Assembly (NCBI RefSeq): GCF_001610835.1
Contig: NZ_CP011270.1
Coordinates: 2,994,001 to 3,058,000 of the forward strand
Direction of reading: 5' to 3'
Origin: Planctomyces sp. SH-PL14
Lineage (GTDB): Bacteria; Planctomycetota; Planctomycetia; Planctomycetales; Planctomycetaceae
DNA: 64,000 bases
A program made the position numbers and the translations under genes. The notes under the pieces are model-generated. The model did not search any database, was not told the origin of the DNA, and was given only the letters and a program-made list of their open reading frames with translations. This document shows, piece after piece, positions 1 to 64,000 of this stretch. The stretch's first letter is position 1, and every line of letters begins with the position of its first letter.

Positions 1-1392
1 GGCCAGCCCCGCCCTCAAGAGCTCTCCGCCGCTGAGTGTCGAGACGGCCTGAAGCGCCGCCTCGGCCCGAAAGCGGAACCGCGCGAGCGCCGCCCGGCAC
101 GCGTTCTCATCCGACTCCGGTTGCCGCTTCCGAAAATTGTCCCGGATCGACAGCGCCGGATCGAGCAGGCTCACCCGCTGGTCCAGCATCGCCATCCCGG
201 TCAACACCTGGACCTCACCCGACCAGGGCTCCAGCTCTCCCAGGATCAGCGACAGCATCGTCGTCTTTCCCGATCCGTTGGGACCCGTCACCGCCACCCG
301 CTCGGGGCCGATCAGGCTCAGCGACAGGTCCCGCAGCACCGGCCGGTCTGGTCGGTAGCCGATGGTCACCTGCTCCAGCCGCAGCACGACCTTGCCGCTC
401 GGGAGTTCCGTCGGTGGGAGTTCGACCGTGAACGGTTGCAGGACTTCGATTCGCTCGCGGGCCGACTTTGCCTCGTCCAGCGCCTCCTCGCGGCGGCGCT
501 CGGCGAGCCGGCGGTTGGCGGCGGTCGTCGTCTCGCCCTGTTCCTTGAGGCCCCCGAGGATGATCTTCGGGATTCCACCGTCCGCCGCCTTCTTCTTCGC
601 CCGGCTCGTCCGCCGCGCCTGCCGCTCGACGGCGGCCTGCGCGGACCGGTTGATGTCGGCCACCCGCTTGTCCGCCTCCGTGAGATCGCGGTGGGCCGCC
701 GCCAGCTCCTGGGCCTTAAGCTCCCGGTAGACGCTCCAGTTTCCGCCATACCGCGTCGCGCCGAGCGTCGTCAGCTCGACGATCTCGTCCATCGTCTCGA
801 GCAGCTCCCGGTCGTGGCTCACGACGATTGCGCCGGATCGCCATCCGGCCAGCAGTTCGATCACCGCCTTTCGCCCCTCCCGGTCGAGGTTGTTCGTCGG
901 TTCGTCCAGCAGCAGGAAATCCGGCTCCCCGAAGATGAGCGCCGCGAGCGCGACGCGCGTCCGTTGTCCGCCCGAGAGGGTGGCGAGGTGAGTCTGCGGG
1001 GACGGTTCGAGTCCCACGCGGCCGAGGGCCGTCGACATGCGGGAGTCGAGCGTCCAGTCGGCGTCGGCGAGTTCGGCTTCGGTTGCTTCACCCTGTTCGG
1101 CGCGGGCCAGCAGGGCGAGCGACGCGGTTGTGCCGAACAGGTCGGCGACGGTTTCCTCCGGAGCGATCTGGACCGATTGGCGGAGGCGTCCGAGTCGGCC
1201 GCGGACGGAGACGCCGCCGGCCTGCGGGGAGAGTTCGCCGGCGATCAGTTTCAGGAGCGTCGTTTTTCCGACGCCGTTCCGACCGACAAGCCCGGTTCGG
1301 GACGGGCCGACGTTCAGATTGAGTTCAGCGAAGAGCGGAGGATGGCCGGGAACGGACCACGAGACCCCGGAGAGGGTGATGGAAGCAGGCAT
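1..1392 (-). CDS. ABC-F family ATP-binding protein (C-terminus outside the window)
   Basis: Reverse-strand frame open from an ATG at 1392 to the window edge, giving at least 464 codons of a soluble protein with two ABC ATPase domains and no membrane segments. In the first domain I read Walker A GRNGVGKTT near residue 38, signature LSGGQ near residue 130 and Walker B FLLLDEP followed by TNNLD. A charged linker follows, then a second Walker A GPNGSGKTT and a second signature LSGGE just before the window ends. This duplicated layout with a central linker is typical of ABC-F proteins, which act on the ribosome (translation rescue, antibiotic resistance) rather than in transport. The subfamily (Uup, EttA, YdiF) cannot be settled here. 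The gene is divergent from the glycosyltransferase at 1866. Confidence 0.88.
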   Translation of the reverse strand, partial: MPASITLSGVSWSVPGHPPLFAELNLNVGPSRTGLVGRNGVGKTTLLKLIAGELSPQAGGVSVRGRLGRLRQSVQIAPEETVADLFGTTASLALLARAEQGEATEAELADADWTLDSRMSTALGRVGLEPSPQTHLATLSGGQRTRVALAALIFGEPDFLLLDEPTNNLDREGRKAVIELLAGWRSGAIVVSHDRELLETMDEIVELTTLGATRYGGNWSVYRELKAQELAAAHRDLTEADKRVADINRSAQAAVERQARRTSRAKKKAADGGIPKIILGGLKEQGETTTAANRRLAERRREEALDEAKSARERIEVLQPFTVELPPTELPSGKVVLRLEQVTIGYRPDRPVLRDLSLSLIGPERVAVTGPNGSGKTTMLSLILGELEPWSGEVQVLTGMAMLDQRVSLLDPALSIRDNFRKRQPESDENACRAALARFRFRAEAALQAVSTLSGGELLRAGLA

Positions 1393-1865
1393 GGAGAGGA
1401 TCCTTCCGACGACGGGACGACAGGGCGGGAAACGCGGCAGTGTCGACAGCGGTCGTCGGGTGAATCATGTCCATCTCGGGGGGAACGAAACGTGGAGTCC
1501 GATCCGGACACGTCGATCGCTGTTCCGGTTCGCGCGGATTTCCGGACGCGCCATTTGACTCGTTCGAGTTGACTACGCGATCACGTTCGACGGTGGGTTT
1601 CGCTCCGCGACCAACACAGCGACCCAGCCGGTGGACTGATCGCGTCGCGCTGGCCCACCGGGGCCAGACGGATGCTCCGGTAACGCCGCCAGCACGCCCT
1701 ACGTCACCGGCAAACTCGGGAAAGACGCTACAGCTTTCGGCGTGATTTCCGATCGGGCTTCTCCGGTCCGACATTTTCGCCGCCTCTTTCTGAGGAACGT
1801 GATACCGATGTCGTGGCAGCCAGGACGTCATCTCCAGTCCCGATCTGCCGTTCCATCGACGAGGC
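1393..1865. other. Divergent intergenic region, no gene seen
   Basis: 473 bases between the starts of the ABC-F gene and the glycosyltransferase. Short frames exist on both strands but are Arg/Pro/Ser-rich and look like GC-bias artefacts. It must contain both promoters; I could not pick convincing -35/-10 pairs. Confidence 0.5.
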
Positions 1866-3161
1866 GTGCGGGTCATGGGCGTTCTTTATACGAATGGGCT
1901 GACTGTCCTCGGTTCGCTCGTCGCGGTCGCCTGGCTGGCGATCGTCGCCGTCTATCTGGCGGCCTGCCGCAGCCAGGCGGCTCTCCGGCCGCTGACCGAT
2001 ACTCCCCCCTCGGACGGGCTTCCCAAGCTCAGCGTGATCGTCGCTGCCAAGAACGAATCGGACTGCATCGAAACCTGCATCCGATCTCTGTTCCGCCAGG
2101 ACTATCCGGATCTGGAAGTGGTCGCGATCAACGATCGCAGCTCCGATGACACCGGGGCAATCATGGATCGGCTCGCTCTCGAGTTCGCCGGTCGCCTGCA
2201 GGTCGTGCAAGTCTCGACGTTGCCGACCGGCTGGTTCGGCAAACCCCATGCCCTGGAACAGGGGCTGGCCCGGGCCACGGGCAGCCTGATCTGCTTTACC
2301 GACGCCGACTGCGAGTTCCTGGCCCCTTCCGCCCTGCGGACCACCGCGACGGAGATGCTGGGCCGCGACATGGACTTCTTCTCCATCGCCGCCAAGTACA
2401 CGATGACGTCGCTGCGGGAGTGCGTTGCCGTCCCGTGCTGCTCGGAGGCAATCCTGGCGTGGCTGCGGCCGGAACGGGTGGGTGACCCCCGCTGGCCCGA
2501 CGCCTTTGCCAACGGGGCCTTCATCATGGTCCGCCGGGCTCCGTTCGAGTCAATCGGCGGATGGGGCTCGGTCCGTTCCAAAATCAGCGAAGACCTCGAG
2601 CTGGCCCGCGTGGCGAAACGCTCCGGTCTGCGGCTGGGCGTGGCGCTGGGAGATGGCTTCTACCAGACCGCGTCCTACCGCACGCTGCGGGAATCGTGGA
2701 ACGGCTGGAGCCGTATCTTCAACGGGGCTCTGACCCCCGCGCAACTGTCCATCACGCTCGCCCGGATGTCCGTCCTGTTCCTGCTGCCGCTCAGCGCCGT
2801 GCTGTTCGGCGTCGCGACGGCGATCCGCACGGGAAGCGTGGAGTGGCTGACCCACGGGGCGGGAGCGGGATTCGCGATCGCGTTCACGCTCCGGACCGCC
2901 ATGGACGTGGTCATGTTCCGGATGGTGGGGGCTCCGATCGTGACGACGCTGTTCGCACCTCTCGGCCGGCTGTTCGTGATGGCCGCGTCGGCCCGGGCCC
3001 TCCTGTCCCACTTCGGCCTGGCGCGGACGCATTGGCGCGGGACGACCTATGTCGCCGGGCAGATGACTACGCCGAGGCCCGCTGCGGCGCGGACCCGTAA
3101 CCCAAAGACTCCAGCAGCACCGGTTGCCGCCCGTCGCGAAGCAGTCGCTGCACGGTCCTGA
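1866..3161 (+). CDS. Glycosyltransferase family 2 membrane protein
   Basis: 431 residues. An N-terminal membrane segment (about residues 8-32) is followed by a GT-A glycosyltransferase domain: SVIVAAKNE near residue 55, INDRSSDDT near 88, a DADCEF metal/nucleotide-binding motif near 148 and a SEDLEL motif near 240 where the catalytic acid is expected. Two or three hydrophobic helices (about 300-390) follow, so the enzyme probably adds sugars at the inner face of the cytoplasmic membrane. The start is GTG at 1866; an in-frame ATG at 1875 is equally possible. The last 31 residues are Pro/Ala/Arg-rich and overlap the end of the convergent DUF2334 gene, so the natural C-terminus may have been shorter. 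The acceptor is unknown. Confidence 0.85.
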   Translation: MRVMGVLYTNGLTVLGSLVAVAWLAIVAVYLAACRSQAALRPLTDTPPSDGLPKLSVIVAAKNESDCIETCIRSLFRQDYPDLEVVAINDRSSDDTGAIMDRLALEFAGRLQVVQVSTLPTGWFGKPHALEQGLARATGSLICFTDADCEFLAPSALRTTATEMLGRDMDFFSIAAKYTMTSLRECVAVPCCSEAILAWLRPERVGDPRWPDAFANGAFIMVRRAPFESIGGWGSVRSKISEDLELARVAKRSGLRLGVALGDGFYQTASYRTLRESWNGWSRIFNGALTPAQLSITLARMSVLFLLPLSAVLFGVATAIRTGSVEWLTHGAGAGFAIAFTLRTAMDVVMFRMVGAPIVTTLFAPLGRLFVMAASARALLSHFGLARTHWRGTTYVAGQMTTPRPAAARTRNPKTPAAPVAARREAVAARS

Positions 3162-3822
3162 CGATCTGCGGGAGAAACCCGCGTTCCAGATCGAGCGGAT
3201 GCAGGACGACGCACGGCAGGGCTCGTTTGCGGAACCGGTACTGGATCTGCCCCAGCCGGTATCCCGCGCGGCACAGCAGGCGGATCGGCGAGATGTCCCA
3301 GCACCAGCTGGAGAGCGACAGCCGCTCGCCCGTGGACGTGGTGACCTGGCCGTATCCGACCGTGTAGTGGATCCCGAACCGCGCCAGACGGTCCGGCGTG
3401 GCGAAGCCGATCTGGTAGGTCGGGGCGATGAACCCGCAGGCCCGGTTGCCCAGCCACCGCTCCAGAGCCTCCTGTCCCGCGGCGAGGCGGCGATCCGTCT
3501 CGGCCGGGTCGAGGCCGTTCATCTCGTCTTTGCCGTCGGCGATCTTCGACCGAAGGCCGCGGGGGCCGGGCCGGAAGTGTTCGTAGCCGTGGAGCTGAAT
3601 GTTCCCGTATTCGGCCAGAACCCGGTCCAGGAAGGGGCGATCGTTGTCGCAGAGCGGGACGCCGGCCCAGCAGGGGACGACGGCGGCCGACATCGCGGTC
3701 CCGACCAGCGGGGCCATTGCCTCCGTGAACGTGGCGACGTGCGAGGCGTAGATCGGGGCCACGTCATGCAGCATGACGCAGAACGACTTGGAGACATCCA
3801 GCGGGGGGGTGTTGTCGTTCAT
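3067..3822 (-). CDS. DUF2334 family polysaccharide deacetylase-like protein
   Basis: 251 residues from ATG 3822. The frame is open upstream to 3981, but that extension is low-complexity and lacks family character. Motifs fit the NodB/DUF2334 superfamily: VMLHDVAP near residue 15 (metal-binding Asp), a QLHGYEHF motif near 80 and LHPLDLE near 212. The family hydrolyses N- or O-linked groups on polysaccharides, or is a structural relative; no substrate can be assigned. The gene overlaps the convergent glycosyltransferase by 95 bp, and the glycan-enzyme pairing hints at shared surface-polysaccharide work. A dispersed repeat lies upstream at 4015. Confidence 0.78.
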   Translation of the reverse strand: MNDNTPPLDVSKSFCVMLHDVAPIYASHVATFTEAMAPLVGTAMSAAVVPCWAGVPLCDNDRPFLDRVLAEYGNIQLHGYEHFRPGPRGLRSKIADGKDEMNGLDPAETDRRLAAGQEALERWLGNRACGFIAPTYQIGFATPDRLARFGIHYTVGYGQVTTSTGERLSLSSWCWDISPIRLLCRAGYRLGQIQYRFRKRALPCVVLHPLDLERGFLPQIVRTVQRLLRDGRQPVLLESLGYGSAPQRASA

Positions 3823-4014
3823 GGCAGGTCGCGAGTCGGCGGCACCGACGGGCGGAAGACGCTCGCCGTGGGAATTTTCCGTGGGTTTCCGGGACTGCCG
3901 CGCGCGGGGACTGTAGTTCTGAGGCATTCCTCGGCTCAAGATCGAAACTCCGCTGCGGCGGACGGCGTGGGGGGCGTTCACTGGGTGGTGGTCGGTTTAA
4001 GTGGGAAACTTGAA

Positions 4015-4263
4015 CCACGTCCTTGCCGCCGGAGGCACTTCCCTGAGGAACCGTGGTAAGCAACGGACGTCCCCTTTGTGGTACCGGCGTTGAGGACTAG
4101 TCGCTCGCCCTGAGATCGGAGCGGGTTGGTGAGGGGCCCATACGGCACGGGGTCCGCGTTTGGACACGATCTCCTTCAGACATCTCTCGACGGCCAGGCC
4201 TCCGGCGGGCAAGGGGGCGTTGCCCCCTTGCATCCCCTACCAGGGTGCCCCCTGGACCCCGGC
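4015..4263 (+). repeat. Dispersed intergenic repeat, copy 1 (left hairpin arm deleted)
   Basis: Begins like the family's left end (GTCCTTGCC) but passes directly into CCGGAGGC, so the outer left block and left hairpin are missing. The short direct repeat CCTTGCC is present at both junctions in full copies, which fits a deletion between them. The core (CTTCAGACATCTCTCGAC near 4174) and right arm with its G/C hairpin and terminal CTGGACCCCGG are intact. It lies upstream of both flanking genes. Confidence 0.9.
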
Positions 4264-4427
4264 GGGGGGACTACCACACCCGACACCGTATGTCGCGCCG
4301 GTACAGCTTGCAGGGCTGGGCGAGCCCTGCGACAACTCGGACCCGCGTCTTTGCGCTCGGCCGGGACGTCTTCCTCCGAGACGCGTCGACAACCCGGTGG
4401 AAGCGCGGCACGAAGGGATTCGTCAGC

Positions 4428-5615
4428 ATGGACCGCCCCGCACGGGCTCGCCCCCACGTCTTCCTGCTCTCGCTGGCCTTCCTTGGTTTCATCAGCCTGG
4501 GGCTGCCGGATGCCGTCACCGGGGTCGCCTGGCCCTCGGTCCGGGATACGTTTGGACTCCGGCAAGGGGCGGTCGGGCTGGTCCTGGTGATCTCGGGACT
4601 GGGGTACCTGCTCAGCAGCTTTTTTGCCGGGCGGTTGACGCATGCCGTCGGGCTCGGCCTGCTTCTGGCCGTGAGCACCGGCCTCGTGGCCGCCGCCATG
4701 TATGGATTCGCGTTCTCGCCAGTCTGGGGGGCGTTCATTCTCAGCGGGTGGGTGCATGGTCTGGGCTCGGGGGCGATCGACTCCGGCCTCAACGGGTACG
4801 CCGCCCACCACATGCCGACGCGGCATCTGATCTGGCTGCACGCCTGCTACTGCTTTGGAGCCTTGATCGGCCCGATCCTGATGTCGAGCTTTCTGTCCAG
4901 CGGACGTCCCTATAGCGCGGGGTACTCGGCGGTCGGCGGGACGATGCTGGTCATGGCGATCCTGTTCCTGATGACCTATCGATCCTGGGGAGAGACGTCC
5001 CCCGCCGCGTCTCCCCACTTGCCCGTCGGAGCGGGGGTGGCGCTGCGGAGCTCGACGGTGTGGCTGCAGATGTCGATCTTCTTTCTGTACACGGGGCTCG
5101 AGGTGACCTTCAGTCAGTGGACGTACACGGTGCTGACCGAGTCGCGGCATGTCGGTGCGAGAACCGCGGGGCTGGCGGTTGGCGTGTACTGGGGGTGTCT
5201 TGGGGCGGGGCGGGTGCTGTCGGGGTTCATCGCGGATCGGGTGGGAGTCGACCGGCTGCTGCGATATTGCTTCCTGGGGGCGTTGACGGGAGCGATGCTG
5301 CTGGCGAGCGGGGTTTCTGGCGAGGCCGCGTTTCTGGGAGTCGCGCTGGCGGGGTTGGGACTGGCTCCGGCCTTTCCGTGCCTGATGTCCCGGACGCCGC
5401 GGCGGCTGGGGCCGCAGGTGTCGGCCCATGCGATCGGGTTCCAGGTGGGGGCTGCGATGATTGGAGCGGCGGCTGTTCCCGGGGTGTTGGGCGTGATGGC
5501 GGGGCGGGCGGGGTTGGAGGCGGTGCCGGTGGGGGCGGCGGTTCTGTTGGGGACTTTGACGTTTCTCCATGAGAGGCTGATCCGGCTTCCGGATGTTGGT
5601 CTCGCAACGGAGTGA
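4428..5615 (+). CDS. MFS transporter
   Basis: 395 residues with about twelve hydrophobic segments, the usual length and topology of the major facilitator superfamily. The first helix follows MDRPARARPHVF. A loop AGRLTHAVG occupies the position of the helix 2-3 signature, and SGFIADRVGVDRL matches the equivalent loop between helices 8 and 9 in the second half. The ATG at 4428 is chosen because the frame upstream is low-complexity and runs back into repeat copy 1. No substrate can be named. An antisense frame continuing from the HTH gene overlaps the last 500 bp but has no family character there. Confidence 0.85.
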   Translation: MDRPARARPHVFLLSLAFLGFISLGLPDAVTGVAWPSVRDTFGLRQGAVGLVLVISGLGYLLSSFFAGRLTHAVGLGLLLAVSTGLVAAAMYGFAFSPVWGAFILSGWVHGLGSGAIDSGLNGYAAHHMPTRHLIWLHACYCFGALIGPILMSSFLSSGRPYSAGYSAVGGTMLVMAILFLMTYRSWGETSPAASPHLPVGAGVALRSSTVWLQMSIFFLYTGLEVTFSQWTYTVLTESRHVGARTAGLAVGVYWGCLGAGRVLSGFIADRVGVDRLLRYCFLGALTGAMLLASGVSGEAAFLGVALAGLGLAPAFPCLMSRTPRRLGPQVSAHAIGFQVGAAMIGAAAVPGVLGVMAGRAGLEAVPVGAAVLLGTLTFLHERLIRLPDVGLATE

Positions 5616-6577
5616 ATGGCCTCGCGACAACGCGTTTCCCCAAGATCCCCGGGTCCAGGGCGGGAGCCCTGGTGGGGAGTGCAGAGGGGCAACGCCCCTT
5701 TGCCCGCCGGAGGCCTGGCCGTCGGAAGATGTCTGAAGGAGTGAGTGCCCGAACGCGGCTCGGTGCGAGATGCCCCCCTCACCTCTTCGCGGCCTGCGGG
5801 TTCGAGTCGTGAGCAGAGGTTTCCTCGGTGGCGCGTCGCCGCGGCGTAGGACCGGGCTCGCATTTCGGCGTCGACGTTCGCGAAGGGCGTCGAAGAAATC
5901 GCCCCATTGTCAGGTTTCCGCTTTTGCCGCCGGGTGCGGGGTCGGCGGAACTTTGCGGGGTTGTTGGCTTCGAGGAGGCAGATCAGGAGGCGGTCGGAGT
6001 AGCGGCGCCGGACGCCGACGATCTGGCGGCCGTAGTAGACCGGTTCGGGGAGGCCCTGGATGGCGATGGTGCGGGCTTCTTCTTCGAGGCGGAGGGCGTG
6101 CAGCTTCTGGAGCGAGGCGGGGGCGTGCTGCTCGGCTGTCAGGGGGCCGATTCGGGGCGGAGTCGGTGAGGGACGTCTTGTCTGTGGTCTGCGAGGGGGA
6201 CGGGCTGTTCGGTGCGGGCGGGAAATCGTCTGAGTGTCAGGTTTGGGGCGGCGGAACTTTTCGGGGTTGTTGGCTTCGAGAAGACAGATCAGGAGCCTAT
6301 CGGAGAAGCGGCGTTGGAAGCCGACGAGCTTTCGGCCGTAGAAGACCGGTTCGGGGACGCCCTGATTCCGGGCGATGGCTCGGGCCTGTTCTTCGAGGTG
6401 GAGGGTGTGCTCTTTCTCGATGGCGGCGAGGGTGTGGCGGTAGGTTTCGGAGATCCGGAGGGCGTTGTAGTGGAGTTCGCGGGAGACGCCCGCTTTGGCG
6501 GCGGCGATCCGGACGATGCCGTAGGTCCGGTAGGCTTCGAGGAAGGCCTGCTGCTTGGGGGTGAGGGGCTTGGGCAT
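5114..6577 (-). CDS. Fused, duplicated HTH protein (terminase small subunit-like); likely decayed 3' part
   Basis: The frame opens with MPKPLTPKQQAFLEAYR and a helix-turn-helix of the phage terminase small subunit/insertion-element type (residues about 5-112), ending in a module EPVFYGRKLVGFQRRFSDRLL. A second copy of only the C-terminal half follows (about residues 145-205, EPVYYGRQIVGVRRRYSDRLL). After about residue 240 (near 5855) the sequence becomes low-complexity, reads through repeat copy 2 and then runs antisense to the MFS gene. The credible part is about 5850-6577. The simplest reading is two tandem genes, the downstream one having lost its N-terminal half and fused to the upstream one, with the stop lost or displaced by the repeat. 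It may be non-functional. Confidence 0.45.
   Translation of the reverse strand: MPKPLTPKQQAFLEAYRTYGIVRIAAAKAGVSRELHYNALRISETYRHTLAAIEKEHTLHLEEQARAIARNQGVPEPVFYGRKLVGFQRRFSDRLLICLLEANNPEKFRRPKPDTQTISRPHRTARPPRRPQTRRPSPTPPRIGPLTAEQHAPASLQKLHALRLEEEARTIAIQGLPEPVYYGRQIVGVRRRYSDRLLICLLEANNPAKFRRPRTRRQKRKPDNGAISSTPFANVDAEMRARSYAAATRHRGNLCSRLEPAGREEVRGASRTEPRSGTHSFRHLPTARPPAGKGALPLCTPHQGSRPGPGDLGETRCREAIHSVARPTSGSRISLSWRNVKVPNRTAAPTGTASNPARPAITPNTPGTAAAPIIAAPTWNPIAWADTCGPSRRGVRDIRHGKAGASPNPASATPRNAASPETPLASSIAPVNAPRKQYRSSRSTPTRSAMNPDSTRPAPRHPQYTPTASPAVLAPTCRDSVSTVYVH
5648..5782 (-). repeat. Dispersed intergenic repeat, copy 2 (partial)
   Basis: Reverse copy starting CCGGGTCCAGGG, with the right-arm hairpin GGGGCAACGCCCC, CCGCCGGAGGCC and the core segment GATGTCTGAAGGAG. 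Similarity stops at GCCCCCCTCAC near 5782, so the left half is missing. It lies 32 bp after the MFS stop, where the HTH reading frame degenerates. Confidence 0.85.
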
Positions 6578-7000
6578 GGCGTGGTTCCGACCAGGGGGTA
6601 CCGATCCATCGGTTCGGAGGGCTTCTGGCTCGGTGCGATGTGGGGAAATCGCGCGAGTGTCAGGTGGAGCTGGTCAGTAGAACTTGCCGGGGGCGTTGGC
6701 CTGGAGGAGGGCGATGAGGAGTCGGTCGGAGCGGTGCTGGCGGGAGCCGACGACTTCGCCGGCGTGGTAGACGGGGGTTTCGGTGCCGACAAGGGCGCGG
6801 TGCCGGGCCTGTTCTTCGAGGGAGAGGGCGGAGTCCCGCTGGGCGCTGGCGAAGGCTTCGCGGTAGGTCTCGGAGGTCTGGAGGGAATCTTCGTGGAGGG
6901 TGGGGGGGACGCCGGCGAGCGGGGCGGCGATGGAGATGAGGCCGGTGGCTCGGTAGGCGGAGAGGAGTTTTTGCTGGTCGGGGGTGAGTTCGGGGTTCAT
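5899..7000 (-). repeat. Three tandem diverged units carrying the HTH genes
   Basis: A short landmark GAGTGTCAGGT preceded by GAAATCG recurs at about 5899, 6220 and 6644 on the + strand, each time just beyond the 3' end of a coding unit. The two downstream units (about 5938-6130 and 6250-6420) are strongly similar at DNA level; the third (6670-7000) is more diverged. This shows local duplication of a unit of roughly 320-420 bp. Confidence 0.7.
6674..7000 (-). CDS. HTH protein, terminase small subunit-like
   Basis: 108 residues. It starts MNPELTPDQQKLLSAYRATG, continues through a putative HTH (IAAPLAGVPPTLHEDSLQTS) and ends with TPVYHAGEVVGSRQHRSDRLL and a KFY terminus. The order (KQ.AFL helix, HTH, charged helix EEQAR, then the EPVY.G..VG..R..SDRLL hairpin and helix) matches DNA-binding proteins related to phage terminase small subunits, common in prophage remnants. 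No terminase large subunit or other phage gene is nearby. It is the intact paralogue of the fused gene downstream. No clear ribosome-binding site precedes the ATG. Confidence 0.62.
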   Translation of the reverse strand: MNPELTPDQQKLLSAYRATGLISIAAPLAGVPPTLHEDSLQTSETYREAFASAQRDSALSLEEQARHRALVGTETPVYHAGEVVGSRQHRSDRLLIALLQANAPGKFY

Positions 7001-7114
7001 TTTGTGTGCCGATGGAAGGGGAGTGAGCTTGTCATTCCCGGTCTATCGGCGCGCGGGGCTCACGGCAGGCGCGCGTGAACGGAGTCGAACGGCGCGCCCG
7101 GCGGCTGGGTGTCC

Positions 7115-7252
7115 ATAGCGCAACCCATCGTGAATCGCCCGCCGGGGTCCAGGGGTTTCGACCCCTGGCCGCCGGAGGCACTTTCATTCTGGATCGTGGA
7201 AGACAACGGGTGTTCCTTTGTGGGATGGCGTTGAGGATCCCCACATCAAGAA
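7115..7252 (+). repeat. Dispersed intergenic repeat, copy 3 (partial, diverged)
   Basis: Degenerate copy: CAACCCATCGTG stands where other copies have CAAACCCAACGTG, then CCGGGGTCCAGGGG with a hairpin, CCGCCGGAGGCACTTTCAT, CCTTTGTGG and GGCGTTGAGGA. The right half is absent. The rest of 7001-7408 shows no gene. Confidence 0.75.
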
Positions 7253-7408
7253 CGCGTCCCTGAGCAATCCCAGCGTCAGAGGTGAGGGGAGTCCTCAATA
7301 CGTCTCTCGAAAGGCAGGCGTCTGCTGCTTCCTGTCACCGCAACGAACGACCGTCGCCTCAGCCCGAACCACGCCCTTGCGCAAAGCCTCTGCGGGACGA
7401 CGACCGCG

Positions 7409-7768
7409 TCAGATCCGTTCGAGCTCGCTGACGGTCCGGTCGTCCTGAATGTTTCCGGTGTTCACCGTCGAGGCGGGCTCGAACAGCAGGACGTGCGCCT
7501 CCTCGTCCGCCACGGGGCGGTGCTCCACGCCTCTGGGGACGATCAAAAACTCTCCTTCGGCCAGCCAGACATGCCGGTCGCGGAATTCCATCCGCAGCCG
7601 GCCGCTCACGACGAGGAACAGTTCGTCCTCATGCTCGTGGTGGTGCCACACGAACTCGCCCAGAAACTTCGCCAGCTTGACGTGCTGGCCGTTCAGCGCG
7701 CCGACGATCCGGGGACTCCAGTGGTCGGCGAAGAGGGCGAATTTCTCTCGCAGGTTGACGCGGTCCAT
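7409..7768 (-). CDS. Cupin domain protein
   Basis: 119 residues from ATG 7768; an upstream extension to 7960 is low-complexity. It is a single double-stranded beta-helix (cupin) with the metal-binding motif WHHHEHEDELF (three His and a Glu) near residue 40 and a second motif PRGVEHRP near 80. Sequence from MDRVNLREKFALF to NTGN is highly typical of a widespread small cupin family of unknown substrate. It probably binds a divalent metal in the cytoplasm; function beyond that is not assignable. It stands alone. Confidence 0.85.
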   Translation of the reverse strand: MDRVNLREKFALFADHWSPRIVGALNGQHVKLAKFLGEFVWHHHEHEDELFLVVSGRLRMEFRDRHVWLAEGEFLIVPRGVEHRPVADEEAHVLLFEPASTVNTGNIQDDRTVSELERI

Positions 7769-8029
7769 CGACGGTCTCTTCCAGAAGGGGTCTTTCACTC
7801 GACGGCGTCGAAGCTTCGACGCCGAATGAGGGCTCGCCCTTTCGGGCATACAGGTACCCCAACCCCGCGAGCAGTGCCACTCCGCGGGACGGCGACCGCC
7901 AGGCCGGGGACCTTCGCCCGGCCACTTTTTCCACGACAGACGGGAAGAGTCCCGCGGCAAGTCCGTTTGGAAGTGCGGAAGCGTCGTCCCCTGCGCCGCC
8001 GCTTTCGCTTTCCACCATTGGACTCACCA

Positions 8030-8668
8030 ATGTCTGACGCCGTCATTTCGCAGGGCTTGCCGCCCGATCCCACGAATCGAACGTTGACGGTCGCGCAACA
8101 GAGCTGGGAAACTGGTTTGGAACGCGTTCGCGAACCGACGACTTGGCAGGACGGCTCGGTTGGCCCATTCGGCGACCACATGACGATGTCCCCGTTTCCA
8201 CTCCCTGAGCATCTGCGGCAGCGACTCCCCGCGCCATCGCGAGATGGAAACCACTACGTGGATGTCTTGGTCGCCGGGACGTGGAATGGAATTCTGGTCG
8301 TCAATGCCGCCGGCCTCTGCATCGGCGTTTCTGTACGCCGCCGTATCGAGGAGTCTCCCCTCTCCTTCGCGGCGGATCAGATTGAGGACGTTCGCCGGGC
8401 ATCGGCGTTGAATCGCCTTCTCGCCGCATTGCCAATGGATCTTTGGGATGGTGCGGTGCTGACGATCGTCGTCCTGTCGCCGATGGCCTTGTTGATGTCT
8501 TTCTGGATTTCGCCGCTGTTTGCCACGTTTTCCGTGGCTGCGTGTGGCGCGTCGATTTTCCTCATGTACCTTGCCCCCGGGTTCCCGCTCATTCGGCTCC
8601 CGGTGGCGGTTCTGGGCTTAGGGCAGATTTTGTCAGGGATTGTTCTATTGGTTCGCTCGCTTTCGTGA
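8030..8668 (+). CDS. Hypothetical membrane protein
   Basis: 212 residues from ATG 8030, not recognised. The N-terminal 140 residues are soluble and include a hydrophobic beta-rich stretch (HYVDVLVAGTWNGILVVNAAG). The last 70 residues contain two or three membrane helices (AVLTIVVLSPMALLMSFW, FATFSVAACGASIFLMYLA, LPVAVLGLGQILSGIVLL). The frame is open further upstream, but that sequence is antisense to the cupin gene and low-complexity. No ribosome-binding site is obvious. A cluster of DNA hairpins follows. Confidence 0.6.
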   Translation: MSDAVISQGLPPDPTNRTLTVAQQSWETGLERVREPTTWQDGSVGPFGDHMTMSPFPLPEHLRQRLPAPSRDGNHYVDVLVAGTWNGILVVNAAGLCIGVSVRRRIEESPLSFAADQIEDVRRASALNRLLAALPMDLWDGAVLTIVVLSPMALLMSFWISPLFATFSVAACGASIFLMYLAPGFPLIRLPVAVLGLGQILSGIVLLVRSLS

Positions 8669-9020
8669 ACGCCTGGGGCCATGAATGCGCGTGCGAGGGG
8701 TGATCTAACTTTCATGCCCATGCAGAGCCATGGGCATGGCACCCAAGTCTGGCCCCGGCGGCCATGCCACCCCGCCGCCCAGCGTTACTCGCCACGGGCT
8801 CACAGAGCCGTGCCACGCGGCCGTCAGTGCCACCCCGCCGTTGCGAGCCTTCATGCGCTCCAGCGTCCTTGCTTCGGGAGTGTGCCGCGGACCTGCGGCA
8901 CTCCGTGAGAGTGCAGGGTTACACCCTGCACTCTGTTTCTATCGCAGTGCGAGATTCCCACTCTGCCGGACCGACCCCCGCGAACTGGCGTCTCGCACGG
9001 GCCCAACCGGAAACCGGTGG
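8669..9020. other. Hairpin-rich intergenic region
   Basis: No gene seen. Three consecutive inverted repeats: ATGCCCATG/CATGGGCAT near 8715-8740; GTGCCGC/GCGGCAC near 8880-8902; and a perfect 12-bp stem with a 3-base loop at 8908-8934 (AGAGTGCAGGGT/ACCCTGCACTCT). The motif CCACCCCGCCG occurs twice. The last hairpin may terminate the 8030-8668 gene but lacks a strong T run. Confidence 0.55.
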
Positions 9021-9557
9021 TCAGGGAACCCAGAGGCTAGTGCCCGGCGCATTCCAATGGACACAGTCGTGCTTCGCACCGTTCGATGTGTGATGGGTGT
9101 TACAAACAAACGTCCGCTGAAGCGGCTTAGGATTGGGAACGCCGGGCACGAAGGAAGGCGGAGGCAGACGGGTTGTCTCGTGAAGCGCGTCGTAGATTGA
9201 ATAGGCGCTGAGGCAGATAAAACTGTCGAAAGCGGTGAACTTCTTCGGAAAGACGATGACGTCGTTGGCCTCAATCACAACCGGGCGGACATCGCCCGGC
9301 TGGACGCAGCGGATATAGAGGGTCAGCGAATCGTTCGTCTTCTTCTTGTTGTCCACGTCATAGAGCTGCGCCATGTCGGCCCCGAAACAGTGTCGCCGCT
9401 GATTCTGGAGCGATGAGATCTCCAGATCATGGGGATCAAAAAAGACGGGGAGCGATCCCTGCGAGTGAGGGGGATGAGGATATAAGGCCCATACGACGTA
9501 AAGCGGTCCCCAGGCCGGCCCGGCCGCCTTCGACTCAAACGCTGTAACGTCTGGCAT
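9021..9557 (-). CDS. Hypothetical protein
   Basis: 178 residues from ATG 9557, not recognised. A GGAG element lies 12 bases before this ATG; a GTG start at 9587 would add ten residues. The protein is soluble with mixed composition (YVVWALYPHP, VFFDPHDLEI, KKKTNDSLTLYIRC, VIEANDVIVFPKK) and no signal peptide. It is the second gene of a pair, 46 bp after the gene starting at 9918. Base composition is visibly lower in GC than the neighbouring housekeeping genes, which suggests recent acquisition. Confidence 0.55.
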   Translation of the reverse strand: MPDVTAFESKAAGPAWGPLYVVWALYPHPPHSQGSLPVFFDPHDLEISSLQNQRRHCFGADMAQLYDVDNKKKTNDSLTLYIRCVQPGDVRPVVIEANDVIVFPKKFTAFDSFICLSAYSIYDALHETTRLPPPSFVPGVPNPKPLQRTFVCNTHHTSNGAKHDCVHWNAPGTSLWVP

Positions 9558-9603
9558 TGATTCCGATATCTCCGCTAGCAACACCACTCGTGTCGGAACA
9601 GTC

Positions 9604-9918
9604 TCAAGGGAATCTTGGACCCTCTCCCCCCGCGATCCGATTTCGGAAGCCCTGGTATCCTTCTTCGATCTCTTTCAGCGGAGCAGGACCGGGATAGACC
9701 CCATACTCGTGCATCGCTGCTTGGAGATTAGCAGGGGCGGAATTCAGCAGATCCTCCCGCCCTCCCTTTCGGATCGCACCGACGACGGTGTTGTCTCGCA
9801 GCCGGACCAGTAACTGGGAGAAACCGTCGTACTTCGAAAGGAAGTCGTCTCGCGACATCTCCCCGAGCGACTTCTCATTACCGAGTTCGATATAACCGCT
9901 ATCGTGACTGGAAACCAT
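9604..9918 (-). CDS. Hypothetical protein
   Basis: 104 residues from ATG 9918, chosen because GGAGAGG lies about nine bases upstream; the frame extends to 9999 without that support. Starts MVSSHDSGYIELGNEKS and ends with a Gly/Pro-rich segment PGPAPLKEIEEGYQGF. No known family recognised, no membrane segment or signal. It probably forms a two-gene operon with 9021-9557, within the lower-GC stretch. Confidence 0.55.
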   Translation of the reverse strand: MVSSHDSGYIELGNEKSLGEMSRDDFLSKYDGFSQLLVRLRDNTVVGAIRKGGREDLLNSAPANLQAAMHEYGVYPGPAPLKEIEEGYQGFRNRIAGGEGPRFP

Positions 9919-11231
9919 CGCTGTACCTCTCCACTTGAGGTACCCAGGCTCGATGAATCGTCTGGACGGCTCGTGGCCCCATTCTGGTTGCCCCATCAAA
10001 TTCCCTCAGTGGCCAAGTGAGAGTCCAAGTGGGGGCGAATGGTGACCCAGACGTTGCGGAATTGCAACCCATACGCATCATCGTGCCGAGTACGGTGACC
10101 TTCCGTGGTCAGACCAGCGCTGGTCTGCCGACGTAAGGTCGTATGTGATCAATTTTGCCGTCAATCTCATTTACCCTCCCGAAACCGTTGCGAGTCCCCC
10201 GCAAGAAGAGCCGGAAAAACCGCAACAGGCTGATGTTTCAGCCATATACGGCAAATTCGGGTCCGCTGCGAAAACTTCAAGCGATCAGGAAAACAGGCAG
10301 AAAACAGACACAGGCTTGATCGGCACGGGTTCAGACAGTGACGGCCGACCCGCCATGCGTCGCCTGTCGCTCTTGCCTCGCGCAACGTCCCTCACCCTTC
10401 GCCGGCCTAATTCCTGAGACTGCGGCGGCGCTAACGGCCAAGGCCGCCTCATCCCAAGACCACGTCGCACGACACTGCCGGAATCGACTGAGAAGCCGCC
10501 TGGTCAGTCTCATCGGAAGTGGGACGAGGCGCCCCGCAGCGGTCACCGCACGGCACCAGCGTGACTCAGCCGACTTGACTCACACACACGCTTCTCAGCC
10601 GATCGAAGCGACGGAGTCGAGCTTGCTGAAGAGGACCTAAAAAGTAGGAACTCAGGAAACCGGAACCTTAAAAACTCAACAACGCTGTAGTTCGTAGTTG
10701 CCCCCGCCATATCCCGCTCATGGCGACGGCTAACGATTATACCGTAAGGAATGACAGTGACCTCCGTAAACCGGTTGCCGCTTCGATTTTCGTGGCGACA
10801 AGTGGCAGTGTTGACTCCCCGGCTTCACTCCATCCAGTCCTGAGTCGCACCACTCGCTCAATGATAGCCGACAGACCCACGGCGGGGCGCGAGAGAGCCC
10901 TCGCCGGCAAGTGACACTTCTGACAGCTTGCAGGTTCAAGGGCAGCGGCGCATCAACGACAACAGGATGCTGCTCGTCCAGCCTCGGCGACCAGCGTCCT
11001 GATTGCGGGGTGCCTTGTGGATCTTCCCTCGGCCTGCGGACTCCATCGTGGCTTGGACCGTTTCGCAAGAGAGTGCCTTCGGCGGGCAGGGTTCCACCCT
11101 GCAGCTGACTCCTCTCGCCACCATCGAAGCGACGTGGATGGTCGGGATTGGGACGAGTAGCATGGCGGCCCGGTTTGTCCGGCTCGCACGCCGATGTGCC
11201 GCTCGATCCCTTGTGAAGGTTTCCTCGATCC
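9919..11231. other. Long intergenic region without a convincing gene
   Basis: 1.3 kb of lower and more uneven GC than the flanks. A 90-codon frame at 10145-10417 (+) and a 240-codon frame at 10730-11452 (-) exist but have low-complexity composition and no family signal. A short hairpin GCAGGGTTCCACCCTGC at about 11087-11103 resembles the stem at 8908-8934. The region may be a decayed accessory segment. Confidence 0.5.
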
Positions 11232-13313
11232 ATGATGCGATTGCTGCTCGCTGCCTCCTTGTGGCTCTCTCTGGGGAGTCCAGTCCTGGCAGCGGAACCG
11301 GTTGCCGCCGATGTGGTGGTGTACGGCGCGACGCCGGGCGGGTTCTGCGCCGCGATTGCCGCGGCTCGTGAGGGGGCTTCGGTTGTTCTGCTGGAGCCGA
11401 GCGGGCATGTCGGCGGGGTCAATACGGGCGGGTTGAGCTTCAGCGATTCCAACCAGACCGTCCGGAGTACCGTTCGGGGACTCTTCGAGGAATGGCATCG
11501 GCGGGTGGAACAGGACTACAGGGCGCGGGGCGTCACGCTTCCTTACAGCGTGGCGGTGAAGGACCAGGCGGTCTGGACGTATGAGCCGCACGTCGCAGCC
11601 CGGGTGACGCGGGAGATGCTGGAGGAAGCCGGGGTCCGGGTGCTGCCGGAGCGGGTGCTGAGCTCCGTCGTGAAGACGGGGCCGCGGATCGACCGGCTGA
11701 TCACGACAGGGGGCGAGTTCGCGGCGCGGGTCTTTATCGATGCGACGTACGAAGGGGATTTGATCGCCGCTGCCGGGGCGAGCTGGACGATCGGCCGGGA
11801 GGGGCGGCGCGCGTTCGGCGAGTCCTACGCGGGGAAACAGTATCCCAAGCCGCCGATGGCGTTCTCCGGACTCGATGCCGGTGGTAAGCCGCTTCCGCTG
11901 CTGACGACGCAGGATGCCGGTCCCGCTGAGGACGGGGACTCGATGGTGATGGTTTACAGCTTTCGCCTGTGCCTGACGAAGTCTCCCGCCAACCGCGTTC
12001 CGTTCCCGGCCCCCGCGGCGTATGACTCGGCGCGGTTTGAGGCGGTCCGTCGGTACTTCGCCCAAGAGAAGAAGCCGCACCTGCTGTGGGACCTGTATCC
12101 CCTTCCGGGGGACAAGTTCGACGCGAACAACGGGATCGGCAAGCAGTTCTCGATGGGGCTGGTCGGGGGATGCAACGGCTGGAGTGAAGCGGACGCCGCC
12201 GGCCGCCAGGCGATCTGGGAGGCGCACAAGCAGTACACGCTGGAGCTGTATCACTTCCTCACGACCGATCCGGCGGTTCCCGAGGCTTTGCGGCGGTCGA
12301 TGGCCGAGTACGGGCTGTGTCGCGACGAGTTCGCCTCGCAGGGTCACTGGTCGCCGCAGCTTTACGTGCGGGAGGGACGCCGCCTGAAGGGGGAGTACGT
12401 CCTCAGTCAGAAGGACATCCTGGATGAGCCCGGGAAGGACGATCCGATTGTGGTCTCTTCGTTCCCGATCGACTCGCACGACGTGCAGCGCGTGGCCCTG
12501 CCGGATGGTACGGTGGTCAACGAGGGGACGATCTTTCCGGTCCGCATGCCGGGGCGGCGGCACGGGTATCCGTATCACGTTCCGTATCGGGCGATTGTTC
12601 CCCGGCGGGGGGAGTGCGACAACCTGCTGGTTCCGGTGCCGCTTTCCTGCACGCATGTGGCTCTCTCGTCCCTGCGGGTCGAGCCGACCTGGATGATCCT
12701 GGGGCAGAGCGCCGGGGTCGCCGCCGCGCTGGCGGCCCGGGAGGACGTGGCCGTTCAGGACCTCAGTTATCCTCGGTTGCGGGAGCGGCTGAAGGCCCAG
12801 GGGCAGGTGCTCGATTTGCCGGAGCTGCCGCCGTTGCCTCCTCCGCCGTCGGGAGAAGCGGCAGGGGCGGGGGCGGGGATTGATCCGCGTACGCTCTCCG
12901 GGATTGTGCTGGACGATGCGTCGGCGGAATTGAAGGGGGCGTGGTCGACTTCGGTGAACTTCAAGCCGTTCATCGGTCGGGGTTACCGCCATGACGACCG
13001 GCGGGGGGATGGAGAGTCGGGGGCCACCTTTCGGTTCACCGCTCCGAAGGGGGGGCGGTATGAGGTGCGGATGGCGTACTCTCCGCATCCGACCCGGGCC
13101 ACGAACGTGCCGATTGTCATTGCCAGCGGCGGGGGGCGGACGGAGTTGAAGGTGGACCAGACGCGGCCTCTTCCGGCCGGTCAGTCCCTCCGCGCGGTGG
13201 GGGCGGTCGAGTTGGCGGGGGGAGAGGAGTCGACACTGACGGTGGGGAATTCAGGGACGGATGGGTTTGTGATTCTGGACGCGTTGCAGCTTGTGCCCGT
13301 TGAAGGCAAGTGA
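11232..13313 (+). CDS. Secreted FAD-dependent oxidoreductase with golvesin-like C-terminal domain
   Basis: 693 residues. A Sec signal peptide (MMRLLLAASLWLSLGSPVLAA) is followed by a Rossmann dinucleotide-binding segment VVVYGATPGGFCAAIAAA and an acidic LLEPSGHVGG strand, typical of the FAD_oxidored family (PF12831). A histidine-rich segment near residue 440 and the VEPTWMILGQSAGVAAALA motif near 475 complete the FAD fold. Residues about 570-690 (GATFRFTAPKGGRYEVRMAY to VILDALQLVPV) resemble the golvesin/xanthan-lyase C-terminal beta domain, thought to bind carbohydrate. Such proteins are abundant in planctomycetes and probably act on sugars or glycans outside the cytoplasm. The gene ends 6 bp before the transposon's left end. 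Confidence 0.86.
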   Translation: MMRLLLAASLWLSLGSPVLAAEPVAADVVVYGATPGGFCAAIAAAREGASVVLLEPSGHVGGVNTGGLSFSDSNQTVRSTVRGLFEEWHRRVEQDYRARGVTLPYSVAVKDQAVWTYEPHVAARVTREMLEEAGVRVLPERVLSSVVKTGPRIDRLITTGGEFAARVFIDATYEGDLIAAAGASWTIGREGRRAFGESYAGKQYPKPPMAFSGLDAGGKPLPLLTTQDAGPAEDGDSMVMVYSFRLCLTKSPANRVPFPAPAAYDSARFEAVRRYFAQEKKPHLLWDLYPLPGDKFDANNGIGKQFSMGLVGGCNGWSEADAAGRQAIWEAHKQYTLELYHFLTTDPAVPEALRRSMAEYGLCRDEFASQGHWSPQLYVREGRRLKGEYVLSQKDILDEPGKDDPIVVSSFPIDSHDVQRVALPDGTVVNEGTIFPVRMPGRRHGYPYHVPYRAIVPRRGECDNLLVPVPLSCTHVALSSLRVEPTWMILGQSAGVAAALAAREDVAVQDLSYPRLRERLKAQGQVLDLPELPPLPPPPSGEAAGAGAGIDPRTLSGIVLDDASAELKGAWSTSVNFKPFIGRGYRHDDRRGDGESGATFRFTAPKGGRYEVRMAYSPHPTRATNVPIVIASGGGRTELKVDQTRPLPAGQSLRAVGAVELAGGEESTLTVGNSGTDGFVILDALQLVPVEGK

Positions 13314-13319
13314 GCTCAA

Positions 13320-13399
13320 ACCGCGTCCTTGCCGGAGCGGCTGTGCTACGTCAAACCCAACGTGCCACGGCAGCCTGGGGTCAAGGGGCTACCCCTTTC
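13320..13399 (+). repeat. Left inverted end of the IS4-type element
   Basis: ACCGCGTCCTTGCCGG to GGGGTCAAGGGGCTACCCC. It matches the reverse complement of 14853-14934 along nearly its whole length with a few substitutions, and matches the outer left block of the dispersed repeats. Confidence 0.85.
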
Positions 13400-14852
13400 A
13401 AGGTCGTTTGCGTTTGCGTTTCTCAAGGAGTCTGGCGGTCGAGAGGTGATCGTTGCGGCGTCCTGTTTTCGCGGGAGGCGGGTGTTTCGGACCTCGCTTC
13501 CGCTTGGGATACCGGGACAACTTCACCCTCTTCGCCAGACGAACCAGCTCCTTCGCCAGCCCCTGGGGGCACAACCCCTGGTGCCAGCACCACGCCGAAG
13601 CCTCCACAGCGATCTCCAGGCCGCAGTGCGTCAGCAGCACGTCATGCATCAGGTGATAGTCGGACAGCGTCGCCTCGATCGTCTCCCAGCCGTGAACCGA
13701 CTTCAGCGCCCCCTTGACCACCGCATACGTGTTCCAGGCCACCACCGCCACGGCAAACGAGAACAGGGCCGCCCGCGGATAGCCCAGCGTTTCCACCTCG
13801 CACCGCAGAACCTCCGTCAGACACTGGAACGCCTCTTCGATCGTCCACCGCAGGCGGTACGCCTCCACCACCTCGCCGGGCGGGACCGTTTCAGCCGGAA
13901 GATTCGTCAGGATGTGGACTTCGCTCTCCCCTTGGTTCGTCGGTCCGTCCAGTTCGATCGTCAGCCGCCGGACCGGCAGCGTCTGGCCCTCATAGTTCAG
14001 GTCCAGGGTCTGCTCGAACATCATCCCCGTCGCCGTCCGGCCGATCCGCCGCCGCTTCCCCTCCCGCTCCCAGGAGAGCGTCGAGCGATGCTGGCGGATC
14101 ACAAAGCTGGCCGCGTGTTCCACGATTCCGAACAGGATCCGGCTCGTGCAGAAGTTCCGGTCGGCGACGAGCACCATCCCCTTCCGCAACCGCTCCAGCA
14201 GCTCCGGGACGAGCGAGCGTTCCTGGGCATGGCCATCCTCGCCGGGAACAAGTTCCGTGATCAGCCCCCGACGAAGGTCCAGCAGGGCCAGCGTCTGTCC
14301 GGGGAGGGCCGCTTCGCGGGTCGTCCGCAACTCGGCAAGCCGGTGCTCCGTGCTGGTCAGGTGATTCCCGTCGACACAATAGACGTCGTACGTCTTCAGT
14401 CCCCCGGTCAGCACGGGTGGCCGCAGGCCCGGCAGAGCATCGATGGCTCGTGCGGCATCGCGGGCGGTCTCGCGGACCAGGGCGGCCGTGACGGCCGGTT
14501 CAAGCCGTCGAAGTTTGTCGTACAGGGCCTGGGGTGAGATGTCGAGTTTGTCCTGAGCCGCCAGATAGGCGGCATGGACAGACGGCTGCGAACGGGTGGC
14601 GACAGCCGACATGATCGCCACGAGCTGCGAGAACAGGAGCTGGCGGCTGTACTGCCGCTGGGCGGCCCGCTGGAAGACCTCATCCAGCCGCTCGGGCCGC
14701 AGCAGGTTCTCCAGAACGGCCCGCACCATGACCGCGGCGGGACAGCGTTCGACAAAACGCTCCAACACTTCGGCTGGCAACATCCCTGTTGTCCTCTCCA
14801 GGAGTCCGTCGCAACCTCCAGACAGAGACAGGGTAAGGACTGACTCGCTCAC
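13398..14852 (-). CDS. IS4-family transposase (DDE)
   Basis: 484 residues from a GTG at 14852 lying at the inner edge of the right inverted end; an ATG about 23 codons later (14783) is an alternative. DDE/RNase H-type transposase: first Asp in VYCVDGNHL (near residue 160), second Asp in LVADRNFCTS (near 232), and the IS4-type Y-(2)-R-(3)-E motif in YRLRWTIEEAFQ (near 345). The N-terminal helical region is the probable DNA-binding part and the basic tail KLSRYPKRKRGPK may help. It looks intact, so the element could be active and could supply transposase to related non-autonomous repeats. Confidence 0.88.
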   Translation of the reverse strand: MSESVLTLSLSGGCDGLLERTTGMLPAEVLERFVERCPAAVMVRAVLENLLRPERLDEVFQRAAQRQYSRQLLFSQLVAIMSAVATRSQPSVHAAYLAAQDKLDISPQALYDKLRRLEPAVTAALVRETARDAARAIDALPGLRPPVLTGGLKTYDVYCVDGNHLTSTEHRLAELRTTREAALPGQTLALLDLRRGLITELVPGEDGHAQERSLVPELLERLRKGMVLVADRNFCTSRILFGIVEHAASFVIRQHRSTLSWEREGKRRRIGRTATGMMFEQTLDLNYEGQTLPVRRLTIELDGPTNQGESEVHILTNLPAETVPPGEVVEAYRLRWTIEEAFQCLTEVLRCEVETLGYPRAALFSFAVAVVAWNTYAVVKGALKSVHGWETIEATLSDYHLMHDVLLTHCGLEIAVEASAWCWHQGLCPQGLAKELVRLAKRVKLSRYPKRKRGPKHPPPAKTGRRNDHLSTARLLEKRKRKRP

Positions 14853-14934
14853 CTTTAAAGGGGTACCCCCTTGACCCCGGCCGCCGTCGCACGTTGGGTT
14901 TGAGCAAACAGAGCCGTGCCGGCAAGGACGCGGT
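14853..14934 (-). repeat. Right inverted end of the IS4-type element
   Basis: Reverse complement reads ACCGCGTCCTTGCCGGC, then CTCAAACCCAACGTGCG and GGGGTCAAGGGGG with a hairpin. It is the partner of 13320-13399. Confidence 0.85.
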
Positions 14935-15032
14935 CAGCGGCCGGTCGTACCTCTGGCTGGACCCTCCCCGGTGAACGTTGCATAATGAAATGTCGATGTG
15001 TCGGTTCGCGTCCGGATTGGTGAGGCAGGGTG

Positions 15033-16499
15033 ATGGCACCGTTTCTCGATGACATGCAGTTCCACACCCGCCGGTACTTCTTCAATCGCGCCGCGGCAGG
15101 ATTGGGTGGAGCGGCCCTCGCGTCGTGCCTCAACCCACAAGCGTTTGCAAACACCGCCGCCCCACCGCCAGTCGATGCCGCCGGCGCCCTGAAGACCTTC
15201 CACCACAAACCGACCGCCAAGCGCGTGATCTGGCTGTTCATGGCGGACGCTCCGTCGCAGCTCGATCTCTTCGACCACAAGCCGAAGCTCGCGGAATACT
15301 TCGACAAGGACCTCCCGGACAGCATCCGCAACGGCCAGCGGATCACGACCATGACCTCCGGGCAGACGCGGTTTCCGTGCGCCCCGTCGGTCTTCAAGTT
15401 CGCCCAGCACGGACAATCCGGGGCGTGGCTGAGCGAACTGCTGCCGAACATCTCGAAGATCGTCGACGACATCACGATCGTGAAGACGGTCAACACCGAG
15501 GCAATCAACCACGACCCGGCGATCACCTATATCCAGACCGGCAGCCAGATCCCGGGCCGCCCCAGCATGGGGGCCTGGGCGTCGTACGGAATCGGCAGTC
15601 CCAACGAGAACCTGCCGTCATTCGTGGTCCTGGTCTCTCGGCTCTCGAACGGGGCGACACCGCAGGCTCTCTTCTCGCGGCTGTGGGGCTCGGGCTTCCT
15701 GCCGACGCGGCACGCCGGCGTCAGCCTGCGGTCCTCGGGGGACCCGGTCCTGTATCTGAGCGACCCGGCGGGGGTCGACAAGGAGACGCGGCGGCGGATG
15801 CTGGACGGCCTCGCGGAGCTGAACCAGCAGCGGTACGCCGAGATGGGAGATCCGGAGATCGTCTCCCGGATTGCGCAGTACGAGATGGCGTTCAAGATGC
15901 AGACGTCGGTGCCGGACCTGACCGACATCTCGAAGGAACCCAAGGAGGTCCTCGATATGTACGGGCCGGACGTCACGTCCCCCGGGACGTTCGCCTACAA
16001 CTGCCTCCTGGCCCGGCGGCTGGCCGAACGGGGAGTGCGGTTCACGCAGGTTTTCCTCCGCGGGTGGGATCACCACGGCAGTCTGCCGGGGAACATCCGC
16101 AACCTCGCCCCGCAGTCGGACAAGGCGAGCGCCGCCCTGATCTGGGACCTGAAGCGGTTGGGGCTGCTCGACGACACGCTGGTTGTGTGGGGGGGCGAGT
16201 TTGGCCGGACGGTGTACTCGCAGGGGACGCTGACGAAGGACAACTATGGCCGCGACCATCATCCGCGGAACTTCACGATGTGGATGGCGGGCGGCGGAGT
16301 GAAGAAGGGGCTTGTGTACGGCGAGACGGACGACTTCAGCTACAACGTGGTCGACAAGCCGGTGCACATCCACGATCTGAACGCCACGATCCTGCACTGT
16401 CTGGGGGTCAATCACGAACAGCTGACGTACAAGTTCCAGGGACGGGATTTCCGGCTGACCGATGTTCATGGCAAGGTCGTTTCCGACATCCTGGCCTGA
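15033..16499 (+). CDS. DUF1501 domain protein
   Basis: 488 residues from ATG 15033; a GTG immediately before and an ATG at 15054 are alternatives. The N-terminus carries an Arg pair and a hydrophobic Ala-rich segment ([20 protein letters not shown]) like a Tat or lipoprotein-type export signal. The rest is the alkaline-phosphatase-fold DUF1501 domain: [18 protein letters not shown] near residue 70, [11 protein letters not shown] near 345, VWGGEFGRT near 385 and [15 protein letters not shown] near 410. DUF1501 proteins are hugely expanded in planctomycetes, usually next to a DUF1549/DUF1553 cytochrome-like partner. No such partner is adjacent here. The enzymatic role is not known. Confidence 0.88.
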
Positions 16500-16536
16500 T
16501 CTCTTTGATGAGTCCTGGAAGAGAGTTCTCCGCTCG

Positions 16537-16710
16537 ATGGACAAGAAGCAGCGCAAGCAGATTGAGGTGATCCGGACGCGGTTGCAGCGGCTGCAGCAGC
16601 AGTTGTCGGGAGCGCTCAAGCAGCGGGATGACCAGGCGGAGGTCGACAGGCTGAGGAAGGATGTCGCGACAGCGCAGGCGGAGCTTGATCGGTTAAAAAT
16701 CGCCCCATAG
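16537..16710 (+). CDS. Small coiled-coil protein
   Basis: 57 residues from ATG 16537. Almost entirely one predicted coiled coil: KKQRKQIEVIRTRLQRLQQQ, then a short break and AEVDRLRKDVATAQAELDRL with heptad-spaced Leu/Ile/Val. The frame extends upstream but overlaps the DUF1501 gene end. It follows that gene by 37 bp and may be co-transcribed. The stop codon TAG is immediately followed, with no spacer, by the end of repeat copy 4. No specific function known; similar short coiled-coil proteins appear to be conserved in planctomycetes. Confidence 0.65.
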   Translation: MDKKQRKQIEVIRTRLQRLQQQLSGALKQRDDQAEVDRLRKDVATAQAELDRLKIAP

Positions 16711-17042
16711 CCGGGTCCAGGGGCACCCTGGTCAGGGGATGCAAGGGGGAGAATCCCCCTTGCCCGCCGGAGGCCTGGCCGTCGAGAGATGTCTGAAGGA
16801 CTGAGTGTCCAAACGCGGACAACGTGTTGTATGCCCCGTCACCAACCCGCGGGGTTGCAAAGCGAGCGATGTGATGTGAGGGAGTCCTCGACGCTGATCC
16901 TATAAAGGGGACGTCCGTTGCTTACCACGGTTCCTCGTAGAAGTGCCTCCGGCGGCAAGGGCCTGTGTTGTTTCTCTGGGCCCCCTTGACCCCAGGCTGC
17001 CGGGGCACGTTGGGTTTGAGCTATCGAGCCGCGCCGGCGGGC
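16711..17042 (-). repeat. Dispersed intergenic repeat, copy 4 (full)
   Basis: Full reverse copy starting CCGGGTCCAGGGGCACC directly after the stop codon at 16710 and ending near GCCGGCGG at 17042. The left-arm hairpin (about 16958-16985) has an enlarged stem-loop with CCTGTGTTGTTTCTCTGG instead of the usual few-base loop; the same insert occurs in other copies. The prfC start follows at 17157. Confidence 0.92.
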
Positions 17043-17156
17043 GCGCCGGGTTCGCCGCTTTTTCCCGGAAAGCTGTTATCATTCCCGGCTTTCCCCATCG
17101 CATCCCCTCGTCCGCACTGCCTCGTCCGCACCCTCCACCGGACGAACTGCCCTTCC

Positions 17157-18806
<1,650 letters not shown>

Positions 18807-18861
18807 GCGGGTGCGTTTGCCGGATGGTGGCAGCGGACGAACAATCCATTGCACGACCCAA

Positions 18862-19174
18862 CCGGGTCCAGGGGCACCCTGGTGGGGGGATGCAAGGGGG
18901 GCAACGCCCCTTTGCCCGCCGGAGGCCTGGCCGTTGAGAGATGTCTGAAGGAGCACGTGTCCAAGCGCGGGCGACGTGTCGTATGCCCCCTCACCAACCC
19001 GTGGCGTCTTCAGAGCGAGCGGTGAGTCCCCAACGCCGGTTCCACAAAGGGGACATCCGTTGTGTCCCGCGGTTCCGCGACGAAAGTGCCTCCGGCGGCA
19101 AGGGGTTACCCCCTTGACCCCGGCTGCCGTCGCACGTTGGGTTTGAGCAAGCAGAGTCGTGCCGGCGAGGATGT
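18862..19174 (-). repeat. Dispersed intergenic repeat, copy 5 (full)
   Basis: Full reverse copy, CCGGGTCCAGGGGCACC to GCCGGCGAGGATG, with right-arm hairpin GGGGCAACGCCCC and left-arm hairpin AAGGGGTTACCCCCTT. It starts 55 bp after the prfC stop. The remaining bases to 19260 show no gene. Confidence 0.92.
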
Positions 19175-19260
19175 GGTTGGAGCGATCCGAATCGCTCGAC
19201 CGACCACCATCCGGCGAATGCACCCGAACCGCACCATCGGGCTCAGGAGCCGCTGAACGA

Positions 19261-19297
19261 AAAAAGCCGCGCGGCGATCACTCGCTCACGCGGCTTC
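19261..19297 (-). terminator. Rho-independent terminator of the 19341-19661 gene
   Basis: On the reverse strand an 8-bp stem (AAGCCGCG/CGCGGCTT, 19265-19272 with 19290-19297) is followed by a run of T, 43 bases after the stop of the small secreted protein gene. Confidence 0.8.
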
Positions 19298-19340
19298 CGA
19301 AGGATTTCCGCTGAAGGGACACCTCACAACGCCCGGCAAC

Positions 19341-19661
19341 CTACCAGTGGTAGTGGCCGGTGTTGTGAAAGTGATAGTGCCCCGGGACGACGTGGTAGTG
19401 GTTCCGGTGCGGGATCACCTCGGTCGGGTGGTAGTCCCAGTGGCTGGTGTCATGGTAGACCCCGCCGCGGTTCCACGATGATCCGTAACCGTATCCCGTT
19501 CCGTATCCGCCCCGGAAACCGGTTCCGTATCCGTACCCGCCGTAGTAACCGCCGCCATACCCGTGGTTGTGATGGTTGTGACCAGAGTGACCATGCCCGG
19601 CGTTCGCAGCGGTGGCTCCCGTCAGGATGATCGCCAATCCCAAAGTCAGTGCTCGAAACAT
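19341..19661 (-). CDS. Secreted Gly/Tyr/His-rich small protein
   Basis: 106 residues. The start at 19661 (MFRALTLGLAIILTGATAANA) is chosen because AGGAGA lies about six bases upstream; upstream in-frame starts fall inside that ribosome-binding site. A clear Sec signal peptide is cleaved near ANA. The mature protein is a Gly/Tyr/His repeat region (GHGHSGHNHHNHGYGGGYY) and a second His/Tyr-rich part ending HYHFHNTGHYHW. The histidine spacing suggests metal binding or a cell-surface/matrix role, but no family function is known to me. It has its own terminator and lies next to csrA. Confidence 0.75.
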   Translation of the reverse strand: MFRALTLGLAIILTGATAANAGHGHSGHNHHNHGYGGGYYGGYGYGTGFRGGYGTGYGYGSSWNRGGVYHDTSHWDYHPTEVIPHRNHYHVVPGHYHFHNTGHYHW

Positions 19662-19835
19662 CGTGATTCTCCTCATCAATCTCGATCAGTCCGGGGAGAG
19701 CGAAGTGCCAACCTCCCTTGTTACATGACGAGAATGCAAGGTCCGGGCCAAACGGCAGAAACTGCCGAATCCCAGGAGTTTTCGGCAAAGTTTCCCCAGA
19801 CGGTGCCGCCGGAATGAGACGCCGCGCCGTCCAAA

Positions 19836-20063
19836 TTAGGACACTTCCCGGAGCCGCGGAGCGGACAGGGCCGATCCGCTGACCGCTTCGTGCCCCGTGA
19901 GGATCTCGGGAGAAAAGTCGAAAGCGATCTCGGACCGCACGATCTGGACGTCCGCCGGGGCTTCGATGCCGATGCGGGCGCGGGAGCCGCAGCCGAGAAC
20001 GGTGATCCGGATGCGGCCGTCGATGAGCAGGGACTCGCCGGGCTTACGGGACAGAACAAGCAT
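19836..20063 (-). CDS. csrA: Carbon storage regulator CsrA
   Basis: 75 residues from ATG 20063, with GGAGAG five bases upstream. The canonical N-terminus MLVLSRKPGESLLI, the beta strand RIRITVLG and the RNA-binding GIEAP motif are present, followed by VQIVRSEI. CsrA dimers bind GGA motifs in mRNA leaders and alter translation and stability. The strand-3 segment CGSRARIGIEAP differs slightly from common versions, and the C-terminal tail (about 20 residues after the dimer core) is longer than in short CsrA proteins. No flagellar genes, which often neighbour csrA, occur in the window. Confidence 0.93.
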   Translation of the reverse strand: MLVLSRKPGESLLIDGRIRITVLGCGSRARIGIEAPADVQIVRSEIAFDFSPEILTGHEAVSGSALSAPRLREVS

Positions 20064-20838
20064 GAGACTCTCCAGGTGTCGGGGCGCGGCGCTGCCGGCC
20101 CCGTGTGTTCGATGGTGTGGAAGAGGATTCCGGGAAGCGGCGGATCGACTCCTTCGCCGCGGGTCGCCAGACCGGGACGGGAAGCGCACAGACCGCCGCC
20201 ACAAAAGCCGCGGCGTGCACGACGATCGAGCGCCCTCGCCAAGGCCCTCGATCGATCCGGCTCGAATGTCCCGCCGCATCACGCGGACGGAACCTCGATC
20301 CGGTCAGATCCAGTTCGTTCGAGATTGAGGAAGAAGACGCCGTGCCAACAGCATCACGGCATGCGCTCTCAGAAACGCCAGACCGCGACAGAGCGTCGGG
20401 TCCGTTCTCCAGTCGGTGATCGCCTCATCCACTGGCCGCTGCATCATCCTGATGAGCTCCTCGAAAGGAAGGGGGCGGAAGGAGGAACGCGGAAGGCAGA
20501 ACCGGCTTCCACGCCGGGCGTGCGGTCCAACCCGCAACGCGATGCGAAGTCTAATTGGCGATGCCGGCCTGTCAAGAACAATCGTTCACTACTGTTGTTT
20601 TCTACAGGCAGCCGCGTGGGAGCCAGATAATTTCCACGCCGGGCGGTGGCACGCTCGCTCAGGGCGTCCGCAGAGCGCCATCGGCCAATTCCGCCGTCGC
20701 GATCGAGAACCTCCGCCGTCGACCGCCCCGATCGGGATCTCGATTGAACTCCCTGCCACGGGAGAACCGATCCAATCCCTACAACCGGACGCCGCGCTGT
20801 CGTGTCCGAAGAGCTGTGTCCGGACCGGAGACCGCGCG
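20064..20838. other. Divergent intergenic region, no convincing gene
   Basis: 775 bases between the csrA start and the ATPase start. Short frames (for example 20304-20537 on the reverse strand, 77 codons with a TTG start) have no family signal. Contains a local AT-richer patch near 20575-20640. It must carry the csrA and ATPase promoters. Confidence 0.45.
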
Positions 20839-21630
20839 ATGTCGTACGCCGATGAAACCTCGATTCCGAATCCGTTCGAGGCGGAAGAACTCGGCTGGGT
20901 CTTCGCCAGTCCGGAGCACGACGAAGCGCTTGCCCGCATGCACTTCGTGATCGAAGGGCGCCAGTCCTGCGGCATCCTGACGGGCCCGCCGGGAAGCGGA
21001 AAGTCGCGGCTGTTCCAGAAGCTCCTCGGAGACATCCGCCGCACCGGCCGCCAAGGAGCCCTGATCGATCTCTCCGGCCTCAACGCCGCCCGCCTGCTGG
21101 TCCGTCTCGACGCCGCACTCGGCCTCAACGGCGGGCTGCCGGCCGACTCCCTGTCGCTCTGGGACGCCGTGATGAACGGGATCGGCGGGCTCGACATGGC
21201 GGGCCTGGAGCTGGTCCTGCTTCTCGACCACGGCCAGCACGCCCATCCCGATGTCTGGCCCCTCCTCGATCAGCTCCTGACGCAGGGGACGCACGGCCTG
21301 ACGATCCTGCTGGCGTCGCCACAGCCGCCGACCGGACTCTTCGCGGAGTTTGTCCGTCGCCACGGAGCGCTACGGATCGAGCTCAGCCGGTTTTCCCTGC
21401 CCGAGACCGCCCGGTTCATCCGCGCGGCGTTCGAACGGGTCGGCGCCGACGGCACTCCGTTTGACTCGGACGCGGTCCGCCGGATCCATGAGCTGACCCG
21501 CGGCGAGCCGCGACTGGTGAGCCGGCTCTGCCGCGTCGCCATGCTGGCCGCGACCGCGGACGGCGCGACAGAGATTCACGCTTCGCTCGTTGACGCGGCC
21601 GCGGAGGAAGTGCTGCTCGTGGCGACTTGA
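20839..21630 (+). CDS. ExeA/GspA-like AAA ATPase
   Basis: 263 residues from ATG 20839, with GGAG eight bases upstream; the longer open frame upstream is low-complexity. N-terminus NPFEAEELGWVFASPEHDEALARM resembles ExeA/GspA and transposition-type AAA ATPases. Walker A is GPPGSGKS near residue 55. The Walker B strand LELVLLLDHGQHAHPD has His where the usual second acidic residue is expected, so hydrolysis may be weak or use another residue. A sensor-type LLASPQPP and the C-terminal helical lid (RFIRAAFERVG) follow. ExeA-type ATPases help secretin or pilus assembly; the GspK-like gene at 41.5 kb is the only related gene seen. One base separates this stop from the convergent gene. Confidence 0.78.
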   Translation: MSYADETSIPNPFEAEELGWVFASPEHDEALARMHFVIEGRQSCGILTGPPGSGKSRLFQKLLGDIRRTGRQGALIDLSGLNAARLLVRLDAALGLNGGLPADSLSLWDAVMNGIGGLDMAGLELVLLLDHGQHAHPDVWPLLDQLLTQGTHGLTILLASPQPPTGLFAEFVRRHGALRIELSRFSLPETARFIRAAFERVGADGTPFDSDAVRRIHELTRGEPRLVSRLCRVAMLAATADGATEIHASLVDAAAEEVLLVAT

Positions 21631-21631
21631 G

Positions 21632-22000
21632 TCAGGCGATTCGGCGGAAGCATTCTCCGAATCGGGACGTCGCGTTCGTCACCCAGTAGCGATCGCCCTC
21701 AAAACGAATATAGGCCAGCGTCCAATCGTCCCTCCACTGACAAGAGGTTCGGACGACGACGCTTGAGGAGTCGCTCGCAACGACCTCGTAGGGCTCCTCA
21801 CTGAGCTCGCTGGGATCAAAGCCGCTGAGAATCTGCTCCGGCGTCCAGCGGACGATCATTTTGCCAAACAGGCTCTTGAACTTCCGGAGCTTCGCCGGAG
21901 GCATTCCCCGGTCAGGCTTCCAGTTGCGGAACGTCCTCCGAGTATCGGACTTCCAGGTTCCGAGCAGCCGCTTGTCGTACGTCGCCGCTTTCGCCGCCAT
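21632..22000 (-). CDS. Hypothetical protein
   Basis: 122 residues from ATG 22000. Begins MAAKAATYDKRLLGTWKSD and includes a KLRKFKSLFGKMIVRWTPEQ helix, then alternating beta-like strands (SSVVVRTSCQWRDDWTLAYI, RFEGDRYWVTN) ending FGECFRRIA. The order (LLGTWKSD, then strands that check weight/charge of a ligand) recalls small lipocalin-like 'TWKSD' proteins, but I cannot assign a family with confidence. No signal peptide. It lies 41 bp downstream of the FdhF-like gene on the same strand and could be co-transcribed with it. Confidence 0.65.
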   Translation of the reverse strand: MAAKAATYDKRLLGTWKSDTRRTFRNWKPDRGMPPAKLRKFKSLFGKMIVRWTPEQILSGFDPSELSEEPYEVVASDSSSVVVRTSCQWRDDWTLAYIRFEGDRYWVTNATSRFGECFRRIA

Positions 22001-22041
22001 ATCGAGTTACCGCCCGTTGAGAAACCACAGCCGCCAGACTC

Positions 22042-24270
22042 TCAGTGCGTGAGCGCGACAGTCGCGGTCTTCTCCAGGGCTGGCATCTCGACCTCCGGTT
22101 CGATGCTGACGAGCACCGACTTGAAGGCGGGCGTCTTCGAGAGCGGATCGACCGCGTGCGGGACCAGGACATTCGACTCGGGGTAATACATCGCCGCATT
22201 GCCCGGACGGATGTCGATCTCGCGTACGAGAATGTACCGCATCTCCCCCGCCTCGCTGCGGATCGCGACCCGCTGGTCGACCTTGAGGCCGAGCCGGCGG
22301 ATGTCCTCGCCGCTCATCAGGATCACATCCCGCCGCTCCTGGCCGCGGTAGAGGTCGTAGTCGTCGTAGACGACGCTGTTGAACTGCCCTTCCGAGCGGA
22401 GGGTCATCATCCGCAGGTGGCCGTTCAGCGGCGGACGCTCCGGCAGCGGGACGGCGTGGAACTTGGCTTTGCCGCTCGCCGTCGGGAACTTGTACTCGGA
22501 GACGGCGCGGCCGGGGACGTGGAACTCCTTCTTCTTCTCCCCAAGCCCCTTGAGGTCTTCATAGCCGGGGATCAGTTCGGCGATCAGCTCGCGGATCGCG
22601 GCGTGGCTCTCCATTTTTTTCCAGTCGAGCCGCGTGTCGCCGGCGAACAGACGCTGGCCGATCGTCGCCAGGATCGAGACCTCGCTCCGCGGGCTGCTGA
22701 ACCGCTGGATCCCGCCGTCGCTCAGGCGGACGTAGCTGAACATCGACTCCTGCGTCGTCGGCTGCGTTTCCTCGTCGCGGGGGAGGACGGGGAGGATGAT
22801 CGTCTCTTTGCCGGTTCCCCAGGCGTGGCCCGTGTTGAGGGTCGTCGAGAGGTAGATGATCGTGTCGATCTTCTGCATCGCCTCCAGGGCGTGCTTCGCA
22901 TCGGGGTTGCTGCCGTAGAGGTTTCCGCCGAGGCAGAACGCCACGTCCATCTCGCCGCGGTGGGCCGCTGTCATGCAGGCCATCGTGTCGAGGCCGGGGC
23001 TCTTGGGGACTTGGATCCCGAGCCGCCTCTCGAGGCGTTCGAGCATCGAGTGCTTGAGAGCCGGCGTAACGCCGACCGAGCCGAGCCCCTGGACGTTGCT
23101 GTGGCCGCGGATCGGCATGAGGCCCGCGCTCTTGCGGCCGACCATTCCCCGCAGCAGCGCGAGGTTGGCGATCGTCAGGACGCTCCGGGTGCCGTGGAGG
23201 TGGTGCGTGATCCCCATGCACCAGCCGATGACCGCGTTCTTGGCGGCGAGGTACTGCTCCGCGATGTCCCGGATCTCCGCCCGGCTGACGCCACTTTCCT
23301 CCGTAATCCGCTCCCAGGGTGTTGCCTGGACCTGGGCGACGAACTCCTGGAAGTTCTCCGTGTGCTGTTCGATGAACGCGGTGTTCTGGGCGTTCCGTTC
23401 CAGGATCTCTTTGGCGATCCCGGTCAGCATCGCCAGGTCGCCGCCGATGTGCGGCTGGACGAACGTGCTGGCGATGTCGGAGCCGAAGAGCATGCTCCGG
23501 ACGTCGCTCGGGACGCGGAACTTCGTCAGGCCGAGTTCTTTGATCGGATTGACAACGATGATCTTGCCACCCCGCCGCCGGAGGTGGGCGAAGGTCTTCA
23601 TCAGCCGGGGGTGGTTCGACGACGGGTTGGCTCCGATGAGGATGTAGAGGTCCGCTTCGTCGAGGTCGTCGAGTTTGACCGTTCCGGCTCCGGTGCCGAT
23701 GGCCATTCCGAGGCCGACGCCGCTGGCCTGGTGGCAGTAGTACGAGCAGTTGTTGACGTAGTTCGTGCCGAACAGGCGCGACAGGAGCTGGAGCAGGAAC
23801 CCCGCTTCGTTCGAGGCTCGGCCGCTGGCGTAGAAGAACGTCCGCTGGGGACCGGCGGTCTGGAGCTTGGCGGCGATCTTGTCGAGGGCTTCGTCCCAGG
23901 AGATGACGCGGTAGGTCTTCTCGCCGGGGGCGAGGTAGAGCGGTTCGGTGAGGCGGCCGGACTCTTCGAGTTGTTTGGGGGTGAGGGCGCGGAGCTGGTT
24001 CAGGGGGGTTTTCTGGATCCAGTCGAGGCGCATTCCTCCCTGCATGTCGGAGGCCATGGCCTGGAACGACTTTTTGCAGACCTCGGGGAAGTAGCCCCCC
24101 TCGTTGACCATGCCGCCGAGCTGGCCCCCCATGCCGACAGCGCAGGTCTTGCAGGCGTTTTTGGACCGCATGGCGGTCCACATTTTCCACCAGCCGACTT
24201 TGTGGCTCAGCTTGAGGCTGTAGAGGATGGCTCGCCAGCCGCCGCCGTGTTTGGGTGCCTTGAGCGCCAC
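22042..24270 (-). CDS. FdhF/YdeP-family molybdopterin oxidoreductase
   Basis: 742 residues from a GTG at 24270. Large molybdopterin-binding subunit of the formate dehydrogenase H/YdeP type: a short N-terminal Fe-S region (C40-x2-C43, then a Cys in PEVCKKSF near 64, so three rather than four Cys), the MGD domains (LYILIGANPSSNHPR, GKIIVVNPIKE, WCMGITHHLHGTRS, GLMPIRGHSNVQGLGSVG) and a C-terminal beta-barrel with VYDDYDLYRGQERRD. Where FdhF has selenocysteine after CH, this protein reads YCHQASGVGLG with Gln, as expected for YdeP-like proteins with Glu or another residue here. Formate oxidation should therefore not be assumed. YdeP of E. coli is linked to acid resistance. No FdhD or electron-transfer partner is adjacent. 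Confidence 0.88.
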   Translation of the reverse strand: MALKAPKHGGGWRAILYSLKLSHKVGWWKMWTAMRSKNACKTCAVGMGGQLGGMVNEGGYFPEVCKKSFQAMASDMQGGMRLDWIQKTPLNQLRALTPKQLEESGRLTEPLYLAPGEKTYRVISWDEALDKIAAKLQTAGPQRTFFYASGRASNEAGFLLQLLSRLFGTNYVNNCSYYCHQASGVGLGMAIGTGAGTVKLDDLDEADLYILIGANPSSNHPRLMKTFAHLRRRGGKIIVVNPIKELGLTKFRVPSDVRSMLFGSDIASTFVQPHIGGDLAMLTGIAKEILERNAQNTAFIEQHTENFQEFVAQVQATPWERITEESGVSRAEIRDIAEQYLAAKNAVIGWCMGITHHLHGTRSVLTIANLALLRGMVGRKSAGLMPIRGHSNVQGLGSVGVTPALKHSMLERLERRLGIQVPKSPGLDTMACMTAAHRGEMDVAFCLGGNLYGSNPDAKHALEAMQKIDTIIYLSTTLNTGHAWGTGKETIILPVLPRDEETQPTTQESMFSYVRLSDGGIQRFSSPRSEVSILATIGQRLFAGDTRLDWKKMESHAAIRELIAELIPGYEDLKGLGEKKKEFHVPGRAVSEYKFPTASGKAKFHAVPLPERPPLNGHLRMMTLRSEGQFNSVVYDDYDLYRGQERRDVILMSGEDIRRLGLKVDQRVAIRSEAGEMRYILVREIDIRPGNAAMYYPESNVLVPHAVDPLSKTPAFKSVLVSIEPEVEMPALEKTATVALTH

Positions 24271-24415
24271 GCGTTGTCTCGCAACGAAACTAGAGAAACG
24301 GGTCGACGAAGGCGCTTTGCTGTCCGAGCGTGGGGCGCTTTCGCATCGGGGTCATCTGATTCAAGTATCGGCCAGTGGGGCCGGTGAATCAATGTTGATG
24401 CGATTTGCGCGTACG

Positions 24416-24729
24416 ACGTCCTTGCCGACACAGCGTTGATAGCTCAATCCCATCGTGCGACGGCAACCGGGGTCAAGGGGGCAACCCCTTGCCGCCGGAG
24501 GCGCTTCCATGAGGAACCGCGGGACACAACGGACGTCCGCTTTGTGGGAGCGGCGTTGAGGACTCACCGCCCGCCTTGCAATCCCCGGGGGTTGGTGAGG
24601 GGGGGCATCCGACACGATGTCCGCGTTTGGATACTGACGCCTTCAGACATCGTCCGACAAGACAGGCCTCCGGCGGGCAAAGGGGCGTTGCCCCTCTGCA
24701 CTCCCCACCAGGGTGCCCCTGGACCCGGT
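24416..24729 (+). repeat. Dispersed intergenic repeat, copy 6 (full)
   Basis: Forward copy from CGTCCTTGCCGACAC through GGGGTCAAGGGGGCAACCCC, CCGCCGGAGGC, the core, and right arm GCCTCCGGCGG with hairpin GGGGCGTTGCCCC to CCCTGGACCCGG. The core differs slightly (CTTCAGACATCGTCCGAC). It ends 13 bp before the stop of the lipoprotein gene at 24743. Confidence 0.92.
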
Positions 24730-24742
24730 GAAAAAGAGTTCG

Positions 24743-25078
24743 CTACCGCAGCTCCACGGCTTCCGGATACTGCGTGGTCGGTACCGGTGGCGGTGCGAAC
24801 GGATTCCCATACCGCTGCTTCTGCACCGCAGCACCAAACCGGTCCTTCGAGATCTGGACCTGCGATCGCTGCTGCACAAACCCCAGCGGACGCGACTGCG
24901 TGTCCGGCCCCATCCGCGAATCGGGATACGGATCCTGAACCTGCGCTTCCCGCCGCTGATACTCCGAACCCATCCACGTGCAGGTCGGGAACCGCGTCGT
25001 CGCCGGCGAACACCCCGTCACCACCGCGGAAACCGCGATCAGCGCCAGACACACGGCGGCAGGAGGACGGGTGAACAC
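24743..25078 (-). CDS. Small probable lipoprotein
   Basis: 111 residues from a GTG at 25078. A hydrophobic N-terminus (AAVCLALIAVSAVVTGC) ends in a lipobox-like VTGC, so the mature protein is probably lipid-anchored. The remainder is polar and Gln/Pro/Arg-rich (AQVQDPYPDSRMGPDTQSRP, GFVQQRSQVQ), with no catalytic motif. Similar short secreted proteins with a DPYPD-type motif occur in planctomycetes and remain uncharacterised. It may share a transcript with the 25436-25206 gene upstream. Confidence 0.68.
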   Translation of the reverse strand: MFTRPPAAVCLALIAVSAVVTGCSPATTRFPTCTWMGSEYQRREAQVQDPYPDSRMGPDTQSRPLGFVQQRSQVQISKDRFGAAVQKQRYGNPFAPPPVPTTQYPEAVELR

Positions 25079-25205
25079 CAGAGACTCGCGGCAGATTCGG
25101 TAAGGAATCGGTCAAAGACCGGCGGAATCTACCGCAGAACGTGAAAACGAGACCAGACGAGTTTTCCCGCCCCCGCCGGCCTCCCGCGAGACCCCCGCCC
25201 GAGCA

Positions 25206-25436
25206 CTACAGCTCATCGTCCGGAAGCCGCGGCCCCGTCGTCACGAGCAGCCCGAAGCCCGTCACGAGCATCGTGACGAACGAAGTCATCATCAGATATT
25301 CCCAGGCGCCCGGCTGCGCCGCGTTGTCACGCCCCACGAGAGCGATCGTGCCGGCCATCCAGACCAGACCGGTCAGACCGCTCAGCGTGGCCATCGTTCC
25401 AAGGGCCGTCAGGCTGAGATTCCGGATCCACCGCAT
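25206..25436 (-). CDS. Small two-helix membrane protein
   Basis: 76 residues from ATG 25436, with AAGGAG eight bases upstream, which decides the start over a longer frame to 25502. Two hydrophobic segments (LTALGTMATLSGLTGLVWMA and YLMMTSFVTMLVTGFGLLV) and an acidic tail PRLPDDEL. No family recognised. It lies 127 bp upstream of the lipoprotein gene on the same strand and is divergent from dapA. Confidence 0.65.
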   Translation of the reverse strand: MRWIRNLSLTALGTMATLSGLTGLVWMAGTIALVGRDNAAQPGAWEYLMMTSFVTMLVTGFGLLVTTGPRLPDDEL

Positions 25437-25733
25437 GTGTGAAACTCCTTGTGTGAGGACAGCAGCGAAAACGGATTCCCTCCGCCAACGGATCAATCCC
25501 AACCGCGCCGATTCTCCGGAACCTCAACTCGCCGCGGGAGTTAACGGAGCCAACGCCCGCCGGAGGAGTCTCAGGACCCTCGCCGATTGGGAAAAGCCTG
25601 CGGCCGCGCCCCGCCGCCGGTCGTTATCCCTGCGAACAAAACGGATGAAGGAATGTCCTTCCGGCGGTAACATGCCCGTTTCGCCGAACGAAAGTCGCCA
25701 GTCGGCGCGTTGAGAACGACCCAGGAGTGAAAG

Positions 25734-26621
25734 ATGTCCCGCAAGGGTGAGATGTTTGCCGGTCTGACCGTGGCCCTCGTCACGCCGTTTCGCGATGGCA
25801 AGGTCGATGAGGCCGCCCTGCGGAAACTGGTCGACTGGCAGGTCGAGCAAGGGACCAACTGCGTCAGCCCCTGCGGGACGACCGGCGAAAGCCCGACCCT
25901 GACCCACGACGAGCACGAGCGGGTCATCAAGATCGTCTGCGAACAGGCCAAGGGACGCGTCCGCGTCATGGCCGGCACCGGCTCGAACAGCACCCTGGAA
26001 GCGATCCGCCTGACGAAGGCGGCCAAGGCGGCCGGAGCCGACGGGGCCCTGATGGTCGCCCCCTACTACAACAAGCCGATGCAGGACGGCTTCTACCGGC
26101 ACTTCGCCGCCGTCGCCGAGGCGTGCGACCTGCCGATCGTCCTCTACAACATCCCCGGCCGCACCGCCAAGAACATGGAGCCGGAAACGATCTGCCGGCT
26201 CGCCGAGATCCCGACGATCGTCGCCGTCAAGGAGTCGACCGGCTCCATGGACCAGGCGTCGCAGATCCTCTCCGGCAGCCGCCTCACCGTCCTCTCCGGG
26301 GACGACAGCCTCACCCTCCCGCTCATGTCGATGGGTGGCAGCGGCGTCGTGTCGGTCGTCGGCAACATCGTCCCGAAGGACGTGCTGGCGATGATCGCCG
26401 CCTGGAAGGCGGGCAACATTGCCGAAGCCCAGAAGTCGCACCACAAGCTGTTCCCGCTCTGCCGCGACATGCTGAGCCTCGCCACGAACCCGATCCCGCT
26501 GAAGGCCGCCATGGCCCGCTTGGGTCGCGACACCGGCGAGGTCCGCCTCCCGCTGACGCCGCTCTCCGAGCAGGATCAGGTGAAGCTGGAGAAGACCCTC
26601 AAGACGTACGGGCTCCTGTAG
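25734..26621 (+). CDS. dapA: 4-hydroxy-tetrahydrodipicolinate synthase
   Basis: 295 residues, the standard length. DapA condenses pyruvate and aspartate semialdehyde in the lysine/diaminopimelate pathway. A TIM-barrel aldolase of the DHDPS class: GTTGE at 48-52, catalytic Tyr138 in LYNIPGRT, Schiff-base Lys166 in VAVKEST, and GDDSLTLP and SVVGNIVP near 205-225. A purine-rich GAGTGAAAG precedes the ATG. Diaminopimelate supply fits peptidoglycan synthesis, as does rodA at 40 kb. Related family members (N-acetylneuraminate lyase and others) exist, but the motif set favours DapA. Confidence 0.94.
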
Positions 26622-26715
26622 GACGAGGGACCAGGATCGAGGGAATAGGGTCGAGAGACTAGGGACGGGCGGACAGGACGTGTTCGCCCATCCCGAAAGA
26701 GGAAAGGAGGAAGCG

Positions 26716-27477
26716 ATGCTCGATCGATGCGCTACGCTGCGTCGGCGATGCCGTTTCCTCTCCCTGACCTCGCTCCGCGGCCTCGTTGCGGCGAGCGCTC
26801 TCGCGGGATGGGTGTCGACCACCGACGCCCAGGAGACCGCTCCCGAGAAGAAGGCCAAGCCGGCCGAGACGGTCGAGCCCGGTGGCATGACGTCCCCGGA
26901 TGAAAACCCCTTGCAGCAGATCGCCCGGGGGATGCGCGACGCGGGGACCCGGCTGGAGAAGGGGCAGCTCGACGAAGAGACGCGCCAGCTCCAGCGGAAG
27001 ATCGTCGCCGATCTGGAGAAGCTGCTGAAGCAGCAGGGTTCGTCCTCCTCCGATTCGCCCCCCTCGGGTGGCTCCTCGCAGTCGCCCGAGTCCCCGCAGG
27101 ACGGGCAGCCGTCCGATCAGTCCCCTTCGGATCAGAAACCCTCCGGCAATCCCCCCTCCGCGGCGGGCGGCTCGGGAGGGGGCGGGAACCAGCGGCGCTC
27201 CGATCAGGAGAACGCCGCCGAGTCTCAGGAGCGGACCGAAGGGGGGATCCCGAGCGACGCCGAGCGGAAGCGGCAACGCCAGGTGCTGACCGACGCCGTC
27301 TGGGGGCACCTCCCGCCGGCTGTCCGCGAGCAGCTCAACCGGTCCTTCAACGATCGCTACCTTCCGGAGTACGACGCCCAGATCCGCCGCTACTACGAGG
27401 CGCTCGCCACCCGGCGCCGCAAAACCTCGTCCGGGATGACCGCCCCCGCCCCTGACGCGGAGTCACGACAGCCGTGA
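26716..27477 (+). CDS. Secreted low-complexity protein, first gene of the flavinylation operon
   Basis: 253 residues from ATG 26716, with an ideal AAGGAGG five bases upstream. An N-terminal hydrophobic segment and Ala-rich signal (LRGLVAASALAGWVSTTDA) precede a Gln/Glu helix (QQIARGMRDAGTRLEKGQ, LQRKIVADLEKLLKQQ), then a long Ser/Pro/Gly/Gln linker. A conserved-looking C-terminal block follows (VWGHLPPAVREQLNRSFNDR then YDAQIRRYYEALA). Such blocks occur in uncharacterised planctomycete proteins. Its stop overlaps the start of the NosR-like gene by 4 bp, so translation is probably coupled. Function unknown. Confidence 0.7.
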   Translation: MLDRCATLRRRCRFLSLTSLRGLVAASALAGWVSTTDAQETAPEKKAKPAETVEPGGMTSPDENPLQQIARGMRDAGTRLEKGQLDEETRQLQRKIVADLEKLLKQQGSSSSDSPPSGGSSQSPESPQDGQPSDQSPSDQKPSGNPPSAAGGSGGGGNQRRSDQENAAESQERTEGGIPSDAERKRQRQVLTDAVWGHLPPAVREQLNRSFNDRYLPEYDAQIRRYYEALATRRRKTSSGMTAPAPDAESRQP

Positions 27478-29165
27478 TCGGGTCCCTGCTGGGTCCGCTC
27501 CGCCGCTTCCCTCCCATCCATCTGCTGCGGGTGGGAATGTTCGTTCTGGTTATCGCGCTGATCCACGGGCAGCACCGGAAGTTTCTGGCCCGGACGCAGT
27601 CGCAGTCCCTTCACGCCATTCCTCTCGAACGGACGCAGCAGTTCTTTCCCGCCGCGGCCCAGTACGGCGACGCCTCCGCCGAGGGTGGACTGACGGTTCT
27701 TTCCGCGGAGAAAGAGCTGCTGGGCCAGATCCTCCAGACGTCGCCGACCAGCGACCGGTTCGTCGGGTTCTCGGGCCCCACCAATGTCCTGATTGCCCTG
27801 GCCCCGGATGGCAAGGTCCTGGGGGCGGAGATCCTGAGCAGCCGCGACACGCGGGAGCATGTCGGCCTGATCTCCCGCGATGCCGCGTTCTGGAATCAGT
27901 TCCGGGGACGCAGTCCCACGGCCGTTTCTCAAGGTCCCCACCTCGACGGAGTCACCGGCGCCACGCTGACCACGATTGCCATCCTCCAGGGATGGGAGGC
28001 CCGCTTCGGCGGGGCTGTCCAGACATCGAAGTTCCCGGATCCTCCCCGGCTGGCGGACGTTCAAAAACTGTTTCCGGAGGTGACCGAGGTCTCCCGGCTC
28101 GATGCGAGCGCGATGTGGTCCGTCCAGAAGGGGCCGCAGACGATTGGAACCCTGCTGCGGTCGAGCCCCGCCGCGGACGAGATTGTCGGCTACCAGGGAC
28201 CGACCGAGACGCTGATCGGAGTCGACTCGGCGGGCAGGATCACCGGTGTGGCGCTGGGCGTCACTTATGACAACGAGGAGTACGTCGCCTACATCCGCGG
28301 GGACGACTACTTCCGCGAGATCTGGAACGGCCGGACGCTCGCCGATGTCGCGCAGTCGGATCCGCTCGAGGAAGGCTTCGAAGGGGTGTCGGGCGCGACC
28401 ACGACAAGCCTCGCCGTCGCCCGCACGCTGATCGAGGCCGCCAGGGTGACCCAGGCTGCTCCCGCGCAATCGGAGACCGCCAAGGCCACCGTTCCCTGGA
28501 ACACGGTCGGATCGCTCACCGTCATCGGCTGGGGTCTGCTCGTCGGCCTGACCTCTCTTCGACGCCGATGGTGGGCACGGCGTCTCCTGCAACTGGCGAT
28601 CGTGGGATACCTCGGCTTTACGAACGGCGAACTGCTGTCGCAGGCGATGCTCGTCGGGTGGGCGCAGAGCGGCGTCCCCTGGTCGAGTGCGACCGGCCTC
28701 GTGGTGCTGACGGTCGCGGCTTTCCTCGTTCCGCTCCTGACGCGGCGCAACGTCTATTGCAGCCACCTCTGTCCGCACGGAGCGATCCAGGAATGGCTCC
28801 GCCCCTCGGGCCGCCGCACGTGGCATGTTCCCCGCGGCGTGGCGCGGTGGCTCGGCCTGATCCGCCCGCTGCTCCTCCTCTGGATCCTCGCCGTCGCACT
28901 CCTGCACTGGCCCTACAGTCTCGTCGACATCGAGCCGTTCGACGCCTATGTCTGGCGGGCCGCGGGCTGGGCCACGGTCGCGATCGCGATCGCGGGGCTC
29001 GTCGCCTCGGCCTTCGTTCCGATGGCGTATTGCCGCTACGGCTGCCCGACGGGGGCGGTCCTCGATTACGTCCGCACGCATGGGACGGCGACGCAGTGGA
29101 CCCGCCGCGACACGCTTGCCCTGACCCTCTCGCTGGCCGGAGCGGCGCTATGGCTCTGGAGCTGA
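27474..29165 (+). CDS. NosR/NapH-like membrane protein with two FMN-binding domains and a CX3CP iron-sulfur region
   Basis: 563 residues. One N-terminal membrane helix (residues 16-31) leads into two tandem FMN-binding domains. The first has the flavinylation motif D158-G-V-T161-G-A-T164; the second has E303-G-V-S306-G-A-T309, with Glu in place of Asp. Several membrane helices follow (about 345-425, 460-515), with two cysteine clusters C429-x3-C433-P and C520-x3-C524-P as in the C-terminal region of NosR and NapH. Known ApbE enzymes attach FMN covalently to the Thr of such motifs, and an ApbE gene follows directly. The protein probably carries electrons across or along the cytoplasmic membrane to an exported acceptor. 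No nitrous-oxide reductase or other obvious acceptor is encoded nearby. Confidence 0.85.
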   Translation: MIGSLLGPLRRFPPIHLLRVGMFVLVIALIHGQHRKFLARTQSQSLHAIPLERTQQFFPAAAQYGDASAEGGLTVLSAEKELLGQILQTSPTSDRFVGFSGPTNVLIALAPDGKVLGAEILSSRDTREHVGLISRDAAFWNQFRGRSPTAVSQGPHLDGVTGATLTTIAILQGWEARFGGAVQTSKFPDPPRLADVQKLFPEVTEVSRLDASAMWSVQKGPQTIGTLLRSSPAADEIVGYQGPTETLIGVDSAGRITGVALGVTYDNEEYVAYIRGDDYFREIWNGRTLADVAQSDPLEEGFEGVSGATTTSLAVARTLIEAARVTQAAPAQSETAKATVPWNTVGSLTVIGWGLLVGLTSLRRRWWARRLLQLAIVGYLGFTNGELLSQAMLVGWAQSGVPWSSATGLVVLTVAAFLVPLLTRRNVYCSHLCPHGAIQEWLRPSGRRTWHVPRGVARWLGLIRPLLLLWILAVALLHWPYSLVDIEPFDAYVWRAAGWATVAIAIAGLVASAFVPMAYCRYGCPTGAVLDYVRTHGTATQWTRRDTLALTLSLAGAALWLWS

Positions 29166-30367
29166 GATTCCATCGCTCGCCGATCGCTGCCGTCCTCCGT
29201 CGGCCGGTTCTTCTGCTCGTCGCGTTCCTGGTCACGATGGCGAACACCACGACGAGTCGCGGGGATGACGTCGTCCTGGAAGGGAGGACGATGGGAACAA
29301 CCTGGACGATCCGCCTCGCCGACGGCGTGCGTCCTCAAGAAAACGCCTCCCTCGCCGAGCCAAGCGAACTCCGCGAGACCGTCCAGCAGGAACTCGATCG
29401 CCTCGAAGGGATCTTCAGCCTCTACCGCGCGGATTCGGAGATCTCGCGTTGGAACGACCAGTCGACGACCGACTGGATCGACGTCTCGGAGGACTTCGCG
29501 CAGGTCACCCTGTCCGCCCTCGACGTCGCCGCGCGAACCGGGGGAGCCTTCGATCCGACGATCGAGCCACTCGGTCGGCTCTGGGGGATCCGCGAACTTG
29601 TACCGATCTCGCCACCGGCTCAGTCGCTCTCAAGAACGGACCTTCCGCAGGTCGGGTTCCAGCTGATCGAGGCTGCGCTCACGCCGCCCCGGGTTCGAAA
29701 ATCGCATCCGGCGGCGCGGCTAGATCTCAATGCCCTCGTCGAGGGGTATGCGATCGACCGCCTCGCCGAGATACTGCAATCTCGGGGAGTCGATTCCGCG
29801 CTGGTCGGCCTCGGGGGAGAGTTCTGCGGCATTGGACAGACCGTGCGGGGCGAGCCCTGGCGGATCGCGATCGAGTCGCCGCACGATCCCAAGGCAATCC
29901 TGGCGCGCGTCCCGCTGCAGGACGGAGCGGTCTCGACGTCGGGCACCTACCGACAGGAACGGCAGCAGGCCGACGGCGCAGCGACGTCGCACATCTTCGA
30001 CGGCCGGACGCTCTCACCGGTCCGTCACGACACGGTCTCGGTTACCGTCGTTGCCGAGACGGCTCTCGAGGCGGATCGCTGGTCGACAGCGCTCCTCGCT
30101 CTCGGAGCGACGGAAGGCCGCGCGGTTGCGGACACCGAGAACTTGGCGGCCCTCTTCGTTCACCGCACTCCTCCCGTTGTGGAGCTCAGCACTCCCGGAC
30201 GCTCCCGCATCCGGCTGCCGATTTCCGACACCCCGGAGGGAGAGTCGCCACCGCCGCCCGAGCGCTCGTTCTCGTGGGGGTACGCCTACGTGGCGGCGGT
30301 GCTGATTCTCGTCGTAGCGAAATCCTTCTCGCGCTGGAGACCCCGCGGGACGACTGGCAGCAACTGA
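29150..30367 (+). CDS. apbE: FAD:protein FMN transferase (ApbE) with C-terminal membrane anchor
   Basis: 405 residues from ATG 29150, overlapping the preceding gene by 16 bp. A hydrophobic N-terminus (LRRPVLLLVAFLVTMANTTTS) exports the protein. ApbE motifs follow: LEGRTMGTTWTI near 43, the DRLEGIFSLYRADSEIS helix, GGAFDPTIEPLGRLWG near 130, LDLNALVEGYAIDRL near 185, LVGLGGEFCGIG near 215 and STSGTYRQE near 260. It transfers FMN from FAD to Thr/Ser of FMN-binding domains, here almost certainly the two domains of the NosR-like partner. A C-terminal helix (YAYVAAVLILVVAKSF, about 380-395) is unusual and would tether the enzyme to the membrane next to its substrate. Confidence 0.9.
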   Translation: MALELRFHRSPIAAVLRRPVLLLVAFLVTMANTTTSRGDDVVLEGRTMGTTWTIRLADGVRPQENASLAEPSELRETVQQELDRLEGIFSLYRADSEISRWNDQSTTDWIDVSEDFAQVTLSALDVAARTGGAFDPTIEPLGRLWGIRELVPISPPAQSLSRTDLPQVGFQLIEAALTPPRVRKSHPAARLDLNALVEGYAIDRLAEILQSRGVDSALVGLGGEFCGIGQTVRGEPWRIAIESPHDPKAILARVPLQDGAVSTSGTYRQERQQADGAATSHIFDGRTLSPVRHDTVSVTVVAETALEADRWSTALLALGATEGRAVADTENLAALFVHRTPPVVELSTPGRSRIRLPISDTPEGESPPPPERSFSWGYAYVAAVLILVVAKSFSRWRPRGTTGSN

Positions 30368-30378
30368 GAGGCAATGCG

Positions 30379-30912
30379 TTACGAAAGCGGCGTGGAGATT
30401 TCCAGGAGGTCGACGGCCGGGCGGCGGTTGCAGAAGATCGTCGCCATGCGGCCGTACGTCCATGTCCCCGGCTCAAAGTTCATGACCTTCGCCAGCCGCG
30501 GCGCGGCCTGGACATGCAGGATCGCCCCCAGGTCGATGTGCCGGAGGACGTTGTGCTGGATCAGCACGCGCCCCAGCGGCGTCTGGCCGCGGATGATCTC
30601 GTCTTTGACCGCCTGAGTGACGAACTCGAAGTTGAACTGGACCAGTCCGTACTGGACCACGCGATCGGTCCCTTCGCGGGTCAGGAGGATCTCGCGGCTG
30701 TAGGTCTCCCCTTCGCTCTTGTTCTGGAGGACATGGACGTCGACCCGGCAGTGATGGAACTCCTCCATCGTGACGGTCATGTGATGCTCATGGACCAGCA
30801 GCCGCTTGTAGGGCTCGGGCGTCGTCGACGAGGGGATGTGCTCGACCGACTGAAACAGCTCTTCGCCTTCGAACAGGTGGGTCAGCTTCCGGAGTTCGTC
30901 GAAGGGATTCAT
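30379..30912 (-). CDS. Chorismate lyase-like/UTRA-fold hypothetical protein
   Basis: 177 residues from ATG 30912. The segment [20 protein letters not shown] and the following [14 protein letters not shown] resemble the core of the chorismate pyruvate-lyase-like (UbiC/DUF98/UTRA) fold, in which the Gly-x-x-Leu-Gly-Arg turn lines the ligand pocket. The N-terminal half ([20 protein letters not shown]) fits the preceding strands. Function by family would be binding or cleavage of a chorismate- or aromatic-type ligand, but this is inference. It ends 11 bp from the convergent apbE stop. Confidence 0.6.
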
Positions 30913-31183
30913 AGGCGGGACTGCGACGGAAAAGGCCGGGTGGGGACGAGCGCGGGGGTCGGGGATCGAATCGGGACGTGAGACTTCTGTGGTGGAGGCG
31001 GGCAGGATGTCGGAGGCGGGGAGGCAGGCACGCGGCGGCGCGGCGTGCCCCATCCGGTCGTCGAGGCGACCAGATGGGGACGATCACGACAGCGAATCGG
31101 CACGGGACGTCACGGTTCGAACGCGTCTCCGCCGGATGCACACGGGGCGTTCGCAACCGATGCGGTCGACCGGCGGATGGTGA

Positions 31184-31684
31184 CTACTTGGCGGCGGCGA
31201 GGACGGCGTCGTAGTTCGGGTGCGTCGAGATTTCGGAAACGTACTCGACGTGCTTCAGGGTTCCCTGGGGGTCGACGACGAAGATCGCCCGTGCGAGGCA
31301 GCGGTCGAGCTTTCCGCCGTCGATCAGGACGCCGTAGTCCTTGCCGAACTGGGTGGTCCGGTGATCGGAGAGGGTCGTGACCTTGTCGCATCCTTCGGCG
31401 CCGCACCACCGCTTCTGGCCAAAGGGGAGGTCCGTGCTGACGACAAGGACGACGGCGTTCGGCAGGTTGGCGACTTCGTCGTTGAACCGCTTCGTCTCGG
31501 CGTGGCAGACCGAGGTGTCGAGGGACGGGATCGTGGCGATGATCCGGGTCTTCCCTGCGCTCTCGGCGAGTGTGACGTCTTCCAGGCCGGAGGACTGCAG
31601 GACGAAATCCGGGGCTTTCTGCCCCACCTTGAGTTCTGTTCCCGAAACCTGAACGGGGTTGCCTTTGAGCGTGATCGTCGGCAT
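31184..31684 (-). CDS. tpx: Thiol peroxidase (Tpx)
   Basis: 166 residues from ATG 31684, with AAGGAG seven bases upstream. An atypical 2-Cys peroxiredoxin: peroxidatic Cys60 in SLDTSVCHAETKRF and resolving Cys94 in RWCGAEGCD, matching the Cys61/Cys95 pair of E. coli Tpx. The N-terminal TLKGNPVQVSG and the C-terminal YVSEISTHPNYDAVLAA are also typical. It reduces hydroperoxides with thioredoxin as electron donor. Apparently monocistronic. Confidence 0.94.
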   Translation of the reverse strand: MPTITLKGNPVQVSGTELKVGQKAPDFVLQSSGLEDVTLAESAGKTRIIATIPSLDTSVCHAETKRFNDEVANLPNAVVLVVSTDLPFGQKRWCGAEGCDKVTTLSDHRTTQFGKDYGVLIDGGKLDRCLARAIFVVDPQGTLKHVEYVSEISTHPNYDAVLAAAK

Positions 31685-31918
31685 TGCAATCTCCTTGCAG
31701 ACCAGTGGGCCAGCCCAAGTATTGCGGCTGAAAGGAAGCGTGCAAAGTGTCGCGGATGAAGATGGTCTAAACGTCAGGAAGGGTTTCGGCCGTGTGGAGC
31801 GGACCTGGCAGGACGCTTTCCGTTGTCGCCCCCTTCGCTCACAATCGGCCGCACGGGTTACGATGCGGATATCAGCGTGTGCGTCGGCCACTTCGGTCAA
31901 CCGGGGAGTGAGAGAACG

Positions 31919-32296
31919 ATGTTCGGACTGTTCGGTGGGAAAGACCTCAATGTTGTGGCGGTCCTTTTCGAGCGGGCGGACCTCTATACGGTGACCGGTC
32001 AGCGGGCCAAGGGGGGGGCGGCGGACAAGGCCCGGGACGGCGCGAAGGGTCATCCGCGGACGATCTACTGGGCCACCTTTGATCAGAAGGGGGTCCTCAA
32101 GGAGGGGGGCGAAGGTCCGGGGGCGCGGAGTGTGGCGGCGGATGCGGTGAAGCGTCTGGAGAAGGAGTTGCGGACGAATCGGACGGTGCAGGATGTCCTG
32201 AAGGCGCTGGAGACGAATCAGTCGGACAAGGTGGCGAAGCCGTTGTCGTGGGGTGGCTATCCGCGGAAGGCCCCCCCGCCGAAGGACGACGTGTAA
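31919..32296 (+). CDS. Hypothetical protein
   Basis: 125 residues from ATG 31919, with a GAGAGAA stretch a few bases before it. Begins MFGLFGGKDLNVVAVLFERAD and has a small alpha/beta region rich in Gly/Ala/Lys (TGQRAKGGAADKARDGAKGH), then a helix (AADAVKRLEKELRTNRTVQD) and a Pro/Lys-rich tail. No signal, membrane segment or recognised family. The stop codon is immediately followed by repeat copy 7, which fills the gap to the convergent trmD. Confidence 0.62.
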   Translation: MFGLFGGKDLNVVAVLFERADLYTVTGQRAKGGAADKARDGAKGHPRTIYWATFDQKGVLKEGGEGPGARSVAADAVKRLEKELRTNRTVQDVLKALETNQSDKVAKPLSWGGYPRKAPPPKDDV

Positions 32297-32632
32297 TACG
32301 TCCTCGCCGGCAAAGCGCCGATAGCTCAAACCCAACGTGCGACGACAGCCTGGGGTCAAGGGGGCCACGCCCCCTTGCCGCCGGAGGCATTTTCTTAGCG
32401 GAACCGTTGTGCACAACGGACGTCCCCTTTGTGGGACCGGCGTTGAGGACTCACCGCTTGCTCTGGAATCCCCGCGGGTTGGTGAGGGGGCATACGGCAC
32501 GGTGTCCGCGCCTGAACACGCACTCCTTCAGATATCTCTCGACGGCCAGGCCTCCGGCGGGCAAGAGGGCCAGAAAAACAACACAGGCCCCCCTTGCATC
32601 CCCCACCAGGGGTACCCCCTGGACCCCGGTGA
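32297..32632 (+). repeat. Dispersed intergenic repeat, copy 7 (full), filling a convergent gene gap
   Basis: Forward copy beginning TACGTCCTCGCCGGC right after the stop at 32296 and ending CCCTGGACCCCGG with two bases before the trmD stop codon. Left hairpin GGGGGCCACGCCCCC. The right hairpin (32565-32594) has the enlarged loop with CAGAAAAACAACACAGG, reverse complement of the insert in copy 4. The element occupies the entire 336-bp intergenic space. Confidence 0.93.
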
Positions 32633-33325
32633 TTAGCTTTGCTCCTGATCGAACAGGTCCCGACGGCGCTGCTGCGTTCTCAGAATACTCTGCTCACGAC
32701 GCCACCTCTCAATCTCCTGATGGTTGCCACCCAGCAACACCTCCGGCACCGCCATCCCCCGGAACTCACGCGGCTTCGTGAACTGCGGATACTCCAGAAG
32801 CTGCTTGTCCGAAAATGAGTCGTACTTGCTGCTCGTCTCGTCCCCCAACACCCCCGGAACCAGACGGATCACAGAATCGATCAGCAGCATCGCCGGCACC
32901 TCACCCCCATTGCAGATGAAGTCCCCCACCGAAATCTCCAGCGGCCTGAGCCCCTGCACGATCCGGTCATCAAACCCCTCATACCGACCACACAGCAATA
33001 GCAGCCGCTGGTGCGCCGACAACTCCTTCACGAGCGTCTGATCCAGTCGTCGCCCCTGCGGCGTCAACATCACCAGCTGCCCCGGCGCCGGTCCCTCGGC
33101 CTGCACGGCCTCGACGCAGGCATAGACGGGCTCGCAGCGGATCAGCATCCCCGGCCCCCCGCCATACGGAGGGAAGTCGACCGACTTGTGCTTGCTCTCG
33201 GACCATTCGCGGAAGTTCCACAGCCGGATGTCGACCAGCCCGGCATCGATCGCCTTCTTGAGCAGGCTCTGCTGCAGGTAACCGTCGAAGAGACCGGGAA
33301 AGAGAGTGAGGACGTCGAACCGCAT
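32633..33325 (-). CDS. trmD: tRNA (guanine-37-N1)-methyltransferase
   Basis: 230 residues, standard length. TrmD methylates G37 of tRNAs reading C-starting codons, preventing +1 frameshifts. SPOUT-class knot motifs: MRFDVLTLFPGLF at the N-terminus, VDFPPYGGGPGML near 50, LLLCGRYEGFDDRI near 110, ISVGDFICNGGEVPAM near 131 and IRLVPGVLGDETSS near 148. ICNGGEVPAM replaces the more usual VLSGGELPAM. The usual rpsP-rimM-trmD-rplS context is absent; the gene stands alone against repeat copy 7. Confidence 0.95.
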   Translation of the reverse strand: MRFDVLTLFPGLFDGYLQQSLLKKAIDAGLVDIRLWNFREWSESKHKSVDFPPYGGGPGMLIRCEPVYACVEAVQAEGPAPGQLVMLTPQGRRLDQTLVKELSAHQRLLLLCGRYEGFDDRIVQGLRPLEISVGDFICNGGEVPAMLLIDSVIRLVPGVLGDETSSKYDSFSDKQLLEYPQFTKPREFRGMAVPEVLLGGNHQEIERWRREQSILRTQQRRRDLFDQEQS

Positions 33326-33562
33326 GGAGACTCGTGGGACAGAGAGCTTTCAGCCACTTTAACGGATTGCCCCCGGCCGGCGTACGAATGCGGCAGGAAT
33401 TGCCGGGTGAGGCCACAGATTCCGCAAAGACGGCAGACTTCCCAGCACTCCGCCCGCCGCGATTGCCGATGACACCAGTGGAGCATTGCGACCGGGGGAC
33501 GGCGTGGACCGACATCGCCTTCCGGTCCCTGGTCTCTCGTCCCTGGTCCCCAGTCCCCTCGC

Positions 33563-34279
33563 ATGGCCGCCTTTCACCAGCATGTCACCGGCAGCACGTT
33601 GCTGGGCATTGCCTACGGGGCGGCGGCCTGGCATCAGCTCGGCTTCACGCCGGTCCAGGGGGCCCTGGCGGCCGCGTTCACCGGGGTCTCCGGGATGCTC
33701 CCGGACATCGACTCCGACTCCGGCCGACCGGTCCGCGAGGTCTTCGGGCTCCTGGCGGCGATCGCGCCGCTCCTGCTCGTCGGACGGGTGCTGCACTGGC
33801 TGCGGCTCCCGCCGGACCGCGAGACGGTCATGCTGACGCTCATGCTCCTGTACCTGCTCATTCGGTACGGGCTGTCGGCAATGGTGAAGGCGGTGAGCGT
33901 TCACCGCGGCATGTTCCACAGCATCCCGGCGATGCTCATCACGGGCGAACTGGCCTTCCTGGCCTACCCCAGCGAAGACCGCCGCGCGAAGCTGCTCATG
34001 GCGGTCGGAACGATGGCCGGATTTCTGTGCCACCTCCTGATGGACGAGATCTGGAGCGTCGAGGTCAAGGGGCTCAAGGTCGGCCTCAAGTCGTCATCGG
34101 GAACGGCGATCAAGATGACCGGGACCGACTTCGGGGCGAACGTCGTCACCTACGCGATGCTCGCGACCTCCTCCTTCATGCTGCTCGACTCGATGGGGCT
34201 CGTGAACTACACGGGCGTCGAGCCGACGACGATTCAGGCGCAGCGGATTCCCGACGAGGTCCCGACTCCGCCGCTTTGA
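33563..34279 (+). CDS. Membrane-bound metal-dependent hydrolase (DUF457, YdjM-like)
   Basis: 238 residues from ATG 33563. Several membrane helices with the family's metal-binding pattern: an N-terminal His (HQHVTGSTLLG), LPDIDSDSGRP near residue 47, VHRGMFHSIPAM near 114 and CHLLMDEIW near 155. Family members relate to LexA-regulated YdjM and phospholipase C-like hydrolases; substrate unknown. A pyrimidine-rich tract of repeated GTCCC units lies just upstream (about 33522-33560). A hairpin follows the stop. Confidence 0.8.
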   Translation: MAAFHQHVTGSTLLGIAYGAAAWHQLGFTPVQGALAAAFTGVSGMLPDIDSDSGRPVREVFGLLAAIAPLLLVGRVLHWLRLPPDRETVMLTLMLLYLLIRYGLSAMVKAVSVHRGMFHSIPAMLITGELAFLAYPSEDRRAKLLMAVGTMAGFLCHLLMDEIWSVEVKGLKVGLKSSSGTAIKMTGTDFGANVVTYAMLATSSFMLLDSMGLVNYTGVEPTTIQAQRIPDEVPTPPL

Positions 34280-34281
34280 GA

Positions 34282-34317
34282 TGATCTGTGGCAGAAAAGA
34301 CAATCAGCCACAGATCA
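34282..34317. terminator. Bidirectional hairpin between convergent genes
   Basis: An 11-bp stem (TGATCTGTGGC with GCCACAGATCA, 14-base loop) lies between the DUF457 stop (34279) and the aminotransferase stop (34346). Without a strong T run on either side it is only a plausible terminator. The right arm is part of a CCACAGATCAACACAGATG motif repeated near 58240. Confidence 0.45.
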
Positions 34318-34345
34318 ACACAGATGCACACAGATCAGAAGCGGA

Positions 34346-35635
34346 CTATCGGCCGCTCATGATCTTTCGCACCGCGCGAGCCAGCCGCTGCATCCCCTCG
34401 CGGATGCCGTCGACGCCCTGCACGCCGAAGCTGAGACGCATCTGATTCCGCGGGACGCTCTCCCGCGGACCGGCGTAGGAGAGCTCGCCGGGAACGTACA
34501 TGACCCCTTCGGCCACCGCGGTCCGGAACAGCTCGGAGCTGAAGCCGGTGTGGATGTGGGCCGGGAGCGACATCCACACGTAGAGTCCGCCGTGCGGGCG
34601 GACCCAGCTCACTCCTTCGAGGTCCGAGAAGAACTCGGAGGCAGCGGCCAGCATGGCGTCCCGCTTGGCGCGGTAGGCGGCACAGACCTGGTCGACGTGG
34701 GAGCGGTACTCGCCGGACTCCAGGACCATCGCCAGCAGGTGCTGGTTGAAGTTCGGCGAGCCGAAGTCCTCGTTCCCCTTCCGGTCGCAGACCGGCTTCA
34801 CGAGATCCGCCGGCAGGACGGCGAATCCGATCCGGACCCCCGGGGAAAAACTCTTCGAAAAGGTCTGGGTGTAGAGGACGCTGGAGCGGGTCGCGTCGTA
34901 ACCCCAGATGCTCGGATGAGCCGGGCCGTCGTATCGCAGCTCGCGGTAGGCGGCGTCTTCGAGAACACAGATGCGGTGCGACTTCGAATACTTCCGCGCG
35001 AGCTCGACGATCCGCTTCCGCCGTTCGTCCGCGAGACAGATGCCGCTCGGGTTCTCGTAGTAGCTGACCGAGTAGATCAGCTTCACGCGCGAGAGCTGGC
35101 CCGCCTGCTCCAGGATCTGAAGGGCGGATTCGAGCTTGTCGGTGTCCATCCCGTGTTCATCGGCCGGGATGACGATCGGCTCGGCTCCGACGCCGTTCAG
35201 GTTGCCGCAGAAGACGAAGTACGTCGGCCCCGAGACGAGGCAGATGTCGCCCGGGTCGAGGAGGACTTCGCAGGCGATCGAGAGGAGCTGCTGCGAGCCG
35301 GTCGTCAGAACAATCTGCTCGGGCGTGATCCCGAGGTCGGCCGGGGATCGGCCTTCGAGTTCGGCAAACAGGTTGAGAATCTGCCGCCGCAGCCGGACGG
35401 CCCCCGCCGTCGTGCCGTACTGCAGGGCGTTGCGGGCGGCGAGGTCATCCGCGAGCAGACGCTCGCAGGCGTGCCGCGTTTCGGCGACCGGGAGTGAGTC
35501 GGCGTCGACAAGCCCCGCCGCCAGCGAGATCACCTGCGGGTTCTCGACCGCCTGCTGCATGAGGAAGCTGATCGCCTGTTCCTTGGCGTAGTGCCAGCGT
35601 TGACTCAGTTGCAGCGGAGGAACGGGAGCCGTCAT
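34346..35635 (-). CDS. PLP-dependent aminotransferase, class I/II (MocR/LysN-like)
   Basis: 429 residues from ATG 35635. Fold-type I aminotransferase: the N-terminal substrate loop VISLAAGLVDADSLP, GSQQLLSIACEVLLDPGD near 118, YYENPSGICL near 200, LEDAAYRELRYDG near 238 (PLP-binding Asp) and the Schiff-base Lys in YTQTFSKSFSPGVRIGF near 270. The pattern fits the 2-aminoadipate/valine-pyruvate type group. Substrate is unclear. It follows the sulfatase gene by 66 bp on the same strand, with a hairpin between. Confidence 0.85.
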   Translation of the reverse strand: MTAPVPPLQLSQRWHYAKEQAISFLMQQAVENPQVISLAAGLVDADSLPVAETRHACERLLADDLAARNALQYGTTAGAVRLRRQILNLFAELEGRSPADLGITPEQIVLTTGSQQLLSIACEVLLDPGDICLVSGPTYFVFCGNLNGVGAEPIVIPADEHGMDTDKLESALQILEQAGQLSRVKLIYSVSYYENPSGICLADERRKRIVELARKYSKSHRICVLEDAAYRELRYDGPAHPSIWGYDATRSSVLYTQTFSKSFSPGVRIGFAVLPADLVKPVCDRKGNEDFGSPNFNQHLLAMVLESGEYRSHVDQVCAAYRAKRDAMLAAASEFFSDLEGVSWVRPHGGLYVWMSLPAHIHTGFSSELFRTAVAEGVMYVPGELSYAGPRESVPRNQMRLSFGVQGVDGIREGMQRLARAVRKIMSGR

Positions 35636-35675
35636 GGGATCGAATCGTTCGGAGGAAAGTGGACAATGGTCACGC

Positions 35676-35694
35676 GGGGACACGCCGTGTCCCC
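35676..35694 (-). terminator. Hairpin between sulfatase and aminotransferase genes
   Basis: A perfect 8-bp stem with 3-base loop (GGGGACAC/GTGTCCCC) just after the sulfatase stop at 35702. It has no T run, so it could be a transcription pause or mRNA-end structure rather than a true terminator. Confidence 0.35.
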
Positions 35695-35701
35695 GGCGGG
35701 T

Positions 35702-37231
35702 TCAGGGCATCTTCTTGGCAGCAGGGGCGGCGGGCGGGTCGACGGCCGGGAGGCGGAAGTCTTCGGAGAACGCGTGCTGCTCCGCCATAACCTTTTCAAG
35801 TCGCGCCAGGACGTCCGGATGGGAGGCCGCGACGTCTTTCGATTCCGTGGGGTCGGTACCGAGGTTGTAGAGCTCGGTCGAAATGGCCCCGTTCTTCACC
35901 TGCCGAAGGTTCTGCCGCACAGCCTTCCAATCGCCGATCCGCACCGACTGCTGGCCGCCGTAGCTGCGGAACTCGCGGTACAGAAATGGACGTGGCTCCT
36001 GGCCTTCTCCGAGGAGCGTGGGGGCGAAGCTGATGCCGTCGAGACCGGCCGGCGTCAGCTCCGGCTTGCCGACGAGCGCCAGGATCGTCGGCAACCAGTC
36101 CTCAAAGCCGGTCACCCGGCGGGAGGTGTTGCCGGGGGCGATCTTTCCTTTCCATCGAACGAGGAGCGGCGCGACGATTCCCCCTTCGTAGAGCGAGCCT
36201 TTGCGGCCGCGGAGGTTTCTGCACGACTCGAAGAAGTCGGTGTCGGTCCCGCCGAGCCGGTCGTAGAGCGGGCCGTTGTCCGAGGTGAAGACGAAGATCG
36301 TGTTGTCGTCGAGCCCCAGTTGCTCGACCGCCTGCATCAGATCGCCGACGTGCTTGTCCATCCGGGTCACCATCGCGGCGTAGCAGGCCCGCGGAGTCGC
36401 ATGGGGGAGATAGCTGCGATCGCCGAGGTAGGGCTCTTCCTCGAACGCGCCGCGGTATTCGGCGAGGGCGTCGTCCGGGACCTGGAGGGCCAGATGCGGG
36501 ATCGTGGTCGGGACGAACAGGAAGAACGGGCGGTCCTTGTTGTCATGGACGAACTTCACCGCCTGGGCGGCGATGAGGTCGGCGGAGAAGTCCGGACCGG
36601 AGTAGCCGGCGTAGCTCTCCGGCTTCGTCGGATCGACGCCAGCAGGGAGCTTCTGATGGGCGGAGAAGGGCGGGTTCCGGAGTTCGACTTTCTCATCGTT
36701 GCTCCAGAGGTACGTCGGGTAGAAATTGTGCGCGACCGCCTGGTCGTTGTAGCCGTAGAAGGTGTCGATCCCCTGCCGCAGCGGCGCGCCGGTCGATGTC
36801 GGGCCGCCGAGCCCCCATTTGCCAAACGCCCCCGTGACATAGCCCGCCTTCTTCATCAGCTCGGCGAGCGTGACGGTCTCATCGAGGATCGGGAACTGCC
36901 CTTCGGGGATTCCCTTCGCTTCGTTCTTCATCCCGACGTTGTCGCGGACGACCGCGTGGCCGGGGTGCATCCCCGTCATCAGCACACATCGCGACGGGGC
37001 GCAGACCGCGTTCCCGCTGTAGTGCGCGGCGAACTTCATTCCCTCGACGCCGATCCGGTCGATGTTCGGAGTCCGGATCTTCTTCTGACCGTAGGCGCCC
37101 AGATCGCCGAAGCCGAGGTCGTCGGCCAGGATGAAGACGACGTTCGGCGGTCGGTCGGCCGCTCCGGCGACACTGGCGATCAGCAGGATCGCGGCGAGCG
37201 TCAGAATGACCTTTGAGCCGTTCCTCCCCAT
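35702..37231 (-). CDS. Secreted arylsulfatase
   Basis: 509 residues from ATG 37231, with AAGGAGAG eight bases upstream. Signal peptide about 1-25 (VILTLAAILLIASVAGAA). Sulfatase family S1: metal-binding D37-D38 in ILADDLGFGDLG, formylglycine site C77-A-P-S-R, HYSGNAVC, FGKWGLGG near 145, and DNGP in VFTSDNGPLYDR. It hydrolyses sulfate esters, probably of sulfated polysaccharides, in the periplasm after conversion of C77 by a maturase not seen in this window. Planctomycetes carry many such enzymes. Downstream of queA on the same strand, 59 bp apart. Confidence 0.94.
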   Translation of the reverse strand: MGRNGSKVILTLAAILLIASVAGAADRPPNVVFILADDLGFGDLGAYGQKKIRTPNIDRIGVEGMKFAAHYSGNAVCAPSRCVLMTGMHPGHAVVRDNVGMKNEAKGIPEGQFPILDETVTLAELMKKAGYVTGAFGKWGLGGPTSTGAPLRQGIDTFYGYNDQAVAHNFYPTYLWSNDEKVELRNPPFSAHQKLPAGVDPTKPESYAGYSGPDFSADLIAAQAVKFVHDNKDRPFFLFVPTTIPHLALQVPDDALAEYRGAFEEEPYLGDRSYLPHATPRACYAAMVTRMDKHVGDLMQAVEQLGLDDNTIFVFTSDNGPLYDRLGGTDTDFFESCRNLRGRKGSLYEGGIVAPLLVRWKGKIAPGNTSRRVTGFEDWLPTILALVGKPELTPAGLDGISFAPTLLGEGQEPRPFLYREFRSYGGQQSVRIGDWKAVRQNLRQVKNGAISTELYNLGTDPTESKDVAASHPDVLARLEKVMAEQHAFSEDFRLPAVDPPAAPAAKKMP

Positions 37232-37290
37232 TCCGGTCTCTCCTTCTCGATGGGGCGTTTCCTTCCGCTGCGGCGCGGGCGACGGGGTCA

Positions 37291-38367
37291 TCACTGGATG
37301 AACATGGCGTCGCCGTAGCTGAAGAACCGGTAGCGGTTCTCCACCGCCTCGCGATACGCCTGCATCGTCAGATCGTAGCCCGCCCGTGCGCAAACCAGAA
37401 CGATGAGGGTCGACTTCGGGAGGTGGAAGTTCGTCAGCATCGCGTCGACGACCCGGAACCGGTACGGCGGCCGGATGAAGAGCCGCGTGTCGCCGCTCCA
37501 GGGGGCGAGCTCGCCGGCATCGACGTTCTGGGCGGCAGCCGCAGACTCCAGCGTCCGGACGCTCGTCGTCCCGACCGCGACAACTCGGCCTTCCGCGGCT
37601 CGGGTCCGCTGGATGAGGGCAGACGTCTCCTCGGGAAGCCCGCACCACTCGGAGTGCATGGCGTGATCGGCAAGCTGCTCGGCACTGACCGGACGGAACG
37701 TCCCCAGGCCGACATGGAGCGTGACGTAACCGATCTCAATCCCCTTCGCGCGGATCGCGGCCAGAACGTCGTCGGTGAAGTGGAGTCCGGCGGTCGGGGC
37801 GGCCACCGAGCCGGGATGCCGTGCGAAGCGGGTCTGGTATCGCTCCCGGTCCTCGGCCCGCTCTTCAGCCCGCTCGATGTACGGCGGAAGCGGCACCGCG
37901 CCGTAGCGGTCGAGGAGAGACAGAAACGAGTCTGTCGAATGCGGTTCGGCGAGCCACTCACCGCCATCGCGCCGCTCGGCGAGGGTCACCCGCAGCGGTG
38001 TGGCGACGGCCGGATCCGACGAGACGAGATCGAGCGTCTCTCCCTCTTGAAGCCTCCCGCGGGTCTGTCCGATGAGAATCCATCGGCCTGGCGAGTCTTC
38101 GCGTAGGAACAGCCCGTCCCACTTCCCCCCCGTCGCCGTGCGGAAGCCGTGCAGCTTGGCCGGGAGGACCCGCGTGTCGTTGAGGATCAGGCAGTCGCCG
38201 GGACGGAACTGGTCGACGAGCGCCGGGAAGGTCTCGTGCCGGATCGCTCCCGCGGCGCGGTCCACGAGCATCAGCCGTGAGGCGTCGCGTCGCTCCGCCG
38301 GCTCGTGCGCGATGAGTTCCGGCGGGAGGGCGTAGTCGTAGGCCGAGAGGCGGTCGAGGTCCGTCAT
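37291..38367 (-). CDS. queA: tRNA preQ1 ribosyltransferase-isomerase
   Basis: 358 residues from ATG 38367. QueA transfers and isomerises the ribosyl part of S-adenosylmethionine onto preQ1-tRNA to give epoxyqueuosine. Diagnostic motifs: YDYALPPELIAHEPAERRDASRL, LILNDTRVLPA near 57, YGAVPLPPYI near 155, the segment from SVAAPTAGLHFT near 193, LHVGLGTFRPV near 225 and LTNFHLPKSTL near 313. The start is 2 bp after the stop of the CrtI-like gene, so translation is probably coupled to an apparently unrelated enzyme. Confidence 0.95.
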   Translation of the reverse strand: MTDLDRLSAYDYALPPELIAHEPAERRDASRLMLVDRAAGAIRHETFPALVDQFRPGDCLILNDTRVLPAKLHGFRTATGGKWDGLFLREDSPGRWILIGQTRGRLQEGETLDLVSSDPAVATPLRVTLAERRDGGEWLAEPHSTDSFLSLLDRYGAVPLPPYIERAEERAEDRERYQTRFARHPGSVAAPTAGLHFTDDVLAAIRAKGIEIGYVTLHVGLGTFRPVSAEQLADHAMHSEWCGLPEETSALIQRTRAAEGRVVAVGTTSVRTLESAAAAQNVDAGELAPWSGDTRLFIRPPYRFRVVDAMLTNFHLPKSTLIVLVCARAGYDLTMQAYREAVENRYRFFSYGDAMFIQ

Positions 38368-38369
38368 GC

Positions 38370-39797
38370 TCAAACCGCGGCGGCGGCCGGGGTGAGGTAC
38401 TTGTCGACTTCGTTCGACACGATGACCCCGTAGTTCACCGCTCCGAGCCAGCCGGACATGATGATCCCGACCGAGCCGGCGTGATACAGTCCGCGGATCT
38501 GCTCCGGCAGCGACTGCGAAACCTTGAGCCCTTCGAACTTCGTCCCGAACGAAGCCCCGGCGAGATGCCGCGTGTAGAACTCGAAGGTCCGCGGCGTCGA
38601 GGCCTCGACCCAGTCGACCTTCTGCCGGACATCCGGGATGTACTTCTCCAGGCAGGCGAGGGTCGTCTCGCAGAGGTCCTTCTTGTCCGCCTCGTACTGT
38701 TCTTCGGGGAGGTTGGCCCAGTCGCTGTAGTTGGCGTTCGTCGAGGAGACGATCAGCCAGCGGTCGGAGCCGGGGCGGGTCTCGGGATAGTAGAACGAGA
38801 ACGTCCGGCTGCTGACGTCCTTGCTGAGCATCGCCTGGATGTCGAAGCCGTTCCGCTCGGAGTGGAACAGCAGGTCCCCCTGGTAGTCGAAACCCATGCC
38901 GGGCTTGAGACCGATGTAGACCTGGCAGCTCGAGTTGTTGAGCCGGACCGCCTTGGCTTCCTCGACGTAGTCCTTGTCGAAGTGGTCGGCGCCGACGAGG
39001 TTCAGGATGGTCGACTTGACGTTGGCGTTGGACATCACGGCGCCGCAGGTGACGCGGCGGCCGTTCACCCAGATGGCCGAGACCCGGCGGTCGGGCGTGA
39101 CTTCGATCCGTTCCACGGAAGCCCGGATCCGGAGGTCGACGCCGTTCTTCTCCATCTCGGCCCGCATGAGTTCGACAAGCCGGTCCGTTCCTCCCTGGAA
39201 CGTGAAGACCCCCTTGCTCATGAAGTTGGAGAAGACGATCCCGTAGGTGATGGCGGGATCTTCGAGGGTCGAGCCGTTGGCATACGTGATCGGCTCCATC
39301 AGGAGGCGGACGACGTCGGACCGGCCGGGGAAGAAGCGTTCGAAGAGTTCGCGGGTCGTGGTGTGCTGGTCGTCGAAGAAGTTCATCTTCCGCGCGGTGT
39401 CGAAGAAGTCCGCGACAGTGGCCGGGGCGATGCCGAACTTCTCGATGAGGATCCGCGTGAAGTCGTCGCGGTCGAAGGTGGTCGTCAGCGAGAATTGGGG
39501 GTTCTCGAAGCGGACCCCTTTGAGCTGGACGATGGAGTCGGCGATCTCTTTGGTCCAATACTTCCGGCACGACTTGATCATGCCGACGGGGAAGCCGTGG
39601 AGGGAGATGTCGAAGATGTGACCGCCGCGGCGCTTGAACCAGGTGGCCATGCCGCCGAGCTGGTAGTGGTGCTCCAGCAGCAACACCGACCGGCCGGCGC
39701 GGGCGAGGATGTTTGCGCTGGTCATCCCGGCGAGTCCGCTGCCGATCACGACGACGTCGTAGTGATCCCGGACGCCGTGGAGAAAGTCCTTCGCCAT
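38370..39797 (-). CDS. CrtI/CrtISO-like FAD-dependent oxidoreductase
   Basis: 475 residues from ATG 39797. Dinucleotide-binding motif [20 protein letters not shown] near 14 and ELEHH-type acidic end with [16 protein letters not shown]. The C-terminal FAD motif is [22 protein letters not shown]. The family includes phytoene desaturases, carotenoid isomerases and all-trans-retinol saturases; carotenoid pigments are common in planctomycetes. No other carotenoid gene is nearby, so the substrate is open. It may be co-transcribed with queA. Confidence 0.82.
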
Positions 39798-39979
39798 TCC
39801 TGATTGATCCTGTCGGCCCCGTGGGGCGACCTGTTGATACTGCGGGGTCGAAAACTCCCAAGTTTACGTGGAAGCCCCGTATTTACCAGCCCGGGGAAGG
39901 TAGCGGAGAGGCTTAAGGCGGAAGGCTGAAGGTAGAGAAGAGGCCCGCCCGGCGGTCGGTTTGGCGAGGGTTGCCAGGC

Positions 39980-41101
39980 CTAGAAGCGGAACGGTTCCCC
40001 GAACACCTCGTGCTCGGCTCGCATTCCGACGTTCGTCAGCAGCCCCAGAGCGAGCGCCGTCGTCACGAGGCTTGATCCCCCGTGGCTCAAGAGCGGCAGC
40101 GTGATCCCCGTGATCGGCATCAGGCCGACCGTCATCGCCGTGTTGATTGCCGCCTGGGTCGCCAGGAGGGTCACGACTCCCACCGCCAGCAGGCGTCCGA
40201 ACGGCTCCTGGGTTCGGGCCGCGATCCGCAGGCCGCAGCCGAGGAGGGCCAGATAGAGGCCGATCACCGCACACGCTCCCCACACGCCCCACCGCTCGCC
40301 GACGAGGCAGAACACGAAGTCGGTCCGTGATTCCGGCAGCGAGTAGGCCAGCGGATCGGCGACCGGCATTCCGGCCAGGTCGCTTCCCCAGACACCCCCC
40401 AGAGCCAGCATCTGTTTCGACTGGTGGAGGTGGTAGGCGTCTCCCTTCGGCGGTGCGCCGCCGTCGGTCTGCGTGAAGACGGCCGTGACGCGCGACCGTT
40501 GTTCGGAGCTCATCACCTGCCACAGCATTGGCAGCGACAGGGCGCCGAGGAGGGCGATCGGGACGAGGTGTCGCAGGCGGGCTCCGGCTGCGAAGAGCAT
40601 GGCGTAGAGCATGGGGAAGAACAGCATGGCCGTCCCCAGGTTGGGTTCTTTGAGGATCAGGACGACCGGGACGAGCGTCATCAGAAACGGGGGGATCAGG
40701 CCCCAGAGGGTCCGATAGTTCTCCCGCATCATGAGGTAGGCGCTGAGGGAGAGGATGTAGGCCAGCTTCATCAGTTCGGACGGCTGCATCTGGAAGCCGC
40801 CGAGTGAGATCCAGCGGCGGGAGCCGTTGCGGGCGGGGAAGGCGTAGACAACAAGTAGGAGGACGATCGCGATGGCGAAGAGGCTCCAGGCGATGGAGCG
40901 GAGTCGGCGGTAGTGCCAGACGAGGGAGGTGGTCCAGGTGAGGACGGCGAGTGTCAGCCAGACCATTTGGCGGGACCAGTAGTCGCCGCTGCCGACGAGC
41001 TCATCGCCGCGGGCGATTCCGCCGAGTCCGAGGGCGATGAGCAGGCCGGCGCAGAGCGGGACCTCGAGGGGCCAGCGTCGGGTGGTCAGCGCGTCGTCCA
41101 T
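39980..41101 (-). CDS. rodA: Rod shape-determining protein RodA (SEDS glycosyltransferase)
   Basis: 373 residues from ATG 41101, with AAGGA about ten bases upstream. About ten membrane helices. SEDS landmarks: RRWISLGGFQMQPSELMKLAYIL near 92, LKEPNLGTAML near 143 and the C-terminal LPLLSHGGSSLVTTALALGLL. A YSLPESRTDFVFCLVGERWG loop corresponds to the conserved PE.HTDFIF segment. RodA-type proteins polymerise peptidoglycan from lipid II during elongation. This is a direct argument for peptidoglycan synthesis in this organism. FtsW is the alternative; length and motif order favour RodA. The gene is separate from mreB/mrdA. Confidence 0.9.
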   Translation of the reverse strand: MDDALTTRRWPLEVPLCAGLLIALGLGGIARGDELVGSGDYWSRQMVWLTLAVLTWTTSLVWHYRRLRSIAWSLFAIAIVLLLVVYAFPARNGSRRWISLGGFQMQPSELMKLAYILSLSAYLMMRENYRTLWGLIPPFLMTLVPVVLILKEPNLGTAMLFFPMLYAMLFAAGARLRHLVPIALLGALSLPMLWQVMSSEQRSRVTAVFTQTDGGAPPKGDAYHLHQSKQMLALGGVWGSDLAGMPVADPLAYSLPESRTDFVFCLVGERWGVWGACAVIGLYLALLGCGLRIAARTQEPFGRLLAVGVVTLLATQAAINTAMTVGLMPITGITLPLLSHGGSSLVTTALALGLLTNVGMRAEHEVFGEPFRF

Positions 41102-41174
41102 TTTCGGAATCCTTTCCGTAGCGAGTGCGGTTGGGATTCTGAGGAAACCAGGAAATCTGGAAAACCCCAATCAC

Positions 41175-41485
41175 ACCGGGTCCAGGGGCACCCTGGTCAG
41201 GGGGTGCAGGGGGCAGAATGCCTCTTGCCCGCCGGAGGCCTGGCCGTCGAGAGATGTCTGAAGGAGTGCGTGTCCAAGCGCGGACGGCGTGCCGTATGCC
41301 CCCTTACCAACCCGTGGGGATTGGGAGCGAGCGGTGAGTTCTCAGCGCCGGTGCCACCAAGGGGACATCCGTTGTTTACCACGGTTCCTCATGGAAGCGC
41401 CTCCGGCGGCAAGGGGTTCCCCCTTGACCCCGGCTGCCGTGGAACGTTGGGTTTAAGCTATGAGCGTCGTGCCGGCAAGGACGTC
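41175..41485 (-). repeat. Dispersed intergenic repeat, copy 8 (full)
   Basis: Reverse copy, CCGGGTCCAGGGGCACC to GCCGGCAAGGACGTC. The right arm is altered (GGGGGCAGAATGCCTC) and the left hairpin is GGGGTTCCCCC. It ends two bases from the GspK stop codon (41488-41490). It lies 73 bp upstream of the rodA start. Confidence 0.92.
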
Positions 41486-41487
41486 AA

Positions 41488-43179
41488 TCACTGAGAGGCG
41501 GGTGCCGGATTCGTCGTGTTGTTCTGCGGAATGTTCTGCACCCGATAGCCCGCACCCAGCTGCGAAATGTCCCGATGGAACTTGATCGACGGCGGCAACT
41601 TCGACGCATCGATCATCGCCTCCAGCCGCGACACCGGCCCCCCCTGATCAAAATAACCCAGCGCCTGCACCCGATAAACGTCCCCCCGGGCCGTGATGTA
41701 TGGATCAAGCAGCCGCATCTGCGAAATCGCCGTCATCGTGCCGTCCGGACTGTCCGTCACGATCCCGTTGATGAGCAACCACCCCGTCGTCGCCCGGATC
41801 GCCACCTGATCCTCCGACACACCGCCGTCCGAACCGATCACCTGCGAACTGACGATCGCGTCGGCAATCTCCGGCGTCATATCGGGAATCCCATACAGCA
41901 CCTCCCGCCGCGCCTGATTCACGTTGATCCGGCCATCGACCGTCTCCGCCGTCGACGTCGCCAGCGCCTCAAACAGCGGCGGCAGAGTCGTCGCTAGACT
42001 CGCGGGATCGAACGGCCACGGGCTCGTCAGCGTCACGCTCGATCCCTCGATCGTCGCCTCGACCTCCGCCCCCACCAGCTCGTAGAGCGACGCAAACCGG
42101 TACGAGCCGCCTCCCGAGAGATCGAGCCCCCCGCGCGTCACCGTCCCCTCGCCACCGCGGATGACCTGCTTGGCCACCCCCTCAACGACTTCCTTGATCG
42201 CGTTGTCCGCCTGGTCGCTTCCGGTCGAGGCGACCCCGCTCCGGACACTCTCGAGGTCCGGGACATTCGTCGCCCCGTTCATCCGGAACGCCGTGATGAA
42301 GATGGCCGCCTCTTCTCCCAGCTCGTCTTCGAGCTGGTCGTACAACTCGGTCAGGAGCGCCTGGTTGATGTCGATCTTGGCCGACCCGTCGGCCCGCGTG
42401 TTCCGCTCGCGGCTGAAACAGGTCAGGAAGGACTGCCAGCCCGGATCGAGCAGGCCGTCCGCATTGTCGTACGGCAGCGAGTCGGCCCCGTCGTTCTCGT
42501 TCGGATCGAGGAGGCCGTTGCAGTTGGCGTCCTCGCCATACAGGATCTGCGGCGTCATACCGACGACCAGCAACAGCTCATCGAGCGAATCGAGGGCCGC
42601 GTTCTTGCAGAGCCGGGGCGGGCTGAAGGATTCGTAGGCGTCGCTCTCGGCACCGAACTCCCGCTGCTCCTCGTCGGCATCGACGTAGTCGAGAATCGAG
42701 TCCGCGATCGCTTCCGTCATCCCCGGAAGGTTCATGAGCATGTCCCGCTGCTGGACCTCATCCAGCTCCAGGTTCACGATCGCGTTGACGTTCAGCTTTC
42801 CCGATTCGTCCATCAGGCCGAAGCGGACCGAGGCGGAACTCGGGTCCGTCTCGACGGGAGCGATGATCGCGAACCGGCCGGTCGACCGGGGCGTCCCCCC
42901 CTGCATCTGCAGCTTGCCCGCAAAGGCGGTCGGGTTGTGGTACAGGTTCGACGCCGTGGCGTCGTCCGGCACTCCGAGGATCGCGGCCGCGTACTCGATC
43001 CCCGACTGAGCAAAGGCGCGGGCCTGGGCTTCCCGGCCCGACATGACCGTCGCTTCCCGCTCCGTGATCATGGTCTCCGTGAAGGTCGCGATCCCGAGCG
43101 TGAGGAGAACGACCACCACGAGCACAACGACGAGCGCGCTGCCGCGCCGGGATTCCGGATTCGATGTCGACCGCTGCAT
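41488..43179 (-). CDS. GspK-like minor pseudopilin/general secretion protein K
   Basis: 563 residues from ATG 43179. A short basic leader (RRGS) precedes a prepilin-type hydrophobic helix (ALVVVLVVVVLLTLGIATFT) like other GspK N-termini. The rest is periplasmic: MDESGKLNVNAIVNLELDEV near 125 and a second helix-hairpin-helix region INVNQARREVLYGIPDMTPE near 440 are typical of the GspK fold, in which SAM-like domains sit on the pseudopilus tip. A dockerin-like DANCNGLLDPNENDG segment near 245 may bind calcium. No other type II secretion gene is adjacent, which is common for planctomycete GspK-like proteins; the role may be in pilus-like assembly with DUF1559 proteins. Confidence 0.82.
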   Translation of the reverse strand: MQRSTSNPESRRGSALVVVLVVVVLLTLGIATFTETMITEREATVMSGREAQARAFAQSGIEYAAAILGVPDDATASNLYHNPTAFAGKLQMQGGTPRSTGRFAIIAPVETDPSSASVRFGLMDESGKLNVNAIVNLELDEVQQRDMLMNLPGMTEAIADSILDYVDADEEQREFGAESDAYESFSPPRLCKNAALDSLDELLLVVGMTPQILYGEDANCNGLLDPNENDGADSLPYDNADGLLDPGWQSFLTCFSRERNTRADGSAKIDINQALLTELYDQLEDELGEEAAIFITAFRMNGATNVPDLESVRSGVASTGSDQADNAIKEVVEGVAKQVIRGGEGTVTRGGLDLSGGGSYRFASLYELVGAEVEATIEGSSVTLTSPWPFDPASLATTLPPLFEALATSTAETVDGRINVNQARREVLYGIPDMTPEIADAIVSSQVIGSDGGVSEDQVAIRATTGWLLINGIVTDSPDGTMTAISQMRLLDPYITARGDVYRVQALGYFDQGGPVSRLEAMIDASKLPPSIKFHRDISQLGAGYRVQNIPQNNTTNPAPASQ

Positions 43180-43324
43180 CGGACGAAGCCTCAACCTGCC
43201 GCCGGGACCGATTCCCGACCCATTGAGCGTAACCGCTCGGCGGGCCACGACCAAGGAGCAGATTCCAAGGGGAGCAATGACTTCAGCCGGTCTTCACTCG
43301 CTGAGACGCGAACTCCGACGGAGT

Positions 43325-43621
43325 TCAGTTCCGGCCGAGGAGTTCATCCATCGCGGCCTGGTCCTGAGGACCCTGCTCCGCCTGAGCCTTCTTCCAGGCT
43401 CGGTAAAAGCCGAACGAGAAGGCGGCCGTCAGCGAGAACGGCATCGAGAGCATGAAGAGGATGCTGTACATGTAGGCCTTGGGACGGAGGTTCTCCTCCT
43501 CCGTGGCCTGCTTGGATTCGTTGGCCAGCTTGCACAGCGGGCAGGCCGAGGCCTGCGGGACGGTCGGGGCGAAGCCGAACAGACCGGCGGTCGCGACAGC
43601 AGCGAAGATCCAGCGGCGCAT
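43325..43621 (-). CDS. Small exported membrane protein with CxxC
   Basis: 98 residues from ATG 43621. A signal sequence (FAAVATAGLFGFAPTVPQASA) is followed by C27-P-L-C30, then a membrane helix (YMYSILFMLSMPFSLTAAFSFGF) and a basic/acidic C-terminus. The CPLC pair just after the signal site and the position 18 bp downstream of the SCO1-DUF420 gene suggest a helper role in cytochrome oxidase copper or haem assembly, which is inference. A small inverted repeat (GAACTCC/GGAGTTC) overlaps the stop codon. Confidence 0.7.
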   Translation of the reverse strand: MRRWIFAAVATAGLFGFAPTVPQASACPLCKLANESKQATEEENLRPKAYMYSILFMLSMPFSLTAAFSFGFYRAWKKAQAEQGPQDQAAMDELLGRN

Positions 43622-43639
43622 CGGAACCCCTTCCTTCGT

Positions 43640-44953
43640 TTACCCGAGCCGCGGGTCGCCCCACGGTCCCAGATACAGCATCCAGTAGATGATAACCCCG
43701 GTCACAGAGACGTACAGCCAGATCGGAAACGTCACCTTGGCGATCCGGCGGTGGGCGATCCACTGCTCCCGGAAGCCCCGATACAGGGTGATCGACGCCA
43801 GGATCGGGACGACCGCGGCCAGAATGATATGACTGAACAGGATCGTCCGATAGACGATCAGCGGCGTTCCCGTTCCCGCGAACCGCTTCGACGACGAGCC
43901 CGTATAGTGCTGCAGGGCAAAGTGATAGGTCAGATAGGTCACCAGGAAGGCGATCGAAACCAGGAACGCCGTCACCATCAGCCGCTTGTGCAGCGGGACG
44001 TTCCGCCCCTTGATCGCGATCAGGCCACCCAGGAGCAGGAGCGTCGAGAGGCCGTTCAGGCCGGCGTTCGTCGTCGGCAGGCGTTCGACCCAGGCCGGGA
44101 CAGTGCCACCGGCCAGCGGCGGGGCGGTGGTCGGCGTTCCCGCGCCCGGAAGGGCGGTTCCCTTCACCGCCGGTTTGTTCTCTTCCGGGGTCTCACGGCG
44201 GCCCTGGAGCACGAGCTTGAGGTCCTTGAACTCCTCGTCGACCCGGCCGTCGTACCATCCGAGGACCTTTCCCTCCTTGTCGACGTGGATCAGGTGCATG
44301 TCGTGGGCGAATTCCATTCCCGGCGGGGCGTCCTTCTGCCGCCAGAACGGGACCTTGAAGCCCTCGCGGATCAGCCGGGAGATCTCGTCCTTCGTGCCGG
44401 TCAGGAACAGCCATTCGTTGTCCGGCGAGTAGATCTGGGCGAAGCCCTTCATGTTCTGCGGCGTGTCGTGCTCGGCATCGACCGTGATCGTCACGAAGCG
44501 GGCGTCGTAGGGGTACTTCGTCTTCTCGACGTCCAGATCCTTGATCAGCCCGCGGATCCGGGCACACATGGCAGGACACTGCTCAACGCAGCGGGTGAAG
44601 ATGAAGCTGACGACCCACGGGCGGCCCAGGAGATCCTGGCGGGTGACCGTCTTGCCGTTCTGATCGACGAGTGAAAAATCGTCGACGTGGTCCGGGTCCC
44701 AGACGCGGCGGTTGCCCGACTCGTCGATCGGGATCGTCGGAATCCGCGGAGCCGGGGCGCCGTCGGCTGTCCCCGGAGGAGCGATCTGCTCGCCCGCCGG
44801 CTTGGGCTCGGCCGGTTCCGCTGCGGCGGCTGGTGGTGTTTCCTGAGCGGCGGTCTCACGATCGCCAGCCGGGCCGAGCCCCAGGCTCAGGACGACCAGC
44901 CACACGAGCAGGGAGCCGGACAGAAAGGGACAAAAACGCTTCACTCGGGGCAT
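43640..44953 (-). CDS. SCO1/SenC copper chaperone fused to a DUF420 membrane domain
   Basis: 437 residues from ATG 44953. Signal/anchor at 8-30, then a Pro/Ala-rich linker. The SCO1 thioredoxin-like domain (about 90-280) has the copper-binding FTRCVEQCPAMC motif and the distal His in AHDMHLIHVDKEG. From about 305 the protein has four membrane helices matching DUF420 (LNGLSTLLLLGGLIAIKGRN, VTAFLVSIAFLVTYLTYH, YRTILFSHIILAAVVPILA, WLYVSVTGVIIYWMLYL). SCO1 delivers copper to cytochrome oxidase CuA; DUF420/CtaM-like proteins assist oxidase assembly. Having both in one chain supports a shared role. The cox genes are not in the window. Confidence 0.88.
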   Translation of the reverse strand: MPRVKRFCPFLSGSLLVWLVVLSLGLGPAGDRETAAQETPPAAAAEPAEPKPAGEQIAPPGTADGAPAPRIPTIPIDESGNRRVWDPDHVDDFSLVDQNGKTVTRQDLLGRPWVVSFIFTRCVEQCPAMCARIRGLIKDLDVEKTKYPYDARFVTITVDAEHDTPQNMKGFAQIYSPDNEWLFLTGTKDEISRLIREGFKVPFWRQKDAPPGMEFAHDMHLIHVDKEGKVLGWYDGRVDEEFKDLKLVLQGRRETPEENKPAVKGTALPGAGTPTTAPPLAGGTVPAWVERLPTTNAGLNGLSTLLLLGGLIAIKGRNVPLHKRLMVTAFLVSIAFLVTYLTYHFALQHYTGSSSKRFAGTGTPLIVYRTILFSHIILAAVVPILASITLYRGFREQWIAHRRIAKVTFPIWLYVSVTGVIIYWMLYLGPWGDPRLG

Positions 44954-45448
44954 CTCATGGGGACTTCGTCGACGTTCACCCGCCGACGAAGCGGCCGGCA
45001 GGGAGCTTCCACTATAGGCCTGTCGTTGCCGCGGAAGCACCCAAGCTCGGAACCAGGAGTGCGTCGAGCGGCGTTTTCTCAGTCGCGGCAATCGCCCCGA
45101 AGCCCCTCGACGAAGTGGTCACGCGTTCAGAGGCGAGTTGTTCCCAACGCCGTTTTGCGCGGTCTCCGCGAGTTTCCCACATCCCCTCGCCTGCGACCGC
45201 GAAGGGCAGCCGGTTCAGTCTGGGCAACCTGGGAATGAGGCCGTCGGCGTCGGATCGAAAGGAGGCTGAGCGGCCCGCCAAATCCTGCCGATCCGCATCG
45301 TCCGGAGTCACACTTCTCTAGGAAAAGTGCAGCGTTTTTGACTAGGTTTCGCCCGCCTCCGAGGACGATGGTTCTCTCAGATTCGGATCATCGGCCGGGA
45401 GCCGAAAGGAATGTCGGCTTCCCGTCGGATCGCCAGGGAACGGCTTCT
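44954..45448. other. Divergent intergenic region, no gene seen
   Basis: 495 bases between the SCO1-DUF420 start and the LpoB-like start. Short frames (for example 45012-45311 reverse) lack any family signal. Contains an AT-richer stretch CGTTTTTGACTAGG near 45330 that may be part of the promoter of the lipoprotein pair. Confidence 0.45.
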
Positions 45449-46129
45449 ATGCAACGTCGTCAATTCGTTCTGTCGCTCGTCGGTGGACTCGCCTCCGCCA
45501 CTCTCATGAACGTCGGCTGCCGCGGACGGCAGGTCGCGCACGTGCTCAAGGAAGACGACCAGGACATGGTCGGCAGCCACGCCGCCGGGGCCGAGACCTG
45601 GAAGCCGCTCGTCGAGACCGCCATGGCCCAGCTCCTGGCCCGGCAAGTGGACGACATCCGCATGACCTCGGCCGAAGACCCCGCTTCCACCGACTTCGGC
45701 AAGAAGCGGATCTGCTTCGTCGGGATCGAGAACAAGAGCTCCGAAGAGGTCGGCGACTTCAAGGAGCAAATTTACGACCACATCGACACGCTCATCAGCC
45801 AGTCGGACTCGTTCAAGGCGGTCCACCGCCGGTACATCGAAGCGGGTCTCGAAGGGTGCGGGCTGCGGGTCGACGACCTGTTCAAGCCGGCCAACCAGCG
45901 GGCGTTCCGGGAGTCGATGGAGCGGATCAACCATCCGTTCGACTACCTGATGTACGCCAAGATCACGTCGGGAACGACGCAGAACAACAAGAGCAGCCAG
46001 AAGGACTACCAGCTCGTCCTGGAAGTCATCGATATCCACACCGGCGACTTCGACAAGGAGAGCGCCACGATCCGCAAGGGCTATCACAAGACGGGCCTCG
46101 GCAAGCTCAAGAACTACGGGGCGGGTTGA
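45449..46129 (+). CDS. LpoB-like penicillin-binding protein activator lipoprotein
   Basis: 226 residues from ATG 45449. N-terminal signal with lipobox-like segment (GGLASATLMNVGC). The mature domain has KRICFVGIENKSSEEVGDFKE near 95, RYIEAGLEGCGLRVDDLFKP near 130 and a C-terminal YLMYAKITSG..., VLEVIDIHTGD segment, the fold of LpoB (outer-membrane activator of PBP1B). Target PBP here is unknown. It is followed after 47 bp by a COG3014-family lipoprotein, a pairing that often occurs in bacteria. Confidence 0.8.
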   Translation: MQRRQFVLSLVGGLASATLMNVGCRGRQVAHVLKEDDQDMVGSHAAGAETWKPLVETAMAQLLARQVDDIRMTSAEDPASTDFGKKRICFVGIENKSSEEVGDFKEQIYDHIDTLISQSDSFKAVHRRYIEAGLEGCGLRVDDLFKPANQRAFRESMERINHPFDYLMYAKITSGTTQNNKSSQKDYQLVLEVIDIHTGDFDKESATIRKGYHKTGLGKLKNYGAG

Positions 46130-46176
46130 TCCCCTCGCGTCAGTTCACCCGTCTCCTCGTGAGTCGATCGCCAGCC

Positions 46177-47580
46177 ATGAACCGTCTTGCCTCACTGCTG
46201 CCCCTCCTCGGCCTCGCGATGAGCCTGGGGGTTTCGGGCTGCGCGAGCCACGGGGAGCGGGTCCACGTTCTGCGGCAGGAGTTCTACTCCGGAGACCTGG
46301 CGACGGCGGAGACGCACGTCGATCAGCTCCTCGAGAAGCCGAAGCACGACAAGGACGTCCTCGAACTCGACCGGGCAATGGTGCTGCTGTCTTCGGGCCG
46401 ACCGAAGGAAGCTGAGCAGATCATGCGGACGGTCCGCAATCACTTCGACGAGTTCGAGCAGAAGGACATCGGCGAGATCTCGCTCTCGCTCCTGACGGAC
46501 GACAACCGTCGGGCCTACGCCGGCGAGGACTACGAGAAGATCCTGATCCGGGCGTTCCTGGCTCTCTCGAACCTGATGCACGACGGCGGCGATGCCAACG
46601 CCTACAGCCTGCAGATCACGCAGAAGCAGGAGCAGATCCGCGAGCGGTTGGAGGAGGAGCGGGACAAGGAGAAAGAAGGGGAGAAGAAAGAGATCCCCGC
46701 GATCCCGCAGGTGGCCCTCGGTCCTTACGTCCGCGCGATGCTGGCGGAGGAGCGGCGGCTTGACTACGACGACGTGATCCGGGCCCGGACGCAGGTCTGC
46801 GCCTTTGAGCCGGGTTTCCGGTTCGGGCAGGCGGACCTCGAGCGGGCGGAGCACTCCGTAAACGCTCAACCGGGACATGGGGTCGTGTACGTCTTCGGGC
46901 TGCTGGGGAAGGGCCCAACCAAGGTTCAGGTGTACGACATCCCGACACAGGCGGCGCTCCTGGTGGCGGACCAGATCGTCAGTGCGACTTCCAAGCAGTC
47001 AGTCCCGCCGACGCTGGCGCCGGTCCCGGTGCCGAAGCTCGTCCGGCGGCAGAACCGGATCCAGGCGCTCGACGTCTCGATCGGGGGAAGCTCGGCCGGG
47101 CAGTCGGCGATGCTGGTGAACATCGGCGAGTTTGCGGAGAAGCAGTACGAAGCGACGTATCCCAAGGTGCTGGCCTATGCCGTGGCCCGGCGGGTCATCA
47201 AGAAGGGGATCGTTTACGCCGCGAAGGAAGGGGTTCAGGCGCAGAACGCCCCGGGGGCCGACATTGCCATGACGCTGGCCGGGATGGCGTGGGAGGCGAC
47301 CGAGAAGGCCGACACCCGCTGCTGGGGGCTGCTGCCGGACCAGATCCATGTCTTCCGCGTGGAACTGCCGGTGGGCAAGCACACGCTGCGGTTGCAGCCC
47401 GCGGACCGGGTGGGCCGATTCGGGCTGGTGGAGTCGGTCGAGGTCGAGGTTCGCGAGGCGCGGAACACGTACGTGCTGGCGAACTTCCCGGACGACCGGG
47501 CGATCGGGAAGACGCTGGCGAGTGGTCAGGCTGCGGCATCGGAAGGGGATTCCGGGGCCGCCCGTCTCACGTTGCAGTAG
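46177..47580 (+). CDS. COG3014-family lipoprotein
   Basis: 467 residues from ATG 46177. Lipoprotein signal (LLPLLGLAMSLGVSGC). The N-terminal third is helical and TPR-like (YSGDLATAETHVDQLLEK, LELDRAMVLLSSGRPKEAEQ) with a DDNRRAYAGEDYEKIL motif. A charged coil (QKQEQIRERLEEERDKEK) leads to a beta-rich C-terminal half (VVYVFGLLGKGPTKVQVYD, VGKHTLRLQPADR). This is the arrangement of the uncharacterised COG3014 family, encoded next to LpoB-like proteins, and suggests an outer-membrane or periplasmic scaffold. Two repeat copies follow downstream. Confidence 0.75.
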   Translation: MNRLASLLPLLGLAMSLGVSGCASHGERVHVLRQEFYSGDLATAETHVDQLLEKPKHDKDVLELDRAMVLLSSGRPKEAEQIMRTVRNHFDEFEQKDIGEISLSLLTDDNRRAYAGEDYEKILIRAFLALSNLMHDGGDANAYSLQITQKQEQIRERLEEERDKEKEGEKKEIPAIPQVALGPYVRAMLAEERRLDYDDVIRARTQVCAFEPGFRFGQADLERAEHSVNAQPGHGVVYVFGLLGKGPTKVQVYDIPTQAALLVADQIVSATSKQSVPPTLAPVPVPKLVRRQNRIQALDVSIGGSSAGQSAMLVNIGEFAEKQYEATYPKVLAYAVARRVIKKGIVYAAKEGVQAQNAPGADIAMTLAGMAWEATEKADTRCWGLLPDQIHVFRVELPVGKHTLRLQPADRVGRFGLVESVEVEVREARNTYVLANFPDDRAIGKTLASGQAAASEGDSGAARLTLQ

Positions 47581-47595
47581 TCGCCGCCGACCTCG

Positions 47596-47638
47596 CCGGG
47601 TCCAGGGGCACCCTGGTGGGGGATGCAAGGGGGCCTGT
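47596..47638 (-). repeat. Dispersed intergenic repeat, copy 9 (short end fragment)
   Basis: Only 43 bp of the outer right end: CCGGGTCCAGGGGCACC to GATGCAAGGGGGCCTGTG. The last bases match the start of the enlarged hairpin insert of copies 4 and 7, so it was cut within that hairpin. It starts 15 bp after the lipoprotein stop. Confidence 0.85.
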
Positions 47639-47703
47639 GAGGGAGGCGGAAGGGGTTCAGGCGGAAGGTAGAGCGGCGCAACGCAGAATCATTTGTCCCT
47701 AAT

Positions 47704-48028
47704 CGGGTCCAGGGGCACCCTGGTGGGGAGTGCAGAGGGGCAAGGCCCCTTTGCCCGCCGGAGGCCTTGGCCGTCGGGAGATGTCTGAAGGAGCACGTGT
47801 CCAAACGCGGAGAGCGTACCGGATGCCCCCTCACCAACCCGCGGGGCTTACAAAGCGAGCGGCGGAGTCCTCAACGCCGGTACCACAAGGCGGACGTCCG
47901 TTGTGCACCACGGTTCCTCATGGAAGCGCCTCCGGCGGCAAGGGGGCGCTGTGCCGCTTCTTTGGCCCTTGACCCCGGTGGCCGTGGCACATGGGGTTTG
48001 AGCTGACAGCGTCGTGCCGGCGGGAACG
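47704..48028 (-). repeat. Dispersed intergenic repeat, copy 10 (full)
   Basis: Reverse copy from CGGGTCCAGGGGCACC to GCCGGCGGGAACGAT. The left hairpin (about 47941-47970) has an enlarged loop CGCTGTGCCGCTTCTTTGG, a diverged form of the insert in copies 4 and 7. It ends ten bases from the stop codon of the 48038 gene. Confidence 0.92.
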
Positions 48029-48037
48029 ATGCTCGCG

Positions 48038-51000
48038 CTACTGCCGGACCTTGATGTCGAGCTCCGACTTCAACGCTCCCCCATTCACCTCAATCACGTA
48101 AAGCGGCGTCGCCTCGTTGTCTCCCGCGACCACCGTCGACTGGTCGGCCGACAGGTCCACCGCGTCGAACTTCGTCAGGTCGAACAGCGCCTTCTTCTCC
48201 TCGCCCGTCGTGACGTCAAACGCGCTGACGCAGTTCGCGTATGTCTGCAGGACCCGCTTGGAATCGAGGAAGTACAGCCCGCTCCGCGCCTGGCTCGGCG
48301 ACTGGATCGACCCGGTCAACTTTCCGTTCGCCATGTCGTGCGTCGTCATCATCCCCTTCGCGTCGAGAAGGAGCAGCGCCTGCCCGTCCAGCCGGATCGC
48401 CCCGGCGACCAGCCTGTTCTTCCCCGCCAGCTTGAGATCCGACAGCTTTCCGTTCTGCCACACACGGGCTCCGGCAGTCGAGGTGACCACCATAACCGTG
48501 GAACCGTCTTCGCTGATCGACACCGACCGGAGGCTCGTGTCCTTTCCGCGAACGTCATCCGGACTGAAGCCTTCCCCGTAAGGAATCTCGATCGTGGTCT
48601 TCGCCTGTTCCGTACTCCAGACACGGACCGACCGGCCGCTCGTGGTGGCGAAGAACTGTCCGTTCACGGTCGAGCAGAACTTCAGGATGTTGTCGTCGTG
48701 CGTTCCGAGGTCGGTCGCATTGGAAACGCGGCCCTGAGCCAGCGTCGCCTTCACGACATTGTTCTGCCCGACGCAGTAGAGCAGCTCCGGCGAGGCCCCG
48801 AAGGTGACGAAGCGGTTGGGGAGCTGCGGGTTGTAGTCCGCCACGGACTTGCTGGCGGTGTTCCAGATCTCCACCCCCTGCGAGGTCCGGCCCGTCGCCG
48901 CCCAGGCGCCGTCGGGGCTGATCGAGGTCGCCTCCACATAGGCCCGGCGATAAGGAGGCAGGCCGGAGCCCTGCACGTTGAAGAACACCACCGCCACGCC
49001 AAGGACCGCGACGGCGCTGGCGATGCTGGCGATCTTTTTGGGACCGAGTTCCTGCAGGGTGGCCCAGGGAGTTCCAAAGATCCCGGCGGCGAAATCGGAC
49101 AGCCCCGCCAGGGATGAACGCTTCGAGCCGGAGGAGGGACGGGGGAGCGAAACCGTGTCCAGCATCATCGTCGTGCTGGCGGCGGGGTTGGTCGCCCTGG
49201 TCGGCTTGATCTCGCCGACCAGTTCCTGCTCCGTCCGCTTCTCTCCCAGGGCCGCCAGCGCCTCAAAGACCGATTTGCGGACCGAATCGTCCGGATCGTG
49301 GACCATCTCGAGGAGCCGCGGCACCGCGGCCGGGCTCTTGATCGCCCCCAGGCAGTTGGCAGCCGCCTGCCGCACCCGGAAGCCGGGATCCGACAGGAGC
49401 GTCAGGACCTTCGGAACCGATGTCTTCTCCTGCAGCAACCCGATCGCCTGGAGGGCGTTGATCCGCACCCGCTCGGAGCCGCTGAGCGCCGCCTCGAGCG
49501 CCGGGATCGCATGCTTCTGCCCCTGCTCGCCCAGGGCGAGCGCTGCGGCGGCACGGACTTCGTCGGCCCGGTCGCTGCGGAGGGCATTCTCGAGCGCCCG
49601 GCGGGCCGAGGCGTCCTGGATCGGGCCCAGGGCCTCGACGGCGCGGCGGCGGATCATCGGGTCGGTCGACTCAAGATAGCCGATCAGCGGCACCAGGGAC
49701 CGGCGGTCCTTGAGGACCTGTAGCGCCTTGAAGATCCGCTGGATCAGGGCCTTGTCCTCTCCGCTGGCGGTCTCCTCCTCCAGCATCTTGACGAGGGTCG
49801 GCACCGCGGAGTTCTGGCCGAGCCGCCCGATCGCCTCGGAGGCGACGACCACCATCTCCCGGCTCGGGTCGACGAGGAACTTCTTCAGCGATCCGACGAC
49901 CGATTCGTCGCCGCACAGGCCCATCGAGGCCACGATGTTCTTCCGCACATCGAGCGACTTGTCCCGCAGCGAACGGACCAGGAACTTGGCCGATTTGGGA
50001 TCGGGATTGTCCCGCAGGCCGGCCGACGCGTGGATCCGGACGAGCTCGTCCGGGTTCTGGAGGGCCTCGATCAGGGGACGGATGACTTTCTTGCTGCGGA
50101 TATACGCCAGCCCCTCGGCGGCAACCCGCTGGATGAGCTTGTTCCCTTCCTTGAGCCCCGCCGAGAGGGCGGGAATCGCCCGGACGCTCTGCAGCCGCCC
50201 CAGCGCCTCGAAGGCGACGAAGCGGACTGCCTCCGGCTCCGCGGGCTCCGAGAGCTGCGCCATGTGCGGAACGATCGACTCCCCGAATCCGGCGAAGGCC
50301 TGCAGGACCCGCTCGCGATGCTCCGGCGCCGCGACCGCCAGAAGGCACAGGGCGGGGACGACCCGCGTCTCGCCGAAGCTCACGAGGGCCGCGATCGCCA
50401 CCGGCACGGCGGGCGATTTCTCTTCGTAGAGCGACCGCATCACGAGCGGAATCGCCACGGGGTCGCGCAGCCGTTCGAGCGCCTTGAGGGCTTCGGTCTT
50501 GAGGTTGTTCGGCAGGTCCATGTACCGGGCCCGCAGCAGCTCCGCGGCCCGCTCGTCGTTCGAGTTGCCGAGCATCTCGAACAGCGGCTTGGCCCGCTCG
50601 CACTCCATCGGGTTCGTGGCGGGGGTGATCGCCTCGATCGCCGTCGAAAGGTTCTTCCACTGCGAGCGCGTGAGCGGTTTCTCCCAGCTCCGCTCCGCGA
50701 CGACCGGTTTCTGCTCGAGGGCCTGCTCGATCGCCTCGCGGACCGTGTAGAGGGTGATGTCGATGTCGGTTCCCGGGGCGATCATGTCCACTTCGGACGT
50801 CGTCGTCGCCATCGGGGCCAGCGTCGTCTCGCCACAGGCGGGACAGATCACGGGCTGCCCCTCGAGCGAGCGGGAGACCGCGAAGTCCGCCGTGCACTTG
50901 TCGCAGATCGTCTTGAGCTTGGCCGCCTGGCCGCCGCTCTTGAGCTGGAACGAACGGCCCGAAGACCGGGACGAGACCCCCGATCGCCGGGACCCGCTCG

Positions 51001-52525
51001 CCGCCGAGGTCCCCGAGGCGCGGGACGATCCAGAGGCCGCGGACGCCGCGACGGAAGCCACGGGAGCCGGTTCGGCGGGGGGCGCCGCCGGCTCCGCCGC
51101 GGGAGTTCTTGCCGCCGCGATCTGCTGCCGCGTCGGAGCCGGCAGGACCGCCGTTCCGCCCGAGGTCCCGACCGTCCGGTTCCCAACCGGGGCCGGCGTT
51201 CCGGGAAGGACGAAGCCGGCCTCGTCGAATTCGGAGTCGCCTGATGACCGGGAGGCCACGAGAGGCGCCGGGGCGGAGACCGGAGCGCCGCTGGCGGCGG
51301 GCGTTTCTTTGCGGGGAAGCTCGAACTCGGAACTGTCGACGGCGTACGCCGGAGCGGTCCGGAACAGTCCGCTGACGGTCGAGGGCTCGGGCGCGGCCGC
51401 CGGCTCCGTGCGGAGGACCAGCCCGCACCCGCGGCAGCGGGCCATCGCCGGGAAGATGTCTTCGCCGCACTTGGGACAGGGCCGGGGCTCGTCCGAATGC
51501 TCGGGAGTGGCCCCCCCCGCAACGGCGGCCGTCTCATGAGACTCCGGAAGCGAGACGGACGTTCTGGAGGTCAGGATCTCGGACGGGACGATCATCGAAT
51601 CGCCGGAGTCCACGTCGTCGTCGCCGGCGGACTCGAGTTGTGCCAGTCCGGCCCCGATGAAGGTCGGGAGATCGTCGACCTCGCGATCGAGCGACGATTC
51701 ATCGAAGTCGTCCTCGATCAGGAAACGTTTCCCGTCGGGATCTTCCAGGGCGTCGAGCTCGGACAGGTCGTCGGCTCCCGGCGCGGGATTGACTCCCGAG
51801 ACCTGGGCCTCGTCGAAGATCGTCTGCTGCTGCGGCGTCTCCTGCACCGGCTGTCGCGTCGGCCGGTTGATGAGCAGCGGATCGAGGTCCTCCGGCCGCG
51901 GAGCGGAGAGCGAATCGCGGGAGCCGCCGACCGGCGTGCCGTCGATCAGGAAGGCCTTCACCCGCGGGGGAAGCCGCAGCTTCCCCCGGGTGGCAGCGAT
52001 CGCCAGCCCGCTCCCGAGCGTCGATTCGACGAAGTCGAAATACTCGTTCCAGAGCGCATCCCCCAGCGCGTCCCCCGTGGCCACGAGATCGAGCAGCCGG
52101 CACCAGGCGTGCGTCCCTTCGGTCAGCGTCTCCAGGACCTCCGGCGCGACCGTTCCGGTCTTGATCTCCCGCTGGAGCTTGACGGCGTTGCATTGCAGGT
52201 CCGCCAGCGGAGCGAAGGCGGAGTCGTCCACGTGCTGCAGCGCCAGGATCGGCTCGATCACGCGGCTGACCAGCCCGAGCGTCGAGGAGTGCACGAGCAT
52301 CCGCTCCATCGAGAGGAGCGAATGGATCGGGTTCGGCGAGCTGATGACCGAGACGAGCCGGTCGAACTCGGACTGGAACTCGGCGAGCGCCGCCAGCGTC
52401 TTCGACGACGGGGCAATCCCGGTCGTCTCCAGCCGCGCGAGCTCGTATTCCACTTGCCGCGCCAGCTGGCGCCCCTTCTTGCGGAGCTCCCGAACGGTCT
52501 GAAGCAGATTCGGCTTTCCGGTCAC
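48038..52525 (-). CDS. Giant membrane protein: zinc ribbons, HEAT repeats, membrane helix and beta-propeller
   Basis: 1495 residues from a GTG at 52525 overlapping the previous stop (GTGA). Residues 1-200 form a helical domain similar to the upstream partner. An acidic linker leads to a zinc ribbon (C350-x2-C353, C364-x2-C367), an Ala/Pro-rich stretch and a second zinc finger (ICDKCTADF...VICPACGE, about 540-570). From about 610 to 1130 come many HEAT/PBS-lyase-type repeats (ARRALENALRSDRADEVRAA, VVGSLKKFLVDPSREMVVVA). One membrane helix (IASIASAVAVLGVAVVFF) lies near 1175 and a WD-like propeller (YRRAYVEATSISPDGAW...) to the end. The cytoplasmic part should bind protein partners and the propeller lie outside. 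Specific function unknown. Confidence 0.82.
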   Translation of the reverse strand: MTGKPNLLQTVRELRKKGRQLARQVEYELARLETTGIAPSSKTLAALAEFQSEFDRLVSVISSPNPIHSLLSMERMLVHSSTLGLVSRVIEPILALQHVDDSAFAPLADLQCNAVKLQREIKTGTVAPEVLETLTEGTHAWCRLLDLVATGDALGDALWNEYFDFVESTLGSGLAIAATRGKLRLPPRVKAFLIDGTPVGGSRDSLSAPRPEDLDPLLINRPTRQPVQETPQQQTIFDEAQVSGVNPAPGADDLSELDALEDPDGKRFLIEDDFDESSLDREVDDLPTFIGAGLAQLESAGDDDVDSGDSMIVPSEILTSRTSVSLPESHETAAVAGGATPEHSDEPRPCPKCGEDIFPAMARCRGCGLVLRTEPAAAPEPSTVSGLFRTAPAYAVDSSEFELPRKETPAASGAPVSAPAPLVASRSSGDSEFDEAGFVLPGTPAPVGNRTVGTSGGTAVLPAPTRQQIAAARTPAAEPAAPPAEPAPVASVAASAASGSSRASGTSAASGSRRSGVSSRSSGRSFQLKSGGQAAKLKTICDKCTADFAVSRSLEGQPVICPACGETTLAPMATTTSEVDMIAPGTDIDITLYTVREAIEQALEQKPVVAERSWEKPLTRSQWKNLSTAIEAITPATNPMECERAKPLFEMLGNSNDERAAELLRARYMDLPNNLKTEALKALERLRDPVAIPLVMRSLYEEKSPAVPVAIAALVSFGETRVVPALCLLAVAAPEHRERVLQAFAGFGESIVPHMAQLSEPAEPEAVRFVAFEALGRLQSVRAIPALSAGLKEGNKLIQRVAAEGLAYIRSKKVIRPLIEALQNPDELVRIHASAGLRDNPDPKSAKFLVRSLRDKSLDVRKNIVASMGLCGDESVVGSLKKFLVDPSREMVVVASEAIGRLGQNSAVPTLVKMLEEETASGEDKALIQRIFKALQVLKDRRSLVPLIGYLESTDPMIRRRAVEALGPIQDASARRALENALRSDRADEVRAAAALALGEQGQKHAIPALEAALSGSERVRINALQAIGLLQEKTSVPKVLTLLSDPGFRVRQAAANCLGAIKSPAAVPRLLEMVHDPDDSVRKSVFEALAALGEKRTEQELVGEIKPTRATNPAASTTMMLDTVSLPRPSSGSKRSSLAGLSDFAAGIFGTPWATLQELGPKKIASIASAVAVLGVAVVFFNVQGSGLPPYRRAYVEATSISPDGAWAATGRTSQGVEIWNTASKSVADYNPQLPNRFVTFGASPELLYCVGQNNVVKATLAQGRVSNATDLGTHDDNILKFCSTVNGQFFATTSGRSVRVWSTEQAKTTIEIPYGEGFSPDDVRGKDTSLRSVSISEDGSTVMVVTSTAGARVWQNGKLSDLKLAGKNRLVAGAIRLDGQALLLLDAKGMMTTHDMANGKLTGSIQSPSQARSGLYFLDSKRVLQTYANCVSAFDVTTGEEKKALFDLTKFDAVDLSADQSTVVAGDNEATPLYVIEVNGGALKSELDIKVRQ

Positions 52526-53169
52526 GACTGGGGTTCCTCTGCAGAGGAGGCGGGGGGAGCCTGAACCGTCGAGGCGACGGAGGCGGGGGAGGGGGGGGAG
52601 GGGGCGGAGGGTGCCTCAATCGAAGCGGTCCCGGCGGAGGGAGCCAGGAACAGCCGGCCGCGGGCCAGCGCCAGCGGGACGTCCCGCCCGAACACGCCGG
52701 CCACCTGTTCGCTGAGCGCCTGCCATTCCTGATCCGTCAGTCGATCTCCTTCGGACGCCAGCCGCAGCAGGCCTTCGACGGTCCGCTGCACCGTTTCGCG
52801 TTCCTCCTCCGTCGCCGAGGCGATCCGGGCATGAATCGCCTGCAACTGCGAGATGTTGTCCGGGCGGGCCTGCAGCTGGCTCAACCCACCGGCTGGCCGG
52901 CTGGCCCCCTGGAGCTCCGAGAGGCGGGCCTCGAAGTGCTCGAAGGTCGGCGCCCCGACCGGAGCCGACCGATTGGGCCACGTGAATTCGCAGAAGGCGA
53001 CGTACTTCCGTTTGTATTGGGCCAGGCCCTGCACCGTCGCGGGGGGAATCGGCGCCCCTTCATCCAACAGCCCCGGCAGCGACTGGCGGACCAGCTCGCA
53101 CAGCGTCCGTCCGCGCTCCCGAAAGGCGGTATATCGGGCTGCCAGTTCATCGACCGGGACCGTGGGCAT
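52522..53169 (-). CDS. Paralogue of the N-terminal domain of the giant protein
   Basis: 215 residues from ATG 53169; its stop overlaps the giant protein's GTG by 4 bp, so the two are translationally coupled. RYTAFRERGRTLCELVRQSL and the following TVQGLAQYKRKYVAF parallel RELRKKGRQLARQVEYELA and TLAALAEFQSEFDRL in the giant protein. EWQALSEQVAGVFGRD and LALARGRLFL also have equivalents there (DALWNEYFDFVESTLGSG, IAATRGKLRLP). It is therefore a free-standing copy of that helical domain with a Pro/Ser-rich tail. No catalytic motif or membrane segment. The shared domain might mediate assembly of the two proteins. Confidence 0.72.
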   Translation of the reverse strand: MPTVPVDELAARYTAFRERGRTLCELVRQSLPGLLDEGAPIPPATVQGLAQYKRKYVAFCEFTWPNRSAPVGAPTFEHFEARLSELQGASRPAGGLSQLQARPDNISQLQAIHARIASATEEERETVQRTVEGLLRLASEGDRLTDQEWQALSEQVAGVFGRDVPLALARGRLFLAPSAGTASIEAPSAPSPPSPASVASTVQAPPASSAEEPQS

Positions 53170-53224
53170 GGAAGATTCCGACCTGGTGAAACGGGGAAAC
53201 GGCAGGACTTCGAGAACACAACAA

Positions 53225-53256
53225 GGCTGGCCAGCCCCCAGGGGGACTGACCAGCC
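53225..53256 (-). terminator. Stem-loop between the DUF1559 gene and the next operon
   Basis: A strong, slightly imperfect stem (GGCTGGTCAGTCCCC paired with GGGGCTGGCCAGCC on the reverse strand), 33 bases after the DUF1559 stop, followed by a T-rich TTGTTGTG. Likely a terminator or attenuator of the DUF1559 transcript. Confidence 0.65.
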
Positions 53257-53288
53257 TGTTTCAACATCGCTTCAACCGAGCAATTCGA

Positions 53289-54500
53289 TTACTCGAACTT
53301 GCCCTTGGCGATGACGTCCGTCTTCTTGATGCTCGCACCGCAGTAGTTGTCGAACGGAGCGAGTTCGACCGTCGCGTCGGTGTAGCCGTCGGTGCTGTTC
53401 GTTCCGCCCACGGCGTTGAAGCCGGGGTTGAAGAAGCCGTCACCGTTGGTGTCGATCATCGACTTGACCGAGCCGTCCGCCATCAGGCAGTTGCCCGTGC
53501 CGCCCCGGCCCGAGCTGCCGTGAACCGCGAACCAGTCGCGGGTGTCCTGCAGCCAGAGCTGGCCGACCGAGCTGGAACCAGCGGCGGTCGGGGTCGGGAG
53601 GACGTCGTCCGCCCAGTCTTCCGGAATGATCGGCGTGTTGTTGAGCAGCGAGACCTTCGAGCCGGTCCAGTAGGCCGGGCCGTCGTTGAAGGACTCAACG
53701 AGGCGGGTTCCGGCGGTGATGAAGCCCGGGATGTCGGTCGTGAGAACGGCTTCGTTGATGTCCCCGGCAGCGGCGTCGCCCAGAAGGCCGACGTTGCTGC
53801 TCGGAATCGGGCTGCTGCTGATGTCGGTCAGGGTCAGCGCACCGACGGCACCCTTGAGGCCCTTGGCGTCCGTCGAGGCGAGGACCGCCTGGTTGACACC
53901 GCCCGGGGCGAACTTGCAACCGCTGCGGACGAAGAACCAGCCGGCGGCGTAGTTCGTGCCGTAGCCGGCGTCGAGAACAGCCTTGACGGCGATGGCGGCA
54001 GCGGCCGAGCCGGAAGTCTGAGCGTCCAGCGAAGTCGTGGCACCCGAGACGAGCTTCTTCGGATCGTCTTCGTCGATACGGCTCGTCAGGCCATCCGGCA
54101 GGCTGCCCGTCACACCGACGGTGCTGGTCGCACCGATCAGGTCGTTCAGCTTCTCCGAACCCTTGAGCGGGTTCGTCGGGCAGAGCATCTGCTGCGGCAG
54201 GCCAGCGCCCATGTTGACGACGTCGGCGACCCAGCCGTAGAGGGCCGGGTTACCATCGCGCTTCCAGTCGTAGGCACCGGTGCACAGGCGGCCCTGCGGA
54301 TCGGTTTCGGCGCGGATGAAGAACGCCTTGCCGAAGTCCTTCAGGTTGCTCTTGCACTGAGCCGAGCGAGCGGCTTCGCGGGCCCGCTGAACGGCCGGGA
54401 GCAGGAACGCGGCAAGAATCGCGATGATCGCGATCACGACGAGCAGTTCGATCAGGGTGAAACCACCCCGTCCGCTGCTCTTAGCAAAACGACGCTGCAT
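53289..54500 (-). CDS. DUF1559 prepilin-like protein
   Basis: 403 residues from ATG 54500, with GAGGAGG five bases upstream. Type IV prepilin leader [19 protein letters not shown], processed before FTLIE and used as a membrane helix, then [21 protein letters not shown], the signature of planctomycete DUF1559 (SBP_bac_10) proteins. The C-terminal [19 protein letters not shown] motif stands for the family's H-x9-DG region. DUF1559 proteins are massively expanded in planctomycetes; a role in pilus-like or cell-surface fibres is suspected. It is the first gene of the leftward cluster and is divergent from the kinase. Confidence 0.93.
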
Positions 54501-55060
54501 GAGACCCTCCTCAGGGGAAATTCGAACGCGGGGCTTCTTGCAGCACTGCCCCACGCTCACGGAAAGAGCTGCGACGGCACACGGTCGCAGAAACGAAACT
54601 CATCGCCTGGATCACCGCACCGCGAGTTCGGTCGGTGTCCTTCCTTGACGGGGCGGCATTCCAATGGCGGTCTGTTAAGGGGCCGGGAACAGAGAATCAA
54701 AGTCAGAAGAAATGGAGCCCGCCTTTCAACGCCCGCTTGCTTAACGACACGCAAGCAGTACGTGAACCGATAATTAACAACACGAGTGTTCAATGCCGGT
54801 TGTCGATGCGAACGTTGCGGCGCTCAGGGTCGGGGGCCTTTCCTTGACCGGGCGCGCCTCCTGGTTCGCATCGACGCGAGACGGTCGGATTCGAAGGTTC
54901 CCTGGCCTCGGAGGATCGTTCGGCGCGACACGTCGCCGATCTCGTTAACTCGGAGTGAAAGCGCCACAGGCCATCTTGTCCCCAGGACTGGCCCGTGAGG
55001 AAAATCGCCGTCGGCGGCGACGCGGTCTGACGACGAAGCTCTCTGCGGGAACGGAAAGTG
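54501..55060. other. Divergent intergenic region between DUF1559 and kinase genes
   Basis: 560 bases, no gene seen. Includes an AT-rich island (GATAATTAACAACACG near 54770) next to a small palindrome (GCTTGC/GCAAGC with 10-base spacer near 54727-54748), a plausible promoter/operator zone for DUF1559. Confidence 0.45.
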
Positions 55061-56515
55061 ATGCCAATGACTTCGCCAACGACCAGCGGCCCTCTGGCTT
55101 CCTCCACCGATCTCAGCGGCCAGACGATCGCGGGGGGGCGGTACCATGTGGACCGCAAGCTCGGTACGGGGAGCATGGGGCACGTCTTCCTGGCTCACGA
55201 CGTCAACCTCGAGACCGAAGTCGTGGTCAAGGTGCCGACGCTGGCGCGGCTCGAGAACGAGGAGTTCCGGACCCGGTTCCTGCAGGAGTCCCGCGTCCTC
55301 GTCAAGCTCGGCCATCCGCACATCGTCCGGATCCTCGACGTCGGCGAATTCAAGGCCGTCCCCTACTTCGTGATGCAGTACATCGGCGGAGGGAGCCTCG
55401 ACGACCGGATCTACGACTCCGCCAATGAAGGGCCGGGACAGTCTCCGGACGAGGTCGCCGACTGGCTGCCGCGGGTCGCGGGGGCGCTCGACTTCGTCCA
55501 CATGCGGGGCTTCATCCATCGGGACGTCAAGCCGGCCAACATCCTCTTCGACGAGTTCGGCCACGCGTACCTGAGCGACTTCGGGCTCTCCCGCTTCACG
55601 AGTCCGGACGAGCAGAACAGCCGGATGACGGCGGCCGGCGCCGTCGTCGGGACTCCGAACTACGTGGCCCCCGAGGTGGTCCTGGGCCAGAAGTACGCCG
55701 GGCACGCCGACCAGTATTCTCTGGCGATGATGGTCTACGAGGCGCTGACCGGGGTGGTGCCGCTCGAAGGGCCCAGTCCCTCCGCCACGATGGTGAACCA
55801 GACGTCGAAGATGCCGCCGGCCCCCTCGAAGCACAACGCCGCTCTGTCCCCGGAGGTCGACGCCGTCCTCCTCCGGGCCCTCTCCAAGGGGCCGCTGAAG
55901 CGCTATCCCAACTGCCTGGAGTTCAGCAACGCCTTCCTGGAGGCGGCGGGGCTCACCTCGGCGGGCTCGGGGGCTCAGAAGCGGAGCGGCGAGCGAGCGA
56001 CGGCCGGGACCACTCCGGCTCCCCCTTCCAAGATCCCTGCGCGGCCCGCCTCGACCCGCAGTACCGTCACCAGCGCCGGAGACACGCAGATCTCCGTGCC
56101 GGTCCAGCGTTACAGCGTCAAGAAGACGACCAAGATCAAGAGGGACGGCACGGGGAGCTGCCCCAAGTGCTCGCACGAGCTGAAGCTCCGCCATAAGCAC
56201 GCCGGCCAGAAGGGACAATGCGTCAAGTGCCGTGGCCTTTTGGTCATCACGCGGGACCTGAAGGAGGTCAAGCACGTCGTCATCAACCGGCGGGCCGGGC
56301 AGTCCAATCTCAGCGAGTCCGATTTCGCCCTGCGGCTGGGGACGGAGCTGTTCGGCTGGAAGCTGCCGTTGATCGCGGCTCTCGTGATCGCCGTGGTGAT
56401 GACCGGGATCATTCTCTCCTCGGTCTCGTTCGTCAGCGTTCAGGCCAATCGGGACCTGGACAAGGAGAAGGCGGACAAGATGGGGACGCAGAAGGTGGGC
56501 ACGGAAGGGCGCTGA
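55061..56515 (+). CDS. Ser/Thr protein kinase with zinc ribbon and membrane helix
   Basis: 484 residues from ATG 55061 (a GTG lies just upstream). Residues 26-295 form a Hanks-type kinase domain: Gly-rich loop LGTGSMGHV, catalytic Lys57 in VVVKVP, D155 and N160 in IHRDVKPANI, D173 in LSDFGLS, and TPNYVAPE. A Ser/Thr/Pro linker follows, then a zinc ribbon C367-x2-C370, C387-x2-C390, and a single membrane helix near 435-457. The zinc ribbon resembles that of the giant protein encoded 2.5 kb away, suggesting membership in the same signalling module. Kinase should face the cytoplasm with a short exported tail. Ligand and targets are unknown. Confidence 0.93.
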   Translation: MPMTSPTTSGPLASSTDLSGQTIAGGRYHVDRKLGTGSMGHVFLAHDVNLETEVVVKVPTLARLENEEFRTRFLQESRVLVKLGHPHIVRILDVGEFKAVPYFVMQYIGGGSLDDRIYDSANEGPGQSPDEVADWLPRVAGALDFVHMRGFIHRDVKPANILFDEFGHAYLSDFGLSRFTSPDEQNSRMTAAGAVVGTPNYVAPEVVLGQKYAGHADQYSLAMMVYEALTGVVPLEGPSPSATMVNQTSKMPPAPSKHNAALSPEVDAVLLRALSKGPLKRYPNCLEFSNAFLEAAGLTSAGSGAQKRSGERATAGTTPAPPSKIPARPASTRSTVTSAGDTQISVPVQRYSVKKTTKIKRDGTGSCPKCSHELKLRHKHAGQKGQCVKCRGLLVITRDLKEVKHVVINRRAGQSNLSESDFALRLGTELFGWKLPLIAALVIAVVMTGIILSSVSFVSVQANRDLDKEKADKMGTQKVGTEGR

Positions 56516-56535
56516 GGACTGAGCCGCTGCCTCGA

Positions 56536-56852
56536 ACCGCGCCCTTGCCGGCACGACTCTGTTTGCTCAAACCCAACGTACCACGGCAGCCAGAGGTCAA
56601 GGGGGCCACGCCCCCTTGCCGCCGGAGGCACTTCCATGAGGAACCGTGGTCAGTAACGGATGCCCCCTTTGTGGAACCGGCGTTGAGGACTCGTCACTCG
56701 CTTTGCAATCCTCGCGGGTTGGTGAGGGGGCATACGACACGTTGTCCGCGCTTGGACACACCCTCCTTCAGACATCTCTCGACGGCCAGGCCTCCGGCGG
56801 GCAAGAGGGCTTCGCCCCCTTGCATCCCCCACCAGGGTGCCCCTGGACCCGG
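56536..56852 (+). repeat. Dispersed intergenic repeat, copy 11 (full)
   Basis: Forward copy from ACCGCGCCCTTGCCGGCAC, matching the IS element's outer end especially closely, through both hairpins (left GGGGGCCACGCCCCC), core and right arm to CCCTGGACCCGGG. It starts 20 bp after the kinase stop. The remaining sequence to 56999 has a pyrimidine-rich CCCC tract but no gene. Confidence 0.93.
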
Positions 56853-56999
56853 GTGGGTGCGGGTGGGCTGTGTTTCTATTCACGAAACCTTCGCGGAATC
56901 CTCGCGATTCCTCCGGACAGTGCCCCGTCGGTCCCCTGGCCCCGACTCCCCAGCCCCGCTGGCTGAGCTGCGGCCGCCTGTTCTGAAAGCGCGCCCCCG

Positions 57000-58166
57000 A
57001 TGTCCGGAATCCCGTTCAACCGCCCGTTCATCGCCGGCAAGGAGCTCTTCTATGTCGCCCAGGCAGTGACCTTCGGGAACATCGCCGGCGACGGGCACTT
57101 CACCAAGGCCTGCTCGCGCCTGCTGGAAGACCGTTTCGACATCCACCGCGTCCTGCTGACCCCCTCCTGCACCGCCTCGCTTGAAATGGCGGCGATGCTC
57201 TGCGGCCTCGGCCCCGGGGATGAGGTCATCATGCCTTCCTACACCTTCGTCTCGACCGCCTCGGCCGTGGCCCGCGTCGGGGCGAAGCCGGTGTTCGTCG
57301 ACATCCGGCCCGACACGCTCAACCTCGATGAGTCGCTGATCGAAGAAGCGATCACCCCCCGGACCAAGGCGATCTTCCCCGTCCACTACGCGGGAGTCGG
57401 CTGCGAGATGGACCGGATCCTCTCAATCGCCCGGGCCCACGGCCTCCGCGTGGTGGAGGACGCCGCCCAGGGAGTCAACTCCCGCTACAACGGCAAGGCG
57501 CTGGGGGCAATCGGCGATCTCGGCTGCTACAGCTTCCACGAGACCAAGAACTACATCTGCGGCGAGGGGGGAGCCCTCTGCATCAACGATCCTGAGCTCC
57601 TCGAACAGGCGGAGATCATCCGCGACAAGGGGACGAACCGGCAGAAGTTCTTCCGCGGCGACGTCGACAAGTACACGTGGGTCGCGGTCGGCTCATCCTA
57701 CGTCCCGAGCGAGATCTGCTCCGCCTTCCTGTACGGCCAGCTCGAGATGCTCGACGCCATCGCCGAGCGGCGGCGGGAGATCTACCGGGAGTACCGGCGG
57801 CGACTCAAGCCGTTGGCGGCGGAAGGGCTGCTGCGGATCCCGTACGTCCCGGAGGACTGCGACTCGAACTATCACATGTTCTACGTGATCCTCCCGACCG
57901 CGGAGCAGCGGGACGGCCTCCTGGAGGCGATGCGACGCCGGGGGATCCACGCCGTCTTCCACTACGTTCCGCTCCACTCCTCGCCGATGGGCCGCCAGCT
58001 GGGCGGGGACCGGTCGCTGCCGGTGACCGAGGACCTGAGCGCCCGCCTGATCCGGCTGCCGTTCTACCACGGGATCACTCCGCAGGAGCAGTCGGCCGTG
58101 ATCGATCTCGTGATCGAGTTCGCCGAGCGCCGGGCGCCTGTCGCCGCGGTGTCCGTCACGGCGTGA
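57000..58166 (+). CDS. wecE: dTDP-4-amino-4,6-dideoxygalactose transaminase (WecE/RffA type)
   Basis: 388 residues, standard for the DegT/DnrJ/EryC1/StrS aminotransferases. N-terminus IPFNRPFIAGKELFYVAQAV, TPSCTASLEMAAMLCG near 53, PSYTFVSTASAVARVGAKPV near 80, VEDAAQGVNSRYNGK near 155, and the PLP-lysine in SFHETKNYICGEGGAL near 185 all follow the WecE/RffA pattern. The enzyme makes a 4-amino-6-deoxyhexose nucleotide (dTDP-Fuc4N) for surface glycans. Three membrane proteins of sugar-transfer type lie downstream (58.4-64 kb), so a surface-glycan role is likely. Confidence 0.88.
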   Translation: MSGIPFNRPFIAGKELFYVAQAVTFGNIAGDGHFTKACSRLLEDRFDIHRVLLTPSCTASLEMAAMLCGLGPGDEVIMPSYTFVSTASAVARVGAKPVFVDIRPDTLNLDESLIEEAITPRTKAIFPVHYAGVGCEMDRILSIARAHGLRVVEDAAQGVNSRYNGKALGAIGDLGCYSFHETKNYICGEGGALCINDPELLEQAEIIRDKGTNRQKFFRGDVDKYTWVAVGSSYVPSEICSAFLYGQLEMLDAIAERRREIYREYRRRLKPLAAEGLLRIPYVPEDCDSNYHMFYVILPTAEQRDGLLEAMRRRGIHAVFHYVPLHSSPMGRQLGGDRSLPVTEDLSARLIRLPFYHGITPQEQSAVIDLVIEFAERRAPVAAVSVTA

Positions 58167-58415
58167 GTCAGGTTGCGCGGCGCTCGAGGGTGATGCGGGT
58201 GGCTGCTTCCTGAGTCTCTGTGCCCGAAGAAGAGAAGGGGGCCACAGATCAACACGGATGGGAGTGGAGCCGTCGCCGACTGCGGGGCGGCGGGGGCGAG
58301 GACTATGTTTGGTCAGTCGACAAGGTTCGAACGCGAGTGAATCGTTGTGGGACATTCGAAGTCGCCGGCCGGGCCGGAGAGTTTTCCTCAAACCGTCCCC
58401 GATTCGCGGAGCGCG

Positions 58416-59780
58416 ATGCCTCACTCCGGAACGAGTCTGGACACGGAGGCCCCCAATCCCTTGCGGGCCTACCTCGTTATCTGGGCCTGGTGCGCGGTTC
58501 TCTGCCTCCTGACGCATCTGCCGATGCTCTTCAAGCTGCATCGGGAGGGGGACGAGCTCGTCTACCTGGCACTGGCGGAGCGGATGGGCTGGGACTTTTC
58601 CGGGTACACGACCAAGGACGATCCGCGGGTCAATTCCTTTCCCTATTCGATCTATCGCCAGGACCTGTTCCACCATCCGCCGCTTTATCCCTGGCTTCTC
58701 AAGTGGGGGCTGGCCTGGAGCGATAACCCGTTGCTGGAAGTTCCCGGTGTCCCTACGCCCGAGGTGAAGCGGGGTGAGCTGTCACCGGTCGTCCCGGGAC
58801 GGGTCGTGGCGTTCGCGTTCCTGCTGGCGGTCGGGGCGACACTCGCCGGGACGTACTACGCGGCCCGGCTGATGCGGATGCTCGGAGTCTCTCCCGTGCT
58901 CGGCGGGACCGCGCTCGTGGCGATGACGCTCTGTCCGCTGCTGCTGTTCTCGACCGTCCGCATCCATCACGACGCCCTGGCCGGGCTGTTTCTCTTCTGC
59001 GGCTTCGTGGCGTTCCTGGAAGCGCTCACGGAGAACCGGCTCCCGTCGGCGATCGTCGCCGCCGCCTGGCTGGTCGCCGGATTCAACCTTCGGTTCAACT
59101 CGATCCTGATGTTGCCGGTCGTTGCCGCGCTTCCGTTCTACCTGCGGCGGGGCACCGGGACGGCTGGTGAGCCGTCGGAGCCGGCGGGTCCCTTCCGCGG
59201 CGAATGGGTGATTCCGTCGATCGTATTGGGGAGTGTGGCTCTCCTGGGCCTGCAGCATTTCTACCGGCTGCTCGGGACCTATGGGTCGATCAATCCGTCG
59301 ACCGTCATCCGGCCGCTGCCGGAGGCGGCCCAGTTCAGTCCGTTCCTGACGTTCGTGGAGACGAAGATCACGCGGGGGTGGATCCTTGGGGAGTTGGCGC
59401 TGATCTTTCCGGCGGCTCTGCTCTTCCTGACGCCGTCGGTCGCCCGGTCGGTGTGGTCAGCGGTGAGGGAGCGATCCGCCTCCGGAGCGATGATGCTTGC
59501 GGCGTCTTTCCTGTTCTTGGCGTCGTTGGCGATCAGTTACCGGCAGCTTCGCTACTTTGCGTTGCCGATGGTCTTCGTTCACGCGTGCTGGCCGTGGGCG
59601 CTGCAGCATTCTCTGCAGGGGTGGATGCGCGGCGTGGCGTTGGGCCTGGCGGGAGTGACCGTGTTCCTGATGGTGACGACCGGTTTTCTCAATGCCACGA
59701 TGGCTGAGCCGGAGCAGATGATGCTGATTCCGTCGGCGGCGATGTTCTGGCCTCCGCTGCAGCGGGCATACGAGCTCTGA
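58416..59780 (+). CDS. Polytopic membrane glycosyltransferase (GT39/ArnT-like)
   Basis: 454 residues from ATG 58416; a GTG start at 58347 would add a low-complexity tail. About ten membrane helices. Early acidic residues after the first helix (LHREGDELVYLALAERMGWD) and the HHPPLYPWLLKW motif match the lumenal/periplasmic loop of lipid-linked-sugar glycosyltransferases of the PMT/ArnT (GT-C) type. These use polyprenyl-phosphate sugars as donors on the outer face of the membrane. Acceptor unknown. Upstream (58167-58415) contains a CCACAGATCAACACGGATG motif. Confidence 0.75.
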   Translation: MPHSGTSLDTEAPNPLRAYLVIWAWCAVLCLLTHLPMLFKLHREGDELVYLALAERMGWDFSGYTTKDDPRVNSFPYSIYRQDLFHHPPLYPWLLKWGLAWSDNPLLEVPGVPTPEVKRGELSPVVPGRVVAFAFLLAVGATLAGTYYAARLMRMLGVSPVLGGTALVAMTLCPLLLFSTVRIHHDALAGLFLFCGFVAFLEALTENRLPSAIVAAAWLVAGFNLRFNSILMLPVVAALPFYLRRGTGTAGEPSEPAGPFRGEWVIPSIVLGSVALLGLQHFYRLLGTYGSINPSTVIRPLPEAAQFSPFLTFVETKITRGWILGELALIFPAALLFLTPSVARSVWSAVRERSASGAMMLAASFLFLASLAISYRQLRYFALPMVFVHACWPWALQHSLQGWMRGVALGLAGVTVFLMVTTGFLNATMAEPEQMMLIPSAAMFWPPLQRAYEL

Positions 59781-59798
59781 TGGGCGGGCTGTTGATAT

Positions 59799-60124
59799 CC
59801 GGGGTCCAGGGGTAACCCCTGGTGGGGGATGCAAGGGGGCGAAGCCCTCTTGCCCGCCGGAGGCCTGGCCGTCGAGAGATATCTGAAGGAGAGCGTGTCC
59901 AAGCGCGGCCGACGTGTCGTGTGCCCCCTCACCAACCCGCGGGGACTGCAAAGCCAGCGGTGTGGATTGAGAGAGTCCTCAACGCCGGTTCCACAAAGCG
60001 GACGTCCGTTGTGTCCCACGGTTCCTCATAGAAGTGCCTCCGGCGGCAAGGGGGTGAGACCCCCTTGACCCCGGCTGCCGTCGCACGTTGGGCTTGAGCT
60101 ATCAGCGCTGTGCCGGCAACGATG
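59799..60124 (-). repeat. Dispersed intergenic repeat, copy 12 (full)
   Basis: Reverse copy starting CCGGGGTCCAGGGGTAACCCC 19 bp after the preceding stop and ending TGCCGGCAACG, with hairpins GGGGGCGAAGCCCTC and AAGGGGGTGAGACCCCCTT. It lies between two convergent genes. Confidence 0.93.
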
Positions 60125-60163
60125 CGTTCGAGCCAGCGGCACCATGTCGGCGGCCTCATCGCT

Positions 60164-61960
60164 TCAACGCGGCCCCGCAGGACCAACCCCCAACCGCTCC
60201 AGCCCGGCCCGCACCCGCGCATCCCCCGGCGCAACCGCCCACGCACGGCGGAGGTCCGTCTCAGCCCCCCGAAGATCGCCCCGCATCGCCAAGATCGTGG
60301 CCCGGTTGATCAGGCTGTCGACGTGGTCCGGGTCGAGCTTCAGCCCTCGGTCGATCTGCCGCCCCGCCTCGTCCAGATCCCCCGTCATCGCCAGCAACCG
60401 CCCCAGGTTGGAATACTCCCCCGGTCCCGGCCGGTGCCGCATCGCCATCCGGGCGTTCTCCAGAGCGCCGGACAGATCGCCCCGGTCTTCCAGGATCTGC
60501 GCCACACGGGCATAGACCAGCGAGTAGTGCGGCTCGACGCGGATCGCCTCCCGATAAGCCTCCAGCGCCTCATCCATCCGCTCCTGCTTCTCAAGGCTCT
60601 GGGCAAGGTTGCTCCAGCCCAGCTCGAACCGCGGAGCCATCCGCGTCACCTTGCGGTACTCCGCTTCCTGCTCCGCCAGCGAGGTCCGTTCCTGCGCCAG
60701 ATCGTTGACGCACAGATAGCAGTCCGGGTTCTTCGCCAGCGTCCGTCGCCACAGCGTCGTGATCGACCGGTAGTCCTCGATCTGAAACCACGTCAGCCCG
60801 ATGAGCAGCAGACAGACCGCCGTTCCGCACGCGCGCCCAAGCAGCGGACTCCGACTCCCGAGCGCCGCGAGAGCCACCCCCGCCGCCGTAAGCGGCCCGA
60901 GGCTGGCGAGATAGACGAAGTGGTCCGCGACCACCGAGAACCGCATCGGATAAACCGGCAGCAGTCCCAGCACCGGAAACAGCGTTCCGCCAAAAAAGAA
61001 CGTCAGGGCCAGCGGCCAGCGGACGCCCCGCCGGGCCGGGATGACGAGAAGACCAAGCAGCGCGATGGTACCGGCGAGCGGAATCCAGTCAGCCGCACGG
61101 GAGCCGTCGAGAGTCCAGCGGGGATAGAAGAACGACAGAGGCCAGGGGAACAGGATCTTCCCGAGGTAGAACCACGGGACCGCCCCTGCCGTGGCGAGCC
61201 GCCGCGCGAGGGTCCATTGCAGGTCTCCGGTCTGGGCAAAGACGTGGACCCGCTCCAGCCAGGCGGTGTGCAGCCCTCCCGCGATCCCCAGGACGAAATG
61301 CGGCAGGAGCGGAATGACGTCCCGCGCCGTGACCTTTCCGTCCTTCCACCACACGGCGACGAGGATCGCCGCCGGCAGCGTGGCGGTGATGCTCTTGCTG
61401 AGGAGCGCCAGGACGAACAGTCCCAGCGCGAGTGTGTAATGGGCCGCGGAAGAACTTCGTTCCCCGGTCCGCCCCTCGCGCCAGTCCCAGTAGACAAGAA
61501 ATGCGGACAGGTAGAAGAGCCCCGAAAGGACGTTCTTCCGCTCCGTGACCCAGGCGACCGACTCGACATGGATCGGGTGGACCGCGAACAGGGCCGTTCC
61601 CCAGAAGGCGACCCCGACAACGGCCGCGGCCGGAGACCAGCGCCGCAGAAGCGCGTAGAGAAGGACGACGCTCCCGGCGTGCAGGAGAATGTTCATCAGA
61701 TGAAAGCCGGCCGGGTGGAGACCCCACAGCCGGTGCTCCAGCCAGAAGGTCGTGTAGACCAGCGGGTAATACTGGGGCGTGGCGTGCCGGTCGAACCAGA
61801 TCCGGCCGAGGCCATCCGGACTCTGAACGAGTTCGTTCTTCGTCAGGTACGCGTCGTCGTCCCAGATGTAGCCGCAGCGGAGCGCCGGGGCGTGGGCCGC
61901 GATCGCCAGAACGACAAGCGCCGCGGCGGAAAGAAGGAACTCCCGGGACCGTTCGCTCAC
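60164..61960 (-). CDS. TMTC-like membrane protein with C-terminal TPR domain
   Basis: 598 residues from a GTG at 61960 overlapping the upstream stop by 4 bp. About ten membrane helices begin at residue 7. The first loop has GYIWDDDAYLTKNELVQ (acidic catalytic-type residues), FHLMNILLHAGSVVLLYALL follows, then VHPIHVESVAWVTERKNVLS, all typical of TMTC/O-mannosyltransferase-like proteins of planctomycetes and other bacteria. From about 430 on there are tetratricopeptide repeats (AEYRKVTRMAPRFELGWSNL, EALEAYREAIRVEPHYSLVY, LENARMAMRHRPGPGEYSNL) for protein binding. Presumed role is transfer of sugar from a polyprenyl carrier to an exported protein. It is coupled to the YfhO-like gene. Confidence 0.82.
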   Translation of the reverse strand: MSERSREFLLSAAALVVLAIAAHAPALRCGYIWDDDAYLTKNELVQSPDGLGRIWFDRHATPQYYPLVYTTFWLEHRLWGLHPAGFHLMNILLHAGSVVLLYALLRRWSPAAAVVGVAFWGTALFAVHPIHVESVAWVTERKNVLSGLFYLSAFLVYWDWREGRTGERSSSAAHYTLALGLFVLALLSKSITATLPAAILVAVWWKDGKVTARDVIPLLPHFVLGIAGGLHTAWLERVHVFAQTGDLQWTLARRLATAGAVPWFYLGKILFPWPLSFFYPRWTLDGSRAADWIPLAGTIALLGLLVIPARRGVRWPLALTFFFGGTLFPVLGLLPVYPMRFSVVADHFVYLASLGPLTAAGVALAALGSRSPLLGRACGTAVCLLLIGLTWFQIEDYRSITTLWRRTLAKNPDCYLCVNDLAQERTSLAEQEAEYRKVTRMAPRFELGWSNLAQSLEKQERMDEALEAYREAIRVEPHYSLVYARVAQILEDRGDLSGALENARMAMRHRPGPGEYSNLGRLLAMTGDLDEAGRQIDRGLKLDPDHVDSLINRATILAMRGDLRGAETDLRRAWAVAPGDARVRAGLERLGVGPAGPR

Positions 61961-64000
61961 GACGACGTCCCCCCGCCCGGCGCTCGACGCCGCCGGAGGC
62001 GATCCACGAGCGGACCGGGACCGAGGAGGCCGATCACCCCCAGCCATGCGGCAGCGCTGAGGGCGGCGCCGACGTAGAACGACCTGGGCGCGTACGTCAT
62101 CCGGACCCGGTGGCGGCCCGCCGGCAGCCTTACGCCGCGCATCGTCCGGTTCGTCTGCAGGAGCGGAACGGAACGGAACGCCTCGTCCCCCGTCGCCACG
62201 GACCCCTTCCAATCCGGAGAGTAGGTGTCGGACAGGACCACCACCCCTTCGGCTCCGAGAACCGCTTCGATCTCCAGCTCGCCCGGCTCGTAGCGAACGA
62301 TCCGGCAGGATTCCGCCGCGTCTGTCTTCGGCCCCCACTGGATCGCCTTCTTCGCAAACTCCGTGGCGAGCGCTGCGTCCTCGACGACCGCCGTCTCGTG
62401 GAGGTCGATCGGGTTCTCGCGTGGGAAGACGAGCTGCATCATGACCGGGAGCCAGCGGTCGCGCTGGCCAGGAGAGATCGGCTCGAGCGGCAGGACCCGA
62501 TGGACGATCCAGGCGGCGGGGAACGGAGCGTCGTTCTTGAGGACGAGCACGCCGGGGGGGAGTCCATCGTCGTCGGTGTTGACCTGCCGCAGCGGCGGCC
62601 CGAAGGGAATGATCGGACTGGCGTCGGGTGCGTCCGAAGGGGGCCAGCTCGTCCGCAGGCCGACGGTGGAGCCCAGGAAACTGTTCGCGTCGGTCATCTT
62701 GTCGACGACGAAGTATTCCGTCCCCCAGGCGTCATACGACCGCCGGGGAGCGAGGAACGCCCCCTTGTCCGGGAGCGGCAGCGTGTCGTACCACGCCTCG
62801 TGCTCGTTGTTGTCGAGCGTCCCGAACGACGCCACGACTCCGATGCGAAGCGGAACGTTCTGCCGCACCACGATCATCCGCCGCTGCCAGTCGACCCGCT
62901 CCTCGAGCGGGTACCGGTCGGGGGGATCGAGCGGGTTGATCCAGCTGTTGGACCGCGCGATCCGGACGGGACGTGCGGACATCCGCCCCTCCTCCTTCGT
63001 CACCCGCTCGATCACGCCGGCGAGTGCGGGAGGCGGGGGCCCTTCCCATTGCCGACGGTCCACCGTGTGGACCAACGGGGCATTGGCGAGTCCGAGATCG
63101 ACCGCCGTGAGAGCCAGGACGATCCAGGCCAGGGCTGAGGAGCCGCTGACGACGCGGCGCAGCCATCCTCCGCCGACATCCGAGGAAGGAAACCGCAGGC
63201 GAACGAGAGCGATCGAAACCAGCGCCACGACGAGCGTCTGGAGGCCCGCCAGGATGATGTCGCGAATTGCCCCCGCGCCGTCGAAGGCAAAGTTCCGGGA
63301 CCGCTTGCGGCTGTTGAGGAGCGTCTGGAACCAGTCCCCCGCGAGCCACGCGAATGCGAGCCACGCCAGGCTCAGAATCGCCAGTCCCCCCAGGATCCGG
63401 ATCCATCGGACGGAGAGGCGGCTCTCCTTCGCCGGGTCCGCCCCGCCGGCCGCGAGGCGATCCAGGCCTTGTGCCGCGAGCAGGCTGAGCCCGCAGTTCG
63501 TCAGCACCATGAGCTTTGCGGGATACCGGAACTCCGAAAACCCCGGCAACAGAATGCTCAGCAGCCAGTACAGCCCGCCGATGCCGCCGTTGACGCTCGT
63601 CGGAGTCTTCCACGGAGATTCCCCCATCCACTCCGACACATGCCGGCCGACCCAGCCGAGACCATAGACACCCCACGACGCGACGAACGTGAGAAGGACG
63701 ATGACGGTGAGCCACCGGCCTCTCACATCCCCCGTTCGGAACCGCAGCGCCGCCAGCGCCAGCAGGAACGTCCACAGGCCGATGTACTGCGAAGGCACCC
63801 ACACCGACGGCTCAGCACCGAGAATGAACATCCACCGGCTGTCGTCGGGGAAATACCGCCCGGTGACGTTCGGCCACAGGAACTCGACGAGCCGCCATGG
63901 CGCGAAGCTGTAGCCGTAAACGGACAGTTCATGCTTCGCCGGGGGAGGAGGATCTCCCACGAGGGCGTCGTACCAGTTTGGCGGCCGACCGGTGTCGGGC
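61957..64000 (-). CDS. YfhO-like polytopic membrane protein (5' end outside the window)
   Basis: At least 681 codons, open to the window edge. A GTG at 63960 exists, but the frame continues upstream with sensible sequence (RPPNWYDALVG), so the true start is outside. Membrane helices alternate with the loop SFAPWRLVEFLWPNVTGRYFP and the motif PGFSEFRYPAKLM. The soluble C-terminal part has ILRYE-type VRYEPGELEIEAVLGAEGVV and LSDTYSPDWKGSV, followed by LPAGRHRVRMTYAPRSFYVG and a final membrane helix. These features fit the YfhO/GtrA-associated membrane family, in which B. subtilis YfhO is a GT-C enzyme adding sugars to lipoteichoic acid-type polymers. Substrate unknown. Coupled to the TMTC-like gene. 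Confidence 0.8.
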   Translation of the reverse strand, partial: PDTGRPPNWYDALVGDPPPPAKHELSVYGYSFAPWRLVEFLWPNVTGRYFPDDSRWMFILGAEPSVWVPSQYIGLWTFLLALAALRFRTGDVRGRWLTVIVLLTFVASWGVYGLGWVGRHVSEWMGESPWKTPTSVNGGIGGLYWLLSILLPGFSEFRYPAKLMVLTNCGLSLLAAQGLDRLAAGGADPAKESRLSVRWIRILGGLAILSLAWLAFAWLAGDWFQTLLNSRKRSRNFAFDGAGAIRDIILAGLQTLVVALVSIALVRLRFPSSDVGGGWLRRVVSGSSALAWIVLALTAVDLGLANAPLVHTVDRRQWEGPPPPALAGVIERVTKEEGRMSARPVRIARSNSWINPLDPPDRYPLEERVDWQRRMIVVRQNVPLRIGVVASFGTLDNNEHEAWYDTLPLPDKGAFLAPRRSYDAWGTEYFVVDKMTDANSFLGSTVGLRTSWPPSDAPDASPIIPFGPPLRQVNTDDDGLPPGVLVLKNDAPFPAAWIVHRVLPLEPISPGQRDRWLPVMMQLVFPRENPIDLHETAVVEDAALATEFAKKAIQWGPKTDAAESCRIVRYEPGELEIEAVLGAEGVVVLSDTYSPDWKGSVATGDEAFRSVPLLQTNRTMRGVRLPAGRHRVRMTYAPRSFYVGAALSAAAWLGVIGLLGPGPLVDRLRRRRAPGGGTSS

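Follow-up and report, generated by a model that had tools for sequence, protein, structure and literature searches.

An overlapping gene pair

Two genes lie in the same orientation within the window (the whole 64,000-nucleotide stretch of Planctomyces sp. SH-PL14 DNA that was analysed, from a genome of 8.44 Mb on a single contig), a small gene followed by a very large one, with the stop codon of the first and the start codon of the second sharing the bases GTGA (Table 1). Both open reading frames, their sizes and this overlap are as the original prediction gave them. The sequence GAGGA is found approximately 9 bases upstream of the start of the big gene, at the overlap, and is a putative ribosome-binding site. 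The gene upstream of the small gene encodes a DUF1559, pseudopilin-like protein and is separated from it by a terminator-like hairpin, in a region where 8 such hairpins are observed against 3.9 expected. Given this hairpin, the two genes look like a transcription unit of their own. At third codon positions G+C amounts to 82% for the small gene and 83–91% for all segments of the big gene, and therefore the linkers between its domains also look coding.

Table 1. Coordinates of the gene pair and its features in the window.
Feature	Position	Strand	Description
Small gene	52522..53169	-	215 aa, ATG start; N-domain at residues ~6-182, Pro/Ser/Ala-rich tail
Big gene	48038..52525	-	1495 aa, GTG start; N-domain, linker, two zinc ribbons, HEAT, TM helix, propeller
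GTGA overlap	52522..52525	-	stop TGA of small gene and start GTG of big gene; from sequence
N-domain of big protein	51950..52513	-	residues 5-192, from profile; structure model covers residues 2-200
TIFD motif	51812..51823	-	residues 235-238, in linker; [ST][IV][FW][DE] type
Zinc ribbon 1	51413..51481	-	residues 349-371; below curated cut-off; start point of four stand-alone relatives
Zinc ribbon 2	50813..50905	-	residues 541-571; below curated cut-off; conserved in stand-alone relatives
HEAT array	49226..50725	-	residues ~601-1100; HEAT_2, 2.4e-57
Hydrophobic helix	48971..49039	-	residues 1163-1185; peak mean hydropathy 2.26
Beta-propeller region	48083..48946	-	residues ~1194-1481; several WD40-type models, best 1.4e-7, all below cut-offs
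Terminator-like hairpin	53224..53257	-	15 pairs, between upstream DUF1559 gene and small gene; consensus match only

Homology between the small protein and the big N-domain

The small protein had been proposed as a paralogue of the N-terminus of the big protein. In a two-sequence BLASTP comparison they share 24% identity over 177 columns (E 8e-5). Twenty-two related loci (L064-L085) were fetched, of which L080, from genome G033, was excluded as a false match before family building: its ORF resembles an SbcD-type nuclease by eye, has no Pfam match at E≤0.1, and comes from a genome that the N-domain profile misses. This leaves 21 loci with the domain, from which, together with the window, iterative gathering yielded a family of 41 sequences, hereafter the N-domain. 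Cross-profiles were then built without the window rows, with the small rows sorted by ORF length. A profile of 18 relatives' big N-domains scores 49.7 bits against the window small protein (best of 200 shuffles, 2.1), whilst a profile of 21 small rows, one of which (L076) is probably a big protein truncated by a contig end, scores 105.4 bits against the window big protein (best of 200 shuffles, 3.0). Against a profile of the whole family in relatives, window rows again excluded, the window small protein scores 62.0 bits (best of 200 shuffles, 4.9) and the big protein 120.1 bits; across the family, small and big domains fall in a similar score range. Towards the end of the domain, in its last quarter, L, D, W, G, A and R residues are among the columns that are at least 90% conserved; they lie around the element seen as ARGRLFL and ATRGKLRL in the window pair. 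A mere chance likeness of two helical, Leu/Arg-rich segments, which the modest BLASTP result might suggest, is ruled out for any practical purpose by the cross-profiles with their shuffles and by the recurrence of the same small/big pairing at 18 of 21 related loci. The profile comparison thus upholds the predicted homology.

The N-domain of the window big protein is modelled as nine helices, with a mean pLDDT of 94.8 and a pTM of 0.82. Searches of Pfam, NCBIfam, PADLOC and PDB sequences returned no convincing family. In Pfam, the small protein has no family at E≤1 and the window big N-domain none at E≤0.1; when all 41 members were searched, each family among the best 25 of 32 was matched by at most two members (best E 0.0022). 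The top PDB sequence match, to a kinesin-light-chain TPR-like design (E 0.00092), was rejected, as no stretch of it passes alone. A Foldseek search against the PDB gave no match at E≤0.001, so that no hint of function comes from the fold. The best Z in a VIA structural comparison was 8.5, over residues 2-84 only, a value of little meaning for helical bundles. A plasmid search with the small protein likewise gave no match. Taken together, the N-domain appears to be an uncatalogued family whose predicted fold is confident.

Distribution and gene neighbourhood in relatives

The N-domain profile matches 27 of 170 genomes of the order, with one to three matches per genome; 22 of these genomes are strong (E<1e-30) and five were dropped as weak (E above 1e-12). 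Phylum-wide it matches 7 of 392 genomes, and all 5 strong ones fall in the same family. The relatives are MAGs, Schlesneria and Planctomicrobium among them, and their family is presumably Planctomycetaceae; genome draws of 150 and 170 used here have members in common. In three genomes (G011, G062 and G097) we also note proteins of 631-674 aa with several weak, divergent N-domain matches (L130:6695-8635, L131:5097-6989 and L132:4062-6083), which are possibly further members.

The two genes had been described as a coupled pair. In relatives, the small gene precedes the big one as a neighbour on the same strand at 18 of the 21 loci, usually with a third gene in between; the remaining three (L070, L076, which is at a contig end, and L085) have one N-domain only. 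Neither a lack of homology nor a separation of the two genes in relatives, either of which would have spoken against the original prediction, was thus the outcome. This third gene, in the spacer of 17 of the 18 paired loci, encodes a small conserved protein that we call c8 (L084:3138-3380 and 18 other loci). It is approximately 80-110 aa long, with the motif LPxMAxVVN in a helical-looking start and HDLVEGDSIH near the end. Comparison of c8 with Pfam gave nothing convincing, four families each being matched by 1 of 19 members (best E 0.035). At L085 (genome G049), the N-domain gene and c8 are followed by a 541-aa relative of the big protein (L085:7855-9477) in which no N-domain was detected, possibly a split product of a big protein.

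Sequence clustering of the 22 fetched loci places the pair in a larger gene cluster, which the original prediction had missed, with bactofilin at 13 loci, a TPR protein at 16, an FKBP cluster at 18 and a Ser/Thr kinase cluster at 17; one member of each was checked against Pfam for identity. Here, the big proteins join the N-domain to a different, helical C-terminal half, whose model is nearly all helical (pLDDT 85.4) and which has no Foldseek match at E≤0.001. Co-occurrence was counted over the 170 genomes with cut-offs of E<1e-30 for the N-domain, <1e-20 for bactofilin and <1e-3 for c8, and with Fisher tests that ignore relatedness. At these cut-offs c8 is found in 30 of 170 genomes and, among the 22 strong N-domain genomes, in 21, whilst 14 have a strong bactofilin match. 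Besides that of the window, seven strong N-domain genomes are without a strong bactofilin match, and bactofilin is therefore loosely linked with the N-domain. The bactofilin cut-off removed 10 of 32 genomes (E above 1e-20), including G067 and G162, which are over the Pfam cut-off, and the N-domain genomes G105 and G040.

Conversely, a second group of genomes (g56) has bactofilin, c8, TPR protein and kinase together without the N-domain pair, as read at the loci of four of them (L160, L161, L162 and L164). A fifth locus of this type, L163 in G057, has bactofilin, c8 and kinase with no TPR match. The bactofilin tail at the four loci carries an SVFD/SVFE motif, as do big-protein linkers; it is absent from 13 other bactofilins examined. 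Separately, the TPR protein of the cluster at L084:6413-10129 has a weak AAA-type N-terminal match (E 0.0013, below cut-off) and, by eye, a degenerate-looking P-loop, NGRGVGRT. The sequence HVL with an acidic/leucine tail closes many of the related proteins.

The big gene of the window is a fusion

In the window the N-domain is followed by something quite different. The original prediction described two zinc ribbons, a HEAT array, a membrane helix and a propeller; of these the HEAT array is strongly recovered, whereas the zinc ribbons and propeller are weaker, falling below cut-offs but aligning with conserved regions of stand-alone relatives. These relatives, the proteins L126, L127, L128 and L129 of genomes G011, G062, G121 and G157, have the same domain order as the window protein from the first zinc ribbon onward. 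Unlike it, they begin at that ribbon, lack the linker and are not matched by the N-domain profile. By phmmer they match the HEAT part with E of 2.3e-49 to 3.1e-42 and the helix and propeller with 3.9e-15 to 1.4e-12, and overall they are 24.5-27.9% identical to the window protein over 1004-1100 aligned columns. Moreover, in G011 and G062 the stand-alone protein coexists with the N-domain pair, from which it lies on a different contig. As the scaffold part (residues ~346-1495), a whole zinc ribbon/HEAT/transmembrane/propeller protein, exists alone elsewhere, the big gene of the window is a fusion in which a member of the pair has been joined to it, an origin that the original prediction also missed. 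The fusion is seen in one genome, the single one of its genus among those covered.

A motif of the form [ST][IV][FW][DE] occurs in the linker, between N-domain and C-terminal half, of 13 of 18 relatives, against 0.25 expected from shuffled sequences; the N-domains and C-terminal halves of these relatives, 13530 aa in all, contain it once. The window linker has a single copy, at residue 235, for which the chance is 0.016, with the motif having been chosen after the sequences were viewed. The linker therefore probably travelled with the N-domain into the fusion. Inside the big gene there are in-frame codons GTG 305 and ATG 311, at either of which a separate HEAT protein could start.

The rest of the cluster was sought in the window genome. 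There is no match to bactofilin (PF04519) with all 7 candidates scored and none to c8 with 30 of 140 candidates scored; nor is there a c8 between the small and big genes, as these overlap. Nor was the helical C-terminal half found: with all 35 candidates scored against the relatives' big profile, the matches are the two window genes only, over positions 6-220 of its 891. At 55058-56515 (+) the window encodes a Ser/Thr kinase of divergent sequence, in which Pfam recognises a zinc ribbon at the C-terminus and a hydrophobic stretch is visible by eye, echoing the zinc-ribbon-plus-membrane theme of the neighbouring big protein. Its being a cluster remnant is not supported, since it matches the kinase of the cluster at 28% identity, against 61% for the best match in the same genome, at 2018651. 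No match was found to the first gene of the cluster, TPR or FKBP queries in the 19 kb around that second kinase. The latter (G000:C1:2018651-2019706, at L168:10517-15010) belongs to an open frame of 1498 aa, in which the linker is very long and rich in Pro and Ala.

Age of the pair

We next consider whether the small protein is, as the original prediction worded it, a copy of the big protein's own first domain. A tree was built from 46 rows, of which 21 are small and 19 big, with 5 divergent and 1 left unassigned. On it the small label changes 5 times and the big label 3 times, where shuffling gives means of 15.3 and 14.7; the small and big lineages are thus largely separate. No locus has its own small and big proteins grouping together. 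The window big protein groups with the big protein of L084 (support 98/86), whilst the window small protein sits on a long branch in no well-supported group, its placement unsure, and has its highest identity, 27%, to a big protein. Backbone support is poor throughout, and more than one early duplication may lie behind the pair. Even with the unsure long-branch placement of the window small protein, the tree rejects a recent tandem copy of the big N-domain. The homology in the earlier wording therefore stands, but not the copy: on these sequences the small protein is best described as an old paralogue.

A proposed role for the pair

We propose that the pair is an old paired, hetero-oligomeric helical adaptor that in the window has been joined to a swapped membrane scaffold, a reading to which we give an even chance of being right. 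Most likely the small protein would associate with the big N-domain, by direct binding or in mixed oligomers, and this association would control the assembly or placement of the big protein. In relatives, the big protein carries a helical half, which would serve as scaffold, within a cluster in which bactofilin, a cytoskeletal polymer, is often present. In the window genome, the N-domain and linker would have been joined in front of a complete zinc ribbon/HEAT/transmembrane/propeller protein and the remaining cluster lost or scattered. Here, the adaptor probably organises a membrane-anchored scaffold, with HEAT in the cytoplasm and the propeller beyond the membrane.

Several observations make hetero-assembly of the small protein with the big N-domain plausible: old paralogues have been kept together, in a conserved order, with overlapping frames in the window, and the distances of small proteins correlate with those of big N-domains. 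Among 18 relatives, the partial Mantel correlation between the small protein and the big N-domain, given the C-terminal half, is 0.52, with 0 of 2000 permutations as high; that for the C-terminal half, given the N-domain, is 0.28 (13 of 2000 permutations). The partial correlation may merely reflect like evolutionary rates of both domains. As to topology, the helix at residues 1163-1185 would separate the N-domain, zinc ribbons and HEAT array from the propeller across the membrane. Two lysines precede this helix, but arginines follow soon after it, and so a cytoplasmic position of the N-domain side is weakly indicated.

A different use of the same two domains deserves consideration, though we think it unlikely: the small protein could be a regulator, which competes with or caps the big N-domain, or is needed during synthesis only, so that the pair would form a switch and not a stable complex. 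Its being a free single domain whose gene overlaps the start of its partner is in keeping with this, as is the way in which it stays beside the big gene whatever the C-terminal half of the latter. Sequence data, however, do not separate a regulator from a stable assembly, both domains scoring alike against the family profile.

The pair also brings to mind the effector-associated domains (EADs) of biological-conflict systems, described (PMC7159879, eLife 2020) as mostly helical, non-enzymatic domains found as one copy per adjacent gene, tied to effectors and proposed to couple homotypically. In principle, EADs are the closest known system. The N-domain could accordingly be a coupling module of an immune-like system, with one copy on a sensor scaffold and the other on its partner; it is N-terminal, all-helical and without a recognised enzyme family, its second copy is adjacent, superstructure-forming repeats follow it, and the TPR protein of relatives has the sub-cut-off AAA match noted above, so that an NTPase core may be present there. 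Yet no effector or STAND NTPase core is recognised in the window pair, and against PADLOC the small protein has no match whilst the big protein is matched over its HEAT region only. Moreover, two EADs encoded side by side are as a tendency closest to each other (PMC7159879), whereas small and big proteins never group together by locus, the window big protein going with that of L084 and the small protein elsewhere, weakly. The few matches per genome also differ from many scattered copies. We therefore regard a conflict system as improbable.

Lastly, a clathrin/COP-type membrane-coat scaffold, as reported for planctomycetes, is very improbable, for although the window big protein does combine an alpha-solenoid with a beta-propeller, that architecture (PMC2799638, PLoS Biol 2010) has the propeller N-terminal to the solenoid, and here HEAT (~600-1100) precedes the propeller (~1194-1481) with a hydrophobic helix between.

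Returning to the adaptor, its nearest genomic context is the bactofilin (PF04519) neighbourhood in which the pair often lies in relatives, with TPR, FKBP and kinase genes; the window genome is without a detected bactofilin and the N-domain is not itself a bactofilin. A wider form of the same idea, which we hold somewhat more tentatively, is that the pair is an exchangeable, hetero-dimeric plug specific to Planctomycetaceae, one half of it free and the other fused to the scaffold of the lineage. With the same reserve, that scaffold would be helical and linked to bactofilin in most genomes, and the transmembrane HEAT/propeller protein in the genome of the window.

In agreement with the original prediction that no described system has this form, no description of the domain, the pair or the cluster was found in the literature searched, which took in few subscription journals. 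The shape and division of planctomycetes are a standing question. An uncatalogued domain, a conserved pair of paralogues and a scaffold-swapping fusion together offer a testable handle on this Planctomycetaceae cluster. If the pair does act as an exchangeable plug, the domain family, the principle of its pairing and the surrounding cluster would all be new, and would bear on how envelope or cytoskeletal structures are built and placed in the Planctomycetaceae.
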